Of a stretch of 64,000 nt of DNA, positions 1 through 64,000 are shown piece after piece. The stretch is taken from NCBI RefSeq assembly GCF_002845985.1, contig NZ_PDFK01000001.1, positions 1,116,001-1,180,000 on the forward strand. Reading direction: 5' to 3'. The notes below the pieces were generated by a model. It saw only the letters and a list, made by a program, of their open reading frames with translations. It searched no databases and was not told the origin of the DNA. This DNA is from Lysinibacillus fusiformis (GTDB lineage Bacteria; Bacillota; Bacilli; Bacillales_A; Planococcaceae). How positions within the stretch are numbered: position 1 is the first letter of the stretch; each line of letters opens with the position of its first letter. The position numbers and the translations under genes are program-made.

Positions 1-373
1 CAGTAATAGGCAACGAAGATGTATTCGTAGCTAAAATGGCATGTGCTGGTGCAATGCCATCAAGTTGCTTAAAGATGGATTGCTTAATGTCCATATTCTC
101 TACTGCTGCCTCGATGATAATATCTACATCACTAGCATCCTGTAAATCTAGTGACATACTAATTCGACCTAAAACAGCCGCTTTGTCATCCTCCGTTTTA
201 CGGCCCTTTTCTACATCACGTGATAAATTTTTTGTAATAACTCCTATTCCACGCTCGAAGAACTCTTGTTTGATATCATTCAATTTCACATCATAGCCTG
301 CTTGTGCACAAACTTGTGCAATACCAGAGCCCATTTGCCCTGCACCAATGACCATTACCTTTTGAATTCCCAT
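1..373 (-). CDS. hbd: 3-hydroxybutyryl-CoA dehydrogenase, N-terminal part (cut by window start)
   Basis: The minus-strand frame from ATG at 373 stays open to base 1 and encodes the first ~124 residues of a 3-hydroxyacyl-CoA dehydrogenase. The N-terminus has the Rossmann dinucleotide-binding pattern GAGQMGSGIAQVCAQAG, followed by the family segments DVDIIIEAAVE and LATNTSSL. The enzyme would interconvert acetoacetyl-CoA and 3-hydroxybutyryl-CoA with NAD(P)H in the cytoplasm. Its ATG shares one base with the stop of the upstream thiolase (TAATG), so the two are translationally coupled and catalyse consecutive steps of short-chain fatty acid oxidation. The C-terminal catalytic half lies outside the window. 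Confidence 0.93.
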   Translation of the reverse strand, partial: MGIQKVMVIGAGQMGSGIAQVCAQAGYDVKLNDIKQEFFERGIGVITKNLSRDVEKGRKTEDDKAAVLGRISMSLDLQDASDVDIIIEAAVENMDIKQSIFKQLDGIAPAHAILATNTSSLPIT

Positions 374-1578
374 TAGTTCAGTCCCCCTGTTTTTGGTACT
401 TCAATCATAATCGCATCACCTTGACCCCCACCTGAACAAATTGCAGCAATACCGATGCCTCCACCACGACGCTTCAATTCTTGTGCAAGCGTTAAAATAA
501 TACGTGCACCAGATGCTCCAATAGGATGACCTAAAGCAACCGCACCGCCATTAACATTCACCTTTTCAGCATCTAAATCAGCTAACTGCTTGCTGACCAA
601 GGCGACTGCTGCAAAGGCCTCATTGATTTCGATCAAATCAATATCTGCTAATGATTTATTGGTTTTTTTCAGCAATTTATTAATAACAAGACCTGGTGTT
701 TGTGGGAAGTTTTCTGGCTCAATGGCAAGCTCTTCATGACCTAAAATTATTGCTAATGGCTCTCTTCCTTCACGTGTGGCACGTTCCTCACTCATAACCA
801 CGAGGGCACATGCACCATCGTTAACGCCAGGTGCATTACCTGCTGTGATCGTGCCATCCTTGTCAAAGGCTGGTTTCAGTTTTGCTAGTACCTCCAACGT
901 TGTACCTGCTCTTGGTGCTTCATCTGTATCGACGACCAGTGGTTGTCCTTTACGTTGTGGAATCTCCACTTGTACGATTTCTTCAGCAAAGTAACCTTGT
1001 TCAATCGCCGCTAGTGCGCGCTCATGACTGCGAACAGACCAAGCGTCCTGTTCCTCACGACTGAGCGAGAATTCCTTAGCTGTTGCATTACCATAGCTCC
1101 CCATATGCGGTCTCGCTTTATCGAAAGCACATGTTAAACCGTCATAAAGCATGCCATCCACCATTGTGGAATCTCCCATACGCAAGCCATTTCGACCATT
1201 TAACAGATAGTACGGAGCATTGGACATAGACTCCATTCCACCAGCAATAATCACTTCTTCGTCCCCTAATCGAATCAATTGATCTGCTAATGTCACTGCA
1301 CGCATCCCTGATGCACAAACTTTATTGATTGTTTCTGTTTTTACCGCTGTTGGTAAATTGGCTTTTATCGCAGCTTGCCTCGAAGGTATTTGCCCCTGTC
1401 CCCCTTGTAAAACAGAGCCCAAAATAACCTCATCTACTTCGTCAGATGCAATATTTGCTTTCTCTAGCGCACCTTTTATTGCAATTGCCCCTAGATTACT
1501 TGCATGTAATGTTGATAATGAACCTCCAAATTTACCAAATGCAGTTCTTGCTCCTGCTAAAATGACAGCTCTATTCAA
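373..1578 (-). CDS. acetyl-CoA C-acetyltransferase (thiolase)
   Basis: Thiolase of 401 residues, the usual family length. The nucleophilic cysteine is in NKVCASGMRAV (near residue 88), the catalytic histidine in GGAVALGHPIGASGARI and the second cysteine in AICSGGGQGD near the C-terminus. It would cleave acetoacetyl-CoA or 3-ketoacyl-CoA to acetyl-CoA, or run in reverse. I prefer the TTG at 1578 as start, because AAAGGGGTG lies about 7 bases before it; the in-frame GTG at 1587 sits inside that ribosome-binding site. Its stop overlaps the hbd start by one base. A FadR-like palindrome lies 53 bases upstream. Biosynthetic versus degradative role is not decidable from sequence; the neighbours favour degradation. 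Confidence 0.93.
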   Translation of the reverse strand: MNRAVILAGARTAFGKFGGSLSTLHASNLGAIAIKGALEKANIASDEVDEVILGSVLQGGQGQIPSRQAAIKANLPTAVKTETINKVCASGMRAVTLADQLIRLGDEEVIIAGGMESMSNAPYYLLNGRNGLRMGDSTMVDGMLYDGLTCAFDKARPHMGSYGNATAKEFSLSREEQDAWSVRSHERALAAIEQGYFAEEIVQVEIPQRKGQPLVVDTDEAPRAGTTLEVLAKLKPAFDKDGTITAGNAPGVNDGACALVVMSEERATREGREPLAIILGHEELAIEPENFPQTPGLVINKLLKKTNKSLADIDLIEINEAFAAVALVSKQLADLDAEKVNVNGGAVALGHPIGASGARIILTLAQELKRRGGGIGIAAICSGGGQGDAIMIEVPKTGGLN

Positions 1579-1630
1579 GTAAAACACCCCTTTTGTTTTA
1601 CGTACTCGATGAAGTAGTATAGCATTTCAT

Positions 1631-1648
1631 TGACTGAACGCTCGCTCG
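1631..1648. promoter_or_regulatory. candidate FadR-type operator (degenerate) before thiolase
   Basis: TGACTGA-ACGC-TCGCTCG has the arm-4 bases-arm layout of the better site at 4119-4136 and of the B. subtilis FadR box (TGAATGA..TCATTCA, from memory). The right arm has two A-to-G differences. It lies just upstream of the thiolase ribosome-binding site. Confidence 0.35.
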
Positions 1649-1663
1649 ACTTCTATCGATGAA

Positions 1664-1695
1664 AAATGGGAGCTTGTTAGTTGCAACTCCCATTT
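1664..1695 (-). terminator. Rho-independent terminator after fadF
   Basis: AAATGGGAG and CTCCCATTT form a 9-bp stem with a 14-base loop, followed on the minus strand by a T-rich tail. It lies downstream of the FadF-like gene and before the thiolase gene. Confidence 0.7.
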
Positions 1696-1777
1696 CCATT
1701 TAATCTTATTCTACAAAACAATTTTTTATTGTGCAATTTATATTTTTCAGATAACTAAAATATTTCTACAATAGCAA

Positions 1778-4012
1778 TCATTTTTCTGCGTTCGATTCCG
1801 TATTCTCGTCCTGTTGAACATTTTCTACGGATGCTACCACTGCTTCTAATGTTTCTTCTTCAGCTTCCTCAGATGAAGGATCAACAGCCTTCACTTTTTC
1901 ACCGAACACTGAACGCTCTAGTAATTCTGCTACATCGAATGTGCCAATAGAGTCTTCCACTTCTTTTGCCTTTGTACCATCCTCCAGCATTGTTAAGCAA
2001 TAAGGACAGCCAGATGAAATAACGGATGCATTAGTAGCAAGAGCTTGCTCTGTACGAGCTACATTAATGCGATTACCAACATGCTCTTCCATCCACATTA
2101 AGCCACCACCTGCACCACAGCACATAGCAGTTTCGCGATTTCGTTCCATTTCCACAAGCTTCACACCCGGGATACCACGTAGAATTTCTCTCGGCGCATC
2201 ATAAACATCATTGTAACGGCCTAAGTAACAGGAATCGTGGAAAACAATTGTTTCATGAACTTCATAATTGAGTGCCAGACGATTTTCCTCAATCAACTGA
2301 TTTAGTATTTCAGTATGATGATACACTTCGCCATTCCAGCCAAAGTCTTGGTATTCATTTTTAAAGATATTGTAAGCATGAGGGTCGATTGTCACTATTT
2401 TCTTCACATCATTTTTCTCAAACTCATCAATATTTGCTGTAGCTAATTCTTGGAATAAAAATTCATTTCCTAAACGACGAGGTGTGTCCCCAGAGTTTTT
2501 CTCTTTATTTCCTAAGATCGCAAACTTCACACCAGCTTCGTTTAATAGACGACAGAAAGCTAAAGCAATTTTTTGAGAGCGATTATCGAATGCCCCCATC
2601 GAACCAACCCAGAATAGATATTCCATTTCTTCGCCAGATTTTTTTAACTCTTTTACTGTTGGAATATGGATTGTTGGATCAAGATCACGCCAATTCTCTT
2701 TTTCTTTACGGTTTAAGCCCCAAGGATTCCCTTGTCGTTCGATATTTGTCATGGCACGTTGTGCATCAGGATTAACTTTTCCTTCCGTCATTGTTAGATA
2801 GCGACGTAGGTCGATGATTTTATCAACATGCTCATTCATTACTGGACATTGATCCTCACAGTTTCGACAAGTCGTACAAGCCCAAATTTCTTCTTCTGTA
2901 ATCACATCGCCAATTAAAGATGGGCTGTAAATATCTTCAATTACTGCGCCTTCAGCACCAGCAGCCATCGCAAGCTGATTACCCTTGGTATTGGCAAAGA
3001 ATTGATAAGGTACCCAAGGCTTTTGCTTTGTTACAACAGCGCCAGTAAATGTTAAATGATCACGCAATTTTACGATTAAATCCATTGGAGACAGCATTTT
3101 TCCTGTTCCAGTTGCAGGACACATATTGGTACAACGTCCACATTCCACACAAGAATACAGATCGAGCATTTGCTTTTGTGTGAAGTCTTGTATGCGTCCA
3201 ACTCCAATTGAAGGCATATCCTCTTCACTTTCAGCATTTTCTCCTGCTTCTTCTAATGCCTCAAAATCGATAGGCGTTAATGTACCCACACGATCTAAAC
3301 GATTCATGTAAACATTCAGTGGGCTGACAATTAAATGGAAATGCTTAGATTGTGGTACATACACAAGGAATGTTAATAGAATTAAAAGATGTGCCCACCA
3401 CATAACATAAAATACTCCAGCAGCTACTGATGCAGGTAGGAAGCCAAATATAGCAGCAATGCTTGAAGCAACAGGCTCCGTATAAGTTAACCCCTCACCA
3501 TGCCAGATTAATCCCATACCATTAGCGATTAATGTTGAGACCATTAAGCCACCAATGAAAATTAACACAAGACCGTTTTTCCATCCTCTTTTTAGACGCA
3601 CTAGCTTTTCTACATAGCGGCGGTAAAATGCCCACACTACCGCAACTAAAATCATTAAAACTACAAGCTCTTGGAAGAATGTAAAGACACCATAGAAAAT
3701 ACCTAATGGCAGATGTGATCCTGGTGCTAGTCCTTTCCAAATTAAATCAATGGCCCCTAACTGAACCATCAAAAATCCATAGAAAAACATCACGTGAATT
3801 AATCCACTCTTTGGATCCTTTAATAGCTTGTTTTGACCAAATACATTGACCATAATATAGCGTAGTCGCTCTTTAACACTTTCATCAAACTCAACCTTTT
3901 TCCCCAATTGCACATACTTATAGCGTGTTTTCAACAGATAGAAGAACAATCCTACTGCATAAAGCACAACCACGACTGTTAAGACTATGTTAGCAATTAA
4001 TAATGGACTCAT
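1778..4012 (-). CDS. fadF: FadF-like membrane iron-sulfur oxidoreductase (heterodisulfide reductase-related)
   Basis: 744 residues. The first ~220 contain about six hydrophobic segments. Two 4Fe-4S motifs follow: CVECGRCTNMCPATG near residue 290 and CTTCRNCEDQCPVMN near 383. Two CCG-type domains with CCGAGGG and SSGCPYC follow, as in heterodisulfide reductase subunits. B. subtilis FadF (YwjF) has this arrangement and is a FadR-regulated fatty-acid oxidation gene. The likely role is to pass acyl-CoA dehydrogenase electrons from ETF to the quinone pool, but direct biochemistry is not established from sequence. The C-terminal ~40 residues are a low-complexity acidic tail. ATG at 4012 is preceded by AAAGGGGGG. 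A FadR-like box lies at 4119. Confidence 0.9.
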   Translation of the reverse strand: MSPLLIANIVLTVVVVLYAVGLFFYLLKTRYKYVQLGKKVEFDESVKERLRYIMVNVFGQNKLLKDPKSGLIHVMFFYGFLMVQLGAIDLIWKGLAPGSHLPLGIFYGVFTFFQELVVLMILVAVVWAFYRRYVEKLVRLKRGWKNGLVLIFIGGLMVSTLIANGMGLIWHGEGLTYTEPVASSIAAIFGFLPASVAAGVFYVMWWAHLLILLTFLVYVPQSKHFHLIVSPLNVYMNRLDRVGTLTPIDFEALEEAGENAESEEDMPSIGVGRIQDFTQKQMLDLYSCVECGRCTNMCPATGTGKMLSPMDLIVKLRDHLTFTGAVVTKQKPWVPYQFFANTKGNQLAMAAGAEGAVIEDIYSPSLIGDVITEEEIWACTTCRNCEDQCPVMNEHVDKIIDLRRYLTMTEGKVNPDAQRAMTNIERQGNPWGLNRKEKENWRDLDPTIHIPTVKELKKSGEEMEYLFWVGSMGAFDNRSQKIALAFCRLLNEAGVKFAILGNKEKNSGDTPRRLGNEFLFQELATANIDEFEKNDVKKIVTIDPHAYNIFKNEYQDFGWNGEVYHHTEILNQLIEENRLALNYEVHETIVFHDSCYLGRYNDVYDAPREILRGIPGVKLVEMERNRETAMCCGAGGGLMWMEEHVGNRINVARTEQALATNASVISSGCPYCLTMLEDGTKAKEVEDSIGTFDVAELLERSVFGEKVKAVDPSSEEAEEETLEAVVASVENVQQDENTESNAEK

Positions 4013-4118
4013 GGTTGGTCCCCCCTTTAGTTTGTCGTAATTTTCTCTCTTTGCGGCAAATTTGCTAGTTCATACGGAAATGTGCGTCACTATATCAATA
4101 TATTCCTATTCTAATAAA

Positions 4119-4136
4119 TGAGTGAGCATTCAGTCA
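4119..4136. promoter_or_regulatory. candidate FadR operator upstream of fadF
   Basis: TGAGTGA-GCAT-TCAGTCA is an 18-bp inverted repeat with one mismatch between arms. It agrees at most positions with the B. subtilis FadR consensus recalled as TGAATGA-N4-TCATTCA. It lies 107 bases upstream of the fadF ATG, where a promoter would be expected. Confidence 0.6.
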
Positions 4137-4186
4137 ACATAAAACGGAAATATTTCTGATAATTTTATATTCTTACACTTTACAAG

Positions 4187-4220
4187 AAAAAAAGCCACCC
4201 TGAAATTTATTCAAAGTAGC
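4187..4220 (-). terminator. terminator of the cobalamin operon
   Basis: As minus-strand RNA, GCUACUUUGAA pairs with UUCAGGGUGGC over 11 bp using G-U pairs, and seven U residues follow. It ends the btuF-btuC-btuD/cbiZ-adenosyltransferase operon. Confidence 0.75.
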
Positions 4221-4282
4221 ATTTTTTTACTTTTCTTTTTTAAAATTTAATTAATAAAAGCTGCGACATCCACATAACAAGT

Positions 4283-4846
4283 TTATTTTTTGAAGACATT
4301 GCCACTGCGAATGTATTCAATATCCGCTACGTTTAATCGAGCATTTACAACACGTGCGGCTGCAAATAAATAATCTGATAATCGATTTAAATATTTTTGT
4401 ACAACTTTCGGCACGTCCTCCACTTCTTTCATAAGTGTCACCATTTCACGCTCTGCTCGTCGTGCAACTGTACGAGCAATGTGTAAAGTTGCAGCTGCTG
4501 GTGCGCCACCTGGTAAAATAAAACGTTGTAATGGTGGTGCCTCATCTGATAAAGCATCTATACGAGCTTCCAACACTTCAATCGGTTGCTCTGTTAATTT
4601 ATAGTGGCGTTCTTTCATCACATTGGCAAGGTCACCACCAGCATCGAATAGTTCATGCTGAATTGTTTCAAGATCTGTTAAAATATCCTTAAAAAGTGCT
4701 TGATCTAATTCACTTACTGCCTTCCCGATAAAAGAGTTTAATTCATCAATCGCCCCGTATGTTTCAACACGTAAGCTATCTTTATCAACGCGTCCGCCAA
4801 TTAGACTTGTTTTCCCCGTATCGCCTGTTTTCGTGTAAAGCTTCAT
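4283..4846 (-). CDS. cob(I)yrinic acid a,c-diamide/cobalamin adenosyltransferase, PduO type
   Basis: 187 residues, the usual PduO-type size. The N-terminal nucleotide-binding signature is KLYTKTGDTGKTSLIGGRV. The middle and C-terminus carry the conserved FILPGG, HIARTVARRAER and NRLSDYLFAAAR segments. The enzyme transfers the adenosyl group of ATP to reduced corrinoids to make adenosylcobalamin. I choose the ATG at 4846 (8 bases after AGGAG) over the ATG at 4855, which touches the ribosome-binding site. That site overlaps the TAG stop of btuD/cbiZ, so translation is coupled. Being last in a corrinoid uptake operon, it most likely converts imported and salvaged corrinoids. Confidence 0.93.
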   Translation of the reverse strand: MKLYTKTGDTGKTSLIGGRVDKDSLRVETYGAIDELNSFIGKAVSELDQALFKDILTDLETIQHELFDAGGDLANVMKERHYKLTEQPIEVLEARIDALSDEAPPLQRFILPGGAPAAATLHIARTVARRAEREMVTLMKEVEDVPKVVQKYLNRLSDYLFAAARVVNARLNVADIEYIRSGNVFKK

Positions 4847-4858
4847 TTCTCTCATCTC

Positions 4859-6319
4859 CTAAAACTGATTTTTATAATTTCTGATGGCCTGAACTGTTGT
4901 TTCATAAACACCCTTGGCAATCATTTTACCAACTTCCGTAATCGGGCCACCATACAGCATTTCTTCCCCTTTTTGAGTTGCTGCAATTAACAGACTATCT
5001 GTAGCAGTTCCTGTAGCAATAGTTCCACTACGCTCGTCACGAATATCTTCTGATTGCAAAGCTTTTGTTTTCGCCTCTGTAGCTGTCATCAGTGCCTGGA
5101 AAAATGCCTCCTCCGATAAACAGCCATTGATTATGATCCATGTATTGATAGTACCAATATATGGATCATCCTGTCTTTCGTGTACACGTGATACATCAAC
5201 CGCATTGCCCACACCAGCTGTTACAGCTACTATCATACTGCCAAAAGGCGCTGAAAATTCATTAATGGCAACAAGAGCTGTTGGCACTGCTGTCAGCATC
5301 ACAACAGTACTTGTTGGGGAAAAATTCTCTCTTTGCAAAAAATCACTAACTTCTCTTTTTACATCACTTATCACATAATCACCAGGTACAGAGCGGTTTA
5401 ACAAGCAATTATGCCAGCCAATACCTGGGTTATGAACAGCAGAGGACACTGTTTTTAACGGAATCTCTGATTGAAGTTGAATATAGTGTTCCGTTATCAT
5501 GAAATGTTCTTTTTTGATGACAGCTCGCTGCTGGTAATCAGTTGTTGCGGGCATCATTGTAATTTGAGGTTTTGGTATTTCGGGATGGGCATATGTAGCC
5601 ACTCGTGCTTGATAAACTTCTTCAATTTGGGAGGCTATTAATACTTCATGCGGTACTCCAAGTGCTCTCATTTGCCCACCCTCCATAAGCAATAATTCAT
5701 CACAATAGAGAGAGGCTAAATTCATATCATGTAGTACCATAACGACCGTTAAACCACACTCCACAGCTTCCTTCCTGACCATATCTAAGATTTGCCGTTG
5801 ATGTGCAATGTCTAGATGATTGGTTGGCTCATCCAGCAGTAGAATTTCTGCTGTTTGCGCTAATGCCTGGGCAACAAATACTCTTTGTTGTTCACCACCC
5901 GATAAAAATTCTAACGGGGTGTGCTCATAGCGTTTCACACCTGTTTGCAGCATGGCATGCTGAACAGCCTGTTCATCCTGTTCAGACCAACTTGAGAAAA
6001 AACCTGTTTGATGGGGGTAGCGCCCTAGTGAAATGGCCTCCCTTACACTGTTTGAGAAAGCATTTGCATGAAGCTGTGGTAGTACAGCCATCTTTTGCGC
6101 CAAAGCACGGGCATTATAAGAAAGGATATTTTGTCCATCAATTGTGATTGTTCCAGCAGTAGCTGGTAATATCCCACTCATTACCTTTAATAATGTGGAT
6201 TTCCCACTACCATTCGGTCCCAGAATACCAAGAATTTTCCCTTTTTCCACAGTAAAACTAATGTCCTTGACGATTGGTACATCTTCATAACCACCTGATA
6301 GATGTTCGACAATAATCAT
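4859..6319 (-). CDS. btuD: fusion of cobalamin ABC-transporter ATPase (BtuD) and adenosylcobinamide amidohydrolase (CbiZ)
   Basis: 486 residues, against ~255 for a stand-alone BtuD. Residues ~1-255 are an ABC ATPase: Walker A GPNGSGKST, signature LSGGEQQRV, Walker B ILLLDEPTNHLD, switch H in VMVLHDMN. Residues ~270-486 are a CbiZ domain (NPGIGWHNCLLNRSVPGDYV, VTAGVGNAVDVSR, TDSLLIAATQKG). CbiZ removes the aminopropanol or pseudo-lower-ligand tail from cobinamides and pseudocobalamins to give cobyric acid. The fusion therefore couples import with salvage. B. subtilis YvrA is, from memory, a similar fusion. ATG at 6319 overlaps the btuC stop (ATGA). Confidence 0.92.
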   Translation of the reverse strand: MIIVEHLSGGYEDVPIVKDISFTVEKGKILGILGPNGSGKSTLLKVMSGILPATAGTITIDGQNILSYNARALAQKMAVLPQLHANAFSNSVREAISLGRYPHQTGFFSSWSEQDEQAVQHAMLQTGVKRYEHTPLEFLSGGEQQRVFVAQALAQTAEILLLDEPTNHLDIAHQRQILDMVRKEAVECGLTVVMVLHDMNLASLYCDELLLMEGGQMRALGVPHEVLIASQIEEVYQARVATYAHPEIPKPQITMMPATTDYQQRAVIKKEHFMITEHYIQLQSEIPLKTVSSAVHNPGIGWHNCLLNRSVPGDYVISDVKREVSDFLQRENFSPTSTVVMLTAVPTALVAINEFSAPFGSMIVAVTAGVGNAVDVSRVHERQDDPYIGTINTWIIINGCLSEEAFFQALMTATEAKTKALQSEDIRDERSGTIATGTATDSLLIAATQKGEEMLYGGPITEVGKMIAKGVYETTVQAIRNYKNQF

Positions 6320-7317
6320 GCCCGTACCCCCTTACTTCTTCGTTGCTTATAAAAAATATAGGAGAAAACAGGTGCACCAATAAACGCCGTAATAACACCA
6401 ATAGGTAGCTCTCTTGGCACAATAATTGTTCGTGCTACTAAATCGCAAACAATGAGTAAAGTTGCGCCATTGAAAAACGATAATGGCAATAAATGGCGGT
6501 GGTCAGAACCCCAAATCATCCTTGTCATATGCGGTACAACTAATCCTACAAAGCCAATTGTGCCAGAAACCGCTACAGCAGCTCCTGTTAACATGGAGCC
6601 ACCCGCTAAAATCAAATACTTACTACGTTTCACATTGACACCTAAATGCTTCGCGCGCTCTTCACCATATAACAAAACATTTAGCTCTCGTCTTTGCGTC
6701 CAAAGCATAATGGAACCAACAATAACAAATGGCGTGATCATTTGGACATATGGCCATCCACGCATTGACACAGAACCTAGTAACCAGCCAATTACTTGGC
6801 GTAGCTCTTCTCCAGATAAAGCGATCATTAATGAAATGAGAGAACCTAGAAATGAGCTAAAAATAACACCTGTTAAAATTAACGTTTCCATCTTCAATGA
6901 ACGGTCTACCATTCTAGCAAAGCTCATGACCACTACCATCGTGATGATTGCGCCTATCATACTAAAAGTGGGTAGGGCATACAAGCCTACGACCGGTATA
7001 GATATACTAAAAAAAATCGTAATAACAGCACCAACAGATGCCCCTGATGAAACGCCTAATGTATATGGATCTGCCAATGGATTTTTTAACAACCCTTGGA
7101 AAGCTGCTCCAGCAATGGCCAAAGAAGCTCCCACTAGTCCCGCTAACAACACGCGTGGCAGACGGATTTTCCAAAAGATATTAGCAGCCGTTTCATCAAC
7201 TGCTTGATTCCATAAAACTTCTAACGGAATATGAACTGAGCCTATTGCTACGCCACACCAGATACTAATGACAAGAAGCGTACATGTTAGTACATAGGCT
7301 AGTGCTATTTTTTTCAC
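6316..7317 (-). CDS. btuC: cobalamin ABC transporter permease, FecCD family
   Basis: 333 residues with about ten hydrophobic helices, typical of the FecCD/BtuC family. The conserved pieces IRLPRVLLAGLVGASLAIAG, NPLADPYTLGVSSGASVGA and the C-terminal FVGLVVPHMTRMIWG (the ATPase-coupling loop) are all present. The start is GTG at 7317, overlapping the btuF stop (GTGA). It forms the membrane channel for the corrinoid captured by BtuF and is driven by the BtuD part of the next gene. Family members also carry siderophores and haem; the riboswitch and the CbiZ and adenosyltransferase neighbours fix the substrate as corrinoid. Confidence 0.93.
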   Translation of the reverse strand: MKKIALAYVLTCTLLVISIWCGVAIGSVHIPLEVLWNQAVDETAANIFWKIRLPRVLLAGLVGASLAIAGAAFQGLLKNPLADPYTLGVSSGASVGAVITIFFSISIPVVGLYALPTFSMIGAIITMVVVMSFARMVDRSLKMETLILTGVIFSSFLGSLISLMIALSGEELRQVIGWLLGSVSMRGWPYVQMITPFVIVGSIMLWTQRRELNVLLYGEERAKHLGVNVKRSKYLILAGGSMLTGAAVAVSGTIGFVGLVVPHMTRMIWGSDHRHLLPLSFFNGATLLIVCDLVARTIIVPRELPIGVITAFIGAPVFSYIFYKQRRSKGVRA

Positions 7318-8285
7318 TTAAAAACCTCTGGATAAATAGCTTTTGCTAATTCTTCAAGACCTTCTCCTAAACGGGGACCTTGACGACTTGTTGTGCTTTC
7401 ATCTACTTGAACGATTGCCTTATTTTTCACGGCATTAACAGTATCGAAACCAGCACGTTGTGGTATTTTTGTTAAAATATCTGGTACATAATGATATGTC
7501 ACAACGATGACATCTGGGTTTTTCGTAATAATTTGTTCTGAACTAATTTCATACCAATCCTTCGCATCTGCCGCTACGTTTTCTGCATGAATCATGTCCA
7601 GCATAGCATTCATAAATGTGCCATTACCCGCCGTATAAATAGTAGGTTCATTCGATGCTTCGACTAGCACTTTTTTGGGTTCGACATCCTTTACTTTTGT
7701 CAGAACATCTTCCACTTTTTCCTTCATATTAGCAACGATTTTTTCAGCCTCTGGTAATTTCCCTGTTGCACGACCAAGCAGCTCAATCGTTGTGTAAGTT
7801 TCATTAAAGTCTTGTGCATTTTTTACGACAAATACTTTCAAACCTGCTGACTCAAGCTGTTCAATCGCCGCTTCTGAAAGGGACATGCTAGATTCATGCG
7901 AAAACACGATATCTGGCTTTAAGGCAATAATTTTTTCAATATTGTACTCCATGCCCCCAACTTTCTCCTTTTCAGCGACTTCTGGTGGATAATCATCATT
8001 GTCTGTCACCCCAACTATTTCATCATTTAAACCAAGTTCAAATAATATCTCTGTGTTACTTGGAATAAGAGAAACAATTTTTTCAGGCGGTGCTTCAAGT
8101 GTAATATCCTTGCCAATGGCATCTGTTATGGTCATTGGGAATGTTGCTTCATCCACCTGTGGAGTCTCTTGCTGTGTTTGCTGCTCCGTAGCTACTGGCT
8201 TGTCATTTTTGGCTTCTTGCCCACATGCTGCTAACAAACCTACTGCTAAAAATGCTGATAATCCTATTTTCCAAAATTTCTTCAT
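7314..8285 (-). CDS. btuF: cobalamin-binding lipoprotein
   Basis: 323 residues. A lipoprotein signal peptide ends in the lipobox LLAAC (Cys near 21), followed by a Gln/Thr-rich linker. The rest is a class III periplasmic-binding-type protein of the BtuF/FhuD fold: DAIGKDITLEAPPEKIVSL at the start of the first lobe, LKPDIVFSHES, and a C-terminal lobe ending QGPRLGEGLEELAKAIYP. It captures corrinoids at the outer face of the membrane and delivers them to BtuC. AAAGGAGGATTCAC precedes the ATG. It is the first gene after the cobalamin riboswitch and its terminator, so it is probably switched off when B12 is plentiful. Confidence 0.93.
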   Translation of the reverse strand: MKKFWKIGLSAFLAVGLLAACGQEAKNDKPVATEQQTQQETPQVDEATFPMTITDAIGKDITLEAPPEKIVSLIPSNTEILFELGLNDEIVGVTDNDDYPPEVAEKEKVGGMEYNIEKIIALKPDIVFSHESSMSLSEAAIEQLESAGLKVFVVKNAQDFNETYTTIELLGRATGKLPEAEKIVANMKEKVEDVLTKVKDVEPKKVLVEASNEPTIYTAGNGTFMNAMLDMIHAENVAADAKDWYEISSEQIITKNPDVIVVTYHYVPDILTKIPQRAGFDTVNAVKNKAIVQVDESTTSRQGPRLGEGLEELAKAIYPEVFK

Positions 8286-8347
8286 GTGAATCCTCCTTTG
8301 TTGATCCGTGCGTCAATTGGTTAGAAATATTTTCTCCATCAAAATAA

Positions 8348-8376
8348 GACCCCTCATCTTCGAATGATGAGGGGTC
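8348..8376 (-). terminator. riboswitch-controlled terminator before btuF
   Basis: GACCCCTCATC and GATGAGGGGTC form a perfect 11-bp stem with a 7-base loop, followed on the minus strand by a T-rich stretch. It lies between the cobalamin aptamer and btuF and is therefore the likely expression platform for premature termination. Confidence 0.8.
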
Positions 8377-8439
8377 AAAATCGCACCAAAAAACTGATAC
8401 AAAATCCACCACCCTATCCTCGTAGGTTGTCATGTCTAT

Positions 8440-8600
8440 ACTATAAAGGCAGGTCTCCTGGCTCGTGCTTATTGCGTTTTTCAAGCCTTCCCGAAATCTT
8501 CAGTGGCATTATTTGAAAAAACTCACACTTACAGTGGCGGGACCGCATCGGAATTACACCGACTTCCCTTTTCACTTTACTTAAGTAAAGAACCTTTATA
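8440..8600 (-). promoter_or_regulatory. cobalamin riboswitch
   Basis: Read on the minus strand, the element contains the cobalamin-aptamer landmarks: GGGAAGTCGGTGTAATTCCG, the CCCGCCACTGT loop segment, the AATGCCACTG segment, and the 3' B12 box AGCCAGGAGACCTGCCT. The order and spacing match the classical class. It lies upstream of btuF and is followed by a terminator hairpin. It should sense adenosylcobalamin and reduce expression of the whole operon. Confidence 0.95.
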
Positions 8601-8616
8601 ATATTCAGTTGATTTC

Positions 8617-8622
8617 ATTATA
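8617..8622 (-). promoter_or_regulatory. candidate -10 box of the cobalamin operon
   Basis: TATAAT on the minus strand lies about 20 bases before the aptamer. No good -35 element is visible at the right distance; that position is taken by the terminator stem of the upstream operon. Confidence 0.45.
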
Positions 8623-8638
8623 CATGAAAATAAAAGAA

Positions 8639-8659
8639 GTCGCCTCCATTCCAGACGAC
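8639..8659 (-). terminator. terminator after acyl-CoA dehydrogenase
   Basis: GTCGTCT and AGGCGAC pair over 7 bp (one G-U) around a 7-base loop, followed by TTCTTTTATTTT on the minus strand. It sits 10 bases after the acyl-CoA dehydrogenase stop. Confidence 0.65.
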
Positions 8660-8669
8660 TCCTTGGCAA

Positions 8670-10337
8670 TTATACAATTTCAGAAAAATATTGTACGGTT
8701 TTCATTTGTGCACCTATTTGTCGCAATGACCACGTTTGCTCTAAATAGATATCCGCTAGCTTTTCGTACTTCCCGCCAAATTTTAGTGCCCATTCCACCG
8801 CTACAACACTTTCATAAAGATGGGCCATCTTTTTCGCTATATCTTTGGCTTCAAAAGTTTTAGTTGCTTCATCTAAAGCGCTAAAAATTTGTAATGTAGC
8901 CGCAAGATTTACCAACTGCTCTTCCACAATTTGCACTAGTGGACTATCCGCTAGCTTCTCTAGCCTTGTCTCCATTTCACGGACAAACAGTTCATGTGCA
9001 TGGAATTTATCCACTAAACGAATAAGTTCTAAAGCCAAAATATTTGCCGTTCCCTCCCATACCGTCAATACTTGTGCATCCCTTAGTAAGCGTGGTGTTA
9101 CAAAGTCTTCAATATAGCCATTACCACCATGTAATTCAATCGCTTCACTAGCATAATGAACGGCTTGCTCTGCCGTTTCCTTTTTCATAATGGCAATATA
9201 TAAACGATTCATAATGAGATCTTGTTGTGTTCCCTGCCCACTTGTCACTTTATCGTATAATTGAATAAGATCAAATACTGTCGCTACTTCCACATGCAGC
9301 TTAGCAGCAAACTTCCCTAATGTATCCTGGATCATTGGGTATTGTGTTAAGGGCTTGCCAAATGCATATCGATTGGTCACATAATGCTTTGCCTCTAAAA
9401 AGCCTCGACGCATAATACCAATCGATGCGACTGCATTACAAATTCTTGAAAGATTTAGTGCTTCTAGCATGTAATAAATCCCTTTATTTTGTTCCCCTAC
9501 AATATAAGCAAGGGCACCATCAAACTCTACCTCGCCCGATGGGACTGCTCGAACGCCTAATTTATCTTTCAATCGACGAATACGAAGATGATTAGCCGTA
9601 CCATCTTCATTATTCCATGGAACTGCAAATAACGTTAACCCTTTAGAGCCTGCTTGTGCGCCTTCTAAACGTGCCAACACCATTGCTACGCCACACATAC
9701 CTGCATTGGATGCGAAGTATTTTTCTCCATAGAGACGGTACTCATTGCCTACTTTTCTGGCCTCCACAACATTCGCCCCAACGTCTGACCCTCCTTGACG
9801 TTCTGTTAAAAATGTTGCTCCTTCGTATAGCTCCGTCTCTCCTGTTGCACAAACATGTGGCAAGAAACGCTGCTTTACATCCTCATCAGCATAATGATCT
9901 AATAGATAAGCCGTAGCCATCGTCAAAGTCACGGGACAATAAAAACCGGGCTCTGCATGAGATAGTAAATAACCTTGTGCAAAGCTATAGACATAATTCC
10001 CTTTGTGACCTAACTGTGGAATTTCTTTGTACACGTAGCCAACAATTCCCGTATTATATGTCTCTTCAATTGTTTTTTTGTAACCGTCATTCACCCAAAC
10101 CTCTGATACCTCTTCTCCATAAGCATTATACCGTTCAAGGCGGGGCTCTCCCTGCCGATCAGTATGTTTTGCCCTTACGTCAATATCACCTGCACATAAC
10201 TCACCGAAATCTGTCAGTTCTCTGTGTGCATAAGACAAAAACTCTTTATCTAACATCATTTCTAACACTTTTTGAAGCGTTTCTTCCTCTGTAAAAAAGT
10301 TTGTTGCACGCATTTCTTCCTGCTGTAAAACCTTCAT
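8670..10337 (-). CDS. acyl-CoA dehydrogenase, AidB-like subfamily
   Basis: 555 residues, longer than the ~380-residue classical acyl-CoA dehydrogenases and closer to the AidB-like branch. Recognisable are TFLTERQGGSDVGAN (FAD/substrate region near 175), RICNAVASIGIMRRGFLEA, the dehydrogenase helix RYAFGKPLTQYPMIQ, ELHGGNGYIEDF and VWEGTANILALELIR. It likely oxidises an acyl-CoA thioester using FAD; chain length and branching are unknown. The start has GAGGTGA six bases before the ATG. It is co-transcribed with an acyl-CoA synthetase and a MerR regulator, consistent with degradation of an unusual or branched acid. An alkylation-response role is known for E. coli AidB but is not suggested by this context. 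Confidence 0.88.
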   Translation of the reverse strand: MKVLQQEEMRATNFFTEEETLQKVLEMMLDKEFLSYAHRELTDFGELCAGDIDVRAKHTDRQGEPRLERYNAYGEEVSEVWVNDGYKKTIEETYNTGIVGYVYKEIPQLGHKGNYVYSFAQGYLLSHAEPGFYCPVTLTMATAYLLDHYADEDVKQRFLPHVCATGETELYEGATFLTERQGGSDVGANVVEARKVGNEYRLYGEKYFASNAGMCGVAMVLARLEGAQAGSKGLTLFAVPWNNEDGTANHLRIRRLKDKLGVRAVPSGEVEFDGALAYIVGEQNKGIYYMLEALNLSRICNAVASIGIMRRGFLEAKHYVTNRYAFGKPLTQYPMIQDTLGKFAAKLHVEVATVFDLIQLYDKVTSGQGTQQDLIMNRLYIAIMKKETAEQAVHYASEAIELHGGNGYIEDFVTPRLLRDAQVLTVWEGTANILALELIRLVDKFHAHELFVREMETRLEKLADSPLVQIVEEQLVNLAATLQIFSALDEATKTFEAKDIAKKMAHLYESVVAVEWALKFGGKYEKLADIYLEQTWSLRQIGAQMKTVQYFSEIV

Positions 10338-10338
10338 G

Positions 10339-11844
10339 CTATCTCACCTCTTGTCCTTTCAAGGATTGTTTTAAAATTTTGCCTGAAGCATTGCGTGGTA
10401 GCGCTTCCACTTTTTCGAAAATACGTGGTAGTTTATACTTCGCAAGCCGTTCCTCTAAATAAGCTTTCAATGCATCCTCATCTATGTCTTGTTTCGTAGC
10501 ATATACAGCCTTCACGGTTTCCCCCCATTGCGGATGTGGTATACCAATGACAGCAACTTCAAATATCCCTTCAAAGCTTAATAGGCAATCTTCAATTTCC
10601 TTCGGATAAATATTGACACCACCTGAAATAATGACATCTTTTTTGCGATCCACAATCCAAATAAAGCCGTCCTCATCCATCCGAGCCAGATCTCCTGTTT
10701 TTAACCACCCATCAATGTAAGCAGCCTTGGTTGCTATTTCATCCTTGAAGTAGCCAAGCATATTACCCTCACCAAATAAGACAATTTCTCCTACTTCGCC
10801 CACATTTACATCTTCTCCATTGTCATTGACAATACGAAGCTCTGTGCCAAGTGGCGCCCGTTGGCCAATACTCCCAGCCTTCGTTTCATGCTCCTTGCCA
10901 AATAACAGTGAGCCACTCGGACCCGCCTCTGTTAATCCATAAACACAGGTTAAATTAGTTGTTCGGAATGCCTGTTGAATGAAGCGAACCTCATTTTGAG
11001 ATAATGGTGCTCCACCATATACCCACCACTTCATGGAAGACAAATCAGCCGTTTGTAGCCTTGGCATCTGAGCCGTTAATAAATAAGCAACAGGCGCTCC
11101 AAAGAAATGCGTCGTTTTTTCCTGCTCAATGGCATCGATAAAAAGGTCTGGTGTAAAGGTTGGTGTTAATACGCTTGTTGACCCTACAAATACGCCCGCC
11201 ATTAAAAATAAATGCAATGGTGCTGAATGAGTTAATGGCATCATGAGCAATATACGGCTTTCAGGTTTCACTTCCATTTCAACAGCAATCATTTGTGCCA
11301 CTGTTAAAATATTACGGTAGCTAAATAACACACCCTTTGGTTTTCCTGTCGTACCAGATGTATACAAAATAGTCGAAGGGTCATCTTCTTGTAGTTGGCA
11401 ATCAATTGTTTGTGTGCTCGCATTTTGAAGCATTGTTTCGTAATGCTGCCAACCTGCTTTTTCTTGGCCGGTTTTAATTTTTAATGGTACAGCAGCTAGT
11501 TGTTCAACTGCGGCAAAAATCGCCTCATGAACAACAATCGCCTTCGCTTCGGCATGCTGTGCCACATACTCTACTTCCTGCAATGTAAATTTCGCATTGA
11601 CTGGAACAACGATTGCCCCGATACGCTGAATAGCAAAATAGCTTACAACAAACTCTAAAACGTTCGGCATAAAGATTAAAACCTTATCATCCTGACTTAC
11701 TCCTTGCTCTAGCAAAGCATGACTAAAACGTGTTACTTGTTCATCTAAATCACGATAGGTCACTCTTCTGCCATGACAAATAATGGCTTCATTTTTTGGA
11801 TACTTACGGGCATTTCGTGCTAACAAACTGGAACTATTCATCAT
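10339..11844 (-). CDS. acyl-CoA synthetase (AMP-forming fatty-acid--CoA ligase)
   Basis: 501 residues of the ANL superfamily. AMP-binding motif A3 is ILYTSGTTGKPKGV (near 170); A5 is CVYGLTEAGP; A7/A8 is WLKTGDLARMDEDGFIWIVDRKKDVIISGG, split over the hinge; the C-terminal catalytic lysine is in LPRNASGKILKQ. It would activate a free carboxylic acid to acyl-CoA with ATP. The ATG lies inside the last codons of the merR gene (11-base overlap) and the stop is two bases before the dehydrogenase start region, so the three genes form one tight operon. The acid cannot be assigned from sequence. Confidence 0.9.
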   Translation of the reverse strand: MMNSSSLLARNARKYPKNEAIICHGRRVTYRDLDEQVTRFSHALLEQGVSQDDKVLIFMPNVLEFVVSYFAIQRIGAIVVPVNAKFTLQEVEYVAQHAEAKAIVVHEAIFAAVEQLAAVPLKIKTGQEKAGWQHYETMLQNASTQTIDCQLQEDDPSTILYTSGTTGKPKGVLFSYRNILTVAQMIAVEMEVKPESRILLMMPLTHSAPLHLFLMAGVFVGSTSVLTPTFTPDLFIDAIEQEKTTHFFGAPVAYLLTAQMPRLQTADLSSMKWWVYGGAPLSQNEVRFIQQAFRTTNLTCVYGLTEAGPSGSLLFGKEHETKAGSIGQRAPLGTELRIVNDNGEDVNVGEVGEIVLFGEGNMLGYFKDEIATKAAYIDGWLKTGDLARMDEDGFIWIVDRKKDVIISGGVNIYPKEIEDCLLSFEGIFEVAVIGIPHPQWGETVKAVYATKQDIDEDALKAYLEERLAKYKLPRIFEKVEALPRNASGKILKQSLKGQEVR

Positions 11845-12223
11845 GCATCTCTCCCTTTAAAGTAGCTAATTTTTCACTAAACATGCCTTGCATTTGCTGT
11901 AATTCCTGTTTCATTTGCGTCAGCTCAGCAATTTTACTCTCAATCTCTTGAATTTTTTGTTCTCCATACTCTACTGTTCGCTCTAATTGCTGAATACCTG
12001 AGCGATCAAAATCAAAAAGTAAAACCATCTCTTTGATTTCCTCTAGTGAGAACCCGTAACGCTTGCCTCTGAAAATAAGCTTGAGCTTCGCCAATTCTTT
12101 TTTTGAAAAGGTTCGTTGATTGGTAGATGAGCGATCGGGACGAAGAAGACCAAGTTCTTCATAATAACGAATTGTGCGAGTAGACACATTGAATTCCTTT
12201 GCTACCTCCTGAATCGTCTTCAA
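11834..12223 (-). CDS. MerR-family transcriptional regulator of the acyl-CoA operon
   Basis: 129 residues from a TTG start at 12223; AAAGGGGAG lies about 7 bases before it, whereas the in-frame ATG at 12229 abuts that site. Residues 1-70 are a MerR winged helix (IQEVAKEFNVSTRTIRYYEELGLLRP, then GFSLEEIKEMVLLFDFDR). Residues 75-125 form a coiled-coil dimerisation helix (QLERTVEYGEQKIQEIESKIAELT). No metal-binding cysteine cluster is seen, so it is not a metal sensor. It is the first gene of the operon and probably autoregulates through the palindrome at 12261-12276. LiuR-type MerR regulators of branched-chain and fatty acid degradation are the closest known analogue by context. Confidence 0.85.
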   Translation of the reverse strand: MKTIQEVAKEFNVSTRTIRYYEELGLLRPDRSSTNQRTFSKKELAKLKLIFRGKRYGFSLEEIKEMVLLFDFDRSGIQQLERTVEYGEQKIQEIESKIAELTQMKQELQQMQGMFSEKLATLKGEMHDE

Positions 12224-12251
12224 AACCATCTCCCCTTTCCTTATTGTCAAC

Positions 12252-12276
12252 AGTATATCATTGACGTTGACGTAAA
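12252..12276 (-). promoter_or_regulatory. promoter with MerR-type palindromic operator
   Basis: TTGACGT-TG-ACGTAAA (12261-12276) is a 16-bp inverted repeat with one mismatch, and TATACT (minus strand, 12252-12257) is a good -10 box directly after it. A TTGAAG further upstream gives a 19-base spacer. An operator inside a long -35/-10 spacer is the hallmark of MerR control. Confidence 0.6.
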
Positions 12277-12435
12277 CTTCAACAAAATTTTCGAAATTAA
12301 CAGAAAAATTAAGTTTGAAACAGCTAATTTTTAGTGCTATCCGTTCCTTATGCCTTTTTATCTTTCACATTTACTGTTTTATCAACCACTTTTAGAATGT
12401 TATCGTCCATTTTTGGCCTTCTAGCCACTAAAAAA

Positions 12436-12460
12436 CCCCTAACATTCATCATGTTAGGGG
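12436..12460 (-). terminator. terminator after argS
   Basis: CCCCTAACAT and ATGTTAGGGG form a perfect 10-bp stem with a 5-base loop, followed by TTTTTTAG on the minus strand, 12 bases after the argS stop. Confidence 0.9.
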
Positions 12461-12471
12461 CTTAAAAAGTA

Positions 12472-14142
12472 TTACATTTTTTCTGGTGCAGATACGCCGA
12501 TTAAACGTAGTGCATTAGCAATTGTTGTGCGTACAGCTGTGATTAATGCTAAACGAGCCTCTGTTAACTCCTTGTTGGAAGCATCCAATACTTTTTCTGC
12601 ATTGTAAAAGCTATGGAATGTTGCTGCTGTCTCTTGAATATAGTTAGCGATTCGGTGTGGTGTACGGTGTTTCGCCGCTTCTGCCACCACTCTCGGGAAA
12701 TCGCCAATCTTTTTCAGTAAATCAATTTCTTTTTCTGCTGTTAACAGATTAAGATGATCTGTTGCTACAGCAAATCCTTGCTCATTTGCTGAGCGTAAAA
12801 TAGATGAAATACGAGCATGTGCATATTGTGCATAGTACACTGGGTTTTCATTGGATTGTGATACAGCAAGATCAAGGTCAAAGTCCATATGAGAATCGCC
12901 TGCAGTTTTCACGAAGAAGTATCGTACTGCATCAAGGCCAACCTCTTCTACAAGCTCACGCATTGTTACCGCGTTCCCTGTCCGTTTAGACATTTTGAAT
13001 TTTTCACCGTTTTTATAAAGCTGAACCATTTGAATAACTTCTACTTCTAATGTATCACGATCATAGCCAAGGGCCTGAATAGCTGCTTTCATACGTGGAA
13101 TATAACCGTGGTGGTCAGCTCCCCAAATATTGATTAATTTATCGAAACCACGGACAATTTTGTCTTCGTGGTAAGCAATATCTGGCGTTAAGTATGTGAA
13201 CGAACCATCATTTTTAATTAACACACGGTCTTTATCATCACCAAATGTTGTAGAGCGGAACCAAGTAGCACCATCTTCTTCAAAGACATGACCATTTGCT
13301 TTTAATTTATCTAACGCTACTTCGATTTTACCGTTTTCATATAGAGACGTTTCAGAATACCAGACATTAAAGTTCACGCGGAAGTTTGCTAAGTCTGTTT
13401 TTAATTTATCTAATTCTAAGGCTAAACCGTGTTGACGGAAGAATGCAAAACGTTCATCCTCTGATTTTGCTAAAATAGCTTCACCATGCTCCTCCGCTAA
13501 TTTACCCGCAATATCAATAATATCTTGCCCATGATAGCCGTCTTCTGGCATCTCCGCTTCCATACCTAGTGCTTGTTTATAGCGTGCTTCTAATGAGTAA
13601 GCTAGGTTATTAATTTGATTGCCCGCATCATTAATATAATATTCACGAGAGACGCTGTAACCAGCCATATCTAATACATTACATAATGAATCTCCAACAG
13701 AAGCTCCACGTGCATGTCCTAGATGAAGGTCCCCTGTAGGGTTTGCTGAAACAAACTCCACTTGAATCTTTTCCCCAGCACCAGCATTTGAACGGCCGTA
13801 GTCAGTACCTTGTTCAAGAGCCTGTGTAATTACCCCAGTTAGGAAATCTTTACGTACTGTGATATTCATGAAGCCAGGACCAGCAATGTCGATCTTTTCA
13901 ATATCTGTACCTGCTGTATCAAGATTTTCTAAAATAGCTTCCGCAATAGCACGAGGTGGTTTTTTAGCCAATTTCGTTAATTGCATTGCAATGTTTGTTG
14001 CATAGTCCCCATTCGCTTTATCCTTTGGTGATTCCAAGTGAATCGATAATTCTGTACCAGCCTCAACTAAGCCTGCTTTTTCAACAGCCTGAGCTATTGC
14101 TGCTTTTATAGCCTGTTGTACTTGTTCTACTGCGTTCATCAT
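12472..14142 (-). CDS. argS: arginyl-tRNA synthetase
   Basis: 556 residues, normal for bacterial class I ArgRS. The ArgRS N-terminal additional domain is residues ~1-110. The HIGH motif appears as [12 protein letters not shown] (near 139). [12 protein letters not shown] is the KMSK loop. The C-terminal anticodon-binding domain includes [13 protein letters not shown] and ends [13 protein letters not shown]. The enzyme charges tRNA-Arg with arginine in the cytoplasm. Its ATG overlaps the stop of the DUF1934 gene by four bases, and the ywiB-argS order is shared with B. subtilis. A strong terminator follows. Confidence 0.97.
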
Positions 14143-14570
14143 TGTACCTCCGTAAATGTAATATCTAATGTATAGTTGCCAACGGATTGCCCACCCATTA
14201 GTAAATCGTACTGTACATGGAAATCTCCGCTTAATGCCTGTTTCGTAAAGGTCATTTTTTTCGTGTCAATAATGAGTGGCATGGAACCAAACTCACTCTC
14301 ATAATGCCCTTTTTGTTGCTCAATTATGTTAAGTGGTAAGCGCATATTGACCGAGCCAGCACGCATAATCAGCGCTTTCTCATGTCCTAATTTCATTGTT
14401 GTGCGGATAGTTTTATCCTCCTGCACCTCATCATATTTCAAATATAAGCTTCCTGCTTTTTCAAGTAGCTGCCCTTTGAGCCACATTTCATAACTTTCGG
14501 ACTCTCCATCACTTGGACGAATTGTAGAAATGAGCTTAATGTTCACTTGCGATCTTATTTCGTTCGCCAT
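14139..14570 (-). CDS. DUF1934 family protein (YwiB-like)
   Basis: 143 residues, the usual size for the YwiB/DUF1934 family, a small calycin-like beta-barrel of unknown function. The sequence is beta-rich with no signal peptide or membrane segment; [12 protein letters not shown] at the N-terminus and [22 protein letters not shown] near the C-terminus are family-like. It precedes argS with a 4-base overlap, as in B. subtilis. The function is unknown; genomic coupling to argS is the only clue. Confidence 0.85.
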
Positions 14571-14690
14571 AATGGACGCTCCCTTTTAGTCTTTTACTAT
14601 AACCTTTTTATTATAGGATGAATACTCCTGTTTTTTCAAGATAGAAGTCATGTAAAGCATCTCACAAATATAGATGGAGAATAAATAAAA

Positions 14691-14723
14691 ACTCCTCTCT
14701 TTACATAATCGAAAGAGAGAAGT
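14691..14723 (-). terminator. terminator after yidC
   Basis: ACTTCTCTCTTT and AAAGAGAGGAGT form a 12-bp stem (one G-U) with a 9-base loop, followed by TTTTATTT on the minus strand. Confidence 0.9.
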
Positions 14724-14729
14724 TTCATT

Positions 14730-15362
14730 TTATCTATACCATTTTTTAATGATTAATTGTTGAACTATTAATAATATAGCACTAACTGTCCAATAGATAG
14801 GGATAATCGCTGGATTGAACAAACTAAAAATGAGGATCATGATTGGATTAATGAACACCATAATCTTCATATTAAGTGGTTGGCTTTTCTCTAAGGAGAA
14901 AACACTTTGCATCAAATAAATCAAACAAGCAATGATCGAAATGCCAATATCTATCGTACCTAAATTCATCCATAGGAAATTTTCACTTGCGATGACGGTA
15001 TCTAACTTAATCGCGTAATACAGTGAAAATAATACAGGCAATTGAACAATAATAGGTAAACAGCCTAATAAAGAACTTTTCAATGAATCTGACGTTAATG
15101 CTTGCATTTTTTGTTGTACTATTATTTTTTCAGATTCATTTTGACTGTTCTTATATTTAGTGGTAAGCGCATCTAGTTCAGGCTTAATGGCTGACATTAG
15201 TTCTTTCGAGCGCTTTTGATGTTTTGCAGATTGAATAAATAGCGGCATTAGAATTAATCTTACTGCAATCGTAATGCCAATGACACTCACTGCATAGCTA
15301 CCTGTAAATGAATGGATGAAATGAATGAAGTAAATAATCGGTTGTGCTAAAAAGGTTAACAA
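14730..15362 (-). CDS. yidC: YidC/Oxa1 membrane insertase, short form without lipobox
   Basis: 210 residues, against ~260-275 for B. subtilis SpoIIIJ and YqjG. There are five hydrophobic helices. The conserved helix-1 arginine that lies in the hydrophilic groove is in AVRLILMPLFIQ (near residue 35), followed by the cytoplasmic coiled-coil hairpin (KHQKRSKELMSAIKPELDAL). LLGCLPIIVQLPVLFSLYYAI and the closing NPAIIPIYWTVSAILLIVQQ match the family. Unlike SpoIIIJ there is no signal peptide or lipobox cysteine: helix 1 begins almost at the N-terminus. The start is TTG at 15362, 7 bases after AGGAGG, and that Shine-Dalgarno is buried in a hairpin (15371-15403). The gene follows a MifM-like ORF. 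It probably inserts membrane proteins as an auxiliary, inducible insertase. Confidence 0.9.
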   Translation of the reverse strand: MLTFLAQPIIYFIHFIHSFTGSYAVSVIGITIAVRLILMPLFIQSAKHQKRSKELMSAIKPELDALTTKYKNSQNESEKIIVQQKMQALTSDSLKSSLLGCLPIIVQLPVLFSLYYAIKLDTVIASENFLWMNLGTIDIGISIIACLIYLMQSVFSLEKSQPLNMKIMVFINPIMILIFSLFNPAIIPIYWTVSAILLIVQQLIIKKWYR

Positions 15363-15370
15363 TGATATTC

Positions 15371-15403
15371 CTCCTAGTTTAAAAGTTTACATGAAACTAG
15401 GAG
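15371..15403 (-). promoter_or_regulatory. hairpin sequestering the yidC Shine-Dalgarno
   Basis: In minus-strand RNA, CTCCTAGTTT (15403-15394, inside the last codons of the upstream ORF) pairs perfectly over 10 bp with AAACTAGGAG (15380-15371), with a 13-base loop. The yidC SD AGGAGG (15375-15370) lies almost entirely in the 3' arm. No U-run follows, so it is a translational switch rather than a terminator. Confidence 0.85.
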
Positions 15404-15662
15404 ATACACTTTCTTCCTCACTGTTTTCCGACGTCCTAATACATAGAACAAACCACGTTAGCATAGGTGGAGTCCAAGTATTCGTGATATTATAGTCAAC
15501 TTCAAACGCTTCGTCCTTTACTTCTTGAATTGTTATTTTATTAACCAGATACAGATGCAAATGAACACTTAGCACAGTTAAAACCAAAGAAGCTAATAGC
15601 CAAAAGTATTCCATTGTACTGACAATAATGAATAAATCATTGATGAGAAGTGACCAAATCAT
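15387..15662 (-). CDS. MifM-like membrane arrest peptide (upstream regulator of yidC)
   Basis: 91 residues from ATG 15662, which is preceded by GGAAGGAGG. One long hydrophobic stretch spans residues ~6-40 (starts MIWSLLINDLFIIVS), then a polar region (~43-65), then the C-terminal segment LTWFVLCIRTSENSEEESV ending SPSFM. B. subtilis MifM, recalled from the literature, is a ~95-residue single-span protein encoded just before yidC2. Its arrest region TTWIRKVFRMNSPVNDEEDAG stalls the ribosome at the acidic run unless it is pulled by membrane insertion. Here TW, an Arg six residues later, and an acidic triplet fall at nearly the same spacing, and an IND tripeptide sits at the start of the membrane span in both. 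The SD-masking hairpin begins about 10 bases after the acidic codons. A generic small membrane protein remains possible if the similarity is chance. Confidence 0.75.
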   Translation of the reverse strand: MIWSLLINDLFIIVSTMEYFWLLASLVLTVLSVHLHLYLVNKITIQEVKDEAFEVDYNITNTWTPPMLTWFVLCIRTSENSEEESVSPSFM

Positions 15663-15683
15663 AATACTCCTCCTTCCTATCAC

Positions 15684-15857
15684 TAATTAAATTAAAGAAC
15701 CATACATTCTACTGACCAATAGATGACAGTTGTTTCATCAATTTTTCTCTCTTCTATAAAATAGAAACTATTACTTAACTTATCTACGCAACTACGTAAA
15801 ATAAGTTTCAAATTTATGACGTATAGCTATTCTTCATTTCAATAGAAAATACAAAAT
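15684..15857. other. intergenic leader region before the MifM-like gene
   Basis: AT-rich region that should hold the promoter of the MifM-like/yidC pair. I see no convincing -35/-10 pair. An imperfect inverted repeat (ACTTATCTACGC ... ACGTAAAATAAGT, 15777-15805) is present. Confidence 0.4.
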
Positions 15858-15880
15858 GGGGCAAGCCTATAGCTAACCCC
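15858..15880 (-). terminator. terminator after speB
   Basis: GGGGTTAGC and GGCTTGCCCC-type arms pair over about 9 bp with one mismatch around a 5-base loop, followed by ATTTTGTATTTT on the minus strand, 30 bases after the speB stop. Confidence 0.7.
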
Positions 15881-15909
15881 ATCCAATCAATCTGTTTTCA
15901 ATGCCTTAC

Positions 15910-16782
15910 TTATTTTACCCAGCCTAAAATCATTTCTCGTAATAATTTAGAAGCTGTGTTTGCCGTCATTTCTGATGAATCATAGATAGGTGCGACTTCT
16001 ACTAGATCAAAGCCTACAACATTTACACCACTAGCTGCTATCGCGTGGATGGAAGCTAGTAATTCTTTTGATGTAATACCTCCACAATCTACTGTACCAG
16101 TGCCTGGAGCGTGTGCTGGATCTAAAACGTCAATATCAATCGTTACATACACATTGCGCCCAGCTAATGTTGGTAAAACCTCTTTTAACGGCTCAAGCAC
16201 TTCAAATTTTGAAATGTGCATGCCGTTTTCCTTTGCCCATTCAAATTCTTCTTTCATGCCTGAACGAATGCCGAAAGAATAAACATTTTTCGGTCCAATA
16301 TGTTCCGCAATCTTACGAATTGGTGTTGAGTGAGAAAGTGGTTCTCCCTCATATTCCACACGTAAATCGGTATGTGCATCAAAATGAATGATGGCAAGAT
16401 CATCATATTTAGCAGAGACAGCCTTCATAACTGGCCAAGACACTAAATGCTCCCCACCCATACCGACAGGAATCTTGCCATCTGCTAATAATGTTTCAAT
16501 AAATTTTTCGATTTCATCTAATGAGCGCTGTGCATTCCCGAAAGGTAGTGGAATATCACCAGCATCAAAGTACTTTACTTCCTCAAGCTCGCGATCTAGA
16601 TATGGGCTATACTCTTCAAGACCGATCGATACCTCACGGATACGCTGTGGACCGAAACGTGATCCTGGACGGTAACTTACTGTCCAGTCCATTGGCATGC
16701 CATAAATAACGGCTTGTGCATCCTCATAGGTAGGATGACTTTTTATAAAAACATTTCCTGAATAAGCTTCATCAAATCTCAT
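15910..16782 (-). CDS. speB: agmatinase
   Basis: 290 residues of the ureohydrolase fold. The binuclear Mn ligands are visible in GMGGEHLVSWP, IIHFDAHTDLR and YVTIDIDVLDPAHAPGTGT, with the C-terminal GFDLVEVAPIYD segment. The enzyme hydrolyses agmatine to putrescine and urea. In B. subtilis speE (spermidine synthase) lies just upstream of speB and next to pbpG; here speB is directly next to the divergent pbpG with no speE between them. Arginase is less likely given the length, motif details and position. Confidence 0.93.
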   Translation of the reverse strand: MRFDEAYSGNVFIKSHPTYEDAQAVIYGMPMDWTVSYRPGSRFGPQRIREVSIGLEEYSPYLDRELEEVKYFDAGDIPLPFGNAQRSLDEIEKFIETLLADGKIPVGMGGEHLVSWPVMKAVSAKYDDLAIIHFDAHTDLRVEYEGEPLSHSTPIRKIAEHIGPKNVYSFGIRSGMKEEFEWAKENGMHISKFEVLEPLKEVLPTLAGRNVYVTIDIDVLDPAHAPGTGTVDCGGITSKELLASIHAIAASGVNVVGFDLVEVAPIYDSSEMTANTASKLLREMILGWVK

Positions 16783-17029
16783 TGCTTGCCCTCCATATCA
16801 TTAACAAATTGTATTGATTATCAATTCTCTTCAACTTCTTCTATTATGGCTTACAGGATTGTAATGAAACCTGTATCCTTTCGTCCTCGTATACATTATT
16901 GGAACATCTAGCAAATTTCGATTAAAATCTACAAGGTGTGATTTTTCTGTCGAATGCTCGCATTTCAAGTAGTACAAAAAAAGTATAGATGTTTTTGAAT
17001 AAAGTGCAATAGTTTTTAGTTAGAATTTC

Positions 17030-17059
17030 GATTAAAGATGAGTGTTCAAACACATACTA
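17030..17059 (+). promoter_or_regulatory. candidate forespore (sigma-G/F type) promoter of pbpG
   Basis: GATTA, 18 bases, then CATACTA. The -10-like part fits CATAHTA and the -35-like part misses GMATA by one base. B. subtilis pbpG is, from memory, a forespore gene. It ends 41 bases before the ATG. Confidence 0.4.
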
Positions 17060-17100
17060 AAGCTAAAATTAGAAGTTGTAAGAAAACGAGGTGAAGTCGG

Positions 17101-19173
17101 ATGAAACGAAAAAGCTATCATCGAAAGCAAAAGCGTGTAAAGCGCACACGGAAATCCCTTACTCTTTTTGTCGCCTTTGCATCTGCAATTGTCGTAGCAT
17201 TTGTCGCTCTACGCATCTATGTTCAAGTGGCTGGTGCACCGCCTTTAACCGTACCGAAAGCTTCCATCTTCTTAGATGAAAATGAGAACCAAATTGGAGA
17301 TCACTTTACAAATCAACGACGTTATTGGGTTGGTCTTGATGAGATGTCACCTTATTTAAAAGAAGCAGTAGTTGCTGTTGAGGATAAAGATTTTTATAAA
17401 CATGGTGGTTTTGATTATTCACGTATTGCTGGTGCCATTTTAGTGGATATTAAGGCGGGCGGAAAAGTCCAAGGGGCTAGTACCATTACGCAACAATATG
17501 CACGTAATCTTTATCTTTCCCATGAAAAATCTTGGACACGTAAATTAAATGAAGCCCTGTATGCTTATAGATTAGAAGTTTTTTATGACAAGGACGAAAT
17601 ATTAGAGGGCTATTTAAATACGGTATACTATGGACACGGCATGTATGGAGTAGAAGCAGCAAGTAGATTTTACTTCGGTAAATCTGCCGCTGATTTAACA
17701 CTTGCGGAAGCTGCAATGCTAACAGGCGTACCAAAGGGACCAAGTATCTATTCACCTATTGCCAATTTAGAAAAGGCTACGAATCGCCAAAACGTAATTT
17801 TAAAACTAATGGCGGATCAAGGTGCCATTACACAAGAAGAAAAAACACGAGCTGAAAATGAACAGCTTGTCTTAAAAAATGATAGCTGGGTTGCCACAAA
17901 ATCTGTCGCCCCTTATTTCCTTGATGTGGCATGGCAAGAGGCTAGCGAAATTTTAAAGTCAAAAAATCTCGATATTAGCGAAGGTGGCTGGACAATTCAA
18001 ACAACGCTTAATCTGGAACACCAGAAAGCCGCTGAAGAAGCAGTAGTAAAAAACATGCCTGCCAATGATCTTCAAACAGCATTCGTTAGTATGGAATCGA
18101 AATCAGGTGCTGTCACTGCATTAGTTGGAGGTCGTGACTATTCAGTAAGTTCATTTAACCGTGTCACACAGGCTAAACGTCAACCAGGCTCTACTATCAA
18201 GCCGATTTTATATGCAGCGGCACTAGAAAATGGTTACACACCGCTTACATTTTTAGATGTTGGTGAGACAACCTTTACTTATGATAACGGACGTGGCACT
18301 TATGCACCTAAAAATGTCAATGGTCAGTTTGCAGATCATGATATGACGATGGCTCAAGCGATTGCGATCTCAGACAATATTTACGCCGTAAAAACGTTAG
18401 AGGACATTGGCTTCAAGGAATTTCATGATATGGCAAACCGTTTTAGTGTAGGGATTGGTGCTAAAGATAATTTATCTATCGCTCTCGGTACAATTGAAAC
18501 GACATTATATGAGATGACGAATGCTTATAATATTTTAGCATCTCAGGGACAGCAAACCATTCCAACAACCATTGTGTCCATAAAAAATGCTCATGGAGAC
18601 GTTATTTATGAAAATAAAGATGTTTCAAGCAAGGCGGAAACGGCCATTTCAAAAGAAAATGCATACATTTTAACTGAGATGATGACAGGTATTTTTGACC
18701 CGGTTTTCAGTGATTATTCTCCTGCTACAGGCATTAGTATTCGTTCCCGCATGACACACACCTATGCGGCTAAATCAGGTTCTACCAACAGTGACCAATG
18801 GCTAATTGGTTTTACACCAAGTCTAACTGCTGGTGTGTGGAACGGCTATGATCAGGGTAAAAACCTTACAACGAAGGAAGATACTGCTGCCACTAAGCAA
18901 ATTTGGATTGACTTTATGGAGAGCGTCAACAAAGGAACGAAAAATGAGGATTTCAAAAAACCTAAAGGTGTAGAGGGCGTTGTCATTGATATCGAAACAG
19001 GTAAACTCGCTACCGATGCTTGTCCAAAACAACGTCTTGTTTATGTAGAAGCTAAGGATGTACCAACTGAAAAATGTACAAACTTCGATATTCTCGACAG
19101 TGATACATGGGGAGAATTTTGGAACATGCTGCCATTCTCACTTTTTAAAGGTGATAATAAAAATAAACAATAA
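17101..19173 (+). CDS. pbpG: class A penicillin-binding protein (PBP1A family, PbpG-like)
   Basis: 690 residues. A basic cytoplasmic tail and one membrane anchor (~17-42). A GT51 glycosyltransferase domain (~65-240) with EDKDFYKHGGFDY and GASTITQQYARNLYL. A transpeptidase domain (~310-620) with STIK of the SxxK box (GSTIKPILYAA), SDN in AISDNIYAVK and KSGST as the third box. It polymerises and cross-links peptidoglycan outside the membrane. GAGGTGA lies before the ATG. Position next to speB and ywhD matches B. subtilis pbpG (YwhE), which acts in spore wall synthesis; a sigma-G-like promoter supports that. A vegetative role cannot be excluded. Confidence 0.93.
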   Translation: MKRKSYHRKQKRVKRTRKSLTLFVAFASAIVVAFVALRIYVQVAGAPPLTVPKASIFLDENENQIGDHFTNQRRYWVGLDEMSPYLKEAVVAVEDKDFYKHGGFDYSRIAGAILVDIKAGGKVQGASTITQQYARNLYLSHEKSWTRKLNEALYAYRLEVFYDKDEILEGYLNTVYYGHGMYGVEAASRFYFGKSAADLTLAEAAMLTGVPKGPSIYSPIANLEKATNRQNVILKLMADQGAITQEEKTRAENEQLVLKNDSWVATKSVAPYFLDVAWQEASEILKSKNLDISEGGWTIQTTLNLEHQKAAEEAVVKNMPANDLQTAFVSMESKSGAVTALVGGRDYSVSSFNRVTQAKRQPGSTIKPILYAAALENGYTPLTFLDVGETTFTYDNGRGTYAPKNVNGQFADHDMTMAQAIAISDNIYAVKTLEDIGFKEFHDMANRFSVGIGAKDNLSIALGTIETTLYEMTNAYNILASQGQQTIPTTIVSIKNAHGDVIYENKDVSSKAETAISKENAYILTEMMTGIFDPVFSDYSPATGISIRSRMTHTYAAKSGSTNSDQWLIGFTPSLTAGVWNGYDQGKNLTTKEDTAATKQIWIDFMESVNKGTKNEDFKKPKGVEGVVIDIETGKLATDACPKQRLVYVEAKDVPTEKCTNFDILDSDTWGEFWNMLPFSLFKGDNKNKQ

Positions 19174-19248
19174 TGCGGAAACCTTTTTGAACAGCTCTCG
19201 TTCTATGTTATGAAGGCTCTCGACAAAGTAACTAATAGACGAATAAAT

Positions 19249-19312
19249 AAGAAAAGCTTTCTCTTCCCCGGAGACGTGTCCGTGGGAACAGAAAGCTTTT
19301 CTTTTTTTATGG
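19249..19312 (+). terminator. long terminator hairpin after pbpG
   Basis: AAGAAAAGCTTTCT pairs with AGAAAGCTTTTCTT, with further inner pairing (TTCCC/GGGAA, GGA/TCC), and T-runs lie on both sides. It can act for both strands. Confidence 0.85.
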
Positions 19313-19321
19313 TACGCGAAG

Positions 19322-19386
19322 TATGAGCATCATGGGGCATTTGGCTTGGGTTTGGGTTATTCAAATGCCGCATAGCGCTCATCATA
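19322..19386. repeat. nested inverted repeat
   Basis: ATGAGC (19323) pairs with GCTCAT (19377), and inside it GGCATTTG (19336) pairs with CAAATGCC (19362). No U-run follows on either strand. The rest of the 19313-19516 gap holds nothing I recognise. Confidence 0.5.
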
Positions 19387-19516
19387 TTCGCGATACCAAG
19401 TGTCCTAGCTTACTAAAATGTAAGCTCTGCATCAAGTGTACTTTGTTTCAAACCCACTTTCAACCTAATATCGAAAGCGATCGCAAAATGTCACAGATTG
19501 TTCAATCATTATTGGT

Positions 19517-20035
19517 CTATTCGACAAATAAGTCTTGACGCAGTTGCTCATCACTACGTCCCCACAAATCTGGATTAAGTTGCTCTAGGAAAGTAGCCAA
19601 CACTTTTTTAGATGGTGCATCCATATGCTCTACAATAATCTGACGCTTCATGGATTTATCCATTTTGTTCACATGGTCAGCTAGAATTTTATAGCCACGT
19701 CTCTTTTCACGGTTAACGACCATTTCACAAGCTGTTACACCCGCATAATAGGGTCCATCTTCTTTATGGTCTACCGTCACCCACACTAACCAATAGGATT
19801 TCCCACCTTCTGAATCAGCACGGTCCATCGTAAATTTAATACCTCGCTCAACATCACTTCGTGCATGCATGGCACCAATTTCAACAGTAGCTGTCCCCTC
19901 TTCTACATCAATCATAACAGGCGATACATTCTCTAATGAAAGTGAACCAATTCCAAACCCTTTATGTCCATCTGTTGGATCGTTTTTTATAATGGTAAAA
20001 CCCATTTTTTGTTTTGGTTTTTCTTCATTTGCCAT
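19517..20035 (-). CDS. ywhD: YwhD family protein
   Basis: 172 residues, the expected length of the Bacillus YwhD family of unknown function. Recognised by the N-terminal KMGFTIIKNDPTDGHKGFG and the internal GAMHARSDVERGIKF. No signal peptide or membrane segment, so probably cytoplasmic. GGAGGATATTTAAGT precedes the ATG. It lies between pbpG and a tautomerase gene as in B. subtilis (ywhE-ywhD-ywhC-ywhB, here without the ywhC protease). No activity can be assigned. Confidence 0.88.
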   Translation of the reverse strand: MANEEKPKQKMGFTIIKNDPTDGHKGFGIGSLSLENVSPVMIDVEEGTATVEIGAMHARSDVERGIKFTMDRADSEGGKSYWLVWVTVDHKEDGPYYAGVTACEMVVNREKRRGYKILADHVNKMDKSMKRQIIVEHMDAPSKKVLATFLEQLNPDLWGRSDEQLRQDLFVE

Positions 20036-20199
20036 ACTTAAATATCCTCCATTCTGCTATTATAAAGGAAAGCATATCGCGTATATTTTGTCGTATAACA
20101 CACTATTTCTAACGCGCACTTATGCCTCAACGCAAGTAAGAAGTTTATACTTTCTTATAAACTAACTATACAACATTATTCTATAAAGGAGGCAATATT

Positions 20200-20385
20200 A
20201 TGCCATACGTAACAGTGAAAATGCTTGAAGGTCGTACAGAGGAGCAAAAACGCGCCCTTGTAAAGGAAGTAACAGAGGCCGTTTCGCGTACAGTTAATGC
20301 ACCTGCAGAAAATGTAACAGTTTTTATCGAAGAAATGTCAAAAAACCATTATGGGGTTGCAGGCGTTCGTTTTAGTGATAAATAA
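20200..20385 (+). CDS. 4-oxalocrotonate tautomerase-like protein
   Basis: 61 residues, the full size of a 4-OT subunit. After methionine removal the catalytic Pro1 would be exposed (MPYVTVKMLEGR), and Arg11 of the family is at the GRT. The sequence ends GVAGVRFSDK. AAAGGAGGCAATATT gives a strong ribosome-binding site. It catalyses keto-enol tautomerisation of 2-oxo acids; the natural substrate of the Bacillus YwhB homologue is not settled. It is a single gene with its own terminator. Confidence 0.93.
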   Translation: MPYVTVKMLEGRTEEQKRALVKEVTEAVSRTVNAPAENVTVFIEEMSKNHYGVAGVRFSDK

Positions 20386-20392
20386 GATGAAG

Positions 20393-20424
20393 ATGGGTAG
20401 AGCATCTTAGCTCTACCCATTTTT
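20393..20424 (+). terminator. terminator after the tautomerase gene
   Basis: ATGGGTAGAGC and GCTCTACCCAT form a perfect 11-bp stem with a 6-base loop followed by TTTTA. Confidence 0.9.
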
Positions 20425-20476
20425 AAACTGACAATCATCGTTCCGTTATTTCAATAACTAGGATGTGTTATACAAA

Positions 20477-21133
20477 ATGAATAAATTTAGACTGACCTTG
20501 CTCGTTTGCGTGTTACTTTTTGGCCTATTATTAATATTTATTAATCCGATTCAACATGCTATTATCGCTCATTTGAGTGACCAATTAAATACAACTGACT
20601 ACAGCGTTAAAGACATTGAAAAAAACAAAAAAGCAGCAGCTGATTTTGAGTTTGAAGCCGTTCAATCATTATCTATCGCTGAGGTACTCCAAGCACAAGT
20701 AAAAGCTAGTAATATGCCTGTTATCGGCAGTATTACTGTTCCAAGTGTACATATGCAGCTACCAATTTTAAAAGGTGTTGGCCATTCTGTACTTGCTATT
20801 GGAGCAGGTACGATGAAACCCAACCAACAGCTCGGTCAAGGGAACTATGCATTGGCTGGTCACTACTTTGAGGAAAAAGATATTTTATTCAGCCCACTCT
20901 ATCAAGCACAAATTGGCGATATCATCTATATCACGGATATGAAAGATGTCTATGAGTATAAATTAACAACGAAAAAAATCATTGCTGCAACTGATGTTTA
21001 TATCATTGACGATATTCCCAATCAAACTACACTAACATTGATTACATGTGCAGAAAAAGGTTCTAAACGACTGGCATTACAAGCAGATTTTGTTCAAAGC
21101 TACTCGTTAGAAAATGCCAAAGGAACCTTTTGA
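20477..21133 (+). CDS. class A-like sortase
   Basis: 218 residues from ATG 20477 (an upstream in-frame GTG at 20465 is possible). One N-terminal membrane anchor (~8-28) is followed by an extracellular sortase beta-barrel. The catalytic His is in NYALAGHYF, the Cys in LTLITCAEKGSK, and the Arg shortly after in KRLALQADF. It would cleave LPxT-type signals and attach proteins to peptidoglycan. It faces the gene for a 1729-residue LPQTD protein, separated by a bidirectional terminator, so that protein is its most likely local substrate. Whether it is the housekeeping sortase cannot be told. Confidence 0.9.
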   Translation: MNKFRLTLLVCVLLFGLLLIFINPIQHAIIAHLSDQLNTTDYSVKDIEKNKKAAADFEFEAVQSLSIAEVLQAQVKASNMPVIGSITVPSVHMQLPILKGVGHSVLAIGAGTMKPNQQLGQGNYALAGHYFEEKDILFSPLYQAQIGDIIYITDMKDVYEYKLTTKKIIAATDVYIIDDIPNQTTLTLITCAEKGSKRLALQADFVQSYSLENAKGTF

Positions 21134-21147
21134 TGCAAGCAATACGC

Positions 21148-21181
21148 AAAAAGCGCCATCCTAAAAAGGATGACGCTTTTT
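21148..21181. terminator. bidirectional terminator between sortase and surface-protein genes
   Basis: AAAAAGCGCCATCC pairs with GGATGACGCTTTTT (one mismatch) around TAAAAA, with U-runs in both reading directions. Confidence 0.88.
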
Positions 21182-21185
21182 CTTA

Positions 21186-24100
21186 TTATACCTCTGTTTC
21201 ACGGCGGCGCATAAACCATACTGCCCCAGCTACAAGTAGTAAACCAACAAAGACAAGAGCTGTTTGATTTGCTCCATCTGTTTGTGGTAATTTACCTTGT
21301 GCTCTTAGCAGCGCTTCTAAGCGTGCTGTGTCTGCCTTGATTTGATTAATATCAATCGCTTGGGCTACCTCTGCCTGTTGGTCTTTAGATAGCTTACTAT
21401 ATCTATTAAGGAAATCTTTATAGGCATCTAACGTATCTTTTGTAGCGTTAGATGGATGATATGGTGGTAATTGCTTCCCTTGATCAATCACATTTTGTAC
21501 TGATGTACCACCATTATCAGGGGTCGTTGGTTTGTTAGGATCTGTCGTTGGCTTACTTGGATCCACTGGTTTATTTGAATCTGTGTTCGGCTTATTTGGA
21601 TCTACCGGTTTAGTTGGATCTGGATTTGGATTATTTGGATCTACTGGTTTAGTTGGATCTGGGTTTGGCTTATTTGGATCTACCGGTTTAGTTGGATCTG
21701 GGTTTGGGTTATTTGGATCTACTGGTTTAGTCGGATCTGGGTTTGGATTGTTCGGCTCCACTGGTTGTCCTGGATCTGTTGTAGGTGGTGTCGGCTGTAT
21801 TTTAGCCTCACATGTATTACCTACTGTAACTGTCCCAATAATGGTATTACCATTCTCCCTAACTATATATTTACCTGGTTTGATCAATGAGTGGTTAATC
21901 TTAATTTGCCCTTTGCTATCTGTAACAAATTCTATTAACCCATTCTCTTCTACCGCTTTACCATTTTCATCTGTAAACGTAACTTTCACACCTTCACGTG
22001 GCTGACCATACATATTGTTGATTGTTAATGTGAAGTTTGGACAAGCTGGAGCAATAGGTAATTCAGCTTTACAAGTTTGTTTATAAGAAACTTCAATTTC
22101 GCCTAAATAAACTTTGTTGTCGTAAACCTCGTACTTTCCTGCAGGTACATCTTCAGAAATAAATGTAATACTACCATCTGCTTCTATTACTGTTGAAATA
22201 ATGTTACCTTGTTTATCTTTAATGACAACATCTTTACCAGCCTTAACCAACACATTATTTTCATCTTTCAATGCTACAGTAAAGCGCTCGCAAGCCGGTT
22301 TTGGTTGAACCGTTGCTTGACAATGAATATTACTTGCGAAATCGCCAATTTTATTGCCATCCTTATCAAATACTACGTAAACACCTGGTTCTAAATCTTT
22401 TAATTCTACTTTACCGTCTTTTGTTTCTTCAGTAGCTACCGTCTTGCCATCTATATCTTTAATTGTTACTTCCGTTTTATCTGCTACTAATTCTCCATCA
22501 ACATCTTTGACCGTTAATTCGAATGTTTCGCACTTCGGTGCTTGTATAATTGTAAATTCATAATCGCAGCTTTTCTTGTACGTTAGTGTGACTGTACCTA
22601 AGAATTGATTACCCTCATACAATGTATATTCACCAGGTTTTACACCATTAGTAGGATCGTTTTGATTGGATTCAACAATAAACTTACCTGATGCGTCAGG
22701 AGATACCTTTGTCACTACTGTAGTACCTTGCTTTAATGTTAATTCTAAAATATTAGTACGAATATTACCTTGATCATCTTTCACAACAATTGTGTAGTTT
22801 TCACATTTTGGTACTGGTTGAACCTCAGCTTTACATCCGCCGTCATATTTCACTGTTACCTTCCCTAATTCACCTTCAACTGAATGAGTTACTGTATACT
22901 CACCAGCAGTAAAATGATTCGGTAATGTCACTTTGCCATTTGTTACTGTGTACGGCGCTGTTTCTATACCATTGTGATCCTTTAATGTAACTGTGCCTGT
23001 TGTAATGGAATGACCATCAACATCCTTAATCGCTATTTCAAATTGTGTACAACTACCACCAATGATTGGTGTTGTATTGACAAGTTGTGTAATGAAGTCT
23101 GGTTGCTTATCTAGTGTCGTGTTTTCATCTAACTTAAATTTAAAGTCAGACATTTTACTATAACCAGTTGGTGCAGCTACTTCACGAATAAGATAATCGT
23201 TGTACGGTACATTTTCAAATGTGAATTCACCATTTACATCTGTAGTAGCTGTTTGGATAATATATTCATTCGGTTTTGCAGTTTTTTTAATAAGTTGGAA
23301 TTCAACACCAGCTAAATTTTCTTTAAATTGGCCTGTAGCTGAATCGATACCAATCTTTTTAAATTTAGCACTGCCTCGTGTTGACGTAAAATCTGATTCA
23401 GAGCTACTAAAGCTAAATTTATCCTTATAGTCGCTCTCTGTTTTTTGATTAGCTTTTGTTTGACCCGTATAATGCAATGTTGCTGTATTTTCCAATGCAT
23501 CCCCAAATTGACCAAAGCCTATTGTTTTATACTGTACTTGATACCCCTTTTGATTTAAATCAGGAAATTCGAGGCTAAAGCCACCTTGTGTATCGAATGT
23601 GACCGTTACCCCTAATTGCGAAGGTGTTTGCCAAGTAGTTCCTTTTTGAATACCAGTTTTAGATACTGTATATGGTGTTAATAGAATACTACTTTCCAAT
23701 AACATTAAATTATTACCTGGTAAATCTGTTAAGATGACATTTTGACCTAAATTAGAATGAGATCTATTCACATCTAATGTCCAAGTAATTGTTTCTGTAT
23801 TCGCGTTTTGTTGTGGTGTATTTTTTGTCACTAAATTATTCGCTACATCCTCGTCAATCGTTACTGGCTTTGATTCAAGCGTAAATTCTTGCGTACCTTT
23901 TGTTTTAAATGTGGCATCATTCGTGTAAACATTCCCTCTATCAGTAGCCGTATCAGAACCAATACCTAAAATATGATCGTCATCCATTGTGTTATAACGA
24001 ACAACGTATGCTTGGTAGTTTATGTCTCCTGCTAAGGAATCACTGAATTTTAATGTAAAGCCTTTATCTGATTCAGCCGAGATTGTGTAATTACTCGAGT

Positions 24101-26375
24101 TAATCGGTGTAGTACCAATCGTTCCACCTGTATCACTACCACCTAAGTCAGTTAAAGGTAATACTTCAATTGTTCCTGGTAAATACTTATGTCCCTCACC
24201 AACTGTATCAATTAAAACGGCTCCATTAATATCCTTTTTATTGATATTCACTTTCACATCCCATGTAAATCGCTGCGTGGAGTAGTTAAAGGTTCCCGAT
24301 TTGCTGCCATTGTTAACAGTAGTTGACTGTGGGATATAACTCGTTGAAGATGACTTTTTATATGTTTTACCGCCACTAGTCCACTCTGTAGCAGCTGTAT
24401 TGCCATACCCTTGCTTTTGTACAGTACCCTCATCACCAATTGCGAAGCTCGTTTGATAAGTGATAGTTGATGTACTACCTGCTGGTACATTAATACCTGA
24501 AATTGTAAAGCCTTTTTTCTTATCTCCATCAATTAGAATATAAGTTGTTGCTATACCATTAAGCTTTACAGTGTTATCTATTAACTCATGCACCCCATCT
24601 GCAGCACCTGCTGTAAATGTATCTGTTAGTTTTAGGTTGTTAATTGGTTTAGTTGGATTATCAGATATAATGTCGACCGTCCATGTAATTACTTTTTTAT
24701 CAAAATCAACTGTATATGATTTTTTTAATAAGTTTTCTGTAAGTGCATAGTCTATATTCTTCTCTTTACCTGAACCACTTGTCACACTATTGTTAAACAG
24801 ACCTGCTTCATTTTCATAAAAATCCTGTTTAGTATAGTTCGCATCATACACTATTGTATAGGCATCTGAAATACCGTTATCAAAGGTTAATGTGAAACTT
24901 TTAACATCTCCAGTTGCAGGAGTAGGAGTAATAGTAAATCCACTTGTTACTCTATTAGCTTCCGAAACTGTTGTCGCCACATTGCCAGCCGCATCATTCA
25001 TTTTATATACTTTAATGCTTGATGCATCAATTTCGTGAGGACCTTGGATTGTATCTTCAATATAGGCATCAGCTTGATCGATACTTAACAGATTATGATT
25101 ATAATCAATACGCCATTTTGTTTCATAGTTTGTATTGCTCACTAGCTTTTTATCTAGTGCTTTACCATACGTAATGGTGTGAGTAGCCGTATTAGAAGTT
25201 TCTAGTTGCCCATTGTTAGTAAATAGTACCTTGTTATGAAAGTTAACTGCACCATCACGTTTATCAGCATCTAATGTTACAGACGTTTTGTACGTAATTT
25301 TATATGCATATTTACCAGTCAACTTACTTTCAATATCGCTCCAACTACCATTTGTAAGAACATTCGTTTCAGTACTTGTTCTTACACCATTAAGACCAAC
25401 CACATATTGATATACATTCACGGAATTAGCCATAATTTCATGTGATGTTGGATCGTCTGTCAAAGTTGGATTGCTTAATGATTTACCCGCTTCATTAACC
25501 CATACTTGCCATTCCATTTCATGGTTACCACTTGCTGTTGGTGTAGGAGTGCCTAGTTTTGACTTACTTACCTTTTTGTTGCTCGTTGAAGGTAAAAAAC
25601 TAAATTGAGCTTTAATTATCTCACTACCACCAGTGGCTGCTGGAATTTCCAGCTCTTGCTCAATGTTATCAGAAAGGAGGTTAAATCCAGAATTAAATGT
25701 AATGCTTAATTCCTCCGGTTGAGAGCTGCCTGAGCCTGGTTCCATACCGCTTAACTCTACACGTACTTTATTATCTGTAGTTACATAATTATATGTGATA
25801 CCGTTCACTGTTCTGCTTCCTGTAAATGCCCCATCAAAGTCAATTAATGATTGCGGCAGTTGGAATTCAAACCAGCTCCCGTCTCCCCATGCTTCGCCTT
25901 GACTATCTTGCATTGGTACGGAAAATTTAACAGTGAAGTTAGCTGTTGTATTTGGATCTAGCTCTGTACCAAATTCACCTGCTCCAACCGTTGTTCCACC
26001 AATTTTCATCACAAATGATGATAGTGAAGCTGGAATTTCTTGAGCCGCTAATGGTGCCTCATTCATTGGCAATGTTTTCACAGGCTCATCTGCTGCTTTT
26101 TCTTCTTCAGGAGCCTCGCCCTCAGGAGCTTGCTCCGTGTTTTCATTTTCCGATGGAGTTGTAGAAAGGTCTTCTTCACCTGTGTTGTCTTCTGTCAAAT
26201 CTGTGCCATCGTCGACAGGCGTAGATAGGTTTTCTGCCATTCCGGCCTCCGCACCATTGTCATTTGCGACTGGTGGTGTTGAAAGGTCATCTGCTGCAAA
26301 TGCTGACAGTGGACTTAGTAGTGTTTGGAACACTAACAACATGGTCAGCATAGCAATGTTCATTTTTTTCCTCAT
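21186..26375 (-). CDS. very large sortase-anchored surface protein (collagen-adhesin/SpaA type)
   Basis: 1729 residues. Signal peptide (~1-28, ending AFAAD); acidic Asp/Glu/Thr-rich linker (~30-110); a long region (~120-1000) of repeated adhesin-like beta domains with recurring YxxxF/ITYGKALDKK and ITWTVDI-like strands; a SpaA/Cna-B prealbumin-like domain (~1010-1100, FKKIGIDSATGQFKENLAGVEF to REVAAPTGY). Five tandem ~85-residue domains (~1108-1520) each start with C-x-x-F/Y and end with one further Cys. A Pro-rich wall-spanning repeat (~1532-1615) follows. The sorting signal is LPQTD, a hydrophobic helix and RRRETEV. It should be exposed on the cell wall and mediate adhesion; the ligand is unknown. 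GAGGAG precedes the ATG. Confidence 0.92.
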   Translation of the reverse strand: MRKKMNIAMLTMLLVFQTLLSPLSAFAADDLSTPPVANDNGAEAGMAENLSTPVDDGTDLTEDNTGEEDLSTTPSENENTEQAPEGEAPEEEKAADEPVKTLPMNEAPLAAQEIPASLSSFVMKIGGTTVGAGEFGTELDPNTTANFTVKFSVPMQDSQGEAWGDGSWFEFQLPQSLIDFDGAFTGSRTVNGITYNYVTTDNKVRVELSGMEPGSGSSQPEELSITFNSGFNLLSDNIEQELEIPAATGGSEIIKAQFSFLPSTSNKKVSKSKLGTPTPTASGNHEMEWQVWVNEAGKSLSNPTLTDDPTSHEIMANSVNVYQYVVGLNGVRTSTETNVLTNGSWSDIESKLTGKYAYKITYKTSVTLDADKRDGAVNFHNKVLFTNNGQLETSNTATHTITYGKALDKKLVSNTNYETKWRIDYNHNLLSIDQADAYIEDTIQGPHEIDASSIKVYKMNDAAGNVATTVSEANRVTSGFTITPTPATGDVKSFTLTFDNGISDAYTIVYDANYTKQDFYENEAGLFNNSVTSGSGKEKNIDYALTENLLKKSYTVDFDKKVITWTVDIISDNPTKPINNLKLTDTFTAGAADGVHELIDNTVKLNGIATTYILIDGDKKKGFTISGINVPAGSTSTITYQTSFAIGDEGTVQKQGYGNTAATEWTSGGKTYKKSSSTSYIPQSTTVNNGSKSGTFNYSTQRFTWDVKVNINKKDINGAVLIDTVGEGHKYLPGTIEVLPLTDLGGSDTGGTIGTTPINSSNYTISAESDKGFTLKFSDSLAGDINYQAYVVRYNTMDDDHILGIGSDTATDRGNVYTNDATFKTKGTQEFTLESKPVTIDEDVANNLVTKNTPQQNANTETITWTLDVNRSHSNLGQNVILTDLPGNNLMLLESSILLTPYTVSKTGIQKGTTWQTPSQLGVTVTFDTQGGFSLEFPDLNQKGYQVQYKTIGFGQFGDALENTATLHYTGQTKANQKTESDYKDKFSFSSSESDFTSTRGSAKFKKIGIDSATGQFKENLAGVEFQLIKKTAKPNEYIIQTATTDVNGEFTFENVPYNDYLIREVAAPTGYSKMSDFKFKLDENTTLDKQPDFITQLVNTTPIIGGSCTQFEIAIKDVDGHSITTGTVTLKDHNGIETAPYTVTNGKVTLPNHFTAGEYTVTHSVEGELGKVTVKYDGGCKAEVQPVPKCENYTIVVKDDQGNIRTNILELTLKQGTTVVTKVSPDASGKFIVESNQNDPTNGVKPGEYTLYEGNQFLGTVTLTYKKSCDYEFTIIQAPKCETFELTVKDVDGELVADKTEVTIKDIDGKTVATEETKDGKVELKDLEPGVYVVFDKDGNKIGDFASNIHCQATVQPKPACERFTVALKDENNVLVKAGKDVVIKDKQGNIISTVIEADGSITFISEDVPAGKYEVYDNKVYLGEIEVSYKQTCKAELPIAPACPNFTLTINNMYGQPREGVKVTFTDENGKAVEENGLIEFVTDSKGQIKINHSLIKPGKYIVRENGNTIIGTVTVGNTCEAKIQPTPPTTDPGQPVEPNNPNPDPTKPVDPNNPNPDPTKPVDPNKPNPDPTKPVDPNNPNPDPTKPVDPNKPNTDSNKPVDPSKPTTDPNKPTTPDNGGTSVQNVIDQGKQLPPYHPSNATKDTLDAYKDFLNRYSKLSKDQQAEVAQAIDINQIKADTARLEALLRAQGKLPQTDGANQTALVFVGLLLVAGAVWFMRRRETEV
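21530..21780 (-). repeat. 39-bp proline-rich coding repeats
   Basis: In-frame tandem repeats of the 13-residue unit NPDPTKPVDPNNP (N/K variation), four good copies plus degenerate ones. They form the wall-spanning region of the surface protein. Confidence 0.9.
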
Positions 26376-26409
26376 GTCTCTCCTCTTTTCTAATAGATAG
26401 AGAGCTTGA

Positions 26410-26468
26410 ATTGTTTGCTATGACGATAGCTTCCTTTCACTGTTTAGGAAAGGCGTGCTACAAACAAT
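26410..26468 (-). promoter_or_regulatory. structured 5' leader of the surface-protein gene
   Basis: Three helices nest without conflict: ATTGTTTG/CAAACAAT (26461-26468 with 26410-26417), CTAT/ATAG (26418-26429) and CCTTTC/GAAAGG (26433-26453). Together they make a three-way junction ending 35 bases before the ATG. I do not recognise a known riboswitch class. Confidence 0.45.
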
Positions 26469-26696
26469 CAGTTGCTCCCTCTTTCCTAAAATTAACTTGT
26501 CACTCTTGTGAATAAAAGCCAAATTGTATGCTAACATAGGTCATAAGAATTAACAAATTATAGCCTTTTTCACTTTTTATTTTATAAGCACTACTTTTGT
26601 GACACCTACAATAATTGGCCTCACCCCCCTTTAGGATTTTTGTTCCATTATAACTAGGGGTCCTGAACAAATTCTAAACAAATCATGTATACATAC

Positions 26697-26742
26697 AAAA
26701 AAGCAGTAAACAACGCTCTTATTTGAACGTGTTTACTGCTTT
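26697..26742 (-). terminator. terminator after ywfO
   Basis: AAGCAGTAAAC and GTTTACTGCTT form an 11-bp stem extended by ACG/CGT, followed by T residues on the minus strand. Between this and the structured leader (26469-26696) is an AT-rich stretch that should hold the surface-protein promoter; I cannot name a clear one. Confidence 0.85.
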
Positions 26743-26755
26743 GTTTATTCTTATT

Positions 26756-28063
26756 TTATTTGCTGTCTTCTCTTAACAGTGTTAAGATTTGTTTTTTAAT
26801 AGTTGAGTGAATAGAGTCATCCTCTAAGAAATCTAATGGAAAATAGATTTTATGGTCTCGTTTCATACGACCTGAAATGGAATCAACGATGATGGATTCA
26901 CGCGAAAGCTCTCGTAGCTCGCCATTTTTCATTTCTAGAAAAATCGGCACACGCACCTCTTCCTCCCCAGGTCTATAAAAATCATAGGGCAAATCTGCCG
27001 TTGTATCATGAACAAGATAATAATCTGGATTCAGGTCTGCTTGCTTGAAAAGCTCTTGTAGTTTTTGATATTTATCTAGCTCAACACCGGGATCTAAATC
27101 AATGTATTGGAATAGCTTACGATTAACAAAGCGTCGACTTAAATCACTTAGAATAGCATCCCCCTCTTGCATCCATAGCTGAAAATATGTAAAAAGTATA
27201 CTCTCATCTAAAGCAAGATAATCCTCTAATGTAATAGCATTGCGAAAAAATGCTAAGAAGTGAGTAGGTTCATGCTTAAATGTATAACCTTCTTGGCTTA
27301 ATTGTTTAACTCTTTTTAAAATATTATTTAAAATAACTTCCGCACTCCGTGACACAGGGTGGAAATAAATTTGCAAGTACATTTGATAGCGGCTCATAAT
27401 ATAATCTTCCACTGCATGCATGCCTGTTGCTTTAATAACCACTTGGTTTTTACGTGGACGCATTACTCTTAAAATCCGCTCCATATCAAAGTGACCATAG
27501 CTGACACCTGTAAAATAAGCATCACGTTGTAAGTAATCCATACGATCCGCATCAATTTGGCTGGAAATTAAACTGATGACTTGCTTATTCGGATATGTCT
27601 TTTCAATCACTTGCGAGACCTTTTCTGGAAAATCATCTGCTACTTTTCTTAAAACAGCATTTACCTCTGTATCCCCTAATAAAATTTGCCTTGTATAGTA
27701 TTCATGATCCAGCTCGAAGACATTTTCAAAGGCATGTGAAAATGGACCGTGCCCTAAATCATGCAAAAGGGCTGCACATAATACTAATAGTCTTTCCCCT
27801 TCATCCCAATCGGGACGACCGACGAAGATATCATCTACTATGCGGCGTACAATTTCGTAAACACCAAGTGAATGACTAAAGCGGCTGTGTTCCGCCCCAT
27901 GAAATACTAAAAATGTGGTACCTAGCTGACGAACTCTGCGTAAACGCTGAAATTCTCTTGTACCCACTAAATCCCATATCACTTGATCGCGAACATGTAC
28001 ATATCGGTGAACAGGGTCTTTAAATACCTTCTCTTCTTGTAATTTAGCGTTTGCATATGTCAT
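26756..28063 (-). CDS. ywfO: HD-domain phosphohydrolase (YwfO-like, dGTPase-related)
   Basis: 435 residues from ATG 28063, placed after GGAGGTG; a longer frame upstream has no ribosome-binding site. The metal-binding HD signature is in HSRFSHSLGVYEIV and LLHDLGHGPFSHAFE, followed by SSQIDADRMDYLQRDAYFTG, which is typical of the SAMHD1/dNTPase group. It likely hydrolyses (d)NTPs or related nucleotides with divalent metal in the cytoplasm. B. subtilis YwfO lies in the same neighbourhood near rsfA. Substrate specificity is not predictable from sequence alone. Confidence 0.9.
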   Translation of the reverse strand: MTYANAKLQEEKVFKDPVHRYVHVRDQVIWDLVGTREFQRLRRVRQLGTTFLVFHGAEHSRFSHSLGVYEIVRRIVDDIFVGRPDWDEGERLLVLCAALLHDLGHGPFSHAFENVFELDHEYYTRQILLGDTEVNAVLRKVADDFPEKVSQVIEKTYPNKQVISLISSQIDADRMDYLQRDAYFTGVSYGHFDMERILRVMRPRKNQVVIKATGMHAVEDYIMSRYQMYLQIYFHPVSRSAEVILNNILKRVKQLSQEGYTFKHEPTHFLAFFRNAITLEDYLALDESILFTYFQLWMQEGDAILSDLSRRFVNRKLFQYIDLDPGVELDKYQKLQELFKQADLNPDYYLVHDTTADLPYDFYRPGEEEVRVPIFLEMKNGELRELSRESIIVDSISGRMKRDHKIYFPLDFLEDDSIHSTIKKQILTLLREDSK

Positions 28064-28469
28064 TTGGATAGCACCTCCATTTTGTGATAGTTCTATTATA
28101 TGCCATAAATCTAGGACTAGCATACTTATTAACTTTTTTCTATAGATACTAACAACCTTTTTTCGCCATATGCCTATTTATTGTAAATTTCTATTGATCT
28201 AATATTCACAGCAACTTAAAAATATACAAAGCAAATGCTATACCTAATATGTAGAGATAGCAAAGTGTTGAAAAACAAAACAATGGCATTTTTATGAAAG
28301 ATGAGAGGTGGGAAAGATTTTCCGTTCAACAAAATTTAGCAAAGCTTTCACAAATCAAACGAAGGTGATGGTTGTTGAAATCAATCACTTCTCCACATTG
28401 AAAATTAAGAGGCTATCCTTTCTTTAAAAATAGAAATCATGGACTATTTTATTCACTACTAGTATGTAA

Positions 28470-28575
28470 GACAAAAAAAGACACTTTTGTAGTACGGTTG
28501 ATTAGAGTGACGTCTCCCTGGAAAGGACGCTGGCGGAACGGAAATCACCTCCTCACCTTGCCAAAAGGTCATTTT
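28470..28575 (-). repeat. dispersed intergenic repeat, A module (third copy, inverted)
   Basis: The reverse complement contains GGTGATTTCCGTTCCGCCAG, CGTCC and CTAATCAACCGTACT...AAGTGTCTTTT. This matches the module at 39211-39310. The rest of the 28124-28607 gap holds no gene; another imperfect hairpin (GAAGGTGAT ... ATCACTTC) lies at ~28360-28393. Confidence 0.75.
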
Positions 28576-28607
28576 CTACTAATGACATTATCTTTTTTCA
28601 ACAACAT

Positions 28608-28643
28608 GAAAAGCTATCCCTAACAAATAGAGATAGCTTTTTA
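28608..28643. terminator. terminator after the DUF1450 gene
   Basis: AAAAGCTATC and GATAGCTTTT form a 10-bp stem with inner CTA/TAG pairing. The U-run is stronger on the plus strand but the position is 3' of the minus-strand gene. Confidence 0.65.
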
Positions 28644-28645
28644 TT

Positions 28646-28873
28646 TTACTTATTCTTTAATTTTGCTAAAACCTTTTCCATTAGTTCGTCTTCTGTTAGT
28701 GCTGCAACAGGGCGACTATTTACAAAGGTGAATGTTTTTTTGCGTCCTGGGCCACAATAAGAATGACAGCCAATTTCGATGGTTGCATCAGGATCGATTT
28801 CCTTTAATTTTGGAATTAACGTCTTTAAGTTAACGGCCTGACATTCATCGCAAACTTTAAATTCGTTTGCCAT
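28646..28873 (-). CDS. DUF1450 family small cysteine protein
   Basis: 75 residues from ATG 28873. Cysteines lie in [11 protein letters not shown] and in [14 protein letters not shown], giving a CxxC and a CxxxC pair, as in the DUF1450 (YuzB-like) family, whose fold resembles thioredoxin-like ferredoxins. A metal or Fe-S cluster is possible but unproven. No export signal. It stands alone between ywfO and rsfA with a terminator after it. The ribosome-binding site (AAAGGG, 12 bases away) is poor. Confidence 0.8.
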
Positions 28874-29035
28874 TTTGTCAACAACCCTTTCTATATAGTA
28901 TTTTTTCAACACAATATCGCTCTATTGAACACATGACCTTCACATATTTAAGTATGCAGCATGTGCACAAACCTACATCGGGTATTGTATCGTACTTTTC
29001 CCCTTCTATTCAAGCATAATTCCTTCTACATAGAT

Positions 29036-29065
29036 GAATAAAAGGTTAAAAGATTGGTCATGCTA
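29036..29065 (+). promoter_or_regulatory. candidate sigma-F promoter of rsfA
   Basis: GAATA, 15 bases, then GGTCATGCTA. The -10 fits GGnnAnAHTR with one mismatch and the spacing is that of B. subtilis sigma-F promoters. rsfA is a forespore sigma-F gene in B. subtilis. Confidence 0.6.
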
Positions 29066-29108
29066 GTCTTACATAACAAGTTCCAAATAAAGGTGGGAGG
29101 ATTTTAAG

Positions 29109-29759
29109 ATGAGTAAAATAAGACAAGATGCTTGGTTACAAGAAAACGATGAATTATTAGCAGAGGCGGTTATTCGTCATGTGACGGAAGGTAGCACACA
29201 GCTCAATGCTTTTGAAGAAGCTGGTGATGCATTAAATCGTACTGCTGCAGCCTGTGGTTTCCGTTGGAATGCGGTTGTTCGTAAAGAATATGAGGAACAA
29301 TTAGCAGAGGCTAAAAAAGAAAGAAAAGAGAGAATGCGAGTGTTAGGAGCACCAGCGAGACGTCGTGCCTCTAGTATGTTTACCGTGAATAATAGTGCTG
29401 CGGAAGGAAAATCAATTCCGCTATCTGCTCTTTCTCTTGATATTGTGATAGCTTATTTACTACGTTTACAGCATTCTGGTGAAGTAGGAAATGAATCTTC
29501 AAAATGGAGACAGCTAGTACATGTAACATCTGAGAAAAATAAAAAACTAGAGAAAACTATTACAAAACTAGAGGAAGAAAATCGAGCAATCCGCAAAGAT
29601 TACGAGCAGTTTGTTCAAATTATGAATCGTGCTCGACGTCTTGTAACACTGGATGAAGAAGAAGAGCGAATTGCACCCGTTTTCAAAATGGAGAAAAACG
29701 GAAATCTCGTAACAAGTGGCCCAGTTTATCAATCAGAAAATGGCGATGCGCTAAATTAG
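29109..29759 (+). CDS. rsfA: prespore-specific transcriptional regulator RsfA
   Basis: 216 residues. The N-terminus is a Myb/SANT-like DNA-binding module ([20 protein letters not shown] ... [16 protein letters not shown]). A basic linker ([10 protein letters not shown]) and a C-terminal coiled coil (~130-175, [20 protein letters not shown]) follow. RsfA modulates sigma-F-dependent genes in the forespore of Bacillus. A strong SD (GGGAGGA) and a sigma-F-like promoter precede it. The terminator overlaps its stop codon. It supports the view that the host sporulates. Confidence 0.92.
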
Positions 29760-29772
29760 CAGCATCGCTTTT
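29743..29772 (+). terminator. terminator overlapping the rsfA stop codon
   Basis: GCGATGC pairs with GCATCGC around a 12-base loop that includes the TAG stop (inner GC/GC pair), followed by TTTTCCCTTTT. Confidence 0.75.
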
Positions 29773-29800
29773 CCCTTTTATGTTTCATATAATCAGCCTA

Positions 29801-30634
29801 TTATTTTCGTTCAAGCATTTTGGCATTACGCTCAAATACTCGCTGTAAATAGAAACCGTATAATATTAATTCTTCATCATAGAAAGATTGTGGACGAACT
29901 TCCTCGGACAACTGATGAAGTAATTGCTGTAGACGAATAACCACCCCTTCTACTGTTAAATCGGGGTCAACAAGCTCTGATAATGATGCCATCACTTCAG
30001 GTACGATTTGAGGATAAATAAACTTTGTCTCCTCTTGTCGCAAGCTTACTTCATAAAAGTCACGAATGAGTGCCGCACGTTGTGAGCCACTTCCTTCAAT
30101 ACATAAATAAATTTGCACAGCCACTCCTTGGCGTAAGCGTCTTTGGGATATACCAGCAAATTTTTTCCCCTCAATACTTAGATCATAAGAGCCAGGGCAA
30201 TAGGAGCCTACAATTTCATAAGCTTCTATTTTATCAGCTACTTCTGGAAACAATCCCTTCACAAGGTCTACCATCACATCATAGCCATCGTTTATACTAA
30301 GCGACTCTGATTGTTCAGACAATACAATAGAAATATTGAGGACTCCTTCATCTAGCACAACTGCTAATCCACCAGAGTTACGAACGATTGGATGATAGCC
30401 TCTAGACTCTAGTAAATCCATACCTTGCTGAACATACGGCAAACGATGATCTTGAATACCAAGCACAACGGATGCCTCATGGACCCATGTACGAATAGTT
30501 GGCGGAGAAGTTAATTGTCCAACTAATTGGCACAACGTATCATCCGTTGCAAACGATTCTAATGGTGATCGTTGCTTGGCACTAATGGATTGATCATAAA
30601 AACGCCAAATTGGCTGTTGTAAAATACTTTTCAT
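29801..30634 (-). CDS. lipL: octanoyl-[GcvH]:protein N-octanoyltransferase
   Basis: 277 residues of the biotin/lipoate-ligase fold. RRSGG-like segment appears as PIVRNSGGLAVVLDEGVLNIS; the catalytic cysteine of LipL is in IVGSYCPGSYDL, followed by KKFAGISQRR. The enzyme moves the octanoyl group from GcvH to E2 subunits such as PDH in the Gram-positive lipoate pathway. The family also includes LipM, but position between rsfA and hemQ matches B. subtilis ywfL (lipL). Monocistronic; ATG follows a GAGGAG site. Confidence 0.92.
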   Translation of the reverse strand: MKSILQQPIWRFYDQSISAKQRSPLESFATDDTLCQLVGQLTSPPTIRTWVHEASVVLGIQDHRLPYVQQGMDLLESRGYHPIVRNSGGLAVVLDEGVLNISIVLSEQSESLSINDGYDVMVDLVKGLFPEVADKIEAYEIVGSYCPGSYDLSIEGKKFAGISQRRLRQGVAVQIYLCIEGSGSQRAALIRDFYEVSLRQEETKFIYPQIVPEVMASLSELVDPDLTVEGVVIRLQQLLHQLSEEVRPQSFYDEELILYGFYLQRVFERNAKMLERK

Positions 30635-30788
30635 ATTGATACTCCTCTAGTCACATATCTTCTTCTTAGAATACATCATCTTTAGTTGGTGTCAAATTCG
30701 TGAATTACTGTCATGAACTTAGGGATTTTGTACAAACTATGATAAACTAATTTTGAATGGTATTCACTTATAAAGGAGTGTTTCAATA

Positions 30789-31538
30789 ATGAATGAAGCA
30801 GCAATTACATTAGATGGATGGTACGCTTTACATGATTTCCGCTCAATCGACTGGGCTTCTTGGAAACTTGTTTCTGCAGAAGAACGTCAAGCAGCAATAG
30901 AGGAATTTATTGCTTATTTAGAAAAATTGAACGAAGCAGATATCGCTAAAACAGGCGCTCATGCCTTTTATGCTATCGTGGGTCAAAAAGCTGACTTTAT
31001 GGTTATGACATTGCGTGAAACAATGGATGAACTACAAGAGATTGAAGCAGAATTCAATAAATTAGCAATTGCTGATTTTACAATTCCTACATATTCTTAT
31101 GTATCTGTTGTGGAGCTTTCAAACTATTTAGCTGGCGAATCAAATGAGGATCCTTACCAAAACCCACATGTACGTGCACGTTTATACCCAGAACTTCCAC
31201 GTGCCAAATATGTATGCTTCTACCCAATGGATAAACGCCGTCAAGGCAACGATAACTGGTACATGCTATCAATGGATGAGCGTAAATCATTAATGCGTTC
31301 TCATGGAATGATTGGTCGTGGCTATGCAGGTAAAGTGAAACAAATTATTACTGGCTCAGTAGGCTTCGATGATCACGAATGGGGCGTAACACTATTCGCA
31401 GACGATGTATTACAATTCAAAAAATTAGTATATGAAATGCGCTTTGATGAAGTGTCTGCTCGCTATGGTGAGTTCGGTGCATTCTTCGTCGGAAACCTAC
31501 TTGATAACGATAAATTAGTTAAGTTCTTAACTGTTTAA
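30789..31538 (+). CDS. hemQ: coproheme decarboxylase HemQ
   Basis: 249 residues, normal for HemQ (chlorite dismutase superfamily). The C-terminal haem-binding half has [20 protein letters not shown] (with the reactive Tyr of the family) and [19 protein letters not shown], followed by DHEWGVTLF and the closing [11 protein letters not shown]. The distal Gln rather than the chlorite dismutase Arg is expected; ITGSVGFDD is in keeping with HemQ. It converts coproheme III to haem b with peroxide in the Gram-positive haem pathway. AAAGGAGTG precedes the ATG, and a strong terminator follows. Confidence 0.95.
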
Positions 31539-31548
31539 TACACATAGA

Positions 31549-31582
31549 AAATGCGAGTCCTCCACAACGGACTCGCATTTTT
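31549..31582. terminator. bidirectional terminator after hemQ
   Basis: AAATGCGAGTCC and GGACTCGCATTT form a perfect 12-bp stem with an 8-base loop and a U-tail; A-residues on the left allow function on the minus strand too. Confidence 0.9.
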
Positions 31583-31763
31583 AAATTTCGTTTTCTTCAG
31601 CATTCTCAGATTCAAATATTAAAATAATGATGTGAATAAAGAACCCAGTAAGAACCATGAGAAAAACTAAATACCAATTATATGGTTGATGATAGTATTC
31701 TGCTATCCCAACTGCTAAAAAAGCACTGATGATAATGGCTACAAACATACTAAAAATACGCAT
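31581..31763 (-). CDS. 60-residue membrane protein (paralogue of the next gene)
   Basis: Starts at ATG 31763 after AGAAGGAGC; a longer frame upstream lacks a ribosome-binding site. Two hydrophobic helices (~3-20 and ~30-52) flank the polar turn AEYYHQPYNWYL; the tail is acidic (ESENAEENEI). It is clearly similar to the 56-residue product at 31906-32076 (shared SA-LA, E-YY/FY-QP-WYL, GFFI-ILI), so the two are tandem duplicates. No function known; the pattern resembles small two-helix membrane proteins common in Bacillales. Confidence 0.75.
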   Translation of the reverse strand: MRIFSMFVAIIISAFLAVGIAEYYHQPYNWYLVFLMVLTGFFIHIIILIFESENAEENEI

Positions 31764-31840
31764 GAAAACGCTCCTTCTTGAAAGCAAAAATAAAGTCACT
31801 TTTAGTATGTCTCGCTCTATCTTTAATATACTTGTAATAT

Positions 31841-31872
31841 AAAAAAGTGCCATCTCTCTGCGATGACACTTT
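31841..31872 (-). terminator. terminator between the small paralogous genes
   Basis: AAAGTGTCATC and GATGGCACTTT form an 11-bp stem (one G-U) followed by TTTATATT on the minus strand. It separates the 56-residue gene from its 60-residue paralogue. Confidence 0.8.
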
Positions 31873-31905
31873 GTTCATTCATCCATTCAATTTTTGCATA
31901 CTTCC

Positions 31906-32076
31906 TCAAGAGTGTTCGTCCTTTACTTTTAAAATCAAAATAACAGTTTGAATAAAAAAACCGATTACAATTATGACAATAAAGAGATACCAATGGAGCG
32001 GCTGTCCATAAAACTCGCCCAATAGAAAAGCCAGTACCGCACTTAATAAAATTCCAAACCAAACTCCAATTTCCAT
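31906..32076 (-). CDS. 56-residue membrane protein (paralogue of the previous gene)
   Basis: Frame from ATG 32076 to TGA 31906, preceded by GAGGTGAG at a 6-base distance. Two hydrophobic helices flank GEFYGQPLHWYLF; the end is basic-acidic (KVKDEHS). The paralogue at 31581-31763 has the same layout, which is the main evidence that both are real. A 263-base frame covering part of this region is in the wrong phase and is not a gene. Function unknown. Confidence 0.75.
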   Translation of the reverse strand: MEIGVWFGILLSAVLAFLLGEFYGQPLHWYLFIVIIVIGFFIQTVILILKVKDEHS

Positions 32077-32322
32077 AAGTACTCACCTCACATGTATTGA
32101 ATACACATGCAAATCATCCATCTCACATTCCCCTAATTCTATCTTTTTCTATTTACCCGTTTTGACTAAAAGACTATCGGATCTTGTAGCGTTTTCAATT
32201 ATTTTCTAGGCACTTATCGTTATGATTACTATATGCATAGTAACTTTAATGTGTGATTGTCTTTCTTATCAAAATTGAACATGTCTACAATACCCTCGTG
32301 CATATACTGTCTGCGAGGAGGT

Positions 32323-32748
32323 ATGAAAATCGCTGTTATCAAGACGAATGATGCACAGACTGCCCTACTAGCAAGGCTAATGCGTGCCGAAGCAGAAGGT
32401 GAAGGAGAGCTAGGCATGCTGATGGTTGGGAATGTTGGCGTTAATCGTGTAAGAGGTGACTGTTTAGATTTTGGTGATATTCGAACGATTGAGCAAATGG
32501 TTTATCAGCGTCCGGGAGGCTTTGAAGCAACACAAAAGGGTTATTTTTATCAGCGGGCCCGTGAACAAGACATTCGTTTAGCGAAAAGGGTGATTCAAGG
32601 GGAAAGATTTCATCCAGCTACTCGCTCCTTGTGGTTTTTCATGCCAGCGGGGGATTGTCCCGCACAATGGTATGGTCAATGGAATACTGGCAGATTCAAA
32701 TCTCATTGCTTTTTCTCGCCATCTGAACAAGATTGTCCTCAAATTTAA
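32323..32748 (+). CDS. cwlJ: spore cortex-lytic cell-wall hydrolase CwlJ
   Basis: 141 residues from ATG 32323. This is the catalytic SleB/CwlJ (Hydrolase_2) domain alone, without signal peptide or peptidoglycan-binding repeats, as in CwlJ. Landmarks are MRAEAEGEGELGMLMVGNVG (with the catalytic Glu), GYFYQRAREQD, SLWFFMPAGDCPAQWYGQWN and FKSHCFFSP. It degrades muramic-lactam cortex during germination and sits in the spore coat. The SD GAGGAGGT almost touches the ATG, so spacing is unusually short. It is followed by gerQ, which is required for CwlJ localisation. Confidence 0.93.
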   Translation: MKIAVIKTNDAQTALLARLMRAEAEGEGELGMLMVGNVGVNRVRGDCLDFGDIRTIEQMVYQRPGGFEATQKGYFYQRAREQDIRLAKRVIQGERFHPATRSLWFFMPAGDCPAQWYGQWNTGRFKSHCFFSPSEQDCPQI

Positions 32749-32770
32749 AAAGAAAGTAGGTTGATAATTG

Positions 32771-33106
32771 ATGATGCCTTATTATTGGACACCAACAACG
32801 CAACAACAAATGACTCCTCCTCCAGTCACTCTTCCGAGCGGACGACCACCTGGTCGTGAGGAGTCCTATATAGAAAATATTTTACGTTTGAATCGCGGAA
32901 AACCAGCTACCTTCCATTTTTCTTTCGAACATGCTGTGGAACAGGGAAAAAATACAAAAACTGTTCGTGGTGTGGTAGAAGCCGCTGGTCGTGATCATGT
33001 CATTATTCGTGAACTAAAATCCAATCATCGCTTCCTATTCCCTATGATTTATTTCGATTTTGCTGAATACGATGAGGAAATGGCTTACTTTAATCAAAAT
33101 CCATAA
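32771..33106 (+). CDS. gerQ: spore coat protein GerQ
   Basis: 111 residues from ATG 32771 (a TTG at 32768 is also possible, 7 bases after AGG). The N-terminus is Tyr/Gln/Pro-rich (YYWTPTTQQQMTPPP), as expected of a transglutaminase-cross-linked coat protein, and the C-terminal half (SYIENILRLNRGK ... HRFLFPMIYFDFAEYDEE) is the conserved GerQ domain. It holds CwlJ in the coat and is needed for Ca-DPA germination. It is 22 bases downstream of cwlJ, so the two form an operon. Confidence 0.93.
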   Translation: MMPYYWTPTTQQQMTPPPVTLPSGRPPGREESYIENILRLNRGKPATFHFSFEHAVEQGKNTKTVRGVVEAAGRDHVIIRELKSNHRFLFPMIYFDFAEYDEEMAYFNQNP

Positions 33107-33122
33107 TGCCATCTTGTAATGT

Positions 33123-33175
33123 AAAAATCCGCTATACGCTCACTGACAAAAGTCGATGAGTGTAGGCGGATTTTT
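33123..33175. terminator. bidirectional terminator between gerQ and the amidohydrolase
   Basis: AAAAATCCGC ... GCGGATTTTT enclose a longer imperfect stem (CTCACTGAC/GTCGATGAG). U-runs lie in both directions. Confidence 0.85.
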
Positions 33176-33189
33176 ATCATTCACTATAT

Positions 33190-34365
33190 TTAGTGCTCTT
33201 TTAGATACGTTAAAGTTGCTTTCCCTAAAGTTTTCGCAGCTATTAGCATGGCACGTTCATCAAAATCAAAGCGTGCATGATGATGTGGATAGGCAGTTTC
33301 CCATTCCGGCTTTTTAGCACCTGTGAAGAAGAAAGTACCCGGTACCTTTTCTAAATAATAGGCAAAATCTTCCCCAATCATAAACGGTGGACATGTTATT
33401 ACTTGCTCCACACCTGGAACAGTAGACGCCAACTGTGCTACAAACTCTGTTTCTTTTTGATGGTTATATACAGGCGGATAACCTCTTGTATAACGATATT
33501 CATAGCTTGCCCCAAATGCCAGACATGTCGCATTTAAAACTGCTTCTAGTTCCTGCTCCATTTGTGAACGTACTTCTTCTTCAAAGGTACGAATTGTTCC
33601 TGCTAAAATCACTCGATCCGCAATCACATTAAACGGATTAATAGCCTCCAAATGACCAATTGTTAAAACAGCTGATTTTAATGGATCAATGCGTCTTGAA
33701 ACAAGTTGTTGAGCATTGACCACAAATTGTGAGGCAAGGGTAACAGCATCGATGGAATGATGTGGCTCTGCGCCATGACCGCCTTTCCCTTGAACCGTGA
33801 TTTCTACTTTATCCGCAGCTGCCATAATGGCTCCATCCTTCACTAAAATTTCTCCTAGTGGTATAGGCGCCCATAAGTGCGTACCAAAAATAACATCTAC
33901 GCCATCTAAACAACCATCCTCTATCATCGGCTTTGCGCCACCTGGTGCTACTTCCTCTGCATGCTGGTGAATAAACACCACATTGCCTGTTATTTCATCC
34001 TTCATCGCATTGAGTGCTTTAGCTAGCCCAAGCAATGTTGCTGTATGACCATCATGTCCACATGCATGCATTTTTCCAGCTACTTTAGATTTATAAGATA
34101 CATCATTTTCCTCTTGTATCGCTAATGCATCAAAATCAGCACGTAATGCTACTGTCTTACCAGGTTTTCCGCTACATAATATAGCTACTACGCCACGTCC
34201 CCCTACTCCTTCACGAACCTCATGACCCAATTCTCTATGAAAAGCAGCTATATAGGCTGGCGTCTCCACTTCCTCAAAGGATAATTCAGGGTATTCATGT
34301 AAATGACGACGAATCCCTACCATTTCATTATAGTACCCATCTATTAATGCAAATAGTTTTTCCAT
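33190..34365 (-). CDS. M20 family amidohydrolase (N-acyl amino acid amidohydrolase/hippurate hydrolase type)
   Basis: 391 residues. Metal-ligand motifs of the M20D group are seen: MHACGHDGHTATLLG (near 103), HQHAEEVAPGGAKPMIEDG and, at the C-terminus, GEDFAYYLEKVPG and HHARFDFDE. The lid/dimerisation domain is residues ~185-295 (GKGGHGAEPHHSIDAV). It removes acyl groups from N-acyl amino acids or amino acid derivatives in the cytoplasm. RBS is GAGAGG. Substrate cannot be fixed; family members include YhaA, AmhX and hippurate hydrolases. Monocistronic. Confidence 0.9.
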   Translation of the reverse strand: MEKLFALIDGYYNEMVGIRRHLHEYPELSFEEVETPAYIAAFHRELGHEVREGVGGRGVVAILCSGKPGKTVALRADFDALAIQEENDVSYKSKVAGKMHACGHDGHTATLLGLAKALNAMKDEITGNVVFIHQHAEEVAPGGAKPMIEDGCLDGVDVIFGTHLWAPIPLGEILVKDGAIMAAADKVEITVQGKGGHGAEPHHSIDAVTLASQFVVNAQQLVSRRIDPLKSAVLTIGHLEAINPFNVIADRVILAGTIRTFEEEVRSQMEQELEAVLNATCLAFGASYEYRYTRGYPPVYNHQKETEFVAQLASTVPGVEQVITCPPFMIGEDFAYYLEKVPGTFFFTGAKKPEWETAYPHHHARFDFDERAMLIAAKTLGKATLTYLKEH

Positions 34366-34482
34366 ACTACATAACCTCTCTTTTTGTATTTTCGAAATAT
34401 TGCAAGTAATATTAGTAGTGTACTATAAATTCTTACAAAATGAATAGGATTTAAATCGCCAACGTAAAAAATTCGTTTATAA

Positions 34483-34516
34483 CAAAAAAACTCTCCTACA
34501 AATAATGTAAGAGAGT
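34483..34516 (-). terminator. terminator after the ung-linked cluster
   Basis: ACTCTCTTAC and GTAGGAGAGT pair over 10 bp (one G-U) around ATTATTT and are followed by seven T residues on the minus strand. Confidence 0.88.
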
Positions 34517-34528
34517 CTTAACTTTAAA

Positions 34529-34909
34529 TTAGCGAGCATGTTTTAAAGCAGATAAAATAATGAGTAACCATCCAGCTAAGAATAGGACGCCACCAATTGG
34601 TGTAATGGCACCCAATACTTTAATTCCACTTATCGCCAGTACATATAAGCTACCTGAGAAGAACACAATGCCCAGATTAAAGAAAATACCTGCTACATTT
34701 AATTGCTTTACTTCACCTAATAGTTTAGAGCTCATTAATAGACCAATGACCAGCAGCCCTGTTGCATGAAACATTTGATATTGAACAGCAGTCTCCCAAA
34801 TTCCTCGGCTATATTCATCTAATATTTCCTTTAACGCATGTGCACCAAATGCACCCAATGCCACTGCTAATAGGCCATGAAGAGCACCTGTCACGATGAA
34901 TCTTTTCAT
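34529..34909 (-). CDS. ywdK: DUF423 membrane protein (YwdK-like)
   Basis: 126 residues with four hydrophobic helices and the DUF423 landmarks VALGAFGAHALK near the N-terminus and TPIGGVLFLAGW near the C-terminus. Integral membrane protein of unknown function, widespread in bacteria. It is the last gene of the ung-59 residue ORF-ywdI-ywdK cluster, in the B. subtilis order. Confidence 0.88.
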   Translation of the reverse strand: MKRFIVTGALHGLLAVALGAFGAHALKEILDEYSRGIWETAVQYQMFHATGLLVIGLLMSSKLLGEVKQLNVAGIFFNLGIVFFSGSLYVLAISGIKVLGAITPIGGVLFLAGWLLIILSALKHAR

Positions 34910-34935
34910 TTCTCGTACCCTACCTTTTAAATGGA

Positions 34936-35202
34936 TTAAAAATCAAAAATGGAGTCACCATTTGCTCCATCTTCTTCAATTTTTGATGTGTATAAAGTTG
35001 CTTGTTTTGACTCAGACACAAGCATTTGAGGTATATGCTTAGGTGTTGTGATGGCTGGCGTATCGTTTGGAGAATCTAATACCACATCACATAATGCTCG
35101 AATAGCTGTAAGTGCCTCGCGAATTTGCTGATCATTTCCTGCATTTTTTGCGCCAGATAATTGTTTTTCAAGTTGCTGTATCACGGCTTGATAAGGAATC
35201 AT
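34936..35202 (-). CDS. ywdI: YwdI-like protein
   Basis: 88 residues from ATG 35202, preceded by AAGGGGGGAG. The N-terminal half is helical (VIQQLEKQLSGAKNAG ... EALTAIRALCDVVL). The rest is polar, possibly disordered. It matches the Bacillus YwdI family only in size, sequence style and position near ung; function is unknown. Its ATG overlaps the stop of the 59-residue gene (ATGA). Confidence 0.7.
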   Translation of the reverse strand: MIPYQAVIQQLEKQLSGAKNAGNDQQIREALTAIRALCDVVLDSPNDTPAITTPKHIPQMLVSESKQATLYTSKIEEDGANGDSIFDF

Positions 35203-35378
35203 GACATTCTCCCCCCTTCTATTTTTGGCACAAATTTTAAACACTCCATGCCTGAAGATTGCTTCACGACAACGGATGGTATTTGCTTTGTTTTAAAGCC
35301 ATATGCTGCACAGGCTCGTGGCGTTTGAGGGTCCCAGGTTACTTTGAAAAATTGACACTTGAAACAATTCACCTTCAT
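35199..35378 (-). CDS. 59-residue four-cysteine protein linked to ung
   Basis: Frame from ATG 35378 to TGA 35199; the stop overlaps the next ATG. Four cysteines are placed as CxxC (residues 5 and 8), C23 and C46, in the contexts VNCFKCQFFKVTWDP, PRACAAYGFKTK and SGMECLKF. This looks like a small zinc-ribbon-like fold. I recall similar uncharacterised proteins with WDP, ayGFK and SG..C in other bacteria, but cannot confirm. The ribosome-binding site is weak (GTGTGGGAC). The overlap with the next gene and the conserved-looking cysteine frame support reality. Confidence 0.72.
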   Translation of the reverse strand: MKVNCFKCQFFKVTWDPQTPRACAAYGFKTKQIPSVVVKQSSGMECLKFVPKIEGGRMS

Positions 35379-35453
35379 TATTGTCCCACACTTTCTTCTA
35401 TATTAACTGTATCATGATTTATAAAGTGTATAAAGAAAACGATTTGTGCCAAT

Positions 35454-36131
35454 CTATACTAGACACCAATCAATTGGCTGTTTGCCCCATTCCACCAATT
35501 GTTGATTAATTTTTGAATAAGGTTTACTACCAAAGAATCCTCGGTAAGCACTGAGTGGACTCGGATGTGGCGCTTCGAGTATAACATGTGGTGTTTTATA
35601 TTTACGTATCAATTGCTTTTTACGCTGTGCTGGTTTACCCCACAGTACAAAAATTAGCGGCTCTTCCCTTGCTGCTAATTGGTCGATAACAGCGTCGGTA
35701 AATTGCTCCCACCCTTGATCTTTATGAGAATGAGCCTGTCCTGCTCGAACAGTAAGCACAGTATTTAAAAGCATAACACCTTGCTCTGCCCATTTTGTTA
35801 ATGTTCCATTTGGAGGAATAGGACAGCCTAAATCATCTTGCAGCTCTTGCAACATGTTTCGCAAGCTTGGTGGATGTGGAATACCTGGTTTAACGGAAAA
35901 GCTTAAGCCATGTGCTTGATTCGGACCGTGATAAGGATCTTGCCCTAAAATAACAACCTTTACATCATGGTAAGCTGTTGTATAAAAGGCATTCATCACA
36001 TCAGTCATTGGTGGATAAATCATTTGCGTCGAATATTCATTTGCTACAAATTGACGTAGTTTGTGATAGTATGGTTTTTTCAATTCTTCTGCGAGTATTT
36101 CTTGCCAATCATTCGGGAATACTTGTTTCAT
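35454..36131 (-). CDS. ung: uracil-DNA glycosylase, family 1
   Basis: 225 residues, standard size. Motif A with the catalytic Asp is [18 protein letters not shown] (near 65); the uracil-recognising segment is [16 protein letters not shown]; the C-terminal DNA-intercalation motif is [21 protein letters not shown]. It removes uracil from DNA to start base-excision repair. AAGGGGC precedes the ATG. The neighbouring genes match the B. subtilis ung (ywdG) locus. Confidence 0.97.
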
Positions 36132-36306
36132 CGTTCTTTAAGCCCCTTTCTCTTCTTACAACGGTACAAAAAATCAAACATGAATTCAAGCATCAGTTCA
36201 AACTGACCATATGTAAATATCATATTCTGACTATTTTTATAGAATCAGTTTCGGATTATACTAGATGGTAATTTTACAACTCTCAATGCTAAAGGGGATC
36301 TTTCAG

Positions 36307-37137
36307 ATGACTCTAAAAAAAACATTAACAATTGCTGGTTCAGATACATCAGGTGGCGCAGGTATGCAAGCTGACCTGAAAACATTCCAGGAGCACGGTA
36401 CATATGGGATGGTGGCTTTAACAGTAGTCGTAACAATGGATCCGAATGGCTGGACACATAACGTCACACCATTGCCAACAAAGCTTCTTCAAAAACAAAT
36501 TGATACCGCCCTTTCAACAGGAATTGATGCCATTAAGACAGGAATGCTTTCAACAGAAGAGATTATTCGTATCGCTGGAGAAGCTATCGCAAAATCTGGC
36601 ACTTCAAATGTCGTCATCGACCCTGTTATGGTATGTAAAGGTGACGATGAAGTACTGAATCCTGGAAATACTGATGCTATGGTGCAACATCTTCTACCAC
36701 TAGCAACTATAACAACACCAAACCTTTTTGAAGCAGGACAATTAGCTGGCACAGGTACACCAAAAAACATTGACGACATGAAAATTGCTGCTCGTAAAAT
36801 TCACGAACTAGGGGCTAAGGCTGTTGTCATTAAAGGTGGAAAAGCATTAGCTACTGAAAAAGCAACAGACCTTTTCTTCGACGGTGAAACATTCTTCTTA
36901 TTAGAATCGGAAAAGGTCGCGTCTACTTATAATCATGGCGCTGGTTGTACATTTGCAGCTTCTGTAACAGCCAACCTTGCTAACGGTCTTTCTATTAAAG
37001 ATTCTGTCATTGAAGCGAAAGAATTTGTATCTGCTGCCATTGCCCATGGCTGGGCGCTAAATGAATATGTAGGACCAGTCATGCATGGAGCGAAATCTCG
37101 CTTTGGTGCTCCTCCAGTAACAGTAACTGAAATTTAA
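36307..37137 (+). CDS. pdxK: pyridoxine/HMP kinase of the ThiD-PdxK family
   Basis: 276 residues from ATG 36307 after AAAGGGG; the frame upstream lacks a start with SD. Ribokinase fold with [19 protein letters not shown] at the substrate site, [15 protein letters not shown], and the anion-hole motif [12 protein letters not shown]. ThiD-like in sequence, but B. subtilis has a PdxK of this branch in the same ung region. It phosphorylates pyridoxine/pyridoxal (and possibly hydroxymethylpyrimidine) with ATP. No thi gene is nearby, which favours the vitamin B6 salvage role. Confidence 0.88.
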
Positions 37138-37142
37138 CATAG

Positions 37143-37180
37143 AAAGGATGTCTCAAAGAATTTTGGAGACATCCTTTTTA
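37143..37180 (+). terminator. terminator after pdxK
   Basis: AAAGGATGTCTC and GAGACATCCTTT form a perfect 12-bp stem with an 11-base loop, followed by T residues. Confidence 0.9.
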
Positions 37181-37299
37181 AAAATTATCAATGGTAAACA
37201 CTCTGTTCATGATGAATCATTTGCTTGCTAAAGATAAAAAGTGGACAAGATACGTTAGGGCTACATATCCCATATATTAGCTGTATGGGAGGGGAAAAG

Positions 37300-37581
37300 A
37301 TGAAAAAAAACAAGGCAGAGGACTTAACGGAAGAATCAGGTTTACTAGCTGGGGAAATCACCTCTTCAAAAGTTGAAGTAATTGCTTCCATTATATTAAC
37401 ACTTGGTTACTCATTATCCACCCTTGCCACAATATTAGCGCTGCAGGAGGAGGAAGAATTGGCACAAGCCAAAACGACTGAAACACAAGATCAAAATCTT
37501 TATATGAAGCAAATGTTTAAACAGTTACAAAATGTCAACAACCGTTTAGATACAATCGAACGAAAGCTTAATCGATACTAA
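37300..37581 (+). CDS. small membrane protein with coiled-coil tail, unknown
   Basis: 93 residues from ATG 37300 after GGGAGGGG; a longer in-frame ORF start at 37225 has no SD. Residues ~1-24 are charged (EDLTEESGLLAGEI), ~25-47 hydrophobic (VEVIASIILTLGYSLSTLATI), and ~48-93 a Glu/Gln-rich helix ending in a heptad-like QNVNNRLDTIERKLNRY. This is a single-span protein with a probable coiled coil. I do not recognise the family. It has its own terminator and stands alone between pdxK and yojF. Confidence 0.75.
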   Translation: MKKNKAEDLTEESGLLAGEITSSKVEVIASIILTLGYSLSTLATILALQEEEELAQAKTTETQDQNLYMKQMFKQLQNVNNRLDTIERKLNRY

Positions 37582-37663
37582 TAAATACATAACCAATAGA
37601 TGAGGTAGTCTCTTTATAGGACGCTTCGCTTTTGGTATAAAAAAACATTTGCTGAATCAAGAC

Positions 37664-37706
37664 AAAAAACCGCGACTCTCCGTCATAAAAGAGAATCGCG
37701 GTTTTT
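37664..37706 (+). terminator. terminator after the small membrane protein gene
   Basis: AAAAACCGCGACTCTC pairs with GAGAATCGCGGTTTTT (one mismatch) around a 10-base loop, with U-runs on both strands. The following 37707-38130 gap is AT-rich and I see no convincing gene in it. Confidence 0.9.
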
Positions 37707-38130
37707 TACTATACTATGATAATGAGCTTCACTTTTCTTCCTCTTTTCACAGCTACCCTGTTTCACCTGTATAAGGAACGTCATCTATTGTACCAAGATA
37801 GAATCCGTTATTACTAAAATAATACTCCCTTCAACAGGTGGGGCTGTCTACACACACGAATTAGGAAGAAGTCATGGTTGCAATATCTTTTCGGATGTGA
37901 AAACGGATACAATACAAAACGACACATTTTGTACATACTATTTTCACACTCCCTATATTGATACATTACAATAATTTTTTCAAGAATATTGCTTGAATAC
38001 TTATCATAGAATTATAGTTAATGATTCATTTTTTCATGAGTCATTAAATTGTCATAACAATGCAATCAATTTCCCTTTGCGAATTTTTTTTACTATACTA
38101 AAAGGAGAAATGATCGAGAGGAGTGTTAAG

Positions 38131-38481
38131 ATGCAAGAAGTACAGGTAGAGACGTTACAGGAATTGCTGAATTCTTTCGCCAACAAAGACGTTTATATTC
38201 ATCTTGAGACGACAAATGGATCTTATGCAGCACACTATGATGAAAAATTCTTTAATGCAGGTGCTTTTATTCGCAATGCTAAGATTAATTATGAGCTTGC
38301 TAAAGTGGTAGATCATGCACCGCATCGTGTTGGTTTAAAATTACCTCACGGCTGGGTTTATGCACAAGGCATTACACATTTTGAATTAGATGATTTAGGC
38401 CGTTTATTAATGGCTGGACTAGACTACTCAGGGAAACTGGCGATTGCGCTTGAAATTAGCGAAACGCCATTTACTTACTAA
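38131..38481 (+). CDS. yojF: YojF family protein, BshB2 partner
   Basis: 116 residues from ATG 38131 after GAGAGGAG; codons before it belong to a leader without SD. It has the DUF1806/YojF pattern: DVYIHLETTNGSYAAH, FIRNAKINYELAKV, GWVYAQGITHFELD, LAIALEISETPFTY. Function unknown, but in B. subtilis yojF is coupled to bshB2 (yojG), and here the bshB2 start lies 13 bases after its stop. A role in bacillithiol synthesis is therefore likely. Confidence 0.9.
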   Translation: MQEVQVETLQELLNSFANKDVYIHLETTNGSYAAHYDEKFFNAGAFIRNAKINYELAKVVDHAPHRVGLKLPHGWVYAQGITHFELDDLGRLLMAGLDYSGKLAIALEISETPFTY

Positions 38482-38494
38482 GGGGGACGACTAT

Positions 38495-39184
38495 TTGAAT
38501 TTACAACCACAACGTCATATTTTAATTGTGTACCCTCACCCAGATGATGAAGCTTTTTCAGTTGCTGGGACAATCGCCTACTATACAAAGAAGATGAATA
38601 CACCTGTTACATATGCCTGTTTAACATTAGGCGAAATGGGACGTAATTTAGGTAATCCACCCTTTGCAACACGCGAATCTTTGCCTGAAATCCGCCGCAA
38701 AGAATTGGTAGCAGCAGCAGAGGCAATGGGTATTCAAGATTTACGTATGCTAGGTTTACGAGATAAAACAATCGAATTTGAAGACGATGAGAAAATGGTA
38801 AAAATAGTTGAAGGGTTAATCGAAGAGCTAATGCCTTCATTAATCTTCACGTTCTTACCTGACTTTGCTGTCCATCCAGACCACGAAGCCACAGCACGTG
38901 CTGTAGTTGAAGCTGTTCGTCGAATGCCTAAGGCTGCCCGACCACAAGTATTAGGCTGTGCCTTTGCCAATGATACAATTGAAAAAAATGGTGATCCACA
39001 TGTTGTCTATGATATTTCTGAAATGAAAATGGACAAATTAAAAGCATTACAAGCCCATTCATCCCAAACTGGTTGGATGATGCAGGAAACTGAAAAGCGC
39101 ATTGATGATGGTGAACCAATGAGTGAAAGCTGGCTAAATGTTGAAAAGTTTTATATTGTTGACCCAGATAAATATGTAAAATAA
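38495..39184 (+). CDS. bshB2: bacillithiol biosynthesis deacetylase BshB2
   Basis: 229 residues from a TTG start at 38495, 8 bases after AAGGGGG; the in-frame region upstream overlaps yojF. LmbE/PIG-L fold: zinc ligands in VYPHPDDEAFSVAG and in PDFAVHPDHEATARAV; TLGEMGRNLGNPP and RRKELVAAAEAMG are also typical. It removes the acetyl group from GlcNAc-malate to give GlcN-malate, the second step of bacillithiol synthesis, and may act on bacillithiol conjugates. The pairing with yojF identifies it as BshB2 rather than BshB1. Confidence 0.92.
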   Translation: MNLQPQRHILIVYPHPDDEAFSVAGTIAYYTKKMNTPVTYACLTLGEMGRNLGNPPFATRESLPEIRRKELVAAAEAMGIQDLRMLGLRDKTIEFEDDEKMVKIVEGLIEELMPSLIFTFLPDFAVHPDHEATARAVVEAVRRMPKAARPQVLGCAFANDTIEKNGDPHVVYDISEMKMDKLKALQAHSSQTGWMMQETEKRIDDGEPMSESWLNVEKFYIVDPDKYVK

Positions 39185-39210
39185 AAAAGATGATGTCAAT
39201 GGCAGAAAAA

Positions 39211-39310
39211 GCAACTTTGCAAGGTGAGAGGTTGATTTCCGTTCCGCCAGCGTCCTGATGTGCCGCTTCACTCCAATCAACCATTCTGCAAAGTATCTTT
39301 ACTTTTTTTC
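39211..39310 (+). repeat. dispersed intergenic repeat, A module (copy 1)
   Basis: Contains GAGGTTGATTTCCGTTCCGC, CAGCGTCC, GCTTCACTCCAATCAACCATT and TGCAAAGTATCTTT. It matches 42036-42155 and the inverted copy at 28470-28575. Confidence 0.85.
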
Positions 39311-39459
39311 ATAGTAGCATAGCGATCCGATCGCCCATTACCTTTATTCTTAGAGGGGATAAGCTTTTATTTTCAATGTAGAAGTGACAACATCTCATAA
39401 AAGAGTAGTGAACACCTTTACTTTATTTGAAAATCTTTGCTAAAAAGGTAACACTTTTG

Positions 39460-39550
39460 TGGATTGGAGTGGAAGGCTACTTGACTCCGGTGGGACAGCT
39501 CGACGCTCGCCCACAGGAAAGCAAGTAGCCTGCAACGGAAATCCATTTCT
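39460..39550 (+). repeat. dispersed intergenic repeat, B module (copy 1)
   Basis: GGATTGGAGTGGAAGGCTAC ... CCCACAGGAAAGCAAGTAGC CTGCAACGGA. GGCTACTTG pairs with CAAGTAGCC (9 bp) and GTGGG with CCCAC, forming a long hairpin. It matches 42196-42282. Confidence 0.85.
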
Positions 39551-39582
39551 GTCTGTCAATTGACTGTTTTTCGACAATAAGA

Positions 39583-39620
39583 AAAGTACTGTTCTCATTT
39601 TTGGAGAACAGTACTTTTTA
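39583..39620 (-). terminator. terminator after the TerC-family gene
   Basis: AAAAGTACTGTTCTC and GAGAACAGTACTTTT form a perfect 15-bp stem. It begins directly after the gene's stop and can work on either strand. Confidence 0.85.
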
Positions 39621-39621
39621 A

Positions 39622-40365
39622 TTAGGCAGCTCTTACCCTCTTCATCATATGCACAATGATTGTGATGGAAAAAGCAATCACCAAGAATAGGAAGAATAAG
39701 TAATGCGGGATATGAATATTAACAACACTCACTAGCATTTTTAAGCCAATAACACCTATTATAATAAAGGCCGTTGCTTCAAGCTCTGGAATTTTTTCGA
39801 TAATGATTAAAAACACACCTGCAATTGTCCTCATCATTAATATGCCTAACATCCCCCCAATTAAAAGTACCCACACTTGATCTGATATGGCAAAGGCTGC
39901 AAAGATAGAGTCGATCGAAAATGCAATATCCATTAGCTCGACAGAAATGACGGTGGCCCAAAAGGTTCCAAAGAGCCGCACCATCCATCCTGATTTTTTC
40001 ACTTCCTTCACGCTATCCTCATTCCCAATTTGAAGAAAATGAGCTACACAGAGCCAGCCTAAATATAATGCACCTAACACTTTAATAAACCAAAATTCCA
40101 CAAGATAAACACCTATACCAATAAATAAAAATCTAAAAAAATAGGCACCTAGCATGCCGTACATTAATGCCCGCTTTCGTTGTTTATCTGGTAAATGTTT
40201 AACAAGAACTGCCAATACAAGTGCATTATCCGCCGACAGTAGCCCTTCTATAATAATTAATGAGGATATTAGCCCCCAGGATACAGGGTCCATTAATACT
40301 TCCTGCCACATCGCCCAATCAAAAAATTGCCAATATGTAGATAGAATTCCTTGAATGATTTCCAC
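39622..40365 (-). CDS. TerC family integral membrane protein
   Basis: 247 residues with seven hydrophobic helices. The TerC acidic motifs are seen in EGLLSADNALVLAVLVKHL (first half) and VELMDIAFSIDSIFAAFAI (second half), both carrying the paired Asp/Asn residues thought to bind metal. B. subtilis homologues (YceF, YkoY) export Mn2+ and load secreted enzymes; a similar role is likely here. No yybP-ykoY Mn riboswitch is visible upstream. ATG follows GGAGGG. Confidence 0.88.
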   Translation of the reverse strand: MEIIQGILSTYWQFFDWAMWQEVLMDPVSWGLISSLIIIEGLLSADNALVLAVLVKHLPDKQRKRALMYGMLGAYFFRFLFIGIGVYLVEFWFIKVLGALYLGWLCVAHFLQIGNEDSVKEVKKSGWMVRLFGTFWATVISVELMDIAFSIDSIFAAFAISDQVWVLLIGGMLGILMMRTIAGVFLIIIEKIPELEATAFIIIGVIGLKMLVSVVNIHIPHYLFFLFLVIAFSITIIVHMMKRVRAA

Positions 40366-40632
40366 TACTTACCCTCCTACTTGTCCTCAGCTAATCTAGT
40401 ATATGCTTGACCATTTTTGTTATGAGAATTGTATTTACCTGGATTCAGCAAATGCTTTTTGTCCCAAAAGTAACGTTTCAGCAATTGCTCGAGGCATCAT
40501 TTATTCGATAAAACGCTTACATCATAAAATAGACACGGAAAATTTAGAATTTACTAAAAATTAACCACCGAAAGCAAATAAAGTGTGCTATCATAGATAA
40601 ATGTTTTAAACGTATAACGGAGGATGAATACT

Positions 40633-41895
40633 ATGGAAGTTGCTGATACTAGAACCGTGCAAGTGGAAAATGTCCTGATTGCACATCATTTTTTAAAAGA
40701 TGTAGTTGTCCATACACCACTACAAAAAAACGATTATTTATCCGAGAAATACGGAGCTACTATTTACTTTAAACGCGAAGATTTACAACATGTGCGCTCA
40801 TTCAAGCTCCGAGGTGCCTATTATAAAATTAAAAAAATCGAGGAAGAAGCACGCAACGCTGGTGTTGTCTGTGCAAGCGCAGGCAATCATGCACAAGGTG
40901 TAGCTTATGCCTGTGCTCAATTAAAAATCCAGGCTAGCATTTTTATGCCTCAAACAACACCAAAACAAAAAATAGACCAAGTGCGAATGTTTGGGCGCGA
41001 ATTTGTAGAGATTATTTTAGCAGGTGATACGTTCGATGACTCTGCTGAAAGCGCCTTAAGCTATTGCGAAGAACACGATAAAATATTCATCCATCCATTC
41101 GATGATTTCGATGTCATTGCTGGTCAAGGAACTGTTGCAGTAGAAATTATGAATGACATGGAGGAGCCAATCGACTACGTCTTTGGCAGTATTGGTGGTG
41201 GCGGCTTAATGTCTGGCGTTTCTGCCTACGTTAAAAACCTCTCCCCTTCTACTAAAATTATTGGCGTAGAGCCCGCTGGTGCTGGCAGTATGAAAGCTGC
41301 TTTTGCTGAAGGGGGCGCTGTGGCTCTTGATTGGATTGATAAATTCGTCGATGGCGCTGCCGTAAAATGCGTCGGCCATCACACTTATGATGTTTGTCGC
41401 CGCTATTTAGACGACATTATTCTTGTACCAGAAGGCAAAGTTTGTACAACGATTTTAGATCTATATAATAAACATGCCATTATTGCCGAGCCTGCTGGGG
41501 CACTATCAGTGGCAGCTCTTGATTTTTATAAAGAAGAAATTAAAGGGAAATCAGTCGTGGTCATTATTAGCGGTGGTAATAATGATATTGGACGGATGCA
41601 GGAGATTAAAGAAAAGTCGCTTATTCACGAAGGCTTACTTTACTACTTCATCGTCAGCTTCCCTCAGCGCGCAGGGGCATTACGTCAATTCCTCACAAGC
41701 GTTGTAGGACCTAACGACGATATTACTACCTTTGAATACACAAAGAAAAACAATAAAGAAAGTGGTCCTGCCCTCGTTGGTATTGAGCTTGGCGATCAAG
41801 CGGATTATGAAGGGCTGCTTGCACGAATGGATGAATTCGGCTTCAAATACAAAGAAGTAAACAACGACATTCAACTATTTGGCTTACTCGTTTAA
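40633..41895 (+). CDS. ilvA: threonine ammonia-lyase (threonine deaminase)
   Basis: 420 residues from ATG 40633; the ATG at 40624 touches the GGAGG site and is unlikely. PLP-lysine in VRSFKLRGAYYKI; phosphate loop in GSIGGGGLMSGV; SAGNHAQGVAYAC and PAGALSVAAL are family landmarks. The C-terminal ~90 residues are a single ACT-like regulatory domain (YYFIVSFPQRAGALRQFL), as in the B. subtilis enzyme. It converts threonine to 2-oxobutanoate and ammonia for isoleucine synthesis. It stands alone, away from other ilv genes, with a terminator. Confidence 0.95.
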   Translation: MEVADTRTVQVENVLIAHHFLKDVVVHTPLQKNDYLSEKYGATIYFKREDLQHVRSFKLRGAYYKIKKIEEEARNAGVVCASAGNHAQGVAYACAQLKIQASIFMPQTTPKQKIDQVRMFGREFVEIILAGDTFDDSAESALSYCEEHDKIFIHPFDDFDVIAGQGTVAVEIMNDMEEPIDYVFGSIGGGGLMSGVSAYVKNLSPSTKIIGVEPAGAGSMKAAFAEGGAVALDWIDKFVDGAAVKCVGHHTYDVCRRYLDDIILVPEGKVCTTILDLYNKHAIIAEPAGALSVAALDFYKEEIKGKSVVVIISGGNNDIGRMQEIKEKSLIHEGLLYYFIVSFPQRAGALRQFLTSVVGPNDDITTFEYTKKNNKESGPALVGIELGDQADYEGLLARMDEFGFKYKEVNNDIQLFGLLV

Positions 41896-41902
41896 AATGA
41901 AG

Positions 41903-41933
41903 AGTCTCACTTCTCAGCAAGTGAGACTTTTTT
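41903..41933 (+). terminator. terminator after ilvA
   Basis: AGTCTCACTT and AAGTGAGACT form a perfect 10-bp stem with a 6-base loop followed by TTTTTTA. Confidence 0.92.
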
Positions 41934-42035
41934 ATTGTGATAAAGTTTATCAATCGTTTTTATTACCCTAAATAAAAAACATTCAAACTAGTGCATGAGC
42001 GTTATATATATTGTTGAAAAAAATAATATCACCTG

Positions 42036-42155
42036 TGGAAAGTGACATGCTGGCAATGCGAGGGGTTGCCGCCAGCTTCCGATGAGTCGCTTCACTCACT
42101 TCCGTTCGCTCCAGGGCCACTCCAATCAACTATTCTGCAAATGTGTCTTTTCATT
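42036..42155 (+). repeat. dispersed intergenic repeat, A module (copy 2)
   Basis: Shares the GCCGCCAGC, CACTCCAATCAAC, ATTCTGCAAA and GTGTCTTTT blocks with the copy at 39211-39310. The central part carries an insertion (GCTTCACTCACTTCCGTTCG). Confidence 0.8.
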
Positions 42156-42195
42156 TTCTTTCATACTAACAGTAGTGAACCCCTTTGCTCAATTT

Positions 42196-42282
42196 ATGGG
42201 TTGGAGTGGAAGGCTACTTGACTCCCGTCGGATAGATCGGCATTCCCCCACAGGAAATCAAGTAGCCTGCAACGGACATTCA
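42196..42282 (+). repeat. dispersed intergenic repeat, B module (copy 2)
   Basis: GGGTTGGAGTGGAAGGCTAC ... CACAGGAAATCAAGTAGCCT GCAACGGA. The arms GGCTACTTGA/TCAAGTAGCC pair over 10 bp. It matches copy 1 at 39460-39550, and in both places the A module precedes the B module, with an AGTAGTGAAC block between. Confidence 0.85.
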
Positions 42283-42327
42283 TTTTCACCATTGACAAAA
42301 ACGCTATTGATGGATTTTTTTAACACT

Positions 42328-42359
42328 ATAAAAAACGCCCATACAAATGTATGAGCGTT
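42328..42359 (-). terminator. terminator after the PF04392-type ABC transporter operon
   Basis: AACGCTCATAC and GTATGGGCGTT pair over 11 bp (one G-U), followed by TTTTATAG on the minus strand. Confidence 0.85.
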
Positions 42360-42365
42360 TCGTCA

Positions 42366-43160
42366 TTAACCTAATAAAGCACGGTCTGAATTCATTTTTT
42401 CCCCACGAATGCGTTCAAATTCGGCCATTAAATCTGGGATCGTTAATTCATGCTTATGGTCTTCAGCAACCTCTAAAATAATTTGGCCTTTGTCCATCAT
42501 AATAAGACGATTCCCTAAATCCAAAGCTTGTTGCATATTGTGCGTTACCATTAATGTCGTTAACTGATCTTTTTCAACTAAATACTTCGTAATACGGGTA
42601 ATTAATTCTGCACGTGATGGATCAAGTGCAGCCGTATGCTCATCCAGCAATAAAATAGAGGGCTTTGTGAAAGTAGCCATTAACAGTGACAATGCTTGCC
42701 GTTCCCCACCTGAAAGTAAGCCTACTTTTGCAGAAAGCCGATCTTCCAGATTTAAACCAAGCATTTCTAATGATTCTTTGAACAAGGTACGACGCTTTTT
42801 GTCCACACCGATGTGCAGTCCTCTACCCTTATTTCGTGAATAGGCCAGTGCTAAGTTTTCTTCAATTGTCATCGTAGGAGCTGTTCCCGCCATTGGGTCT
42901 TGGAACACACGACCAATGTATTGAGAGCGTTTATATTCAGGCAAATTCGTGACATCATTACCATCAATAGAAACTGTGCCAAAATCAGGTGTTAAGGCGC
43001 CTGAAATCATATTCATCATCGTTGATTTCCCTGCACCGTTACTACCAATGATTGTCACAAAATCACCTGGCTTTAAGTGTAGATTAATCTCTGCTAGTGC
43101 AATTTTTTCATCTGGTGTTCCTTCATTAAACACCTTATTAATACCATGTAATTTAAGCAA
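42366..43160 (-). CDS. ABC transporter ATP-binding protein (PF04392-type importer)
   Basis: 264 residues. Walker A IGSNGAGKST, Q-loop GRVFQDPMAGTAPTMT, signature LLSGGERQALSLL, Walker B ILLLDEHTAALDP and switch His in MVTHNMQQAL. The DEH in Walker B instead of DEP is a feature of this transporter group. It energises the permease at 43153-44181, with whose start codons it overlaps by 8 bases. Likely imports an aromatic amino acid or related small solute. Confidence 0.9.
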   Translation of the reverse strand: MLKLHGINKVFNEGTPDEKIALAEINLHLKPGDFVTIIGSNGAGKSTMMNMISGALTPDFGTVSIDGNDVTNLPEYKRSQYIGRVFQDPMAGTAPTMTIEENLALAYSRNKGRGLHIGVDKKRRTLFKESLEMLGLNLEDRLSAKVGLLSGGERQALSLLMATFTKPSILLLDEHTAALDPSRAELITRITKYLVEKDQLTTLMVTHNMQQALDLGNRLIMMDKGQIILEVAEDHKHELTIPDLMAEFERIRGEKMNSDRALLG

Positions 43161-44181
43161 GGCCTTTTCCTCCTTGCTCTACTGTTTTTACTCGTGACAG
43201 CTCTGCAGCACGCTTCGCCTTACGTTTACGTTCCTTACTCTTATTGATAAATTGTGGTAAGATCAGCGCCAAAATAACGATGATAGCCGTAATTAATTTC
43301 ATATCTCCTGAATCAAGGAAGTCTACACGTAATGCTAATGCTAAAATAATACGGTAAATGATAGCTCCTGCAATGACTGCAAAAGTTGTACGGATAATGG
43401 TCTTTGTCCCAAAAATGGCTTCACCAATAATAACCGATGCAAGACCGATGACAATCATACCAATCCCCATACTAACATCGGAGAACTTCGAATATTGTGC
43501 GATTAAAGCTCCAGAAAATGCGACAAGCGCATTGGAAAGTCCAAGCCCTAAAATGATAAGTGTATCTGTATTTGCAGAGAAGCTACGAATCATTCGTTTA
43601 TTATCACCAGTTGCTCGGATAGCTAGCCCGACCTCAGTCTTCAAGAACCAGTCTGCTATTAACTTAATTAAAATCGTGATGATTAATACGACTATCAGCA
43701 CACTCCATGTATTTGGTACATGCTGAAAGCCCATGCCTTTTAATAGGTTATTGAGAGCAGCATCGATCCCTAAATCACTCCAAAATGCTTGAAACTTTGA
43801 AAAAATCGTTTCTGAGTTTAGTAGTGGAATATTCGGGCGACCTATAGTATTTTCTGCAGTTAACCCCATGATGCGCAGGTTAATCGAGTATAACGCAATC
43901 ATCATTAAAATCCCTGATAATAGTGGATTAATCTTTCCTTTCGTGTGAAGAATTCCTGTCATACATCCAGCAATAAATCCAGCAACAATTGCCACTAAAG
44001 TCGCTAAGATTGGGGAGTAGCCAAGCAAAATCATTGTTGCTGCAGTTGCCGCCCCTGTTACAAAGCTTCCATCAACCGTTAAATCCGGAAAATCTAACAC
44101 CCGAAACGTTAAATATACACCAAGTGCCATAATTGCATAGATGATTCCTTGCTCCACTGCGCCAAATAATGCTAAAAACAT
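43153..44181 (-). CDS. ABC transporter permease (PF04392-type importer)
   Basis: 342 residues with about nine hydrophobic helices of the BPD_transp_2 (LivH/RbsC-like) fold. GVYLTFRVLDFPDLTVDGSF near the N-terminus and GLGLSNALVAFSGALIAQYS in the middle are typical of permeases paired with PF04392 binding proteins. The C-terminal 30 residues are strongly basic (KERKRKAKRAAEL). It forms the membrane pore. It follows the binding-protein gene after a hairpin at 44237-44261. Confidence 0.9.
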   Translation of the reverse strand: MFLALFGAVEQGIIYAIMALGVYLTFRVLDFPDLTVDGSFVTGAATAATMILLGYSPILATLVAIVAGFIAGCMTGILHTKGKINPLLSGILMMIALYSINLRIMGLTAENTIGRPNIPLLNSETIFSKFQAFWSDLGIDAALNNLLKGMGFQHVPNTWSVLIVVLIITILIKLIADWFLKTEVGLAIRATGDNKRMIRSFSANTDTLIILGLGLSNALVAFSGALIAQYSKFSDVSMGIGMIVIGLASVIIGEAIFGTKTIIRTTFAVIAGAIIYRIILALALRVDFLDSGDMKLITAIIVILALILPQFINKSKERKRKAKRAAELSRVKTVEQGGKGLA

Positions 44182-44236
44182 CGTTGAATCATCTCCTAAA
44201 TCTTTTTATTATTTCTACTGCTTATAAATGAAGATA

Positions 44237-44261
44237 AAGCGGGGATAGTTCTCCCCCGCTT
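44237..44261 (-). terminator. intercistronic hairpin after the binding-protein gene
   Basis: AAGCGGGG and CCCCGCTT form a perfect 8-bp GC-rich stem with a 9-base loop and only a short U-poor tail. It lies between the binding-protein and permease genes and probably reduces read-through or protects the upstream mRNA. Confidence 0.6.
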
Positions 44262-44265
44262 CCAT

Positions 44266-45288
44266 TTATTTTTCTAGAAGTTCTGCACCCCAAGAATCTT
44301 TTATTTCAATTCCTAAATCATCCGCTACTTTTTTATTGATTAATAGTTTCAGATTTTGCGGATATTGTGCTGGCGTCTCGGCAGGTGTTGCTTCACCTTT
44401 TAAAATTTTCACAGCCATTTGACCAGCCTCATAACCAATATCGAAATATTCAAAACCATAAGCAGCTAAACCGCCTCGTGCAACAGAGTCTAGCTCTCCC
44501 ACAACAAGTGGTAATTCATTTGTATTGGCAACATCAATAACAGACTCTAAAGCAGAAACTACTGTATTATCAGTAATAATATAGAAAGCCTCTACCTTAC
44601 CAATTAGTGATTCTGTTGCTTGTTTTACATCTGCCGAAGTAGATGCTGACGCTTCTACTACTGTTAAGCCTTGTTCATCCATCACCTTTTTCACTTCTTT
44701 AACTTGTGCAACAGAGTTTTGCTCACCAGCATTGTAGACCATCCCTACTTTTTTGGCGCCAAGCTCTTTTAGGAATGCGACTGTTTTAGAAATCGTTTCA
44801 GGATGTAAATCAATTGTTCCTGTAACATTTTTTCCTGGCTTCTCCATTGATTCGATTAACTGTGCACCAACAGCATCTGTGACAGATGTGAAGATAATTG
44901 GAATATCACTTGTGGCTGTTGCCGCTGCTTGTGCAGAAGGTGTGGAGTTAGCAAAAATTAAATCTACGTTTGCACTTACTAGATTGTTAGCAATCGTTGT
45001 GTTAAGACTGTTATCTCCTTGTGCAATTTGTGGATCGTAGTCAACTTTTAAGCCAGCATCTTCAATTGCCTTTTTAAAGCCTTCCGTTGCTGCGTTTAAT
45101 GATGGATGCTCTACAATTTGAGTAATCCCGATTTTATATGTTTTATCCTCTGTATTCCCGCTCTCACTTGCATTGTTTGATTCATTCCCTTTTGAATTTG
45201 TTGAGCTAGATCCGCCACTACCGCAAGCAGCAAGTAGTAACACTAATCCAAAAAGAAGGAATGAAAGCTTTTTTACACTGTTCTTCAC
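44266..45288 (-). CDS. ABC transporter substrate-binding lipoprotein (PF04392/TrpX type)
   Basis: 340 residues. Signal peptide with lipobox LLAACGSG (Cys near 22), then a Ser/Asn/Gly-rich linker, then a type I binding-protein fold: YKIGITQIVEHPSLNAA, ANSTPSAQAAATAT, GTIDLHPETISKTV, VGMVYNAGEQNS and AAYGFEYFDIGYEAGQMAV. Members of this family include TrpX-type tryptophan and tyrosine transporters in Firmicutes, so the solute is probably an aromatic amino acid; this is inference. It is the first gene of a three-gene operon. Confidence 0.88.
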   Translation of the reverse strand: MKNSVKKLSFLLFGLVLLLAACGSGGSSSTNSKGNESNNASESGNTEDKTYKIGITQIVEHPSLNAATEGFKKAIEDAGLKVDYDPQIAQGDNSLNTTIANNLVSANVDLIFANSTPSAQAAATATSDIPIIFTSVTDAVGAQLIESMEKPGKNVTGTIDLHPETISKTVAFLKELGAKKVGMVYNAGEQNSVAQVKEVKKVMDEQGLTVVEASASTSADVKQATESLIGKVEAFYIITDNTVVSALESVIDVANTNELPLVVGELDSVARGGLAAYGFEYFDIGYEAGQMAVKILKGEATPAETPAQYPQNLKLLINKKVADDLGIEIKDSWGAELLEK

Positions 45289-45322
45289 AAATAATCCCCC
45301 CGATTATATTCTCAATATCTAT

Positions 45323-45346
45323 CACACTTTATCCAAACAAAGTGTG
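45323..45346. promoter_or_regulatory. inverted repeat upstream of the ABC transporter operon
   Basis: CACACTTT-ATCCAAAC-AAAGTGTG, a perfect 8-bp inverted repeat lying 35 bases before the binding-protein ATG. It may be an operator or an mRNA leader hairpin. Confidence 0.45.
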
Positions 45347-45563
45347 AATGTATCGCTATATTATCGTTATTATCAAGCTCCGTCAACAACATTATGAATG
45401 TTCTGACTTTTAAAACTGACGAAACATTTTAGTTTTTCATTCAATTCGCCGCTTTAAACCGCTAAACTACGCTATTTTAGTTAATTGCTTTCTTTTTAAA
45501 AAATAGTAAAAAATATTTATGACAATTTTACGAAGTGTGTCATATAGACAAAAAGTCTGACAT

Positions 45564-45593
45564 TTGACTTCTGCTAGATATCTATAATAAAAT
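45564..45593 (+). promoter_or_regulatory. sigma-A promoter of queT
   Basis: TTGACT, 18 bases, TAAAAT. It ends 20 bases before the preQ1 aptamer. Confidence 0.55.
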
Positions 45594-45612
45594 ATTGTCT
45601 TGTGTGAAAGCA

Positions 45613-45650
45613 CCGTGGTTCGTAACCATCCCACGCAAAAAAACTAAGGA
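45613..45650 (+). promoter_or_regulatory. preQ1-I riboswitch
   Basis: CCGTGG/CCACGC make the P1 stem around a TTCGTAACCATC loop, and the A-rich 3' tail CAAAAAAACTAAGGAG follows, as in preQ1-I aptamers. The SD (AAGGAG) is fused to the tail, so ligand binding should hide it and stop translation of queT. Confidence 0.9.
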
Positions 45651-45659
45651 GAAATGAAT

Positions 45660-46142
45660 ATGAAGATAAAATTTTTAGCAACAAGTGGTATTATTGCAGC
45701 GCTATATATTGCGGTGACAATGCTTGTTGCACCGTTTGGTTTTACAGAGGTACAATTCCGTGTATCTGAAATGTTTAACCATTTAGTTGCCTTTAACCCA
45801 CGCTTTGCCGTAGGGATCATTATTGGCGTATTGATCTCTAATCTATTTTCACCACTTGGCATTTACGATTTAGTGTTTGGTGTTGGTCATTCGATGATTA
45901 CACTTGGACTGTTCATTTTAATCTGTAAATATGTCAAAAATATTTGGGCACGTTTAATTATTAATACATTATTATTTACTTGCACAATGTTTATTATTGC
46001 CTTCGAGTTGAATTTGGCCTTAGAACTACCATTCTTCTGGACTTGGCTAACAGTGGCGGCAGGTGAATTTATTGTGTTAGCTGTTGGTGCACCGATTATG
46101 TATGCACTCAATAAACGCCTTCACTTTGATCATTTGATTTAA
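45660..46142 (+). CDS. queT: QueT-family queuosine precursor transporter
   Basis: 160 residues from ATG 45660 (9 bases after AAGGAG; the ATG at 45654 is too close). Five or six hydrophobic helices. The family opening is ATSGIIAALYIAVTMLVAPF, followed by EVQFRVSEMFNHL. It is the membrane S-component for an ECF importer of preQ1 or preQ0, working with shared energising subunits encoded elsewhere. The preQ1-I riboswitch in front confirms the pathway. Single gene with its own terminator. Confidence 0.94.
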   Translation: MKIKFLATSGIIAALYIAVTMLVAPFGFTEVQFRVSEMFNHLVAFNPRFAVGIIIGVLISNLFSPLGIYDLVFGVGHSMITLGLFILICKYVKNIWARLIINTLLFTCTMFIIAFELNLALELPFFWTWLTVAAGEFIVLAVGAPIMYALNKRLHFDHLI

Positions 46143-46143
46143 C

Positions 46144-46174
46144 AGACGAGTCTTTTTAGATTCGTCTTTTTTTC
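46144..46174 (+). terminator. terminator after queT
   Basis: AGACGAGT and ATTCGTCT pair around CTTTTTAG (one mismatch), followed by seven T residues. Confidence 0.8.
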
Positions 46175-46203
46175 TTGACACTATTCTGAAAATAAACTAC
46201 AAT
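46175..46203 (+). promoter_or_regulatory. sigma-A promoter of trpB
   Basis: TTGACA, 17 bases, TACAAT: a near-perfect consensus. It lies just before the T-box leader. Confidence 0.9.
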
Positions 46204-46209
46204 TCTTTC

Positions 46210-46437
46210 TAAATAAATGCAAGGAAGAAGAGTAGTAGCAAGCATAGTTACTTTCAGAGAGCTGGTGGATGGTGCAAACCAGTAGTAGGTACTTGTGAAT
46301 GGACTTCAGAGCAGCCTTATTAAATGTAAGGCCGATTCACTCCCCGTTATCGGAGTAAGAAAGCGCGCAAAAATTGCGAATGAAGGTGGCACCACGGTTA
46401 CTCGTCCTTTTTAAGAGGATTAGAGTGGCTTTTTTTA
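46210..46437 (+). promoter_or_regulatory. tryptophan-specific T-box leader
   Basis: The leader has the stem I features (GCTGGTGGATGGTGCAAACC AG, AGTAGGTAC), a specifier loop TGAATGGAC giving codon UGG (Trp), and the T-box GAAGGTGGCACCACGG (46382-46397). The terminator stem follows (CCACGGTTACTCGTCCT with AGGATTAGAGTGG, then TTTTTTT to 46437). Uncharged tRNA-Trp should favour the antiterminator and turn on trpB. Confidence 0.95.
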
Positions 46438-46469
46438 TGGAAAAATTAGCATAGAGGAGTCGAGTAAAG

Positions 46470-47633
46470 ATGAGTAAAGTAGTAGAGAAAAAAGGTTATT
46501 TTGGAGAATTTGGCGGAAGCTTTGTTCCAAAGGAGCTTCAAAATGTCTTAACTATTCTAGATGAGCATTTCCAAAAGTTTAAAGATGATGAAGAATTTAA
46601 AAAAGAATTGGATTACTATTTCCGTGAGTATGTTGGTCGTAAATCCCCACTTTATTTTGCAGAAAATTTAACAAAGCAATTGGGTGGCGCAAAAATTTAT
46701 TTAAAACGTGAAGATCTTAACCATACAGGCTCACATAAAATTAATAATGTCTTGGGACAGATTTTACTAGCCAAACGTATGGGGGCAAATCGCGTTATTG
46801 CCGAAACAGGTGCAGGTCAACATGGTGTAGCAACTGCGACTGCTTGTGCCATGTTTGGAATGGATTGCACTATTTATATGGGCTTAGAGGATACAAAACG
46901 TCAAGCATTGAACGTGTTTCGCATGGAGCTTCTTGGCGCGAAAGTAGTAGCTGTTGATAAAGGGCAAGGACGTTTAAAGGATGCAGTTGATGAAGCATTC
47001 GCTGACTTAGTCGAAAACTATGAAACAACGTTTTACTTATTAGGTTCAGCAGTTGGGCCACATCCCTTCCCATCAATGGTTAAACACTTCCAATCTGTGA
47101 TTAGTCGCGAAAGTCGTGAACAGATTTTAGAAAAAGAAGGAAAGCTACCAGCAGCGATCCTTGCCTGTGTTGGCGGTGGCAGTAATGCCATTGGAGCATT
47201 TGCAGACTACATTGCAGATGAACAGGTTCGTCTTATTGGAATAGAGCCAGATCAAGCTGCTACATTAAACGAAGGTTCGCCCGGAGAGCTACATGGCTTC
47301 AAATGCTTAGTATTACAGGATGCAGACGGCAATCCACTACCAACCTATTCAATAGCTGCTGGTTTAGATTACCCTGGAGCAGGTCCAGAACATAGTCATT
47401 TAAAAACAATTGGCCGTGCTGAGTATGTGACTGTGACAAACAAAGAAGTCCTTGAGGCATTTCAAGTACTTTCGAAGGTTGAAGGGATTATTCCTGCCCT
47501 TGAGAGCTCACATGCGGTCGCACATGCTCTAAAATTAGCACCAACTTTATCATCTGAAGAAAGCATTATTATTAATATCTCAGGTCGTGGTGATAAAGAC
47601 GTGGAACAGGTTTTCCACATGTTAACTAAATAA
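46470..47633 (+). CDS. trpB: tryptophan synthase beta chain
   Basis: 387 residues, a TrpB1-type beta subunit. [16 protein letters not shown] at the start, the PLP lysine in [30 protein letters not shown], the phosphate loop [14 protein letters not shown] and SGRGDKDVE at the end. It condenses indole with serine to tryptophan. GAGGAG precedes the ATG. No trpA, trpC or other trp gene is adjacent: it is a single gene with its own T-box and terminator, which is unusual because trpB normally pairs with trpA. Confidence 0.95.
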
Positions 47634-47640
47634 TTCAATA

Positions 47641-47676
47641 AAAGAGCGACTTCCATAAAAGGAAAGCGCTCTTTTA
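47641..47676 (+). terminator. terminator after trpB
   Basis: AAAGAGCGACTTCC and GGAAAGCGCTCTTT pair with an internal mismatch around ATAAAA, ending in T residues. Confidence 0.85.
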
Positions 47677-47785
47677 ACTATGCCAATAATCGAGGGTATA
47701 TTTCGGCAATACTATATCGAAGCTTAGCTATTTTGGTTTCATAATTTAATTAATATATTCCAACAATTCTCTTTTACAGACACAT

Positions 47786-47818
47786 AAAAAACGGATGTAG
47801 ACTAATTCTACATCCGTT
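47786..47818 (-). terminator. terminator after the threonine dehydrogenase-like gene
   Basis: AACGGATGTAGA and TCTACATCCGTT form a perfect 12-bp stem with a 5-base loop, followed by TTTTAT on the minus strand. Confidence 0.9.
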
Positions 47819-47828
47819 CCTTTAACGA

Positions 47829-48782
47829 TTAGGAAATTGCCTTTTTATGCAGTTTCATTTTTAGTTTTTCTAACATATCTATCGTCATTTTGGCTAAATC
47901 ATACTCTGCTTTGAAGCCCCACTCTTTTTGAGCTGCGTCAATATTTAAAGAGTTTGGCCAACTGTCTGCAATCGCTTGACGCACTGGATCAACCTGATAA
48001 TCCATTGTGAAATTTGGCAAATGCTTCTTGATTTCAGCTGCGATTTGTGATGGTTCAAAGCTCATCGCTGTAATATTAAAGGCATTGCGATGAACGAGCT
48101 TACTACCATCTGCCTCCATTAAATCTACAATAGCTTGTAAGGCATCTGGCATGTACATCATATCCATAAACGTACCTTCCTGAATATAAGATGTGTACTT
48201 ACCTTGCTCAATTGCTTCATAGAAAATTTCTACTGCATAATCAGTTGTACCACCACCTGGAGGTGTTACATAAGAAATTAATCCAGGGAAACGTACACCA
48301 CGTGTATCAACACCAAAACGATTGAAGTAATAATCGCATAATAATTCACCCGCTACCTTATTTACACCATACATAGTTGTTGGACGTTGCAAAGCATCCT
48401 GCGGTGTATCTTCCTTCGGTGTAGATGGACCAAATGCTCCAATTGAACTTGGCGTGAAAAATTGCATATTTAACTCACGAGAAACTTCCAATGCATTCAT
48501 TAAACCGCCCATATTTAAATTCCAAGCTAACAATGGATTTCTTTCAGCTGTGGCTGATAGTAATGCTGCTAAATGCATCATCGTATCTGCACCAAAGTCC
48601 TTTGCTAAATCGTGCATTCTTTGTCCATCTGTCACGTCCAATATTTCAAATGGGCCCTTAGTATGTTCAAGCTTTCTAATGTCTGTAGCAAGTATATTGT
48701 CCTCTCCATAAATACCACGAAGTTTTTCTACAAGCTCAGAACCAATTTGACCAAGTGCCCCAGTAACAATAATCTTTTTCAT
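47829..48782 (-). CDS. SDR-type L-threonine 3-dehydrogenase-like epimerase-fold protein
   Basis: 317 residues, extended SDR fold. Nucleotide motif [16 protein letters not shown] at the N-terminus, [13 protein letters not shown], the catalytic [15 protein letters not shown] (YxxxK) and the substrate region [13 protein letters not shown]. These match the SDR-type L-threonine dehydrogenases found in Firmicutes and archaea, which make 2-amino-3-ketobutyrate. The partner kbl is not adjacent. A generic NAD-dependent epimerase function cannot be excluded. GGAGG precedes the ATG. Confidence 0.82.
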
Positions 48783-48875
48783 TTCTCAAAACCTCCACAT
48801 ATGAACAATTGTACTTGCTGAAAGTACAAATATATATTGATAAACATTGATTTAATAACACTTTCAATGAAACTC

Positions 48876-48904
48876 ATTATAATGTGTTCGTTTTGAAAAT
48901 ACAA
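48876..48904 (-). promoter_or_regulatory. sigma-A promoter of the threonine dehydrogenase-like gene
   Basis: TTGTAT, 17 bases, TATAAT on the minus strand, giving a leader of ~85 bases that contains a small hairpin (GTACTT/AAGTAC). The rest of the 48905-49133 gap is very AT-rich and holds no gene; a GCAAAGAA...TTTTTTTGC stretch near 49068-49090 may help end the mcp transcript. Confidence 0.6.
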
Positions 48905-49133
48905 CAATTATATTAATAATATTCATTAAAAGGAACATACAATCCCTTACTTCCAGTATATGAGCACTCAAAAAATATTGTGCTACAAAAATATAAAAAA
49001 TACAATTGTACACCTCAAAAATACAAAAAATTAAATCTTTCATAAACTAGTTTTGTAACCACGCAAAAAAAGAACCTTCTTTGCTAATTTCCGCAAAAAA
49101 GACTCCTTTTCAACATTATTCTTTAATATTAAA

Positions 49134-50804
49134 TTAGATTGAAAAACGTTTAACAGCAATTTGCAAAACTTTTGATACTTTGCGCAATTCTTTAATGTAA
49201 TTATGGTATTGTTGTTGAGCTGTTAATTGATCTGCTGTTAATGTAGCAACATGCTTAGTGGATACGGCATTCGTATCCGATATAGCTGTTAACATAACCG
49301 CATCCTCACTCACCTTTTGGGTGTGAGTGGCTATCTCTTGAACTGTAGCAGATACTTCCATCATATAAGGCTTGATTGTATGTACTTTTTCTAAAATTTG
49401 ATCAAAACTTGTCGCTGTTTGTCCTGTTACGGCAACACCTTTTTCAGTAGCCAACAACACGCCCTCCATCATTTGTACTGCATAGCTCGAATCTAAATGG
49501 ATGTTTTGTACAATGGATGTAATCGTTTGTGTTGATTGGACTGTTTGTTCCGCAAGCTTCCGCACCTCATTGGCTACAACCGCAAACCCCTTTCCATGTT
49601 CTCCTGCTCTTGCTGCTTCAATGGATGCGTTTAACGCTAGTAAGTTGGTTTGTGCTGTTATTTTTTCTATGACCTCAATCATTTGATCGATTGATGAGGC
49701 ACGCTCAACCAAGTTAAAGATAGCTGTATTCGACTTTTCTACGGCCTGCTTAATGACCTGCATTTGCATTAAATTAGCCTGTACAATTTCAGTTCCACTC
49801 TCAGCATCTCTTGCTGTTTGATGCGCAAAGCTTTCCACGACCTGCACTTTTTCTAAAATGACTTGTACATCATTTAAAACTTCCTCTAAAGAAGCTGTAT
49901 TGGAAGCCAATTTACTAGTAGAAGCAGCCGTTGAATCTGAAATAGATTGTACATCTTTTGCTATTTTTAACGTTGTTGTTGATGATTGCTCTGAGGATCC
50001 TTGCAATTTACCTGTCATTTCTTCTACTTCATAGGCGCTGTCCGTTACAGTATGGAGTAGGTGTTTTACCTCTGTGACCATTTGATTGTAAGACAGTACT
50101 ACCTCACCAAGCTCATCATGGGCAACATAACTTGCATTCGCAGTGAAATCGCCTTGTTCTGCTCGTTTTAATAATGATTTCAATTGACGTGTTGGTACAT
50201 TGACTGCCTTAGTTGCGATAAATCCTATCAGAATGACAAGCAACACCACCGCTAAGCATACGCCACCTAGTAACCAATAACCAAATTGCACATCTTGTTG
50301 ATAATACTTCTGTTGATCCTTCGCTTTTTCAACCAAATAATTTTGTGTTTCTTCTAATAATGTATGGCTTTCCTGACTTATTGGTAGAAATGTTAGCGAA
50401 TAGAACTGCTCTAGCTCACCTTGGTTCAATTGCTTATAACTCTCAATCAATTCTCCTTGCTTCTTCAGCAAGGATTTAAATTTTTTAATTTGATGACTCA
50501 TTTTTTTATCAATTTCTTGGCTATCCAATTGCTTTAAAGGCTGTGCCATCTCTTTTAAAATAACCGTCATTTCTTGATAGTCACCCTGAGCATCTACGAT
50601 AAAATCTAATTGACGCTGTGATTCTTCTAGCTCATTCAGCCAACCGATTGGGACAAGTCCCTGTGTGTAACTCTCACTTGCATGCCACGACATCTTCCTT
50701 AAATAATCCACACTAAACACACCCAGCAATACATTCGATAATACACAAACAATCATGAGTACAAGTAACTTGTCCTTCACCTTTATGAAACGGAAAAAAT
50801 GCAT
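49134..50804 (-). CDS. methyl-accepting chemotaxis protein
   Basis: 556 residues from ATG 50804 (upstream TTG has no SD). Transmembrane helix 1 (~8-28), an extracellular four-helix-type sensor (~30-178), helix 2 (~179-202, [18 protein letters not shown]), a HAMP domain (~204-255), and the signalling hairpin with the CheA/CheW tip [27 protein letters not shown]... (residues ~380-410) and flanking methylation helices. It senses a ligand outside and controls the flagellar phosphorelay. Ligand unknown. Monocistronic. Confidence 0.93.
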
Positions 50805-50825
50805 GATCCTTGGCTCCTCCTCCAA

Positions 50826-51214
50826 CTCTTACCAATAATGATAGTATGAAGATATAAAGCCAGTGTTATGTTTTTGTAAAGATTGCAAGAAGAATTAAGA
50901 ATTTATGCCCATTATCTAGTTTTATATAGGTAATTTACCACACAAATAACTCCCTACCATTGATCCTTAATTATACTATTTCTGCCACCGTAACCTTCCA
51001 TGCATTCCAAACCTTTATCGTATTAATAGAGGTTGGATGTAAGTTTAGTAGTTCATTTTCTTCTACTAGGTGGGATTAGCTGTCTTTTTGTCCACTCCAG
51101 TAGTGTAAATTAAGCTCCTTCATCATCAATATTATCGAACATCATGCTTATGGGAATTGTTATGACTATTCATAAGTCTTATAAAGGTAATATGTTTAAA
51201 GTAGAGGACTAACA
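50826..51214. other. intergenic stretch upstream of the mcp gene
   Basis: AT-rich region that must contain the mcp promoter. I see no clear -35/-10 pair, RNA gene or coding frame. Confidence 0.5.
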
Positions 51215-51254
51215 AAATGCAAGTAGAGAAAAGACCTTCCTATTCTCTACTTGC
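51215..51254 (-). terminator. terminator of the opp/sugar/asparaginase operon
   Basis: GCAAGTAGAGAA and TTCTCTACTTGC form a perfect 12-bp stem with a 12-base loop, followed by ATTTTGTT on the minus strand. Confidence 0.85.
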
Positions 51255-51271
51255 TAAATTAAAAGGGAGGA

Positions 51272-52252
51272 TTAATTAGTTAAAAACTCCTTAATACTAG
51301 CATTATATTGATCGATAAATATTTTCGCTTCATTATTAGGTAGTTTTAATGCGGCTAATGCGGCACCGCCAACTGGTAGGCTATAAGCACCCATAAAGTC
51401 ATACTGATTGCTATTATTTTTATCAATGGAGGCTAATTTTTCAATAAATAACGTCAATTCATTAAAAACTCCACCAGCTAGCACGACTTTGACACGCGTA
51501 TCTGAAAACGGATTTTTTTTGTAACAAGCATCTATACTTTGATAAAAAACATGGCACACTTGATCCAGAATCGTGTTCGCTACAGCATCACCTCTTTTAG
51601 CGCAATCAATGGCAATCTTACTTAAAGGAGAGATTGTATCTCTCGGATGTCCTTTTCCATAAACAATTTCAATTATTTGTGGAATGGATTGTAATTGAAA
51701 ATAATTTAATACTGAGGATGTGAGGCTCGTTTCTGGCCCTCTTTTATCAAATGCTTTAAACACCGCTTTTAATGTGCGAATACCAATATCATAGCCACTG
51801 CCTTCATCATCAAAAATATAGCCCCATCCTGCCGTACGCTCAACTCTGCCAGACGAATCTATACTTAATGTAATTGCACCTGTACCAGAAATCTGTACAA
51901 TGCCAGACTGACCTAATGTACCAGCATACAGCGCGTTCAACCCATCATTCGACAGTGATAATTGACAGCCTTCAGGTAATAGCGAGGTTAGTAATGTGTG
52001 GGTAATCTCCTCATTATTATTTTCCGTTACGCCAGATAGTCCCGCATGGCACTTCGTAATTTGATGAAAATCATAAGGTTGTTGTCTTTTTAAATCATTT
52101 ATTAGTTCTGTTATCGTCTGCGTAAATTGCTCTAAGCTCATAGATGTGGGATTACTTTTACCTGTTTCTGCTAGTGCTATAACTTGCCCACGAAATGTTG
52201 AGATTGTCGCAATTGTTTTTGTTCCACCACCGTCAATTGCCAAAACATACAA
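51272..52252 (-). CDS. BadF/BadG-type sugar kinase (N-acetylglucosamine kinase-like)
   Basis: 326 residues from a TTG start at 52252, after GAGGTGAAGG. Actin-like ATPase fold with the phosphate-1 motif LAIDGGGTKTIATIS, AGLSGVTENNN, GTGAITLSIDSSG and GWGYIFDDEGSGYDIG, followed by VVLAGGVFNE. This layout matches the NAGK family, which phosphorylates GlcNAc and related amino sugars at position 6. Substrate here is inferred; it is the last gene of an operon with an asparaginase and sugar dehydrogenase/isomerase genes. Confidence 0.85.
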   Translation of the reverse strand: MYVLAIDGGGTKTIATISTFRGQVIALAETGKSNPTSMSLEQFTQTITELINDLKRQQPYDFHQITKCHAGLSGVTENNNEEITHTLLTSLLPEGCQLSLSNDGLNALYAGTLGQSGIVQISGTGAITLSIDSSGRVERTAGWGYIFDDEGSGYDIGIRTLKAVFKAFDKRGPETSLTSSVLNYFQLQSIPQIIEIVYGKGHPRDTISPLSKIAIDCAKRGDAVANTILDQVCHVFYQSIDACYKKNPFSDTRVKVVLAGGVFNELTLFIEKLASIDKNNSNQYDFMGAYSLPVGGAALAALKLPNNEAKIFIDQYNASIKEFLTN

Positions 52253-52264
52253 GTACCTTCACCT

Positions 52265-53266
52265 CTATACGATTTTAATTGTAGAAACAATTTCTCCTAC
52301 TTCCTGCCCTGCGTCATTACGCACAAATGCAGGAGACAAGGCTTTAATACGCTCAATCGTTTCTTGATTTGTATACTGAATTTGTTCCAATACAGAAGCA
52401 ATTACATTCGGCCACGGACTTTCTGAGCCATTCATAATTTTCAAAGCAAAACTTACTCCTTCATTTCGCAAGGCAAAACAGTATACGCCCTGTGCTCCGC
52501 CCTTCGCTACAATATTAGGATCTTTTAATAATGCTGTACAAATAAAGTTTTGAGCCGCAATAATATGATTTTCTTGATTCATGACTGCGCTAAGCTTTAC
52601 TACTGCTTCACGAATTGGTAGATCATCAATTAATTCTGGCCGCGCTAGCTTTAAATAGGCTATTGCCATATTTTTTAGTGGAATGGCAAAGACTGGTGCG
52701 CCACAACCGTCTATTCCTGTATGAATTTTCCCCTCATCATATTCACTCAAATAAGCAATGTATTTTTTTATCATTTGTTGCAATGGATGGTCTGGATGAT
52801 AGTAGTGCTTGAAATCATAACCGTTTGCAAGACATGCAGTTAAAAATCCTAAATGCTTGCCCGCACAATTATGAAATAATCGCCTCTTTTCGTATCCCTG
52901 TTGTATATATTGCGTTTTTGGTTCCTCATTTAATGGATAAGAAGCTGCACATATTAAATCATTTTCATTAACAGGGATCTTTTCCAACAATGAGACCAGC
53001 GCCTCTTGATGATAAAATTCCCCTCTTTGTGACGCCAAAAATAAGGCACTTTCTGTTGAAGTAATCTCGTACTTTTCTATAAAATCAGTCATGAAAATTG
53101 GAATGGCTTGAAATGGTTTGGCTGCAGAACGAAAATACACAGGCTCATAATCCTGGCCAACAGAAACGAATTCTCCCTTTGTTAGATTCACAGCACTCAT
53201 TTGTCCATAATGCACATTTTCCATTAATCCTGAACGATACTCCTTCAAAAATTCTGAGTAAGCCAC
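52265..53266 (-). CDS. asparaginase of the PF06089 (Rhizobium etli type) family
   Basis: 333 residues. Serine-lysine catalytic pairs expected in this family are visible: YFRSAAKPFQA near 46 and HNCAGKHLGFL near 130 (with Cys and Lys). GIDGCGAPVFAIPL and FALKIMNGSESPWP are also typical. It hydrolyses asparagine to aspartate and ammonia and is unrelated to the AnsA/AnsB fold. In this operon it probably acts on Asn or an Asn derivative released from an imported conjugate. It starts 19 bases after the ROK gene's stop. Confidence 0.87.
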   Translation of the reverse strand: MAYSEFLKEYRSGLMENVHYGQMSAVNLTKGEFVSVGQDYEPVYFRSAAKPFQAIPIFMTDFIEKYEITSTESALFLASQRGEFYHQEALVSLLEKIPVNENDLICAASYPLNEEPKTQYIQQGYEKRRLFHNCAGKHLGFLTACLANGYDFKHYYHPDHPLQQMIKKYIAYLSEYDEGKIHTGIDGCGAPVFAIPLKNMAIAYLKLARPELIDDLPIREAVVKLSAVMNQENHIIAAQNFICTALLKDPNIVAKGGAQGVYCFALRNEGVSFALKIMNGSESPWPNVIASVLEQIQYTNQETIERIKALSPAFVRNDAGQEVGEIVSTIKIV

Positions 53267-53284
53267 GAATCAACCAACCTTTCT

Positions 53285-54436
53285 TTAAACAGACAGCAGC
53301 TGCTTTTGTGCTTGTAATGCCGCCCCTTTGACAACTCCCTCTTTTAATTGATTTGAAAACTGCAAATCAAAATAAGGCTGTAGTTCTTTCCATATATACT
53401 GTTTGCATTTTTCACTAAGTAGTTTCTGAAATGTTACATTGTGCTCAATAATTTCTCCACTGACGATGACAGCCTCTGGTTCGTATAAACAAACTAAATT
53501 ATTGATGGCGATAGCTAGAAAAGTGGCTACATCTTGTTGAATATCTACTGCCCATTGCTCACCTTGATCCACACATTGTAAGATTTCTTCTATTGATTGT
53601 ATATTAAGATTTTGGGGTGTTCTTTTTAGCAAAATAACTTCTGAAATATACATCGATAAGCAACCCCTCTTACCACAGTGGCACATTTCACCAAATGGAT
53701 TTATCGTAATATGACTTATCTCTCCTGCTTTATTTTGAATACCACGATACACTTCTCCGTTTAGTAATATGGCTGCTCCGATGCCTGTTCCAATGCCGAC
53801 TAATATGCAATTTGAATAAAGGGGTGTATAGATATCACCGATTTCAGCAATTATTTGCATTTTTAATTCATTATCTACGATGACTTCACAACCAAAAATA
53901 CCATTTAAATCTTCTCTTATATGACAGTTTTCCCATTTCAATTGCTCGGAAGAAACGATAATACCTTCTTCGTTATTAATTACTCCTGGAATCCCTATTC
54001 CAATGCCTAATAATTTTTCCTGAGCAATTTGATATTCTGTCATGATATTAACTATTGAACGTTTTAGTAGATGTACAGCTTCTTCATACTGATGCTTGAT
54101 GCTACATTTGATTTCCTGAAAAGCAATAAGTTTCCCTAAAAAATCTAATATACCAATTCGAATAGTAAAACAATCAATCTCTATCCCTATAGTGTATAAG
54201 GCATCTCCACGCATATGAATTAATGTGGGACGTCTACCAATAGCTGTTTCTTCCGATACTCCTTCAAGAATAAAGCCTTCCGCTTCTAGCTCCTGAACGA
54301 TACGGGTAATAGTCGTAGGGCTCATTTTTGTATACTTTGATAATTGAATTCTTGAAATTGGCGCCATCTGCCTGATTGCGTCAAGCACAATATATTTATT
54401 TTGTCTTCTCATTTGTACTTGATCTTGCTTTTTCAA
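53285..54436 (-). CDS. ROK-family transcriptional regulator
   Basis: 383 residues. An N-terminal winged helix (~10-75, ISRIQLSKYTKMSPTTITRI) is followed by a ROK sugar-kinase-like domain with IGIGIPGVINNEEGI, GIGTGIGAAIL and the zinc-binding HITINPFGEMCHCGKRGCL. Most such proteins bind sugars or sugar phosphates and repress catabolic operons. It lies in the middle of the operon and may control it through the TTATTTTC-N9-GAAAATAA sites near 62830. It could also have kinase activity, but the N-terminal helix favours regulation. Confidence 0.9.
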   Translation of the reverse strand: MKKQDQVQMRRQNKYIVLDAIRQMAPISRIQLSKYTKMSPTTITRIVQELEAEGFILEGVSEETAIGRRPTLIHMRGDALYTIGIEIDCFTIRIGILDFLGKLIAFQEIKCSIKHQYEEAVHLLKRSIVNIMTEYQIAQEKLLGIGIGIPGVINNEEGIIVSSEQLKWENCHIREDLNGIFGCEVIVDNELKMQIIAEIGDIYTPLYSNCILVGIGTGIGAAILLNGEVYRGIQNKAGEISHITINPFGEMCHCGKRGCLSMYISEVILLKRTPQNLNIQSIEEILQCVDQGEQWAVDIQQDVATFLAIAINNLVCLYEPEAVIVSGEIIEHNVTFQKLLSEKCKQYIWKELQPYFDLQFSNQLKEGVVKGAALQAQKQLLSV

Positions 54437-54450
54437 ATTTGATTCAACCC

Positions 54451-55332
54451 CTATTTAAACTTTTCTATGAACTGTACAGCTTCTCTGATGTCTTTTTCGG
54501 GATTTGATCTCACTTCTCGTTCAATAGTTAAATAGCCATTGTATCCGATTTCATGCAAAGCTGAAAAATAAAGCTCGAAATTGACATCCCCTTGACCTAA
54601 TGGAAGTTCTCTGAAAAACTCTCCATTTTCCACCATTTCTTCTATTTTATCATGAGATGTTCCAGAATCGTATCCTAAGTACCCATACACATCTTTTGGA
54701 TTCGTTGGCTGTAATTGAATGCCATCCTTCACATGTGTATGTACAATATAATTCTTTAAAAGTTTAACGCCAGCTACAGGGTCATCATTCGTTACCATTA
54801 CCATATTGGCAGGATCAAAATTAACCGATACACCATTTGTCGAAAGCTTATCTAAAAATTCCTTTAAAGTTCTACTCGTTTCTGGCCCTGTTTCAATCGC
54901 AAAGTAAGCATCTAATGATGTAGCAAATTGCCCTAATTCTTCACAGGCTTCTAGCATCGTTTGATAGATTGGATCATCCTCATTTTCAGGAATGATGCCG
55001 ATATGGGTCGTAACGATCGATGTGCCAAGGTCTTTTGCTAATTGCAGAATCTCCTTCGATTTTTTTATTTTCCAGGCATTTTCATTTTTATCTTGAAAGC
55101 CGTGCCCTCCTAAATCACCACATAATGCAGAAATCTCAAGCCCTAAATCTAAAATATATTGCTTCAATTCTGCTCTTTGTGCAGCATTTAAATGATCTGG
55201 ATCTAGCTCACCTGAAACTGCGTACATCTGCACACCTTGTGCACCAACCTCTTTTGCTTTTTGCAATCCTTCACGAATAGGTAATCTAAAGCTGTCTACA
55301 ATGACGCCAATCCCATTGGTCAATTTCATCAT
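54451..55332 (-). CDS. sugar phosphate isomerase/epimerase-like TIM-barrel protein
   Basis: 293 residues of the AP endonuclease 2/xylose isomerase-like barrel. Metal-ligand strands are FAIETGPETSRT, VSVNFDPANMVMV, IVHTHVKDGIQL and YLTIEREVRSNP. The reaction is unknown: members are isomerases, epimerases, dehydratases or 3-keto-glycoside eliminases. It is one base after the Gfo/Idh gene's stop and so coupled with it. A second barrel protein lies two genes upstream. Confidence 0.87.
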   Translation of the reverse strand: MMKLTNGIGVIVDSFRLPIREGLQKAKEVGAQGVQMYAVSGELDPDHLNAAQRAELKQYILDLGLEISALCGDLGGHGFQDKNENAWKIKKSKEILQLAKDLGTSIVTTHIGIIPENEDDPIYQTMLEACEELGQFATSLDAYFAIETGPETSRTLKEFLDKLSTNGVSVNFDPANMVMVTNDDPVAGVKLLKNYIVHTHVKDGIQLQPTNPKDVYGYLGYDSGTSHDKIEEMVENGEFFRELPLGQGDVNFELYFSALHEIGYNGYLTIEREVRSNPEKDIREAVQFIEKFK

Positions 55333-55333
55333 T

Positions 55334-56392
55334 TTAATAAACGACTTCCTTTCCTTGCATTGCAGAAATATAAATTCCCTCTAAAATTTTCATAATTTCT
55401 ACTCCATCCTCCACAGGTGCAACTGAATCATATTGATGAAGACAGCAATCAACAAACGTATTGATTTCATTCTGAAAGGCTGTTGCAAAATCAAAGGTTA
55501 AATCATTAATTTGAGGATAAATATTTAAAATGGTGTTATGCTCCTCACTTACAATTTTCAACTCAGGCTCTAGTTCTGCTCCACCGTTTGTGCCATATAA
55601 TTTAATACTGATTTCATCTTTTATGGCATGGAGCGTATAAGAAACGTCCACCATTAGTGATGACCCATTTTCAAATGTAATAAGAGCATTCGCTAAGTCT
55701 TCTACTGTATTTTTAGTAGCATCATAGTCTGCTGCTTTATAAAAGGATAAATTTTCAATATGATTTCTATTTCCTAATTGATTGTAGGTATGACCAGTTA
55801 TACGTTTTACTTTTGGTCTACCCATTAAATACCAGCATATATCAATCACATGGACACCCAAATCAATTAATGGGCCTCCACCAGATTTATCAATCTCTGC
55901 GAACCAGCCTCCTGGATTCCCTAACCTTCTGAGGCAGGAAGCTTTAGCATAATAAATATCCCCCAATTTGTTATCGTCAATAAATTGTTTGAGTACTTTG
56001 GTATTCGTTGCAAAACGTCTTACATAGCCGACTTGAAATATTTTACGATGTTTTTCTGCAACCTTTTGAATGTTTAAAGCCTCGGCATAGGTCATGGATA
56101 AAGGCTTTTCGATAAGCACATGTAAGTCATTTTCTAAAGCAAGAATGGCTAATTCGGCATGTGTATTATTCCATGTACAAATGCTTACAGCATCTACATT
56201 TTTGTCTGCAAATAACGCTTCCTTAGAAGAAAAAACATGGGTTGCTCCAAATTGAGCAGCCTTTGCTTTGCCTCGTTCAATAGAGGCATCATACACACCA
56301 TATAACTCAACCGCTGGATTTTTCATATAGGAGCCTAAATGATAATCGGAAATAGAACCTGTACCGATTACACAAACTTTTAATTTATTCAT
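55334..56392 (-). CDS. Gfo/Idh/MocA family sugar dehydrogenase
   Basis: 352 residues from ATG 56392 after AAAGGGGGGAAG; a longer frame has no SD. The N-terminal Rossmann domain starts VCVIGTGSISDYHLGSY and carries the catalytic lysine in LIEKPLSMTYAEA (EKP motif near 95). The C-terminal alpha/beta domain has GGGPLIDLGVHVIDICWYLMG with the conserved His. It oxidises or reduces a sugar or inositol-like polyol with NAD(P). Between two TIM-barrel proteins, it suggests an oxidation-isomerisation or oxidation-elimination sequence. Confidence 0.88.
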   Translation of the reverse strand: MNKLKVCVIGTGSISDYHLGSYMKNPAVELYGVYDASIERGKAKAAQFGATHVFSSKEALFADKNVDAVSICTWNNTHAELAILALENDLHVLIEKPLSMTYAEALNIQKVAEKHRKIFQVGYVRRFATNTKVLKQFIDDNKLGDIYYAKASCLRRLGNPGGWFAEIDKSGGGPLIDLGVHVIDICWYLMGRPKVKRITGHTYNQLGNRNHIENLSFYKAADYDATKNTVEDLANALITFENGSSLMVDVSYTLHAIKDEISIKLYGTNGGAELEPELKIVSEEHNTILNIYPQINDLTFDFATAFQNEINTFVDCCLHQYDSVAPVEDGVEIMKILEGIYISAMQGKEVVY

Positions 56393-56405
56393 GTTCTTCC
56401 CCCCT

Positions 56406-57284
56406 TTAGAGCTTGCATTCGTCCCATAAACGACGCACATTATCCATCCCTATTTTTGAACCAACTTGACAATCTTCCATACCTTCAAACTCCACCACAA
56501 TATAACCATCGTAGCCATAGCCTTTAACAAGCTTTATAATCTCTCGTATATTTAGATCACCATGTCCAACAATCGCTCCTCTGATGTAATTGTTATGAAC
56601 AGTGCGGAACCATTCGCCATCTCCTGGATTTTCATAAAAAGGACGAATATAAAAATCTTTAAAATGCACTGTAGCAGCATAAGAAATATTTTTCATGACA
56701 CCGATTAGAGGTTCTTCATCAATACATAAAAAATTTCCTACATCTAAGGTCGTTTTAAAGTTATCTCTGTTAACCGCATGAATTAATTGCTGTACACGAT
56801 CACTTGTTTGAACATTAAAGCCATGATTTTCAATCGTTGTCGTGATATTAAATTGTTTCGCATAATCTGCAATCAATTGACAGCCTCTAACCATTTCATC
56901 AAAATGGTCATTGTAATAATGAATGGTTGTTTGCTCCTTTGGTAAAGTAAAGAGTGTAACGTCATGGCGCATAATGCTAATCCCCATATGATGTACTACA
57001 TCAACATGTTTTTTTAAGCGTTCAACTTCTTCTAAAAAAGCTTCCTCTGTATCATGGATAAAGTTAGCAGGTAGGGAATAGGCCGATAGCTCTAATCCTA
57101 GCTCCGCTGCTTTCTTTTTAATTTGAGATGCCAGTTCATAGTTATCTACAACAGTAAATTCATAGGGCACTAATTCTACATGTTGTCCTCCGTTGTCAGC
57201 TACCCACTGTAGAACATCAAGAACATTCATTTCTCCCTGCTTCATTTTTTTGACCATACTATATGTGCTTAATCCTACTTTCAT
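56406..57284 (-). CDS. second sugar isomerase/epimerase-like TIM-barrel protein
   Basis: 292 residues from ATG 57284 after AGAGAGG; the frame upstream overlaps oppF and lacks an SD. Barrel strands include TIENHGFNVQTSDR, TTLDVGNFLCIDE, AATVHFKDFYIRP and YIVVEFEGMEDC, giving a Glu-Asp-His-Glu metal site as in xylose isomerase-like enzymes. Only distantly similar to the barrel at 54451, so the two probably do different steps. Substrate unknown. Confidence 0.86.
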   Translation of the reverse strand: MKVGLSTYSMVKKMKQGEMNVLDVLQWVADNGGQHVELVPYEFTVVDNYELASQIKKKAAELGLELSAYSLPANFIHDTEEAFLEEVERLKKHVDVVHHMGISIMRHDVTLFTLPKEQTTIHYYNDHFDEMVRGCQLIADYAKQFNITTTIENHGFNVQTSDRVQQLIHAVNRDNFKTTLDVGNFLCIDEEPLIGVMKNISYAATVHFKDFYIRPFYENPGDGEWFRTVHNNYIRGAIVGHGDLNIREIIKLVKGYGYDGYIVVEFEGMEDCQVGSKIGMDNVRRLWDECKL

Positions 57285-57301
57285 TTGTAAACACCTCTCT
57301 A

Positions 57302-58267
57302 TTAATTGACAAAGTGACATGCAACACTTTGTTCTTCGTTCATTTTTTTCATTTCCGGAATGACTTGCTTACATATATCTGATGCAAGGGGACACCTTGT
57401 ATGGAAGGTACAACCACTTGGCGGATTTTTAGGGTTTGGAATATCACCTATTAACACTTTTTTCTTTTTTCTTAACGTTGGGTCTGCAATTGGTACAGAA
57501 GCAATAAGAGCTTGCGTATAAGGATGCTTAGGATCATTAAATATGGTTTCTTTTCGTCCAATTTCAACAATGGTTCCTAAATACATGACACCAATATAAT
57601 GACTTATATGTTCTACAACACTTAAATCGTGAGAAATAAAGAGATAGGATATTTTAAATTCCTGCTGCAATTGCTTTAATAAATTCAAAATTTGCGATTG
57701 TATCGACACATCCAATGCAGACACAGGCTCGTCAGCAATAATTAATTTTGGTTTTGTTATTAAAGCACGTGCAATGCCTAAACGCTGTCTTTGTCCGCCA
57801 CTGAACTCATGTGCATAGCGATCTGCCTGTTCAGCATTTAATCCAACCACTTCAAGCATTTCGAGTACAAGCTTTTCACGTTCAGCTTTTGAAAGTTTTG
57901 TATGAATTTCTAAAGGCTCCCCAACTAATTCCTTTACCTTCATTCTCGGATTTAATGAAGCATAGGGATCTTGAAAAATCATTTGAACAGTTTGCCTTAA
58001 ATGCTTTAAGTCTGAATGTTTTGCAGTAGCTACTTCTTTTCCATCCACAACGATGCTTCCACTTGTTGGTGCTATTAATCGAGTGATTAATCTGCCGGTG
58101 GTAGATTTTCCACAACCACTTTCTCCTACTAGACTAAATGTCGTACCCTCTTCTATTTCAAAGGAAACATCTATTACGGCATTAACATGTTGCCTTTTTT
58201 GAAATAGTCCACCTGCTATCTGAAAACTCTTTTTTAAATTTTCCACTTTTAAAATACTGTTAGACAT
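57302..58267 (-). CDS. oppF: oligopeptide-type ABC transporter ATP-binding protein (OppF)
   Basis: 321 residues from ATG 58267, which overlaps the oppD stop by 8 bases. Walker A VGESGCGKSTTG, signature EFSGGQRQRLGIARAL, Walker B LIIADEPVSALDV, switch His in FISHDLSVVEHIS. The C-terminal oligopeptide domain has four cysteines in the pattern GCTFHTRCPLASDIC and VACHFVN, typical of a 4Fe-4S or metal site in DppF/OppF. It powers uptake together with OppD. Confidence 0.92.
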   Translation of the reverse strand: MSNSILKVENLKKSFQIAGGLFQKRQHVNAVIDVSFEIEEGTTFSLVGESGCGKSTTGRLITRLIAPTSGSIVVDGKEVATAKHSDLKHLRQTVQMIFQDPYASLNPRMKVKELVGEPLEIHTKLSKAEREKLVLEMLEVVGLNAEQADRYAHEFSGGQRQRLGIARALITKPKLIIADEPVSALDVSIQSQILNLLKQLQQEFKISYLFISHDLSVVEHISHYIGVMYLGTIVEIGRKETIFNDPKHPYTQALIASVPIADPTLRKKKKVLIGDIPNPKNPPSGCTFHTRCPLASDICKQVIPEMKKMNEEQSVACHFVN

Positions 58268-59252
58268 TAGCTTCCACATCCTTTTTCGCATATAGCCAGC
58301 AGCTACATTGACGTGTAGCTGAAATTTTCAATGTCGGTGGACTTTCCTGATGACATATAGACATCGCATGATCACATCGTGGAGCAAATTTACAACCTTT
58401 TGGCATATTTTGCGGGGACGGCACTTGCCCATTGATAGAATCTAATACTTCTTTTTTATCTCCTATTTTAGGTACTGATGCAATTAAACCTTTTGTATAC
58501 GGGTGCTTAGGGCTAGCGAATAGTTCAAAGACATCTGCTTCCTCCACAACCTGCCCTGCATACATAACGACTACCTTATCGCACATTTCAGCAACAACCC
58601 CCAAATCATGTGTAATCAGTAAAATAGCCGTCTCATGTTCTTCCTTTAACTTTTTCATCAGCTCTAATATTTGAGCTTGTATCGTTACATCTAACGCAGT
58701 AGTTGGTTCGTCAGCAATAAGTAGCTTGGGCTGACAGGCCATTGCCATAGCAATCATTATTCGCTGTCTCATTCCTCCTGATAGCTGATGCGGGTATTCA
58801 TGAATGATTTCCTCTGCCCTTCCTATGCCTACACTCTTTAACATTTGGATGGCGTGATGTTTACTTTCGTTCTTTGGCAGCTTCAAATGCATTTCGATTG
58901 CTTCCATTAACTGCTTACCAATCTTTAAAACAGGATTTAAAGAAGTCATAGGCTCTTGGAAAATCATCGCCATTTGCTTGCCACGAATTTTCCGAATTTC
59001 TGATTCAGACATTTTCGTTAAATCCTCTCCATTGAAATGAATAGAGCCATTCACAATTTCACCTGTAGTACCATGAAATAATTGCATGATGGATAATGAC
59101 GTTAAGCTTTTTCCACTACCTGATTCTCCAACTAAGCCTAATATCTCTCCTTTACGGATTGAAAAATTGACACCTCTTAAAATTTTGATTTCTGTTTTAT
59201 CACGCGTAAAGGACGTTTCTAAGTCACTTACTCGCAATACATGTTCTGTCAT
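58260..59252 (-). CDS. oppD: oligopeptide-type ABC transporter ATP-binding protein (OppD)
   Basis: 330 residues from ATG 59252, 7 bases after AAGGAG (the ATG at 59258 is too near). Walker A VGESGSGKSLTS, signature QLSGGMRQRIMIAMAM, Walker B LLIADEPTTALDV and switch His LLITHDLGVVAEM. The C-terminal cysteine pattern CKFAPRCDHAMSIC is that of OppD/DppD. It pairs with OppF. Confidence 0.92.
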   Translation of the reverse strand: MTEHVLRVSDLETSFTRDKTEIKILRGVNFSIRKGEILGLVGESGSGKSLTSLSIMQLFHGTTGEIVNGSIHFNGEDLTKMSESEIRKIRGKQMAMIFQEPMTSLNPVLKIGKQLMEAIEMHLKLPKNESKHHAIQMLKSVGIGRAEEIIHEYPHQLSGGMRQRIMIAMAMACQPKLLIADEPTTALDVTIQAQILELMKKLKEEHETAILLITHDLGVVAEMCDKVVVMYAGQVVEEADVFELFASPKHPYTKGLIASVPKIGDKKEVLDSINGQVPSPQNMPKGCKFAPRCDHAMSICHQESPPTLKISATRQCSCWLYAKKDVEANV

Positions 59253-59263
59253 AGGCATTCTCC

Positions 59264-60160
59264 TTAATTATTTTTAATTTTTGGATCTAACACATCTCGT
59301 AATCCATCACCTATTAAGTTAAATGCTAGTACGGTTAAAAAAATGGCAATACCCGGCATAATGACTACATGAGAAGATGTCCCTAAGTAGTCACGGCCAC
59401 TGCTTAGCATAACTCCCCACTCAGGCATTTCAGGGCTGGCACCTAAGCCTAAAAAGCTCAAACTAGAAGCTGCTAAAATAGCTGTTCCGATACGCATAGT
59501 GACGAAAATAATTAATTCACTAATCGTTTCAGGGAAAATATGTTTCCACAGCACTCTGACATGTGAAGCACCCATTGATTGTGCTGCCTCTACGTATACA
59601 TTTTCTTTCGCATTCAAAGTGGCACCTCGCACTAAACGTGCAAAGGACGGCACACTAAAAATCATGACAGCAATGATGACATTATTAATACCAGGGCCCA
59701 ATAAGGCTACAATGGCAATCGCTAACAATAAATCAGGGAATGAAAACAGTACATCACAGCTACGCATGATGATTTTGTCAATCCAACCACCAAAGTAACC
59801 GCTAATTAAACCTAAAATAGTTCCTAGTATTAAGCCTAAAAATACGGCACTGAAACTCACCATCAAGGATATTTTTGCGCCTACTATTAAACGACTAAAA
59901 ATGTCTCGACCATACTCGTCCGTTCCTGCCAAATGACTGGCACTTGGTCCCTCTAATAAAGCATCATAATTCGGTTCAAACGGATCGTACGGTGCGATAT
60001 AAGGTCCAATAAAAGCAACTACAATTAACAATCCTATAAAGATACTTGCAAACAATGCGGCCTTTTGTTTTTTAAAGGACTTCCAAAATTCTTTAAGAGG
60101 AGAGTATTTCCTTTGTGTTTTTTGCACTTGGCTATTTTGCACAGTAGTTGGTGAAGTCAT
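59264..60160 (-). CDS. oppC: oligopeptide-type ABC transporter permease (OppC)
   Basis: 298 residues. A basic N-terminal tail, one helix (~33-55), the OppC N-region (APYDPFEPN, GTDEYGRDIFSRLIVGAKIS), and five more helices with the coupling loop EAAQSMGASHVRVLWKHIFPE. The second channel subunit, with OppB. It begins 13 bases after the oppB stop. Confidence 0.92.
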   Translation of the reverse strand: MTSPTTVQNSQVQKTQRKYSPLKEFWKSFKKQKAALFASIFIGLLIVVAFIGPYIAPYDPFEPNYDALLEGPSASHLAGTDEYGRDIFSRLIVGAKISLMVSFSAVFLGLILGTILGLISGYFGGWIDKIIMRSCDVLFSFPDLLLAIAIVALLGPGINNVIIAVMIFSVPSFARLVRGATLNAKENVYVEAAQSMGASHVRVLWKHIFPETISELIIFVTMRIGTAILAASSLSFLGLGASPEMPEWGVMLSSGRDYLGTSSHVVIMPGIAIFLTVLAFNLIGDGLRDVLDPKIKNN

Positions 60161-60173
60161 TTTATTCCCTCCC

Positions 60174-61097
60174 TTAAGAATCTAATTGGATTTTTGGGTT
60201 TAACACGGTATAAAGCACATCAACAATTAAATTCACTACAATAAATTCAAATGCGAATAACAGCAGTGCTGATTGAATGACAGGGTAGTCTCGAAATGCA
60301 ATGGAATCGATTAGCAGACGTCCCATCCCTGGAAAGCTAAATACCGTCTCAACTACCACTGAACCCCCTAGTAGAAAACCAAATTGTAAGCCCGCTACCG
60401 TTACAACAGAAATTAAGGAATTTCGTAATGCATGCGTCACAATCACGGAATGTTCCTTTAATCCTTTTGCTCTCCCCGTTCTTATAAAATCAGCTTGTAA
60501 CGTTTCAAGCATGGAAGAACGAGTAAATCGAGCGATCATTGACATAATGCCTGCCCCTAAGGTCAAGGAAGGTAAAATATAACTAGAAAAGCCATCCAAT
60601 CCACCTGTTGGGAATAATCCTAGCTGTACTGAAAATAATTGAATCAACAATAGTCCCAACCAAAATCCTGGAATTGAAATACCAGAAACCGCTGTTACCA
60701 TTCCAAAATAATCAGGCCATTTGTTTTTATTGATGGCTGAAAAAACGCCAATCATTAAACCAATTAATGTAGCCCAAAACATGGAGAGGAAAGTAAGGTG
60801 GAGGGAAGGCATAAACCTTGTTTTAAACATATCAATTACCGGTAATCCAGTTGTTAAGGATGTTCCAAGTTCACCCGTCAACAGATTTTTCATATAATCC
60901 ACGTATTGTTTAAGAATGGGTTTATCTAAACCCAACTCATGCCGTACATTTTCAACATCTTCTAGCGTGGCATCCTTACCAGCTACTAATCGTGCAGGGT
61001 CACCTGGTATTAAATGGATAAACAAGAATGTTAAGATTGAAATAACAATTAATATTGGTATCATTTCAACAATTCTTTTTGCTGTATATTTCCACAA
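60174..61097 (-). CDS. oppB: oligopeptide-type ABC transporter permease (OppB)
   Basis: 307 residues with six hydrophobic helices. The N-terminus is RIVEMIPILIVISILTF and FIHLIPGDPAR follows; the coupling loop is FIRTGRAKGLKEHSVIVTHA; AGLQFGFLLGGSVVVETVFS is the last family block. It makes the channel with OppC. A hairpin (61125-61154) lies between oppA and its SD GGAGGAGG. Confidence 0.92.
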   Translation of the reverse strand: MWKYTAKRIVEMIPILIVISILTFLFIHLIPGDPARLVAGKDATLEDVENVRHELGLDKPILKQYVDYMKNLLTGELGTSLTTGLPVIDMFKTRFMPSLHLTFLSMFWATLIGLMIGVFSAINKNKWPDYFGMVTAVSGISIPGFWLGLLLIQLFSVQLGLFPTGGLDGFSSYILPSLTLGAGIMSMIARFTRSSMLETLQADFIRTGRAKGLKEHSVIVTHALRNSLISVVTVAGLQFGFLLGGSVVVETVFSFPGMGRLLIDSIAFRDYPVIQSALLLFAFEFIVVNLIVDVLYTVLNPKIQLDS

Positions 61098-61124
61098 GAC
61101 AACCTCCTCCTTTCTATGTTGTAG

Positions 61125-61154
61125 AAAAGGAATTGACCATCATCAATTCCTTTT
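61125..61154 (-). terminator. intercistronic hairpin after oppA
   Basis: AAAAGGAATTGA and TCAATTCCTTTT form a perfect 12-bp stem with a 6-base loop and only a short U tract. It probably tunes oppA above the rest of the operon. Confidence 0.65.
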
Positions 61155-61165
61155 ATTGTGCAACA

Positions 61166-62749
61166 TTACTCAACTTTTGCGTTTTTCACATCGAGTCCAC
61201 CTGTTGGATTTACTAACACACCGCTGACATTTGAACGTACACCATATACGACCTCATCTACCCCTAAGAAAATCCAAGGCGTATCTTGGTAAACGATTTC
61301 CTGTAATTTTTCATACAGTTCAGCCTGACGATCTACATCTGAAATAGAATTCGCTTCATCCATTAGTTGATCTGCCTCAGGATTTTGATAATAGGCTGTG
61401 TTTGCACCATTTGGTGGGAATGATACACTATGGAAAAGAGGTTTTGTCGCATTCGTTATATCTGAAGCATAGGCTGACCAGCTCACATACCACATTTGCA
61501 ATTTCGCATCATCTGGAGTTTGTGCACCGTAGATTTCATCTGACAAAGTACCTTCTTCCATTGATTTGATCTCAACTTTTACACCAATTTGGCTCAACTG
61601 TTGTTGAATAAACTGCATGCCCTTCATCGTATCTGAGTTTGTGTTCCCCCAGATTTCAATATCGAAGCCATTAGGATAGCCAGCTTCAGTCAATAATTCT
61701 TTTGCCTTTTCAATATTGTGTTCATACATTTTTTGCTGTTTATAATAAACCGTTTTGGAAGGAATAATAGAGTCTAGTGGTAAACCTAGCCCTGCATTTA
61801 CAACTTTTAAATAAGCTTCTTTATCTACCGCATAATTAAATGCTTGTCGTACTTTAATATCATCCAAAGGTTTCTTATACGTATTTAGCGACACATAATG
61901 AGCAATTGTAGAAGGAACTTTATTAATTTCTACATCTTTATTGTTAGAAAGCTCGTCGATATTTTGTGCTGGCACTGGATAGATCACTTGTGCATCCCCA
62001 GCTTTTAGCATTGCCACACGTGATCCGTTCTCTGGTACTGGCTTATACGTAATTTTAGAAACACGATCACCACCACCCCAATAGCCGTCGAAGTTTTCAA
62101 TTGTTAAATGATCCCCTTGTACCCATTCAACAAATTTATAAGGTCCTGTACCAACAGGCTGCTTCGGAATATCAGCTAAATTTTCTTTAATCATTTTTGG
62201 GCTGATCATTTTAGCCACTCCGAAACGCGTGATCATTGGTCCGTATGGTTCTTTTAAAGTAACTTTAATTTCATAGTCACCTAGAATTTCAACTTTGCTG
62301 ATTAAGCTAAAACCACGTGAATATAAACGTAAACTTTCATCATTCATGATTCGTTCAATGTTGGCTTTTACAGCCTCTGCATTAAACTGTTCCCCGTCAT
62401 GGAAAGTGACCCCTTCTTGTAGCTTAAATGTATACTCCAGAGCATCTTCACTAATTGAATAATCATCAGCTAAAACCTTCATAATTTGTCCATCAGCATC
62501 GAAGCCTAGTAAACCTTCTAACATGGTCTCCTGTACAGAACTCGAATTTGTATCTCCTGTATTATGAGGATCCATGGAAATAAAGTTTTCATTTACAGCA
62601 ATGACAAGTTCATTCTTTGAACTTGCTGTGTCTGATTCTGTAGTAGACTTCTCCCTAGTGTTTGATGCATTAGAATTATCTTTCTCTGCGCATGCTGCTA
62701 AAAGCAACATACATAGAATTACAAAAACCAACTTTTTAACATAATTCAT
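61166..62749 (-). CDS. oppA: oligopeptide-type solute-binding lipoprotein (OppA/DppA-like)
   Basis: 527 residues. Signal peptide with lipobox LLLAACAEK (Cys near 20), a Ser/Thr/Asn-rich linker, then the type II SBP_bac_5 fold: ENFISMDPHNTGDTNSS, LEYTFKLQEGVTFHDGEQFN, KQPVGTGPYKFVEW, IAHYVSLNTYKKPLDDIKVR. It captures the imported substrate outside the cell. The family carries peptides, nickel, glutathione and some oligosaccharides; which one applies here is unknown. GGGAGTAG lies before the ATG. It is the first gene of an 11-gene operon. Confidence 0.9.
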   Translation of the reverse strand: MNYVKKLVFVILCMLLLAACAEKDNSNASNTREKSTTESDTASSKNELVIAVNENFISMDPHNTGDTNSSSVQETMLEGLLGFDADGQIMKVLADDYSISEDALEYTFKLQEGVTFHDGEQFNAEAVKANIERIMNDESLRLYSRGFSLISKVEILGDYEIKVTLKEPYGPMITRFGVAKMISPKMIKENLADIPKQPVGTGPYKFVEWVQGDHLTIENFDGYWGGGDRVSKITYKPVPENGSRVAMLKAGDAQVIYPVPAQNIDELSNNKDVEINKVPSTIAHYVSLNTYKKPLDDIKVRQAFNYAVDKEAYLKVVNAGLGLPLDSIIPSKTVYYKQQKMYEHNIEKAKELLTEAGYPNGFDIEIWGNTNSDTMKGMQFIQQQLSQIGVKVEIKSMEEGTLSDEIYGAQTPDDAKLQMWYVSWSAYASDITNATKPLFHSVSFPPNGANTAYYQNPEADQLMDEANSISDVDRQAELYEKLQEIVYQDTPWIFLGVDEVVYGVRSNVSGVLVNPTGGLDVKNAKVE

Positions 62750-62826
62750 CTCATCTACTCCCTTTGTAAAAATATATAAAAATATTTCTTAACACTTAAA
62801 TTAAGAAATATAATTACTAAAATCAC

Positions 62827-62851
62827 TTATTTTCTCCACTGATGAAAATAA
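62827..62851. promoter_or_regulatory. ROK-type operator, site 1
   Basis: TTATTTTC-TCCACTGAT-GAAAATAA is a perfect 8-bp inverted repeat with a 9-base spacer, the layout of NagC/Mlc (ROK) operators. It lies 78 bases before the oppA ATG. Confidence 0.7.
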
Positions 62852-62973
62852 ATAGACAAAAAATAAACTATACTTTCATTACGATTAGACAATTCAATTA
62901 GAGGAAGACATGACTCTCTCAACTATTACAATTGCTTTTCATCAGAAACTATAGTTCAACCAACAACACCTAT

Positions 62974-62994
62974 TTATTCCACTGCTGAAAATAA
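62974..62994. promoter_or_regulatory. ROK-type operator, site 2
   Basis: TTATTC-CACTGCT-GAAAATAA is an imperfect second copy. Its 17-base core TCCACTGCTGAAAATAA differs from site 1 at a single base and lies 143 bases further upstream. Confidence 0.6.
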
Positions 62995-63190
62995 GTAATC
63001 AAAAAAATATTCCCTACAGGACACTTTTTACATATAATTATCAGAAAAATTAATTTTTTATTAACTATAAACTACGAAATACAATTTTTCCAGTATTTTT
63101 TTATTAAATTTCAGAATTTTATAATTATTTTTATCGAGCTATAATAAATACTGCTATCTAGCATCTGCGTTATAAAGCTTCACAAATAAA
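62995..63190. other. AT-rich gap
   Basis: Very AT-rich sequence between the operators and the aminotransferase terminator. No gene or RNA element recognised. Confidence 0.5.
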
Positions 63191-63219
63191 AGTTCTAAAA
63201 GCTCCAAGGCTTTTAGAAC
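63191..63219 (-). terminator. terminator after the aminotransferase gene
   Basis: GTTCTAAAAGC and GCTTTTAGAAC form a perfect 11-bp stem with a 6-7 base loop, followed by TTTTATTTG on the minus strand. Confidence 0.9.
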
Positions 63220-63233
63220 CATATCAATATTCT

Positions 63234-64000
63234 TTACAGCTTATTTACACTATCCACAACCACATCGAGTATACGATCAAGATCTTCTTGTACAATATTA
63301 AGTGGTGGTGATAGCGTTAAGACATTATTAAACCCTGCAACAGTTGCTCCATTTTTTCCAATGATAACCCCTTGTTCTTTACATTTGGCAATGACAGCAT
63401 TCACCTTCTCCACTGGTAAAGGTTCTTTCGAGACTTTATCTGCAACTAATTCAATCCCAATTAATAAACCTTTGCCACGCACATCTCCTACATTTGGATG
63501 ATGCTGCAATTGTTGCTGCAATGTTTGTAGTGTTGCAGCGCCAATTTCCTTGGAACGCTCAAACAACGCTTCTTGCTCAAGAATTTCAATATTTTTTAAT
63601 GCAACTGCACATGCCACAGGAGAGCCTCCAAATGTATTCACATGGCGGAAATAGCTGTATGCATCTGAGCCCTTAAACGCCTCATAAATTTCACGCTTCA
63701 CGGCTGTTGCTGATAATGGTAAATAGGCACTTGTAATTCCTTTAGCCATCGTAATTATATCTGGCTTAACACCGTAGTTCATAAATCCAAAAGGCTTACC
63801 TGTTCGACCAAAGCCACAAATAACCTCATCCACAATCAGTAAAGCACCATGCCTTTTACATACTTCCTCAATGCCTTTTAAATAATTCTCTGGAGGCATA
63901 ATGACACCGCCACCTGTAATAATAGGCTCTAAGATCATAGCTGCAATTGTGTCACTCAGTTCCCATGTCATCGTTTTATCTACAGCCTTTACACTCGCTA
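63234..64000 (-). CDS. class III (omega) aminotransferase, C-terminal part (cut by window end)
   Basis: The minus-strand frame is open from 64000 to the stop at 63234; 255 residues are visible. ILEPIITGGGVIMPPENYLKG, LIVDEVICGFGRTGKPFGF with the Asp that holds PLP, and the PLP lysine in ITMAKGITSAYLPL are class III features. HVNTFGGSPVACAVAL follows. Such enzymes transfer amino groups from omega-amino acids, beta-alanine, taurine or putrescine to pyruvate or oxoglutarate. The N-terminus and the substrate-defining residues are outside the window, so the substrate cannot be given. Confidence 0.9.
   Translation of the reverse strand, partial: ASVKAVDKTMTWELSDTIAAMILEPIITGGGVIMPPENYLKGIEEVCKRHGALLIVDEVICGFGRTGKPFGFMNYGVKPDIITMAKGITSAYLPLSATAVKREIYEAFKGSDAYSYFRHVNTFGGSPVACAVALKNIEILEQEALFERSKEIGAATLQTLQQQLQHHPNVGDVRGKGLLIGIELVADKVSKEPLPVEKVNAVIAKCKEQGVIIGKNGATVAGFNNVLTLSPPLNIVQEDLDRILDVVVDSVNKL

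Follow-up and report, generated by a model that had tools for sequence, protein, structure and literature searches.

A 91-codon upstream open reading frame (uORF) directly preceding the third yidC gene (yidC3) of Lysinibacillus fusiformis probably encodes a MifM-type monitor of YidC, which has a rewritten arrest sequence and would control a YidC that lacks a lipobox; judged from sequence comparisons, it would work in the same way as MifM. MifM is the reference YidC monitor, a peptide that arrests the ribosome translating it if membrane insertion does not succeed, and that thereby switches on a spare insertase. The 64,000-nucleotide stretch of DNA analysed here is referred to as the window, and all positions are those of the window.

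The uORF and yidC3

The features of the locus are as follows:

15387..15662, minus strand: uORF, proposed MifM-type arrest peptide of 91 aa (ATG at 15662, stop at 15389-15387)
15540..15608, minus strand: codons of the hydrophobic span, residues 19-41 (best 19-residue window 22-40, Kyte-Doolittle scan)
15435..15488, minus strand: uORF codons 59-76, ITNTWTPPMLTWFVLCIR, the conserved core around Trp63 and Trp70 (dN/dS 0.03)
15411..15419, minus strand: Glu82-Glu83-Glu84, the acidic run, where stalling is predicted to begin (no variation in the window group)
15394..15403, minus strand: 5' arm of the SD-masking hairpin, within the last uORF codons (codons 87-89 identical at every base in 10 orthologues)
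15371..15380, minus strand: 3' arm of the hairpin, overlapping the yidC Shine-Dalgarno sequence (SD) AGGAGG (15375-15370)
14730..15362, minus strand: yidC3, 210 aa, TTG start at 15362-15360 (PF02096, E 4.9e-31)

The original prediction had placed a 91-residue ORF directly before yidC, and its coordinates, ATG and stop were verified; the quoted C-terminus had also been read correctly, with the EEE codons at 15419-15411. A gap of 24 nt separates the uORF from yidC3. The pair is preceded by an arginase-family gene, which we take to be the agmatinase gene speB, and followed by a DUF1934 gene. Of 30 loci examined in a comparison with empty sites, 20 lack yidC3, and none of these 20 showed speB within 1500 nt of the DUF1934 gene; it was likewise absent from the 1500 nt before this gene in two genomes that do carry yidC3 (L156 in G006 and L148 in G018). 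No family in Pfam or NCBIfam matched the uORF, and its relatives were absent from viral contigs and from plasmids at the sensitivities used in this test for mobile elements. The uORF shares with the MifM class both its position, as a family-less ORF directly before a secondary yidC, and its single N-terminal span, for which an N-out/C-in orientation is predicted since no K or R precedes it.

Three yidC matches are present in the source genome, that of the window being the third. The other two adjoin an rnpA-like ORF and an AraC-like regulator gene, respectively (both recognised by eye), and no ORF of at least 40 codons lies between either of them and its upstream gene. YidC3 does not have the N-terminal lipobox segment of the other two YidCs; a longer start is impossible, because the frame holds only about 8 codons upstream of the TTG. 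Arg35 of YidC3 is invariant across the six YidCs aligned, and this arginine has a role in the insertase.

Conservation and selection within Lysinibacillus

With the uORF as query, matches at E <= 0.1 were obtained in 11 of 32 genomes of the genus, the source genome included, and ten of these are intact (the window group). The match in G014 (L014) was weak, contained internal stops and was dropped from the 11, and match L015 was also dropped for its internal stops. The same ten genomes hold a matching short yidC (84-100% identical) directly downstream of the uORF. According to a scan of named genomes, the uORF locus is present in L. boronitolerans, L. capsici, L. cavernae, Lysinibacillus sp. 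ZYM-1, L. sphaericus 2362 and L. fusiformis ATCC 7055.

Over the whole ORF, dN/dS among the ten orthologues is 0.17, which indicates that the uORF is coding. By residues it amounts to 0.17 for 1-26, 0.18 for the linker (27-58), 0.03 for 59-76, 0.16 for 77-81 and 0.00 for 82-85. Seventeen of the 18 core columns (residues 59-76) are invariant in the 10 sequences, and Leu73 is invariant despite the use of five Leu codons. Glu82-Glu84 do not vary in the window group, nor do N8 and D9 of the IND motif. Synonymous change is low in codons 86-91 (pS 0.17 vs 0.34 overall), and codons 87-89 (TCT CCT AGT) are identical at every base in the 10 orthologues, as expected of a pairing arm. Comparison of the ten genomes shows the uORF to be a conserved coding gene tied to yidC3, with the core and the acidic run as its most constrained parts.

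A check for homologues had been proposed with the original prediction, and the uORF was indeed found before yidC in Lysinibacillus with the Trp, the acidic run and the hairpin conserved. The proposed likeness of the C-terminus to MifM (TW, an Arg six residues on, then an acidic cluster) held in part: Trp and acidic run are kept, whereas the Arg, invariant in the window group, is Cys or Tyr in the g19 relatives described below and is therefore not a feature of the wider set.

The hairpin over the yidC3 SD

A perfect 10-bp hairpin reaching from the last ORF codons onto the yidC SD had been predicted, and it is there: CTCCTAGTTT (15403-15394) pairs with AAACTAGGAG (15380-15371), the outer pair T15404-G15370 extending the helix to 11 bp. 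Its 3' arm covers most of AGGAGG (15375-15370), and the locus thus also has the stem-loop between uORF end and yidC SD that is a feature of the MifM class.

One of 200 dinucleotide shuffles of the window sequence produced a helix of 11 bp over the SD; for the orthologues L006 and L012 the numbers were 10 and 0 of 200, respectively. As three control yidC2 leaders were about as extreme (L031, 1; L029, 2; L035, 4 of 200), this statistic alone does not discriminate; it performed well with the window group and with two of the three MifM rows, poorly with the bulged hairpins of g14, g16, g17 and g19, and its start positions were off for three controls and g16. The MFE z-score of the 80 nt around the start (-70 to +10) was preferred over helix length, using the GTG start for g16. 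The z-score of the window is -2.8 (-3.6 with fewer shuffles), and all 30 uORF-yidC pairs tested lie between -1.7 and -5.8. Among 20 yidC starts without such an ORF, 18 range from -1.1 to +1.5, the exceptions being L135 (-4.7) and L126 (-3.7).

In these two loci (L126 in G016 and L135 in G053) a strong hairpin precedes the yidC start and no MifM-like ORF was seen upstream. Control yidC2 SDs have a complementary stretch of 10-12 nt some 70 nt upstream (about -74 to -63) in L002, L029, L031, L035, L045 and L139; the overall fold of uORF-less yidC2 leaders with an SD complement near -70 is not unusually stable.

The hairpin arms vary between lineages, yet each joins the uORF end to at least part of an SD-like stretch (judged by eye). 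Within the window group the arms hardly vary, and base-by-base covariation is therefore not claimed. Sequence comparison shows that the last uORF codons form a hairpin that hides the yidC3 SD.

Relatives in other genomes

Seven other Lysinibacillus genomes encode, at another locus, a short YidC of a second type, which shares about 35% identity with that of the window and also lacks the lipobox. The 86-aa uORF of these genomes (the WLRKV group) carries WLRKVIYSKSDNDEE, and its C-terminus is WLRKVIYSKSDNDEELVSLL or close to it. At locus L053 (G014:C20:84500-87500) the MBL-fold gene that stands before uORF and yidC in the seven WLRKV genomes is present and yidC is represented by a short match with stops, suggesting that yidC was lost there.

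Among 261 genomes searched with the profile of the window group, matches were obtained in two of genus g19, which belongs to the same family (per-genome E 3.5e-5 and 4.1e-4); their uORFs end in KWLPPILHWLVKCICTDQDNTEEHAF and AWLPPLLRWRVKCIYTGQDNEENIPF and precede a yidC with a lipobox. Widened with g19, the profile (A3) found one g14 genome (E 9.6e-6), with a uORF reading LWFVPFLHWMIKCHYF..HDD. A further A3 match, in another family, f9 (uORF FSPVLRWRIKCLSKMSDEIE), had E 0.0023 per genome among 398 and is not significant by score; it was kept because it stands directly before yidC and has an SD hairpin of its own. Reading upstream of 19 chosen yidC genes revealed uORFs in four g17 genomes (PPLTD..QLRKTVCRLERPED.EG) and one g16 genome (VIVWLQRSTKRYEYSDEDAD), and no such uORF at the other 14, where two loci, L133 and L139, have off-frame ORFs that overlap the AraC-like gene and were discounted on visual inspection. 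The 20 yidC regions were chosen, partly for genomes with three yidC genes, and are not a random sample; the reading left out the third yidC copies of G061 and G159. The same layout was found before yidC in seven other Lysinibacillus genomes, in the genera g14, g16, g17 and g19 and in one f9 genome, which answers the original suggestion to look for it in relatives.

Matches L059-L062, L076 and L077 were dropped after reading their ORFs. From the MifM homologue search (31 rows), only rows below E 0.002 were read, the 26 at E >= 0.002 being left out, and in the A3 searches L114-L120, rows without loci (g14 search) and L141, L143 and L144 (398-genome search) were left out; further uORFs may be present among these rows.

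In a tree of YidC sequences, the uORF-less YidC2 genes form one clade (99/99) and two YidC1-type genes another, and all 30 uORF-linked YidCs belong to neither. Support for the join of the two Lysinibacillus short-YidC groups is only 46/60, on long branches. One or two origins of the association between uORF and yidC are possible, the deep joins of the tree being weak and long-branched.

Relationship to MifM

The B. subtilis MifM sequence used here was compared with PDB 3j9w, from which it differed in one residue. Five genomes of one genus have homologues 58-96% identical to it, before yidC, and these form profile A4 (Bacillus-type MifM). Profile comparisons were judged against column-shuffled controls. 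The two g19 sequences match the WLRKV group (P 1.2e-4; 0 of 60 shuffles as good; observed 27.6, best shuffle 25.7), as does A3 (P 6.9e-4; 0 of 100), and the WLRKV group matches A4 (P 1.9e-4; 0 of 100). The direct comparisons of the window group with A4 (P 0.16; 13 of 60 shuffles as good) and with the WLRKV group (P 0.057; 5 of 60) are not significant, and both align Trp to Trp and acidic to acidic residues. Against A4, g19 (P 0.14; 7 of 60), g17 (P 0.2; 14 of 60) and A3 (P 0.13, no shuffles) are not significant either. In the comparison of g19 with g17 one of 60 shuffles was as good, but over a different region.

The matches of the window group to g19, of g19 to the WLRKV group and of the latter to MifM make descent of the window group from a MifM-like ancestor likely; the g17 uORFs may share this descent. 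The arrest sequence of the window group probably derives from that ancestor by way of intermediates and retains in register only the Trp and the acidic run. The description as a far-diverged member of the MifM class fits, with the qualification that the link runs through intermediates and that the direct comparison with MifM is not significant.

The degree of rewriting is considerable. The MifM arrest consensus is given as RIxxWIxxxxxMNxxxxDEED (PMC7897499), of which only W70 and the acidic run fit the uORF. Six single residues are reported to be important in MifM (R69, I70, W73, I74, M80 and N81; PMC4423224); only the Trp is identical in register in the uORF, where P66, M67, F71, T77 and S78 occupy the places of R69, I70, I74, M80 and N81. 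On the other hand, the MifM criterion of PMC10987492 is an acidic run between residues 70 and 100 with a five-residue charge below -0.3, and E82-E84 lie in this range, NSEEE having a value of -0.6 (by hand).

The distance from the Trp to the last acidic residue is 14 in the window and WLRKV groups and in L057, 13 in L058 and L113, and 16 in g16 and the MifM rows; relatives that have a Trp thus carry acidic residues at a similar distance after it. Counted from the first base of the codon for the last acidic residue, the 5' arm starts after 7-9 nt in the window group (Glu84) and after 9-11 nt in the five MifM rows, the position for L057 being unusable because a long-range pair was counted. From the span to the acidic run there are 43-44 residues in the uORF; estimated in the same way, the distance is 51-59 in two MifM rows, 43-51 in g14, g19 and f9, 50-56 in g17, 62 in the WLRKV group and 81 in g16. 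A median MifM spacer of 54 has been reported, and short, uniform spacers have been linked to YidC monitors (PMC10987492); that the uORF falls short of this median speaks against the MifM reading.

An arrest peptide with the same layout and job could also have arisen without MifM ancestry, by convergence on a span and an acidic C-terminus before yidC. We consider this rather unlikely, although it would accord with the non-significant direct comparison, with the g17 uORFs, which have no Trp in that place and no profile match to MifM, and with CliM, which does the same job and is described as having no similarity to known arrest peptides (PMC13183943). It is opposed by the g19-WLRKV and WLRKV-MifM comparisons, in which the observed match beat every shuffle, and by the grouping of uORF-linked YidCs apart from uORF-less ones, as far as the tree resolves.

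Proposed mechanism

If the uORF acts as a MifM-type monitor, its nascent chain would carry an N-out membrane span. As long as YidC activity is sufficient, insertion would pull the chain, the ribosome would run to the stop, the hairpin would refold and yidC3 would stay off. Once the capacity of YidC1/YidC2 fails, the chain would remain uninserted and the core W63-P65-P66-L68-W70-FVLCIR-EEE would hold the ribosome, whose P site would be occupied by the Glu84 codon or by one of the few that follow. The leading edge of the stalled ribosome would then remove the 5' arm of the hairpin, and yidC3 would be translated as a spare insertase. A ribosome covers about 15 nt downstream of the start of the P-site codon, so that one stalled at Glu84 would remove about half of the 5' arm.

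The final step of this model, the opening of the yidC3 SD by the stalled ribosome, is weaker than originally proposed: the long hairpin is removed, but in the folding model the freed SD of the window re-pairs with early yidC codons (0.06 unpaired), which weakens the step without refuting it. The remaining 66 nt fold with -4.8 kcal/mol, against -21.0 for the 89-nt region with the hairpin. Modelled opening is absent in the window and the genome of the same species (0.03 to 0.06 unpaired), while the SD is partly freed in the other eight members of the group (0.18-0.76 unpaired), and three MifM rows give 0.26-0.91. It is slight or absent in two WLRKV rows, in g14 (0.44 falls to 0.16-0.32) and in one of two g17 rows.

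An alternative is ordinary translational coupling: the uORF would encode a small membrane protein with a function of its own, and each round of its translation would open the yidC SD with no regulated arrest. The hairpin would indeed be opened by any ribosome that reaches the uORF stop codon. The distribution of constraint makes this improbable, as it is concentrated at residues 59-76 and 82-85, which are expected in the exit tunnel, and the span and linker vary more; moreover, relatives also have the acidic run at a similar distance before the hairpin. It is very improbable that the arrest responds to another signal than YidC, for instance to Sec translocation or a small ligand, yidC being just the output. 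SecM and VemP, which have the same layout, are sensors of Sec (PMC10987492), but the 43-44-residue spacer is nearer to the YidC-monitor class than to the longer Sec-monitor class of that study, and the output gene is yidC in all 31 pairs read, most of which were found through yidC or the adjoining uORF. An RNA-only regulator with an incidental reading frame is scarcely credible: the region before yidC does fold more stably than its shuffles, but protein-level selection on the uORF is clear, and a terminator or riboswitch was rejected, as two Rfam matches fell far below their gathering scores and 14600-15950 holds no terminator-like site.

Within the YidC-monitor interpretation, a bolder proposal, which we put forward tentatively and with the balance somewhat against it, is that the uORF represents a new arrest-sequence class in the yidC-monitor lineage. 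The elements W-x-P-P-x-L-x-W-x-V-x-C-I would have replaced the exit-tunnel contacts of MifM (R69-I70, I74 and M80-N81), the acidic run at the peptidyl-transferase centre would have been kept, and the controlled gene would be a third YidC without a lipoprotein signal. The change may have taken place in step with a Gln replacing Met90 in L22: the L22 of the source genome (L145, G000:C21) reads RPRAQGRAS, with Gln at residue 91, which we take to align with B. subtilis Met90. L22 Met90 has been reported to modulate the species specificity of MifM (PMC4423224).

Significance

For its stalling, MifM reportedly depends on several distinct contacts in the tunnel (PMC4423224). The uORFs described here are a natural series that grades from a MifM-like sequence (WLRKV..DNDEE) into a strongly rewritten one (WTPPMLTWFVLCIR..EEE), and a single genus contains two of the kinds. 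Such a series would let one ask which contacts arrest needs and whether peptide and L22 tunnel residue evolve together. A further prediction is a reserve YidC, switched on when insertion fails, in a set of Lysinibacillus species including strains of L. sphaericus and L. fusiformis.

Comparison with known arrest peptides

Three arrest peptides before yidC have been named, MifM, ApcA and CliM (PMC13183943). A survey of 592 Firmicutes genomes yielded 572 MifM sequences, for which an acidic window at residues 70-100 was the selection criterion (PMC10987492); the terms "Lysinibacillus", "Bacillaceae", "Bacillales" and "Planococc-" do not occur in the main text of that paper, and Lysinibacillus uORFs may be among the MifM sequences in its supplementary list. 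Our literature search returned no paper joining MifM with Lysinibacillus and none on diverged Bacillus MifM homologs; for yidC or arrest peptides in Planococcaceae and ORFs upstream of Lysinibacillus yidC, none of the matches listed (titles and abstract starts) concerned this uORF.

ApcA of Actinobacteria is, as proposed for the uORF, an arrest peptide before a presumably secondary yidC (PMC7897499), but its RAPG motif (PMC10987492) is absent from the uORF, in which none of the motifs RAPP, RAPG and RAGP occurs. CliM (uC_KYxIW) of Clostridia monitors YidC by arrest, as the uORF is proposed to do, and shares with it the span and the SD-masking stem-loop (PMC13183943); it differs in its KYxIW motif, which the 91-aa uORF does not contain. 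The acidic-run mechanism is named as what sets MifM apart from CliM (PMC13183943). The 86-aa uORF of the WLRKV group is closer, with the same genus, layout and Trp-to-last-acid distance (14), and it has the profile link to MifM. Unlike the uORF of the window, it stands at another locus, before a YidC only about 35% identical, and is without the WTPP element.

Failing the B. subtilis arrest consensus, the uORF is filed apart from MifM itself. It has neither RI before the Trp nor MN after it, carrying WTPPMLTWFVLCIR instead; its target is a third YidC without a lipobox, and the distance from Trp to last acid is 14 as against 16 in MifM. In layout, as read on the five genomes with a 58-96% identical ORF, it is nevertheless like mifM-yidC2 (yqjG): a uORF before a secondary yidC with a TTG start, one N-terminal span, a C-terminal Trp followed by an acidic run, and a hairpin from the last codons to the SD.
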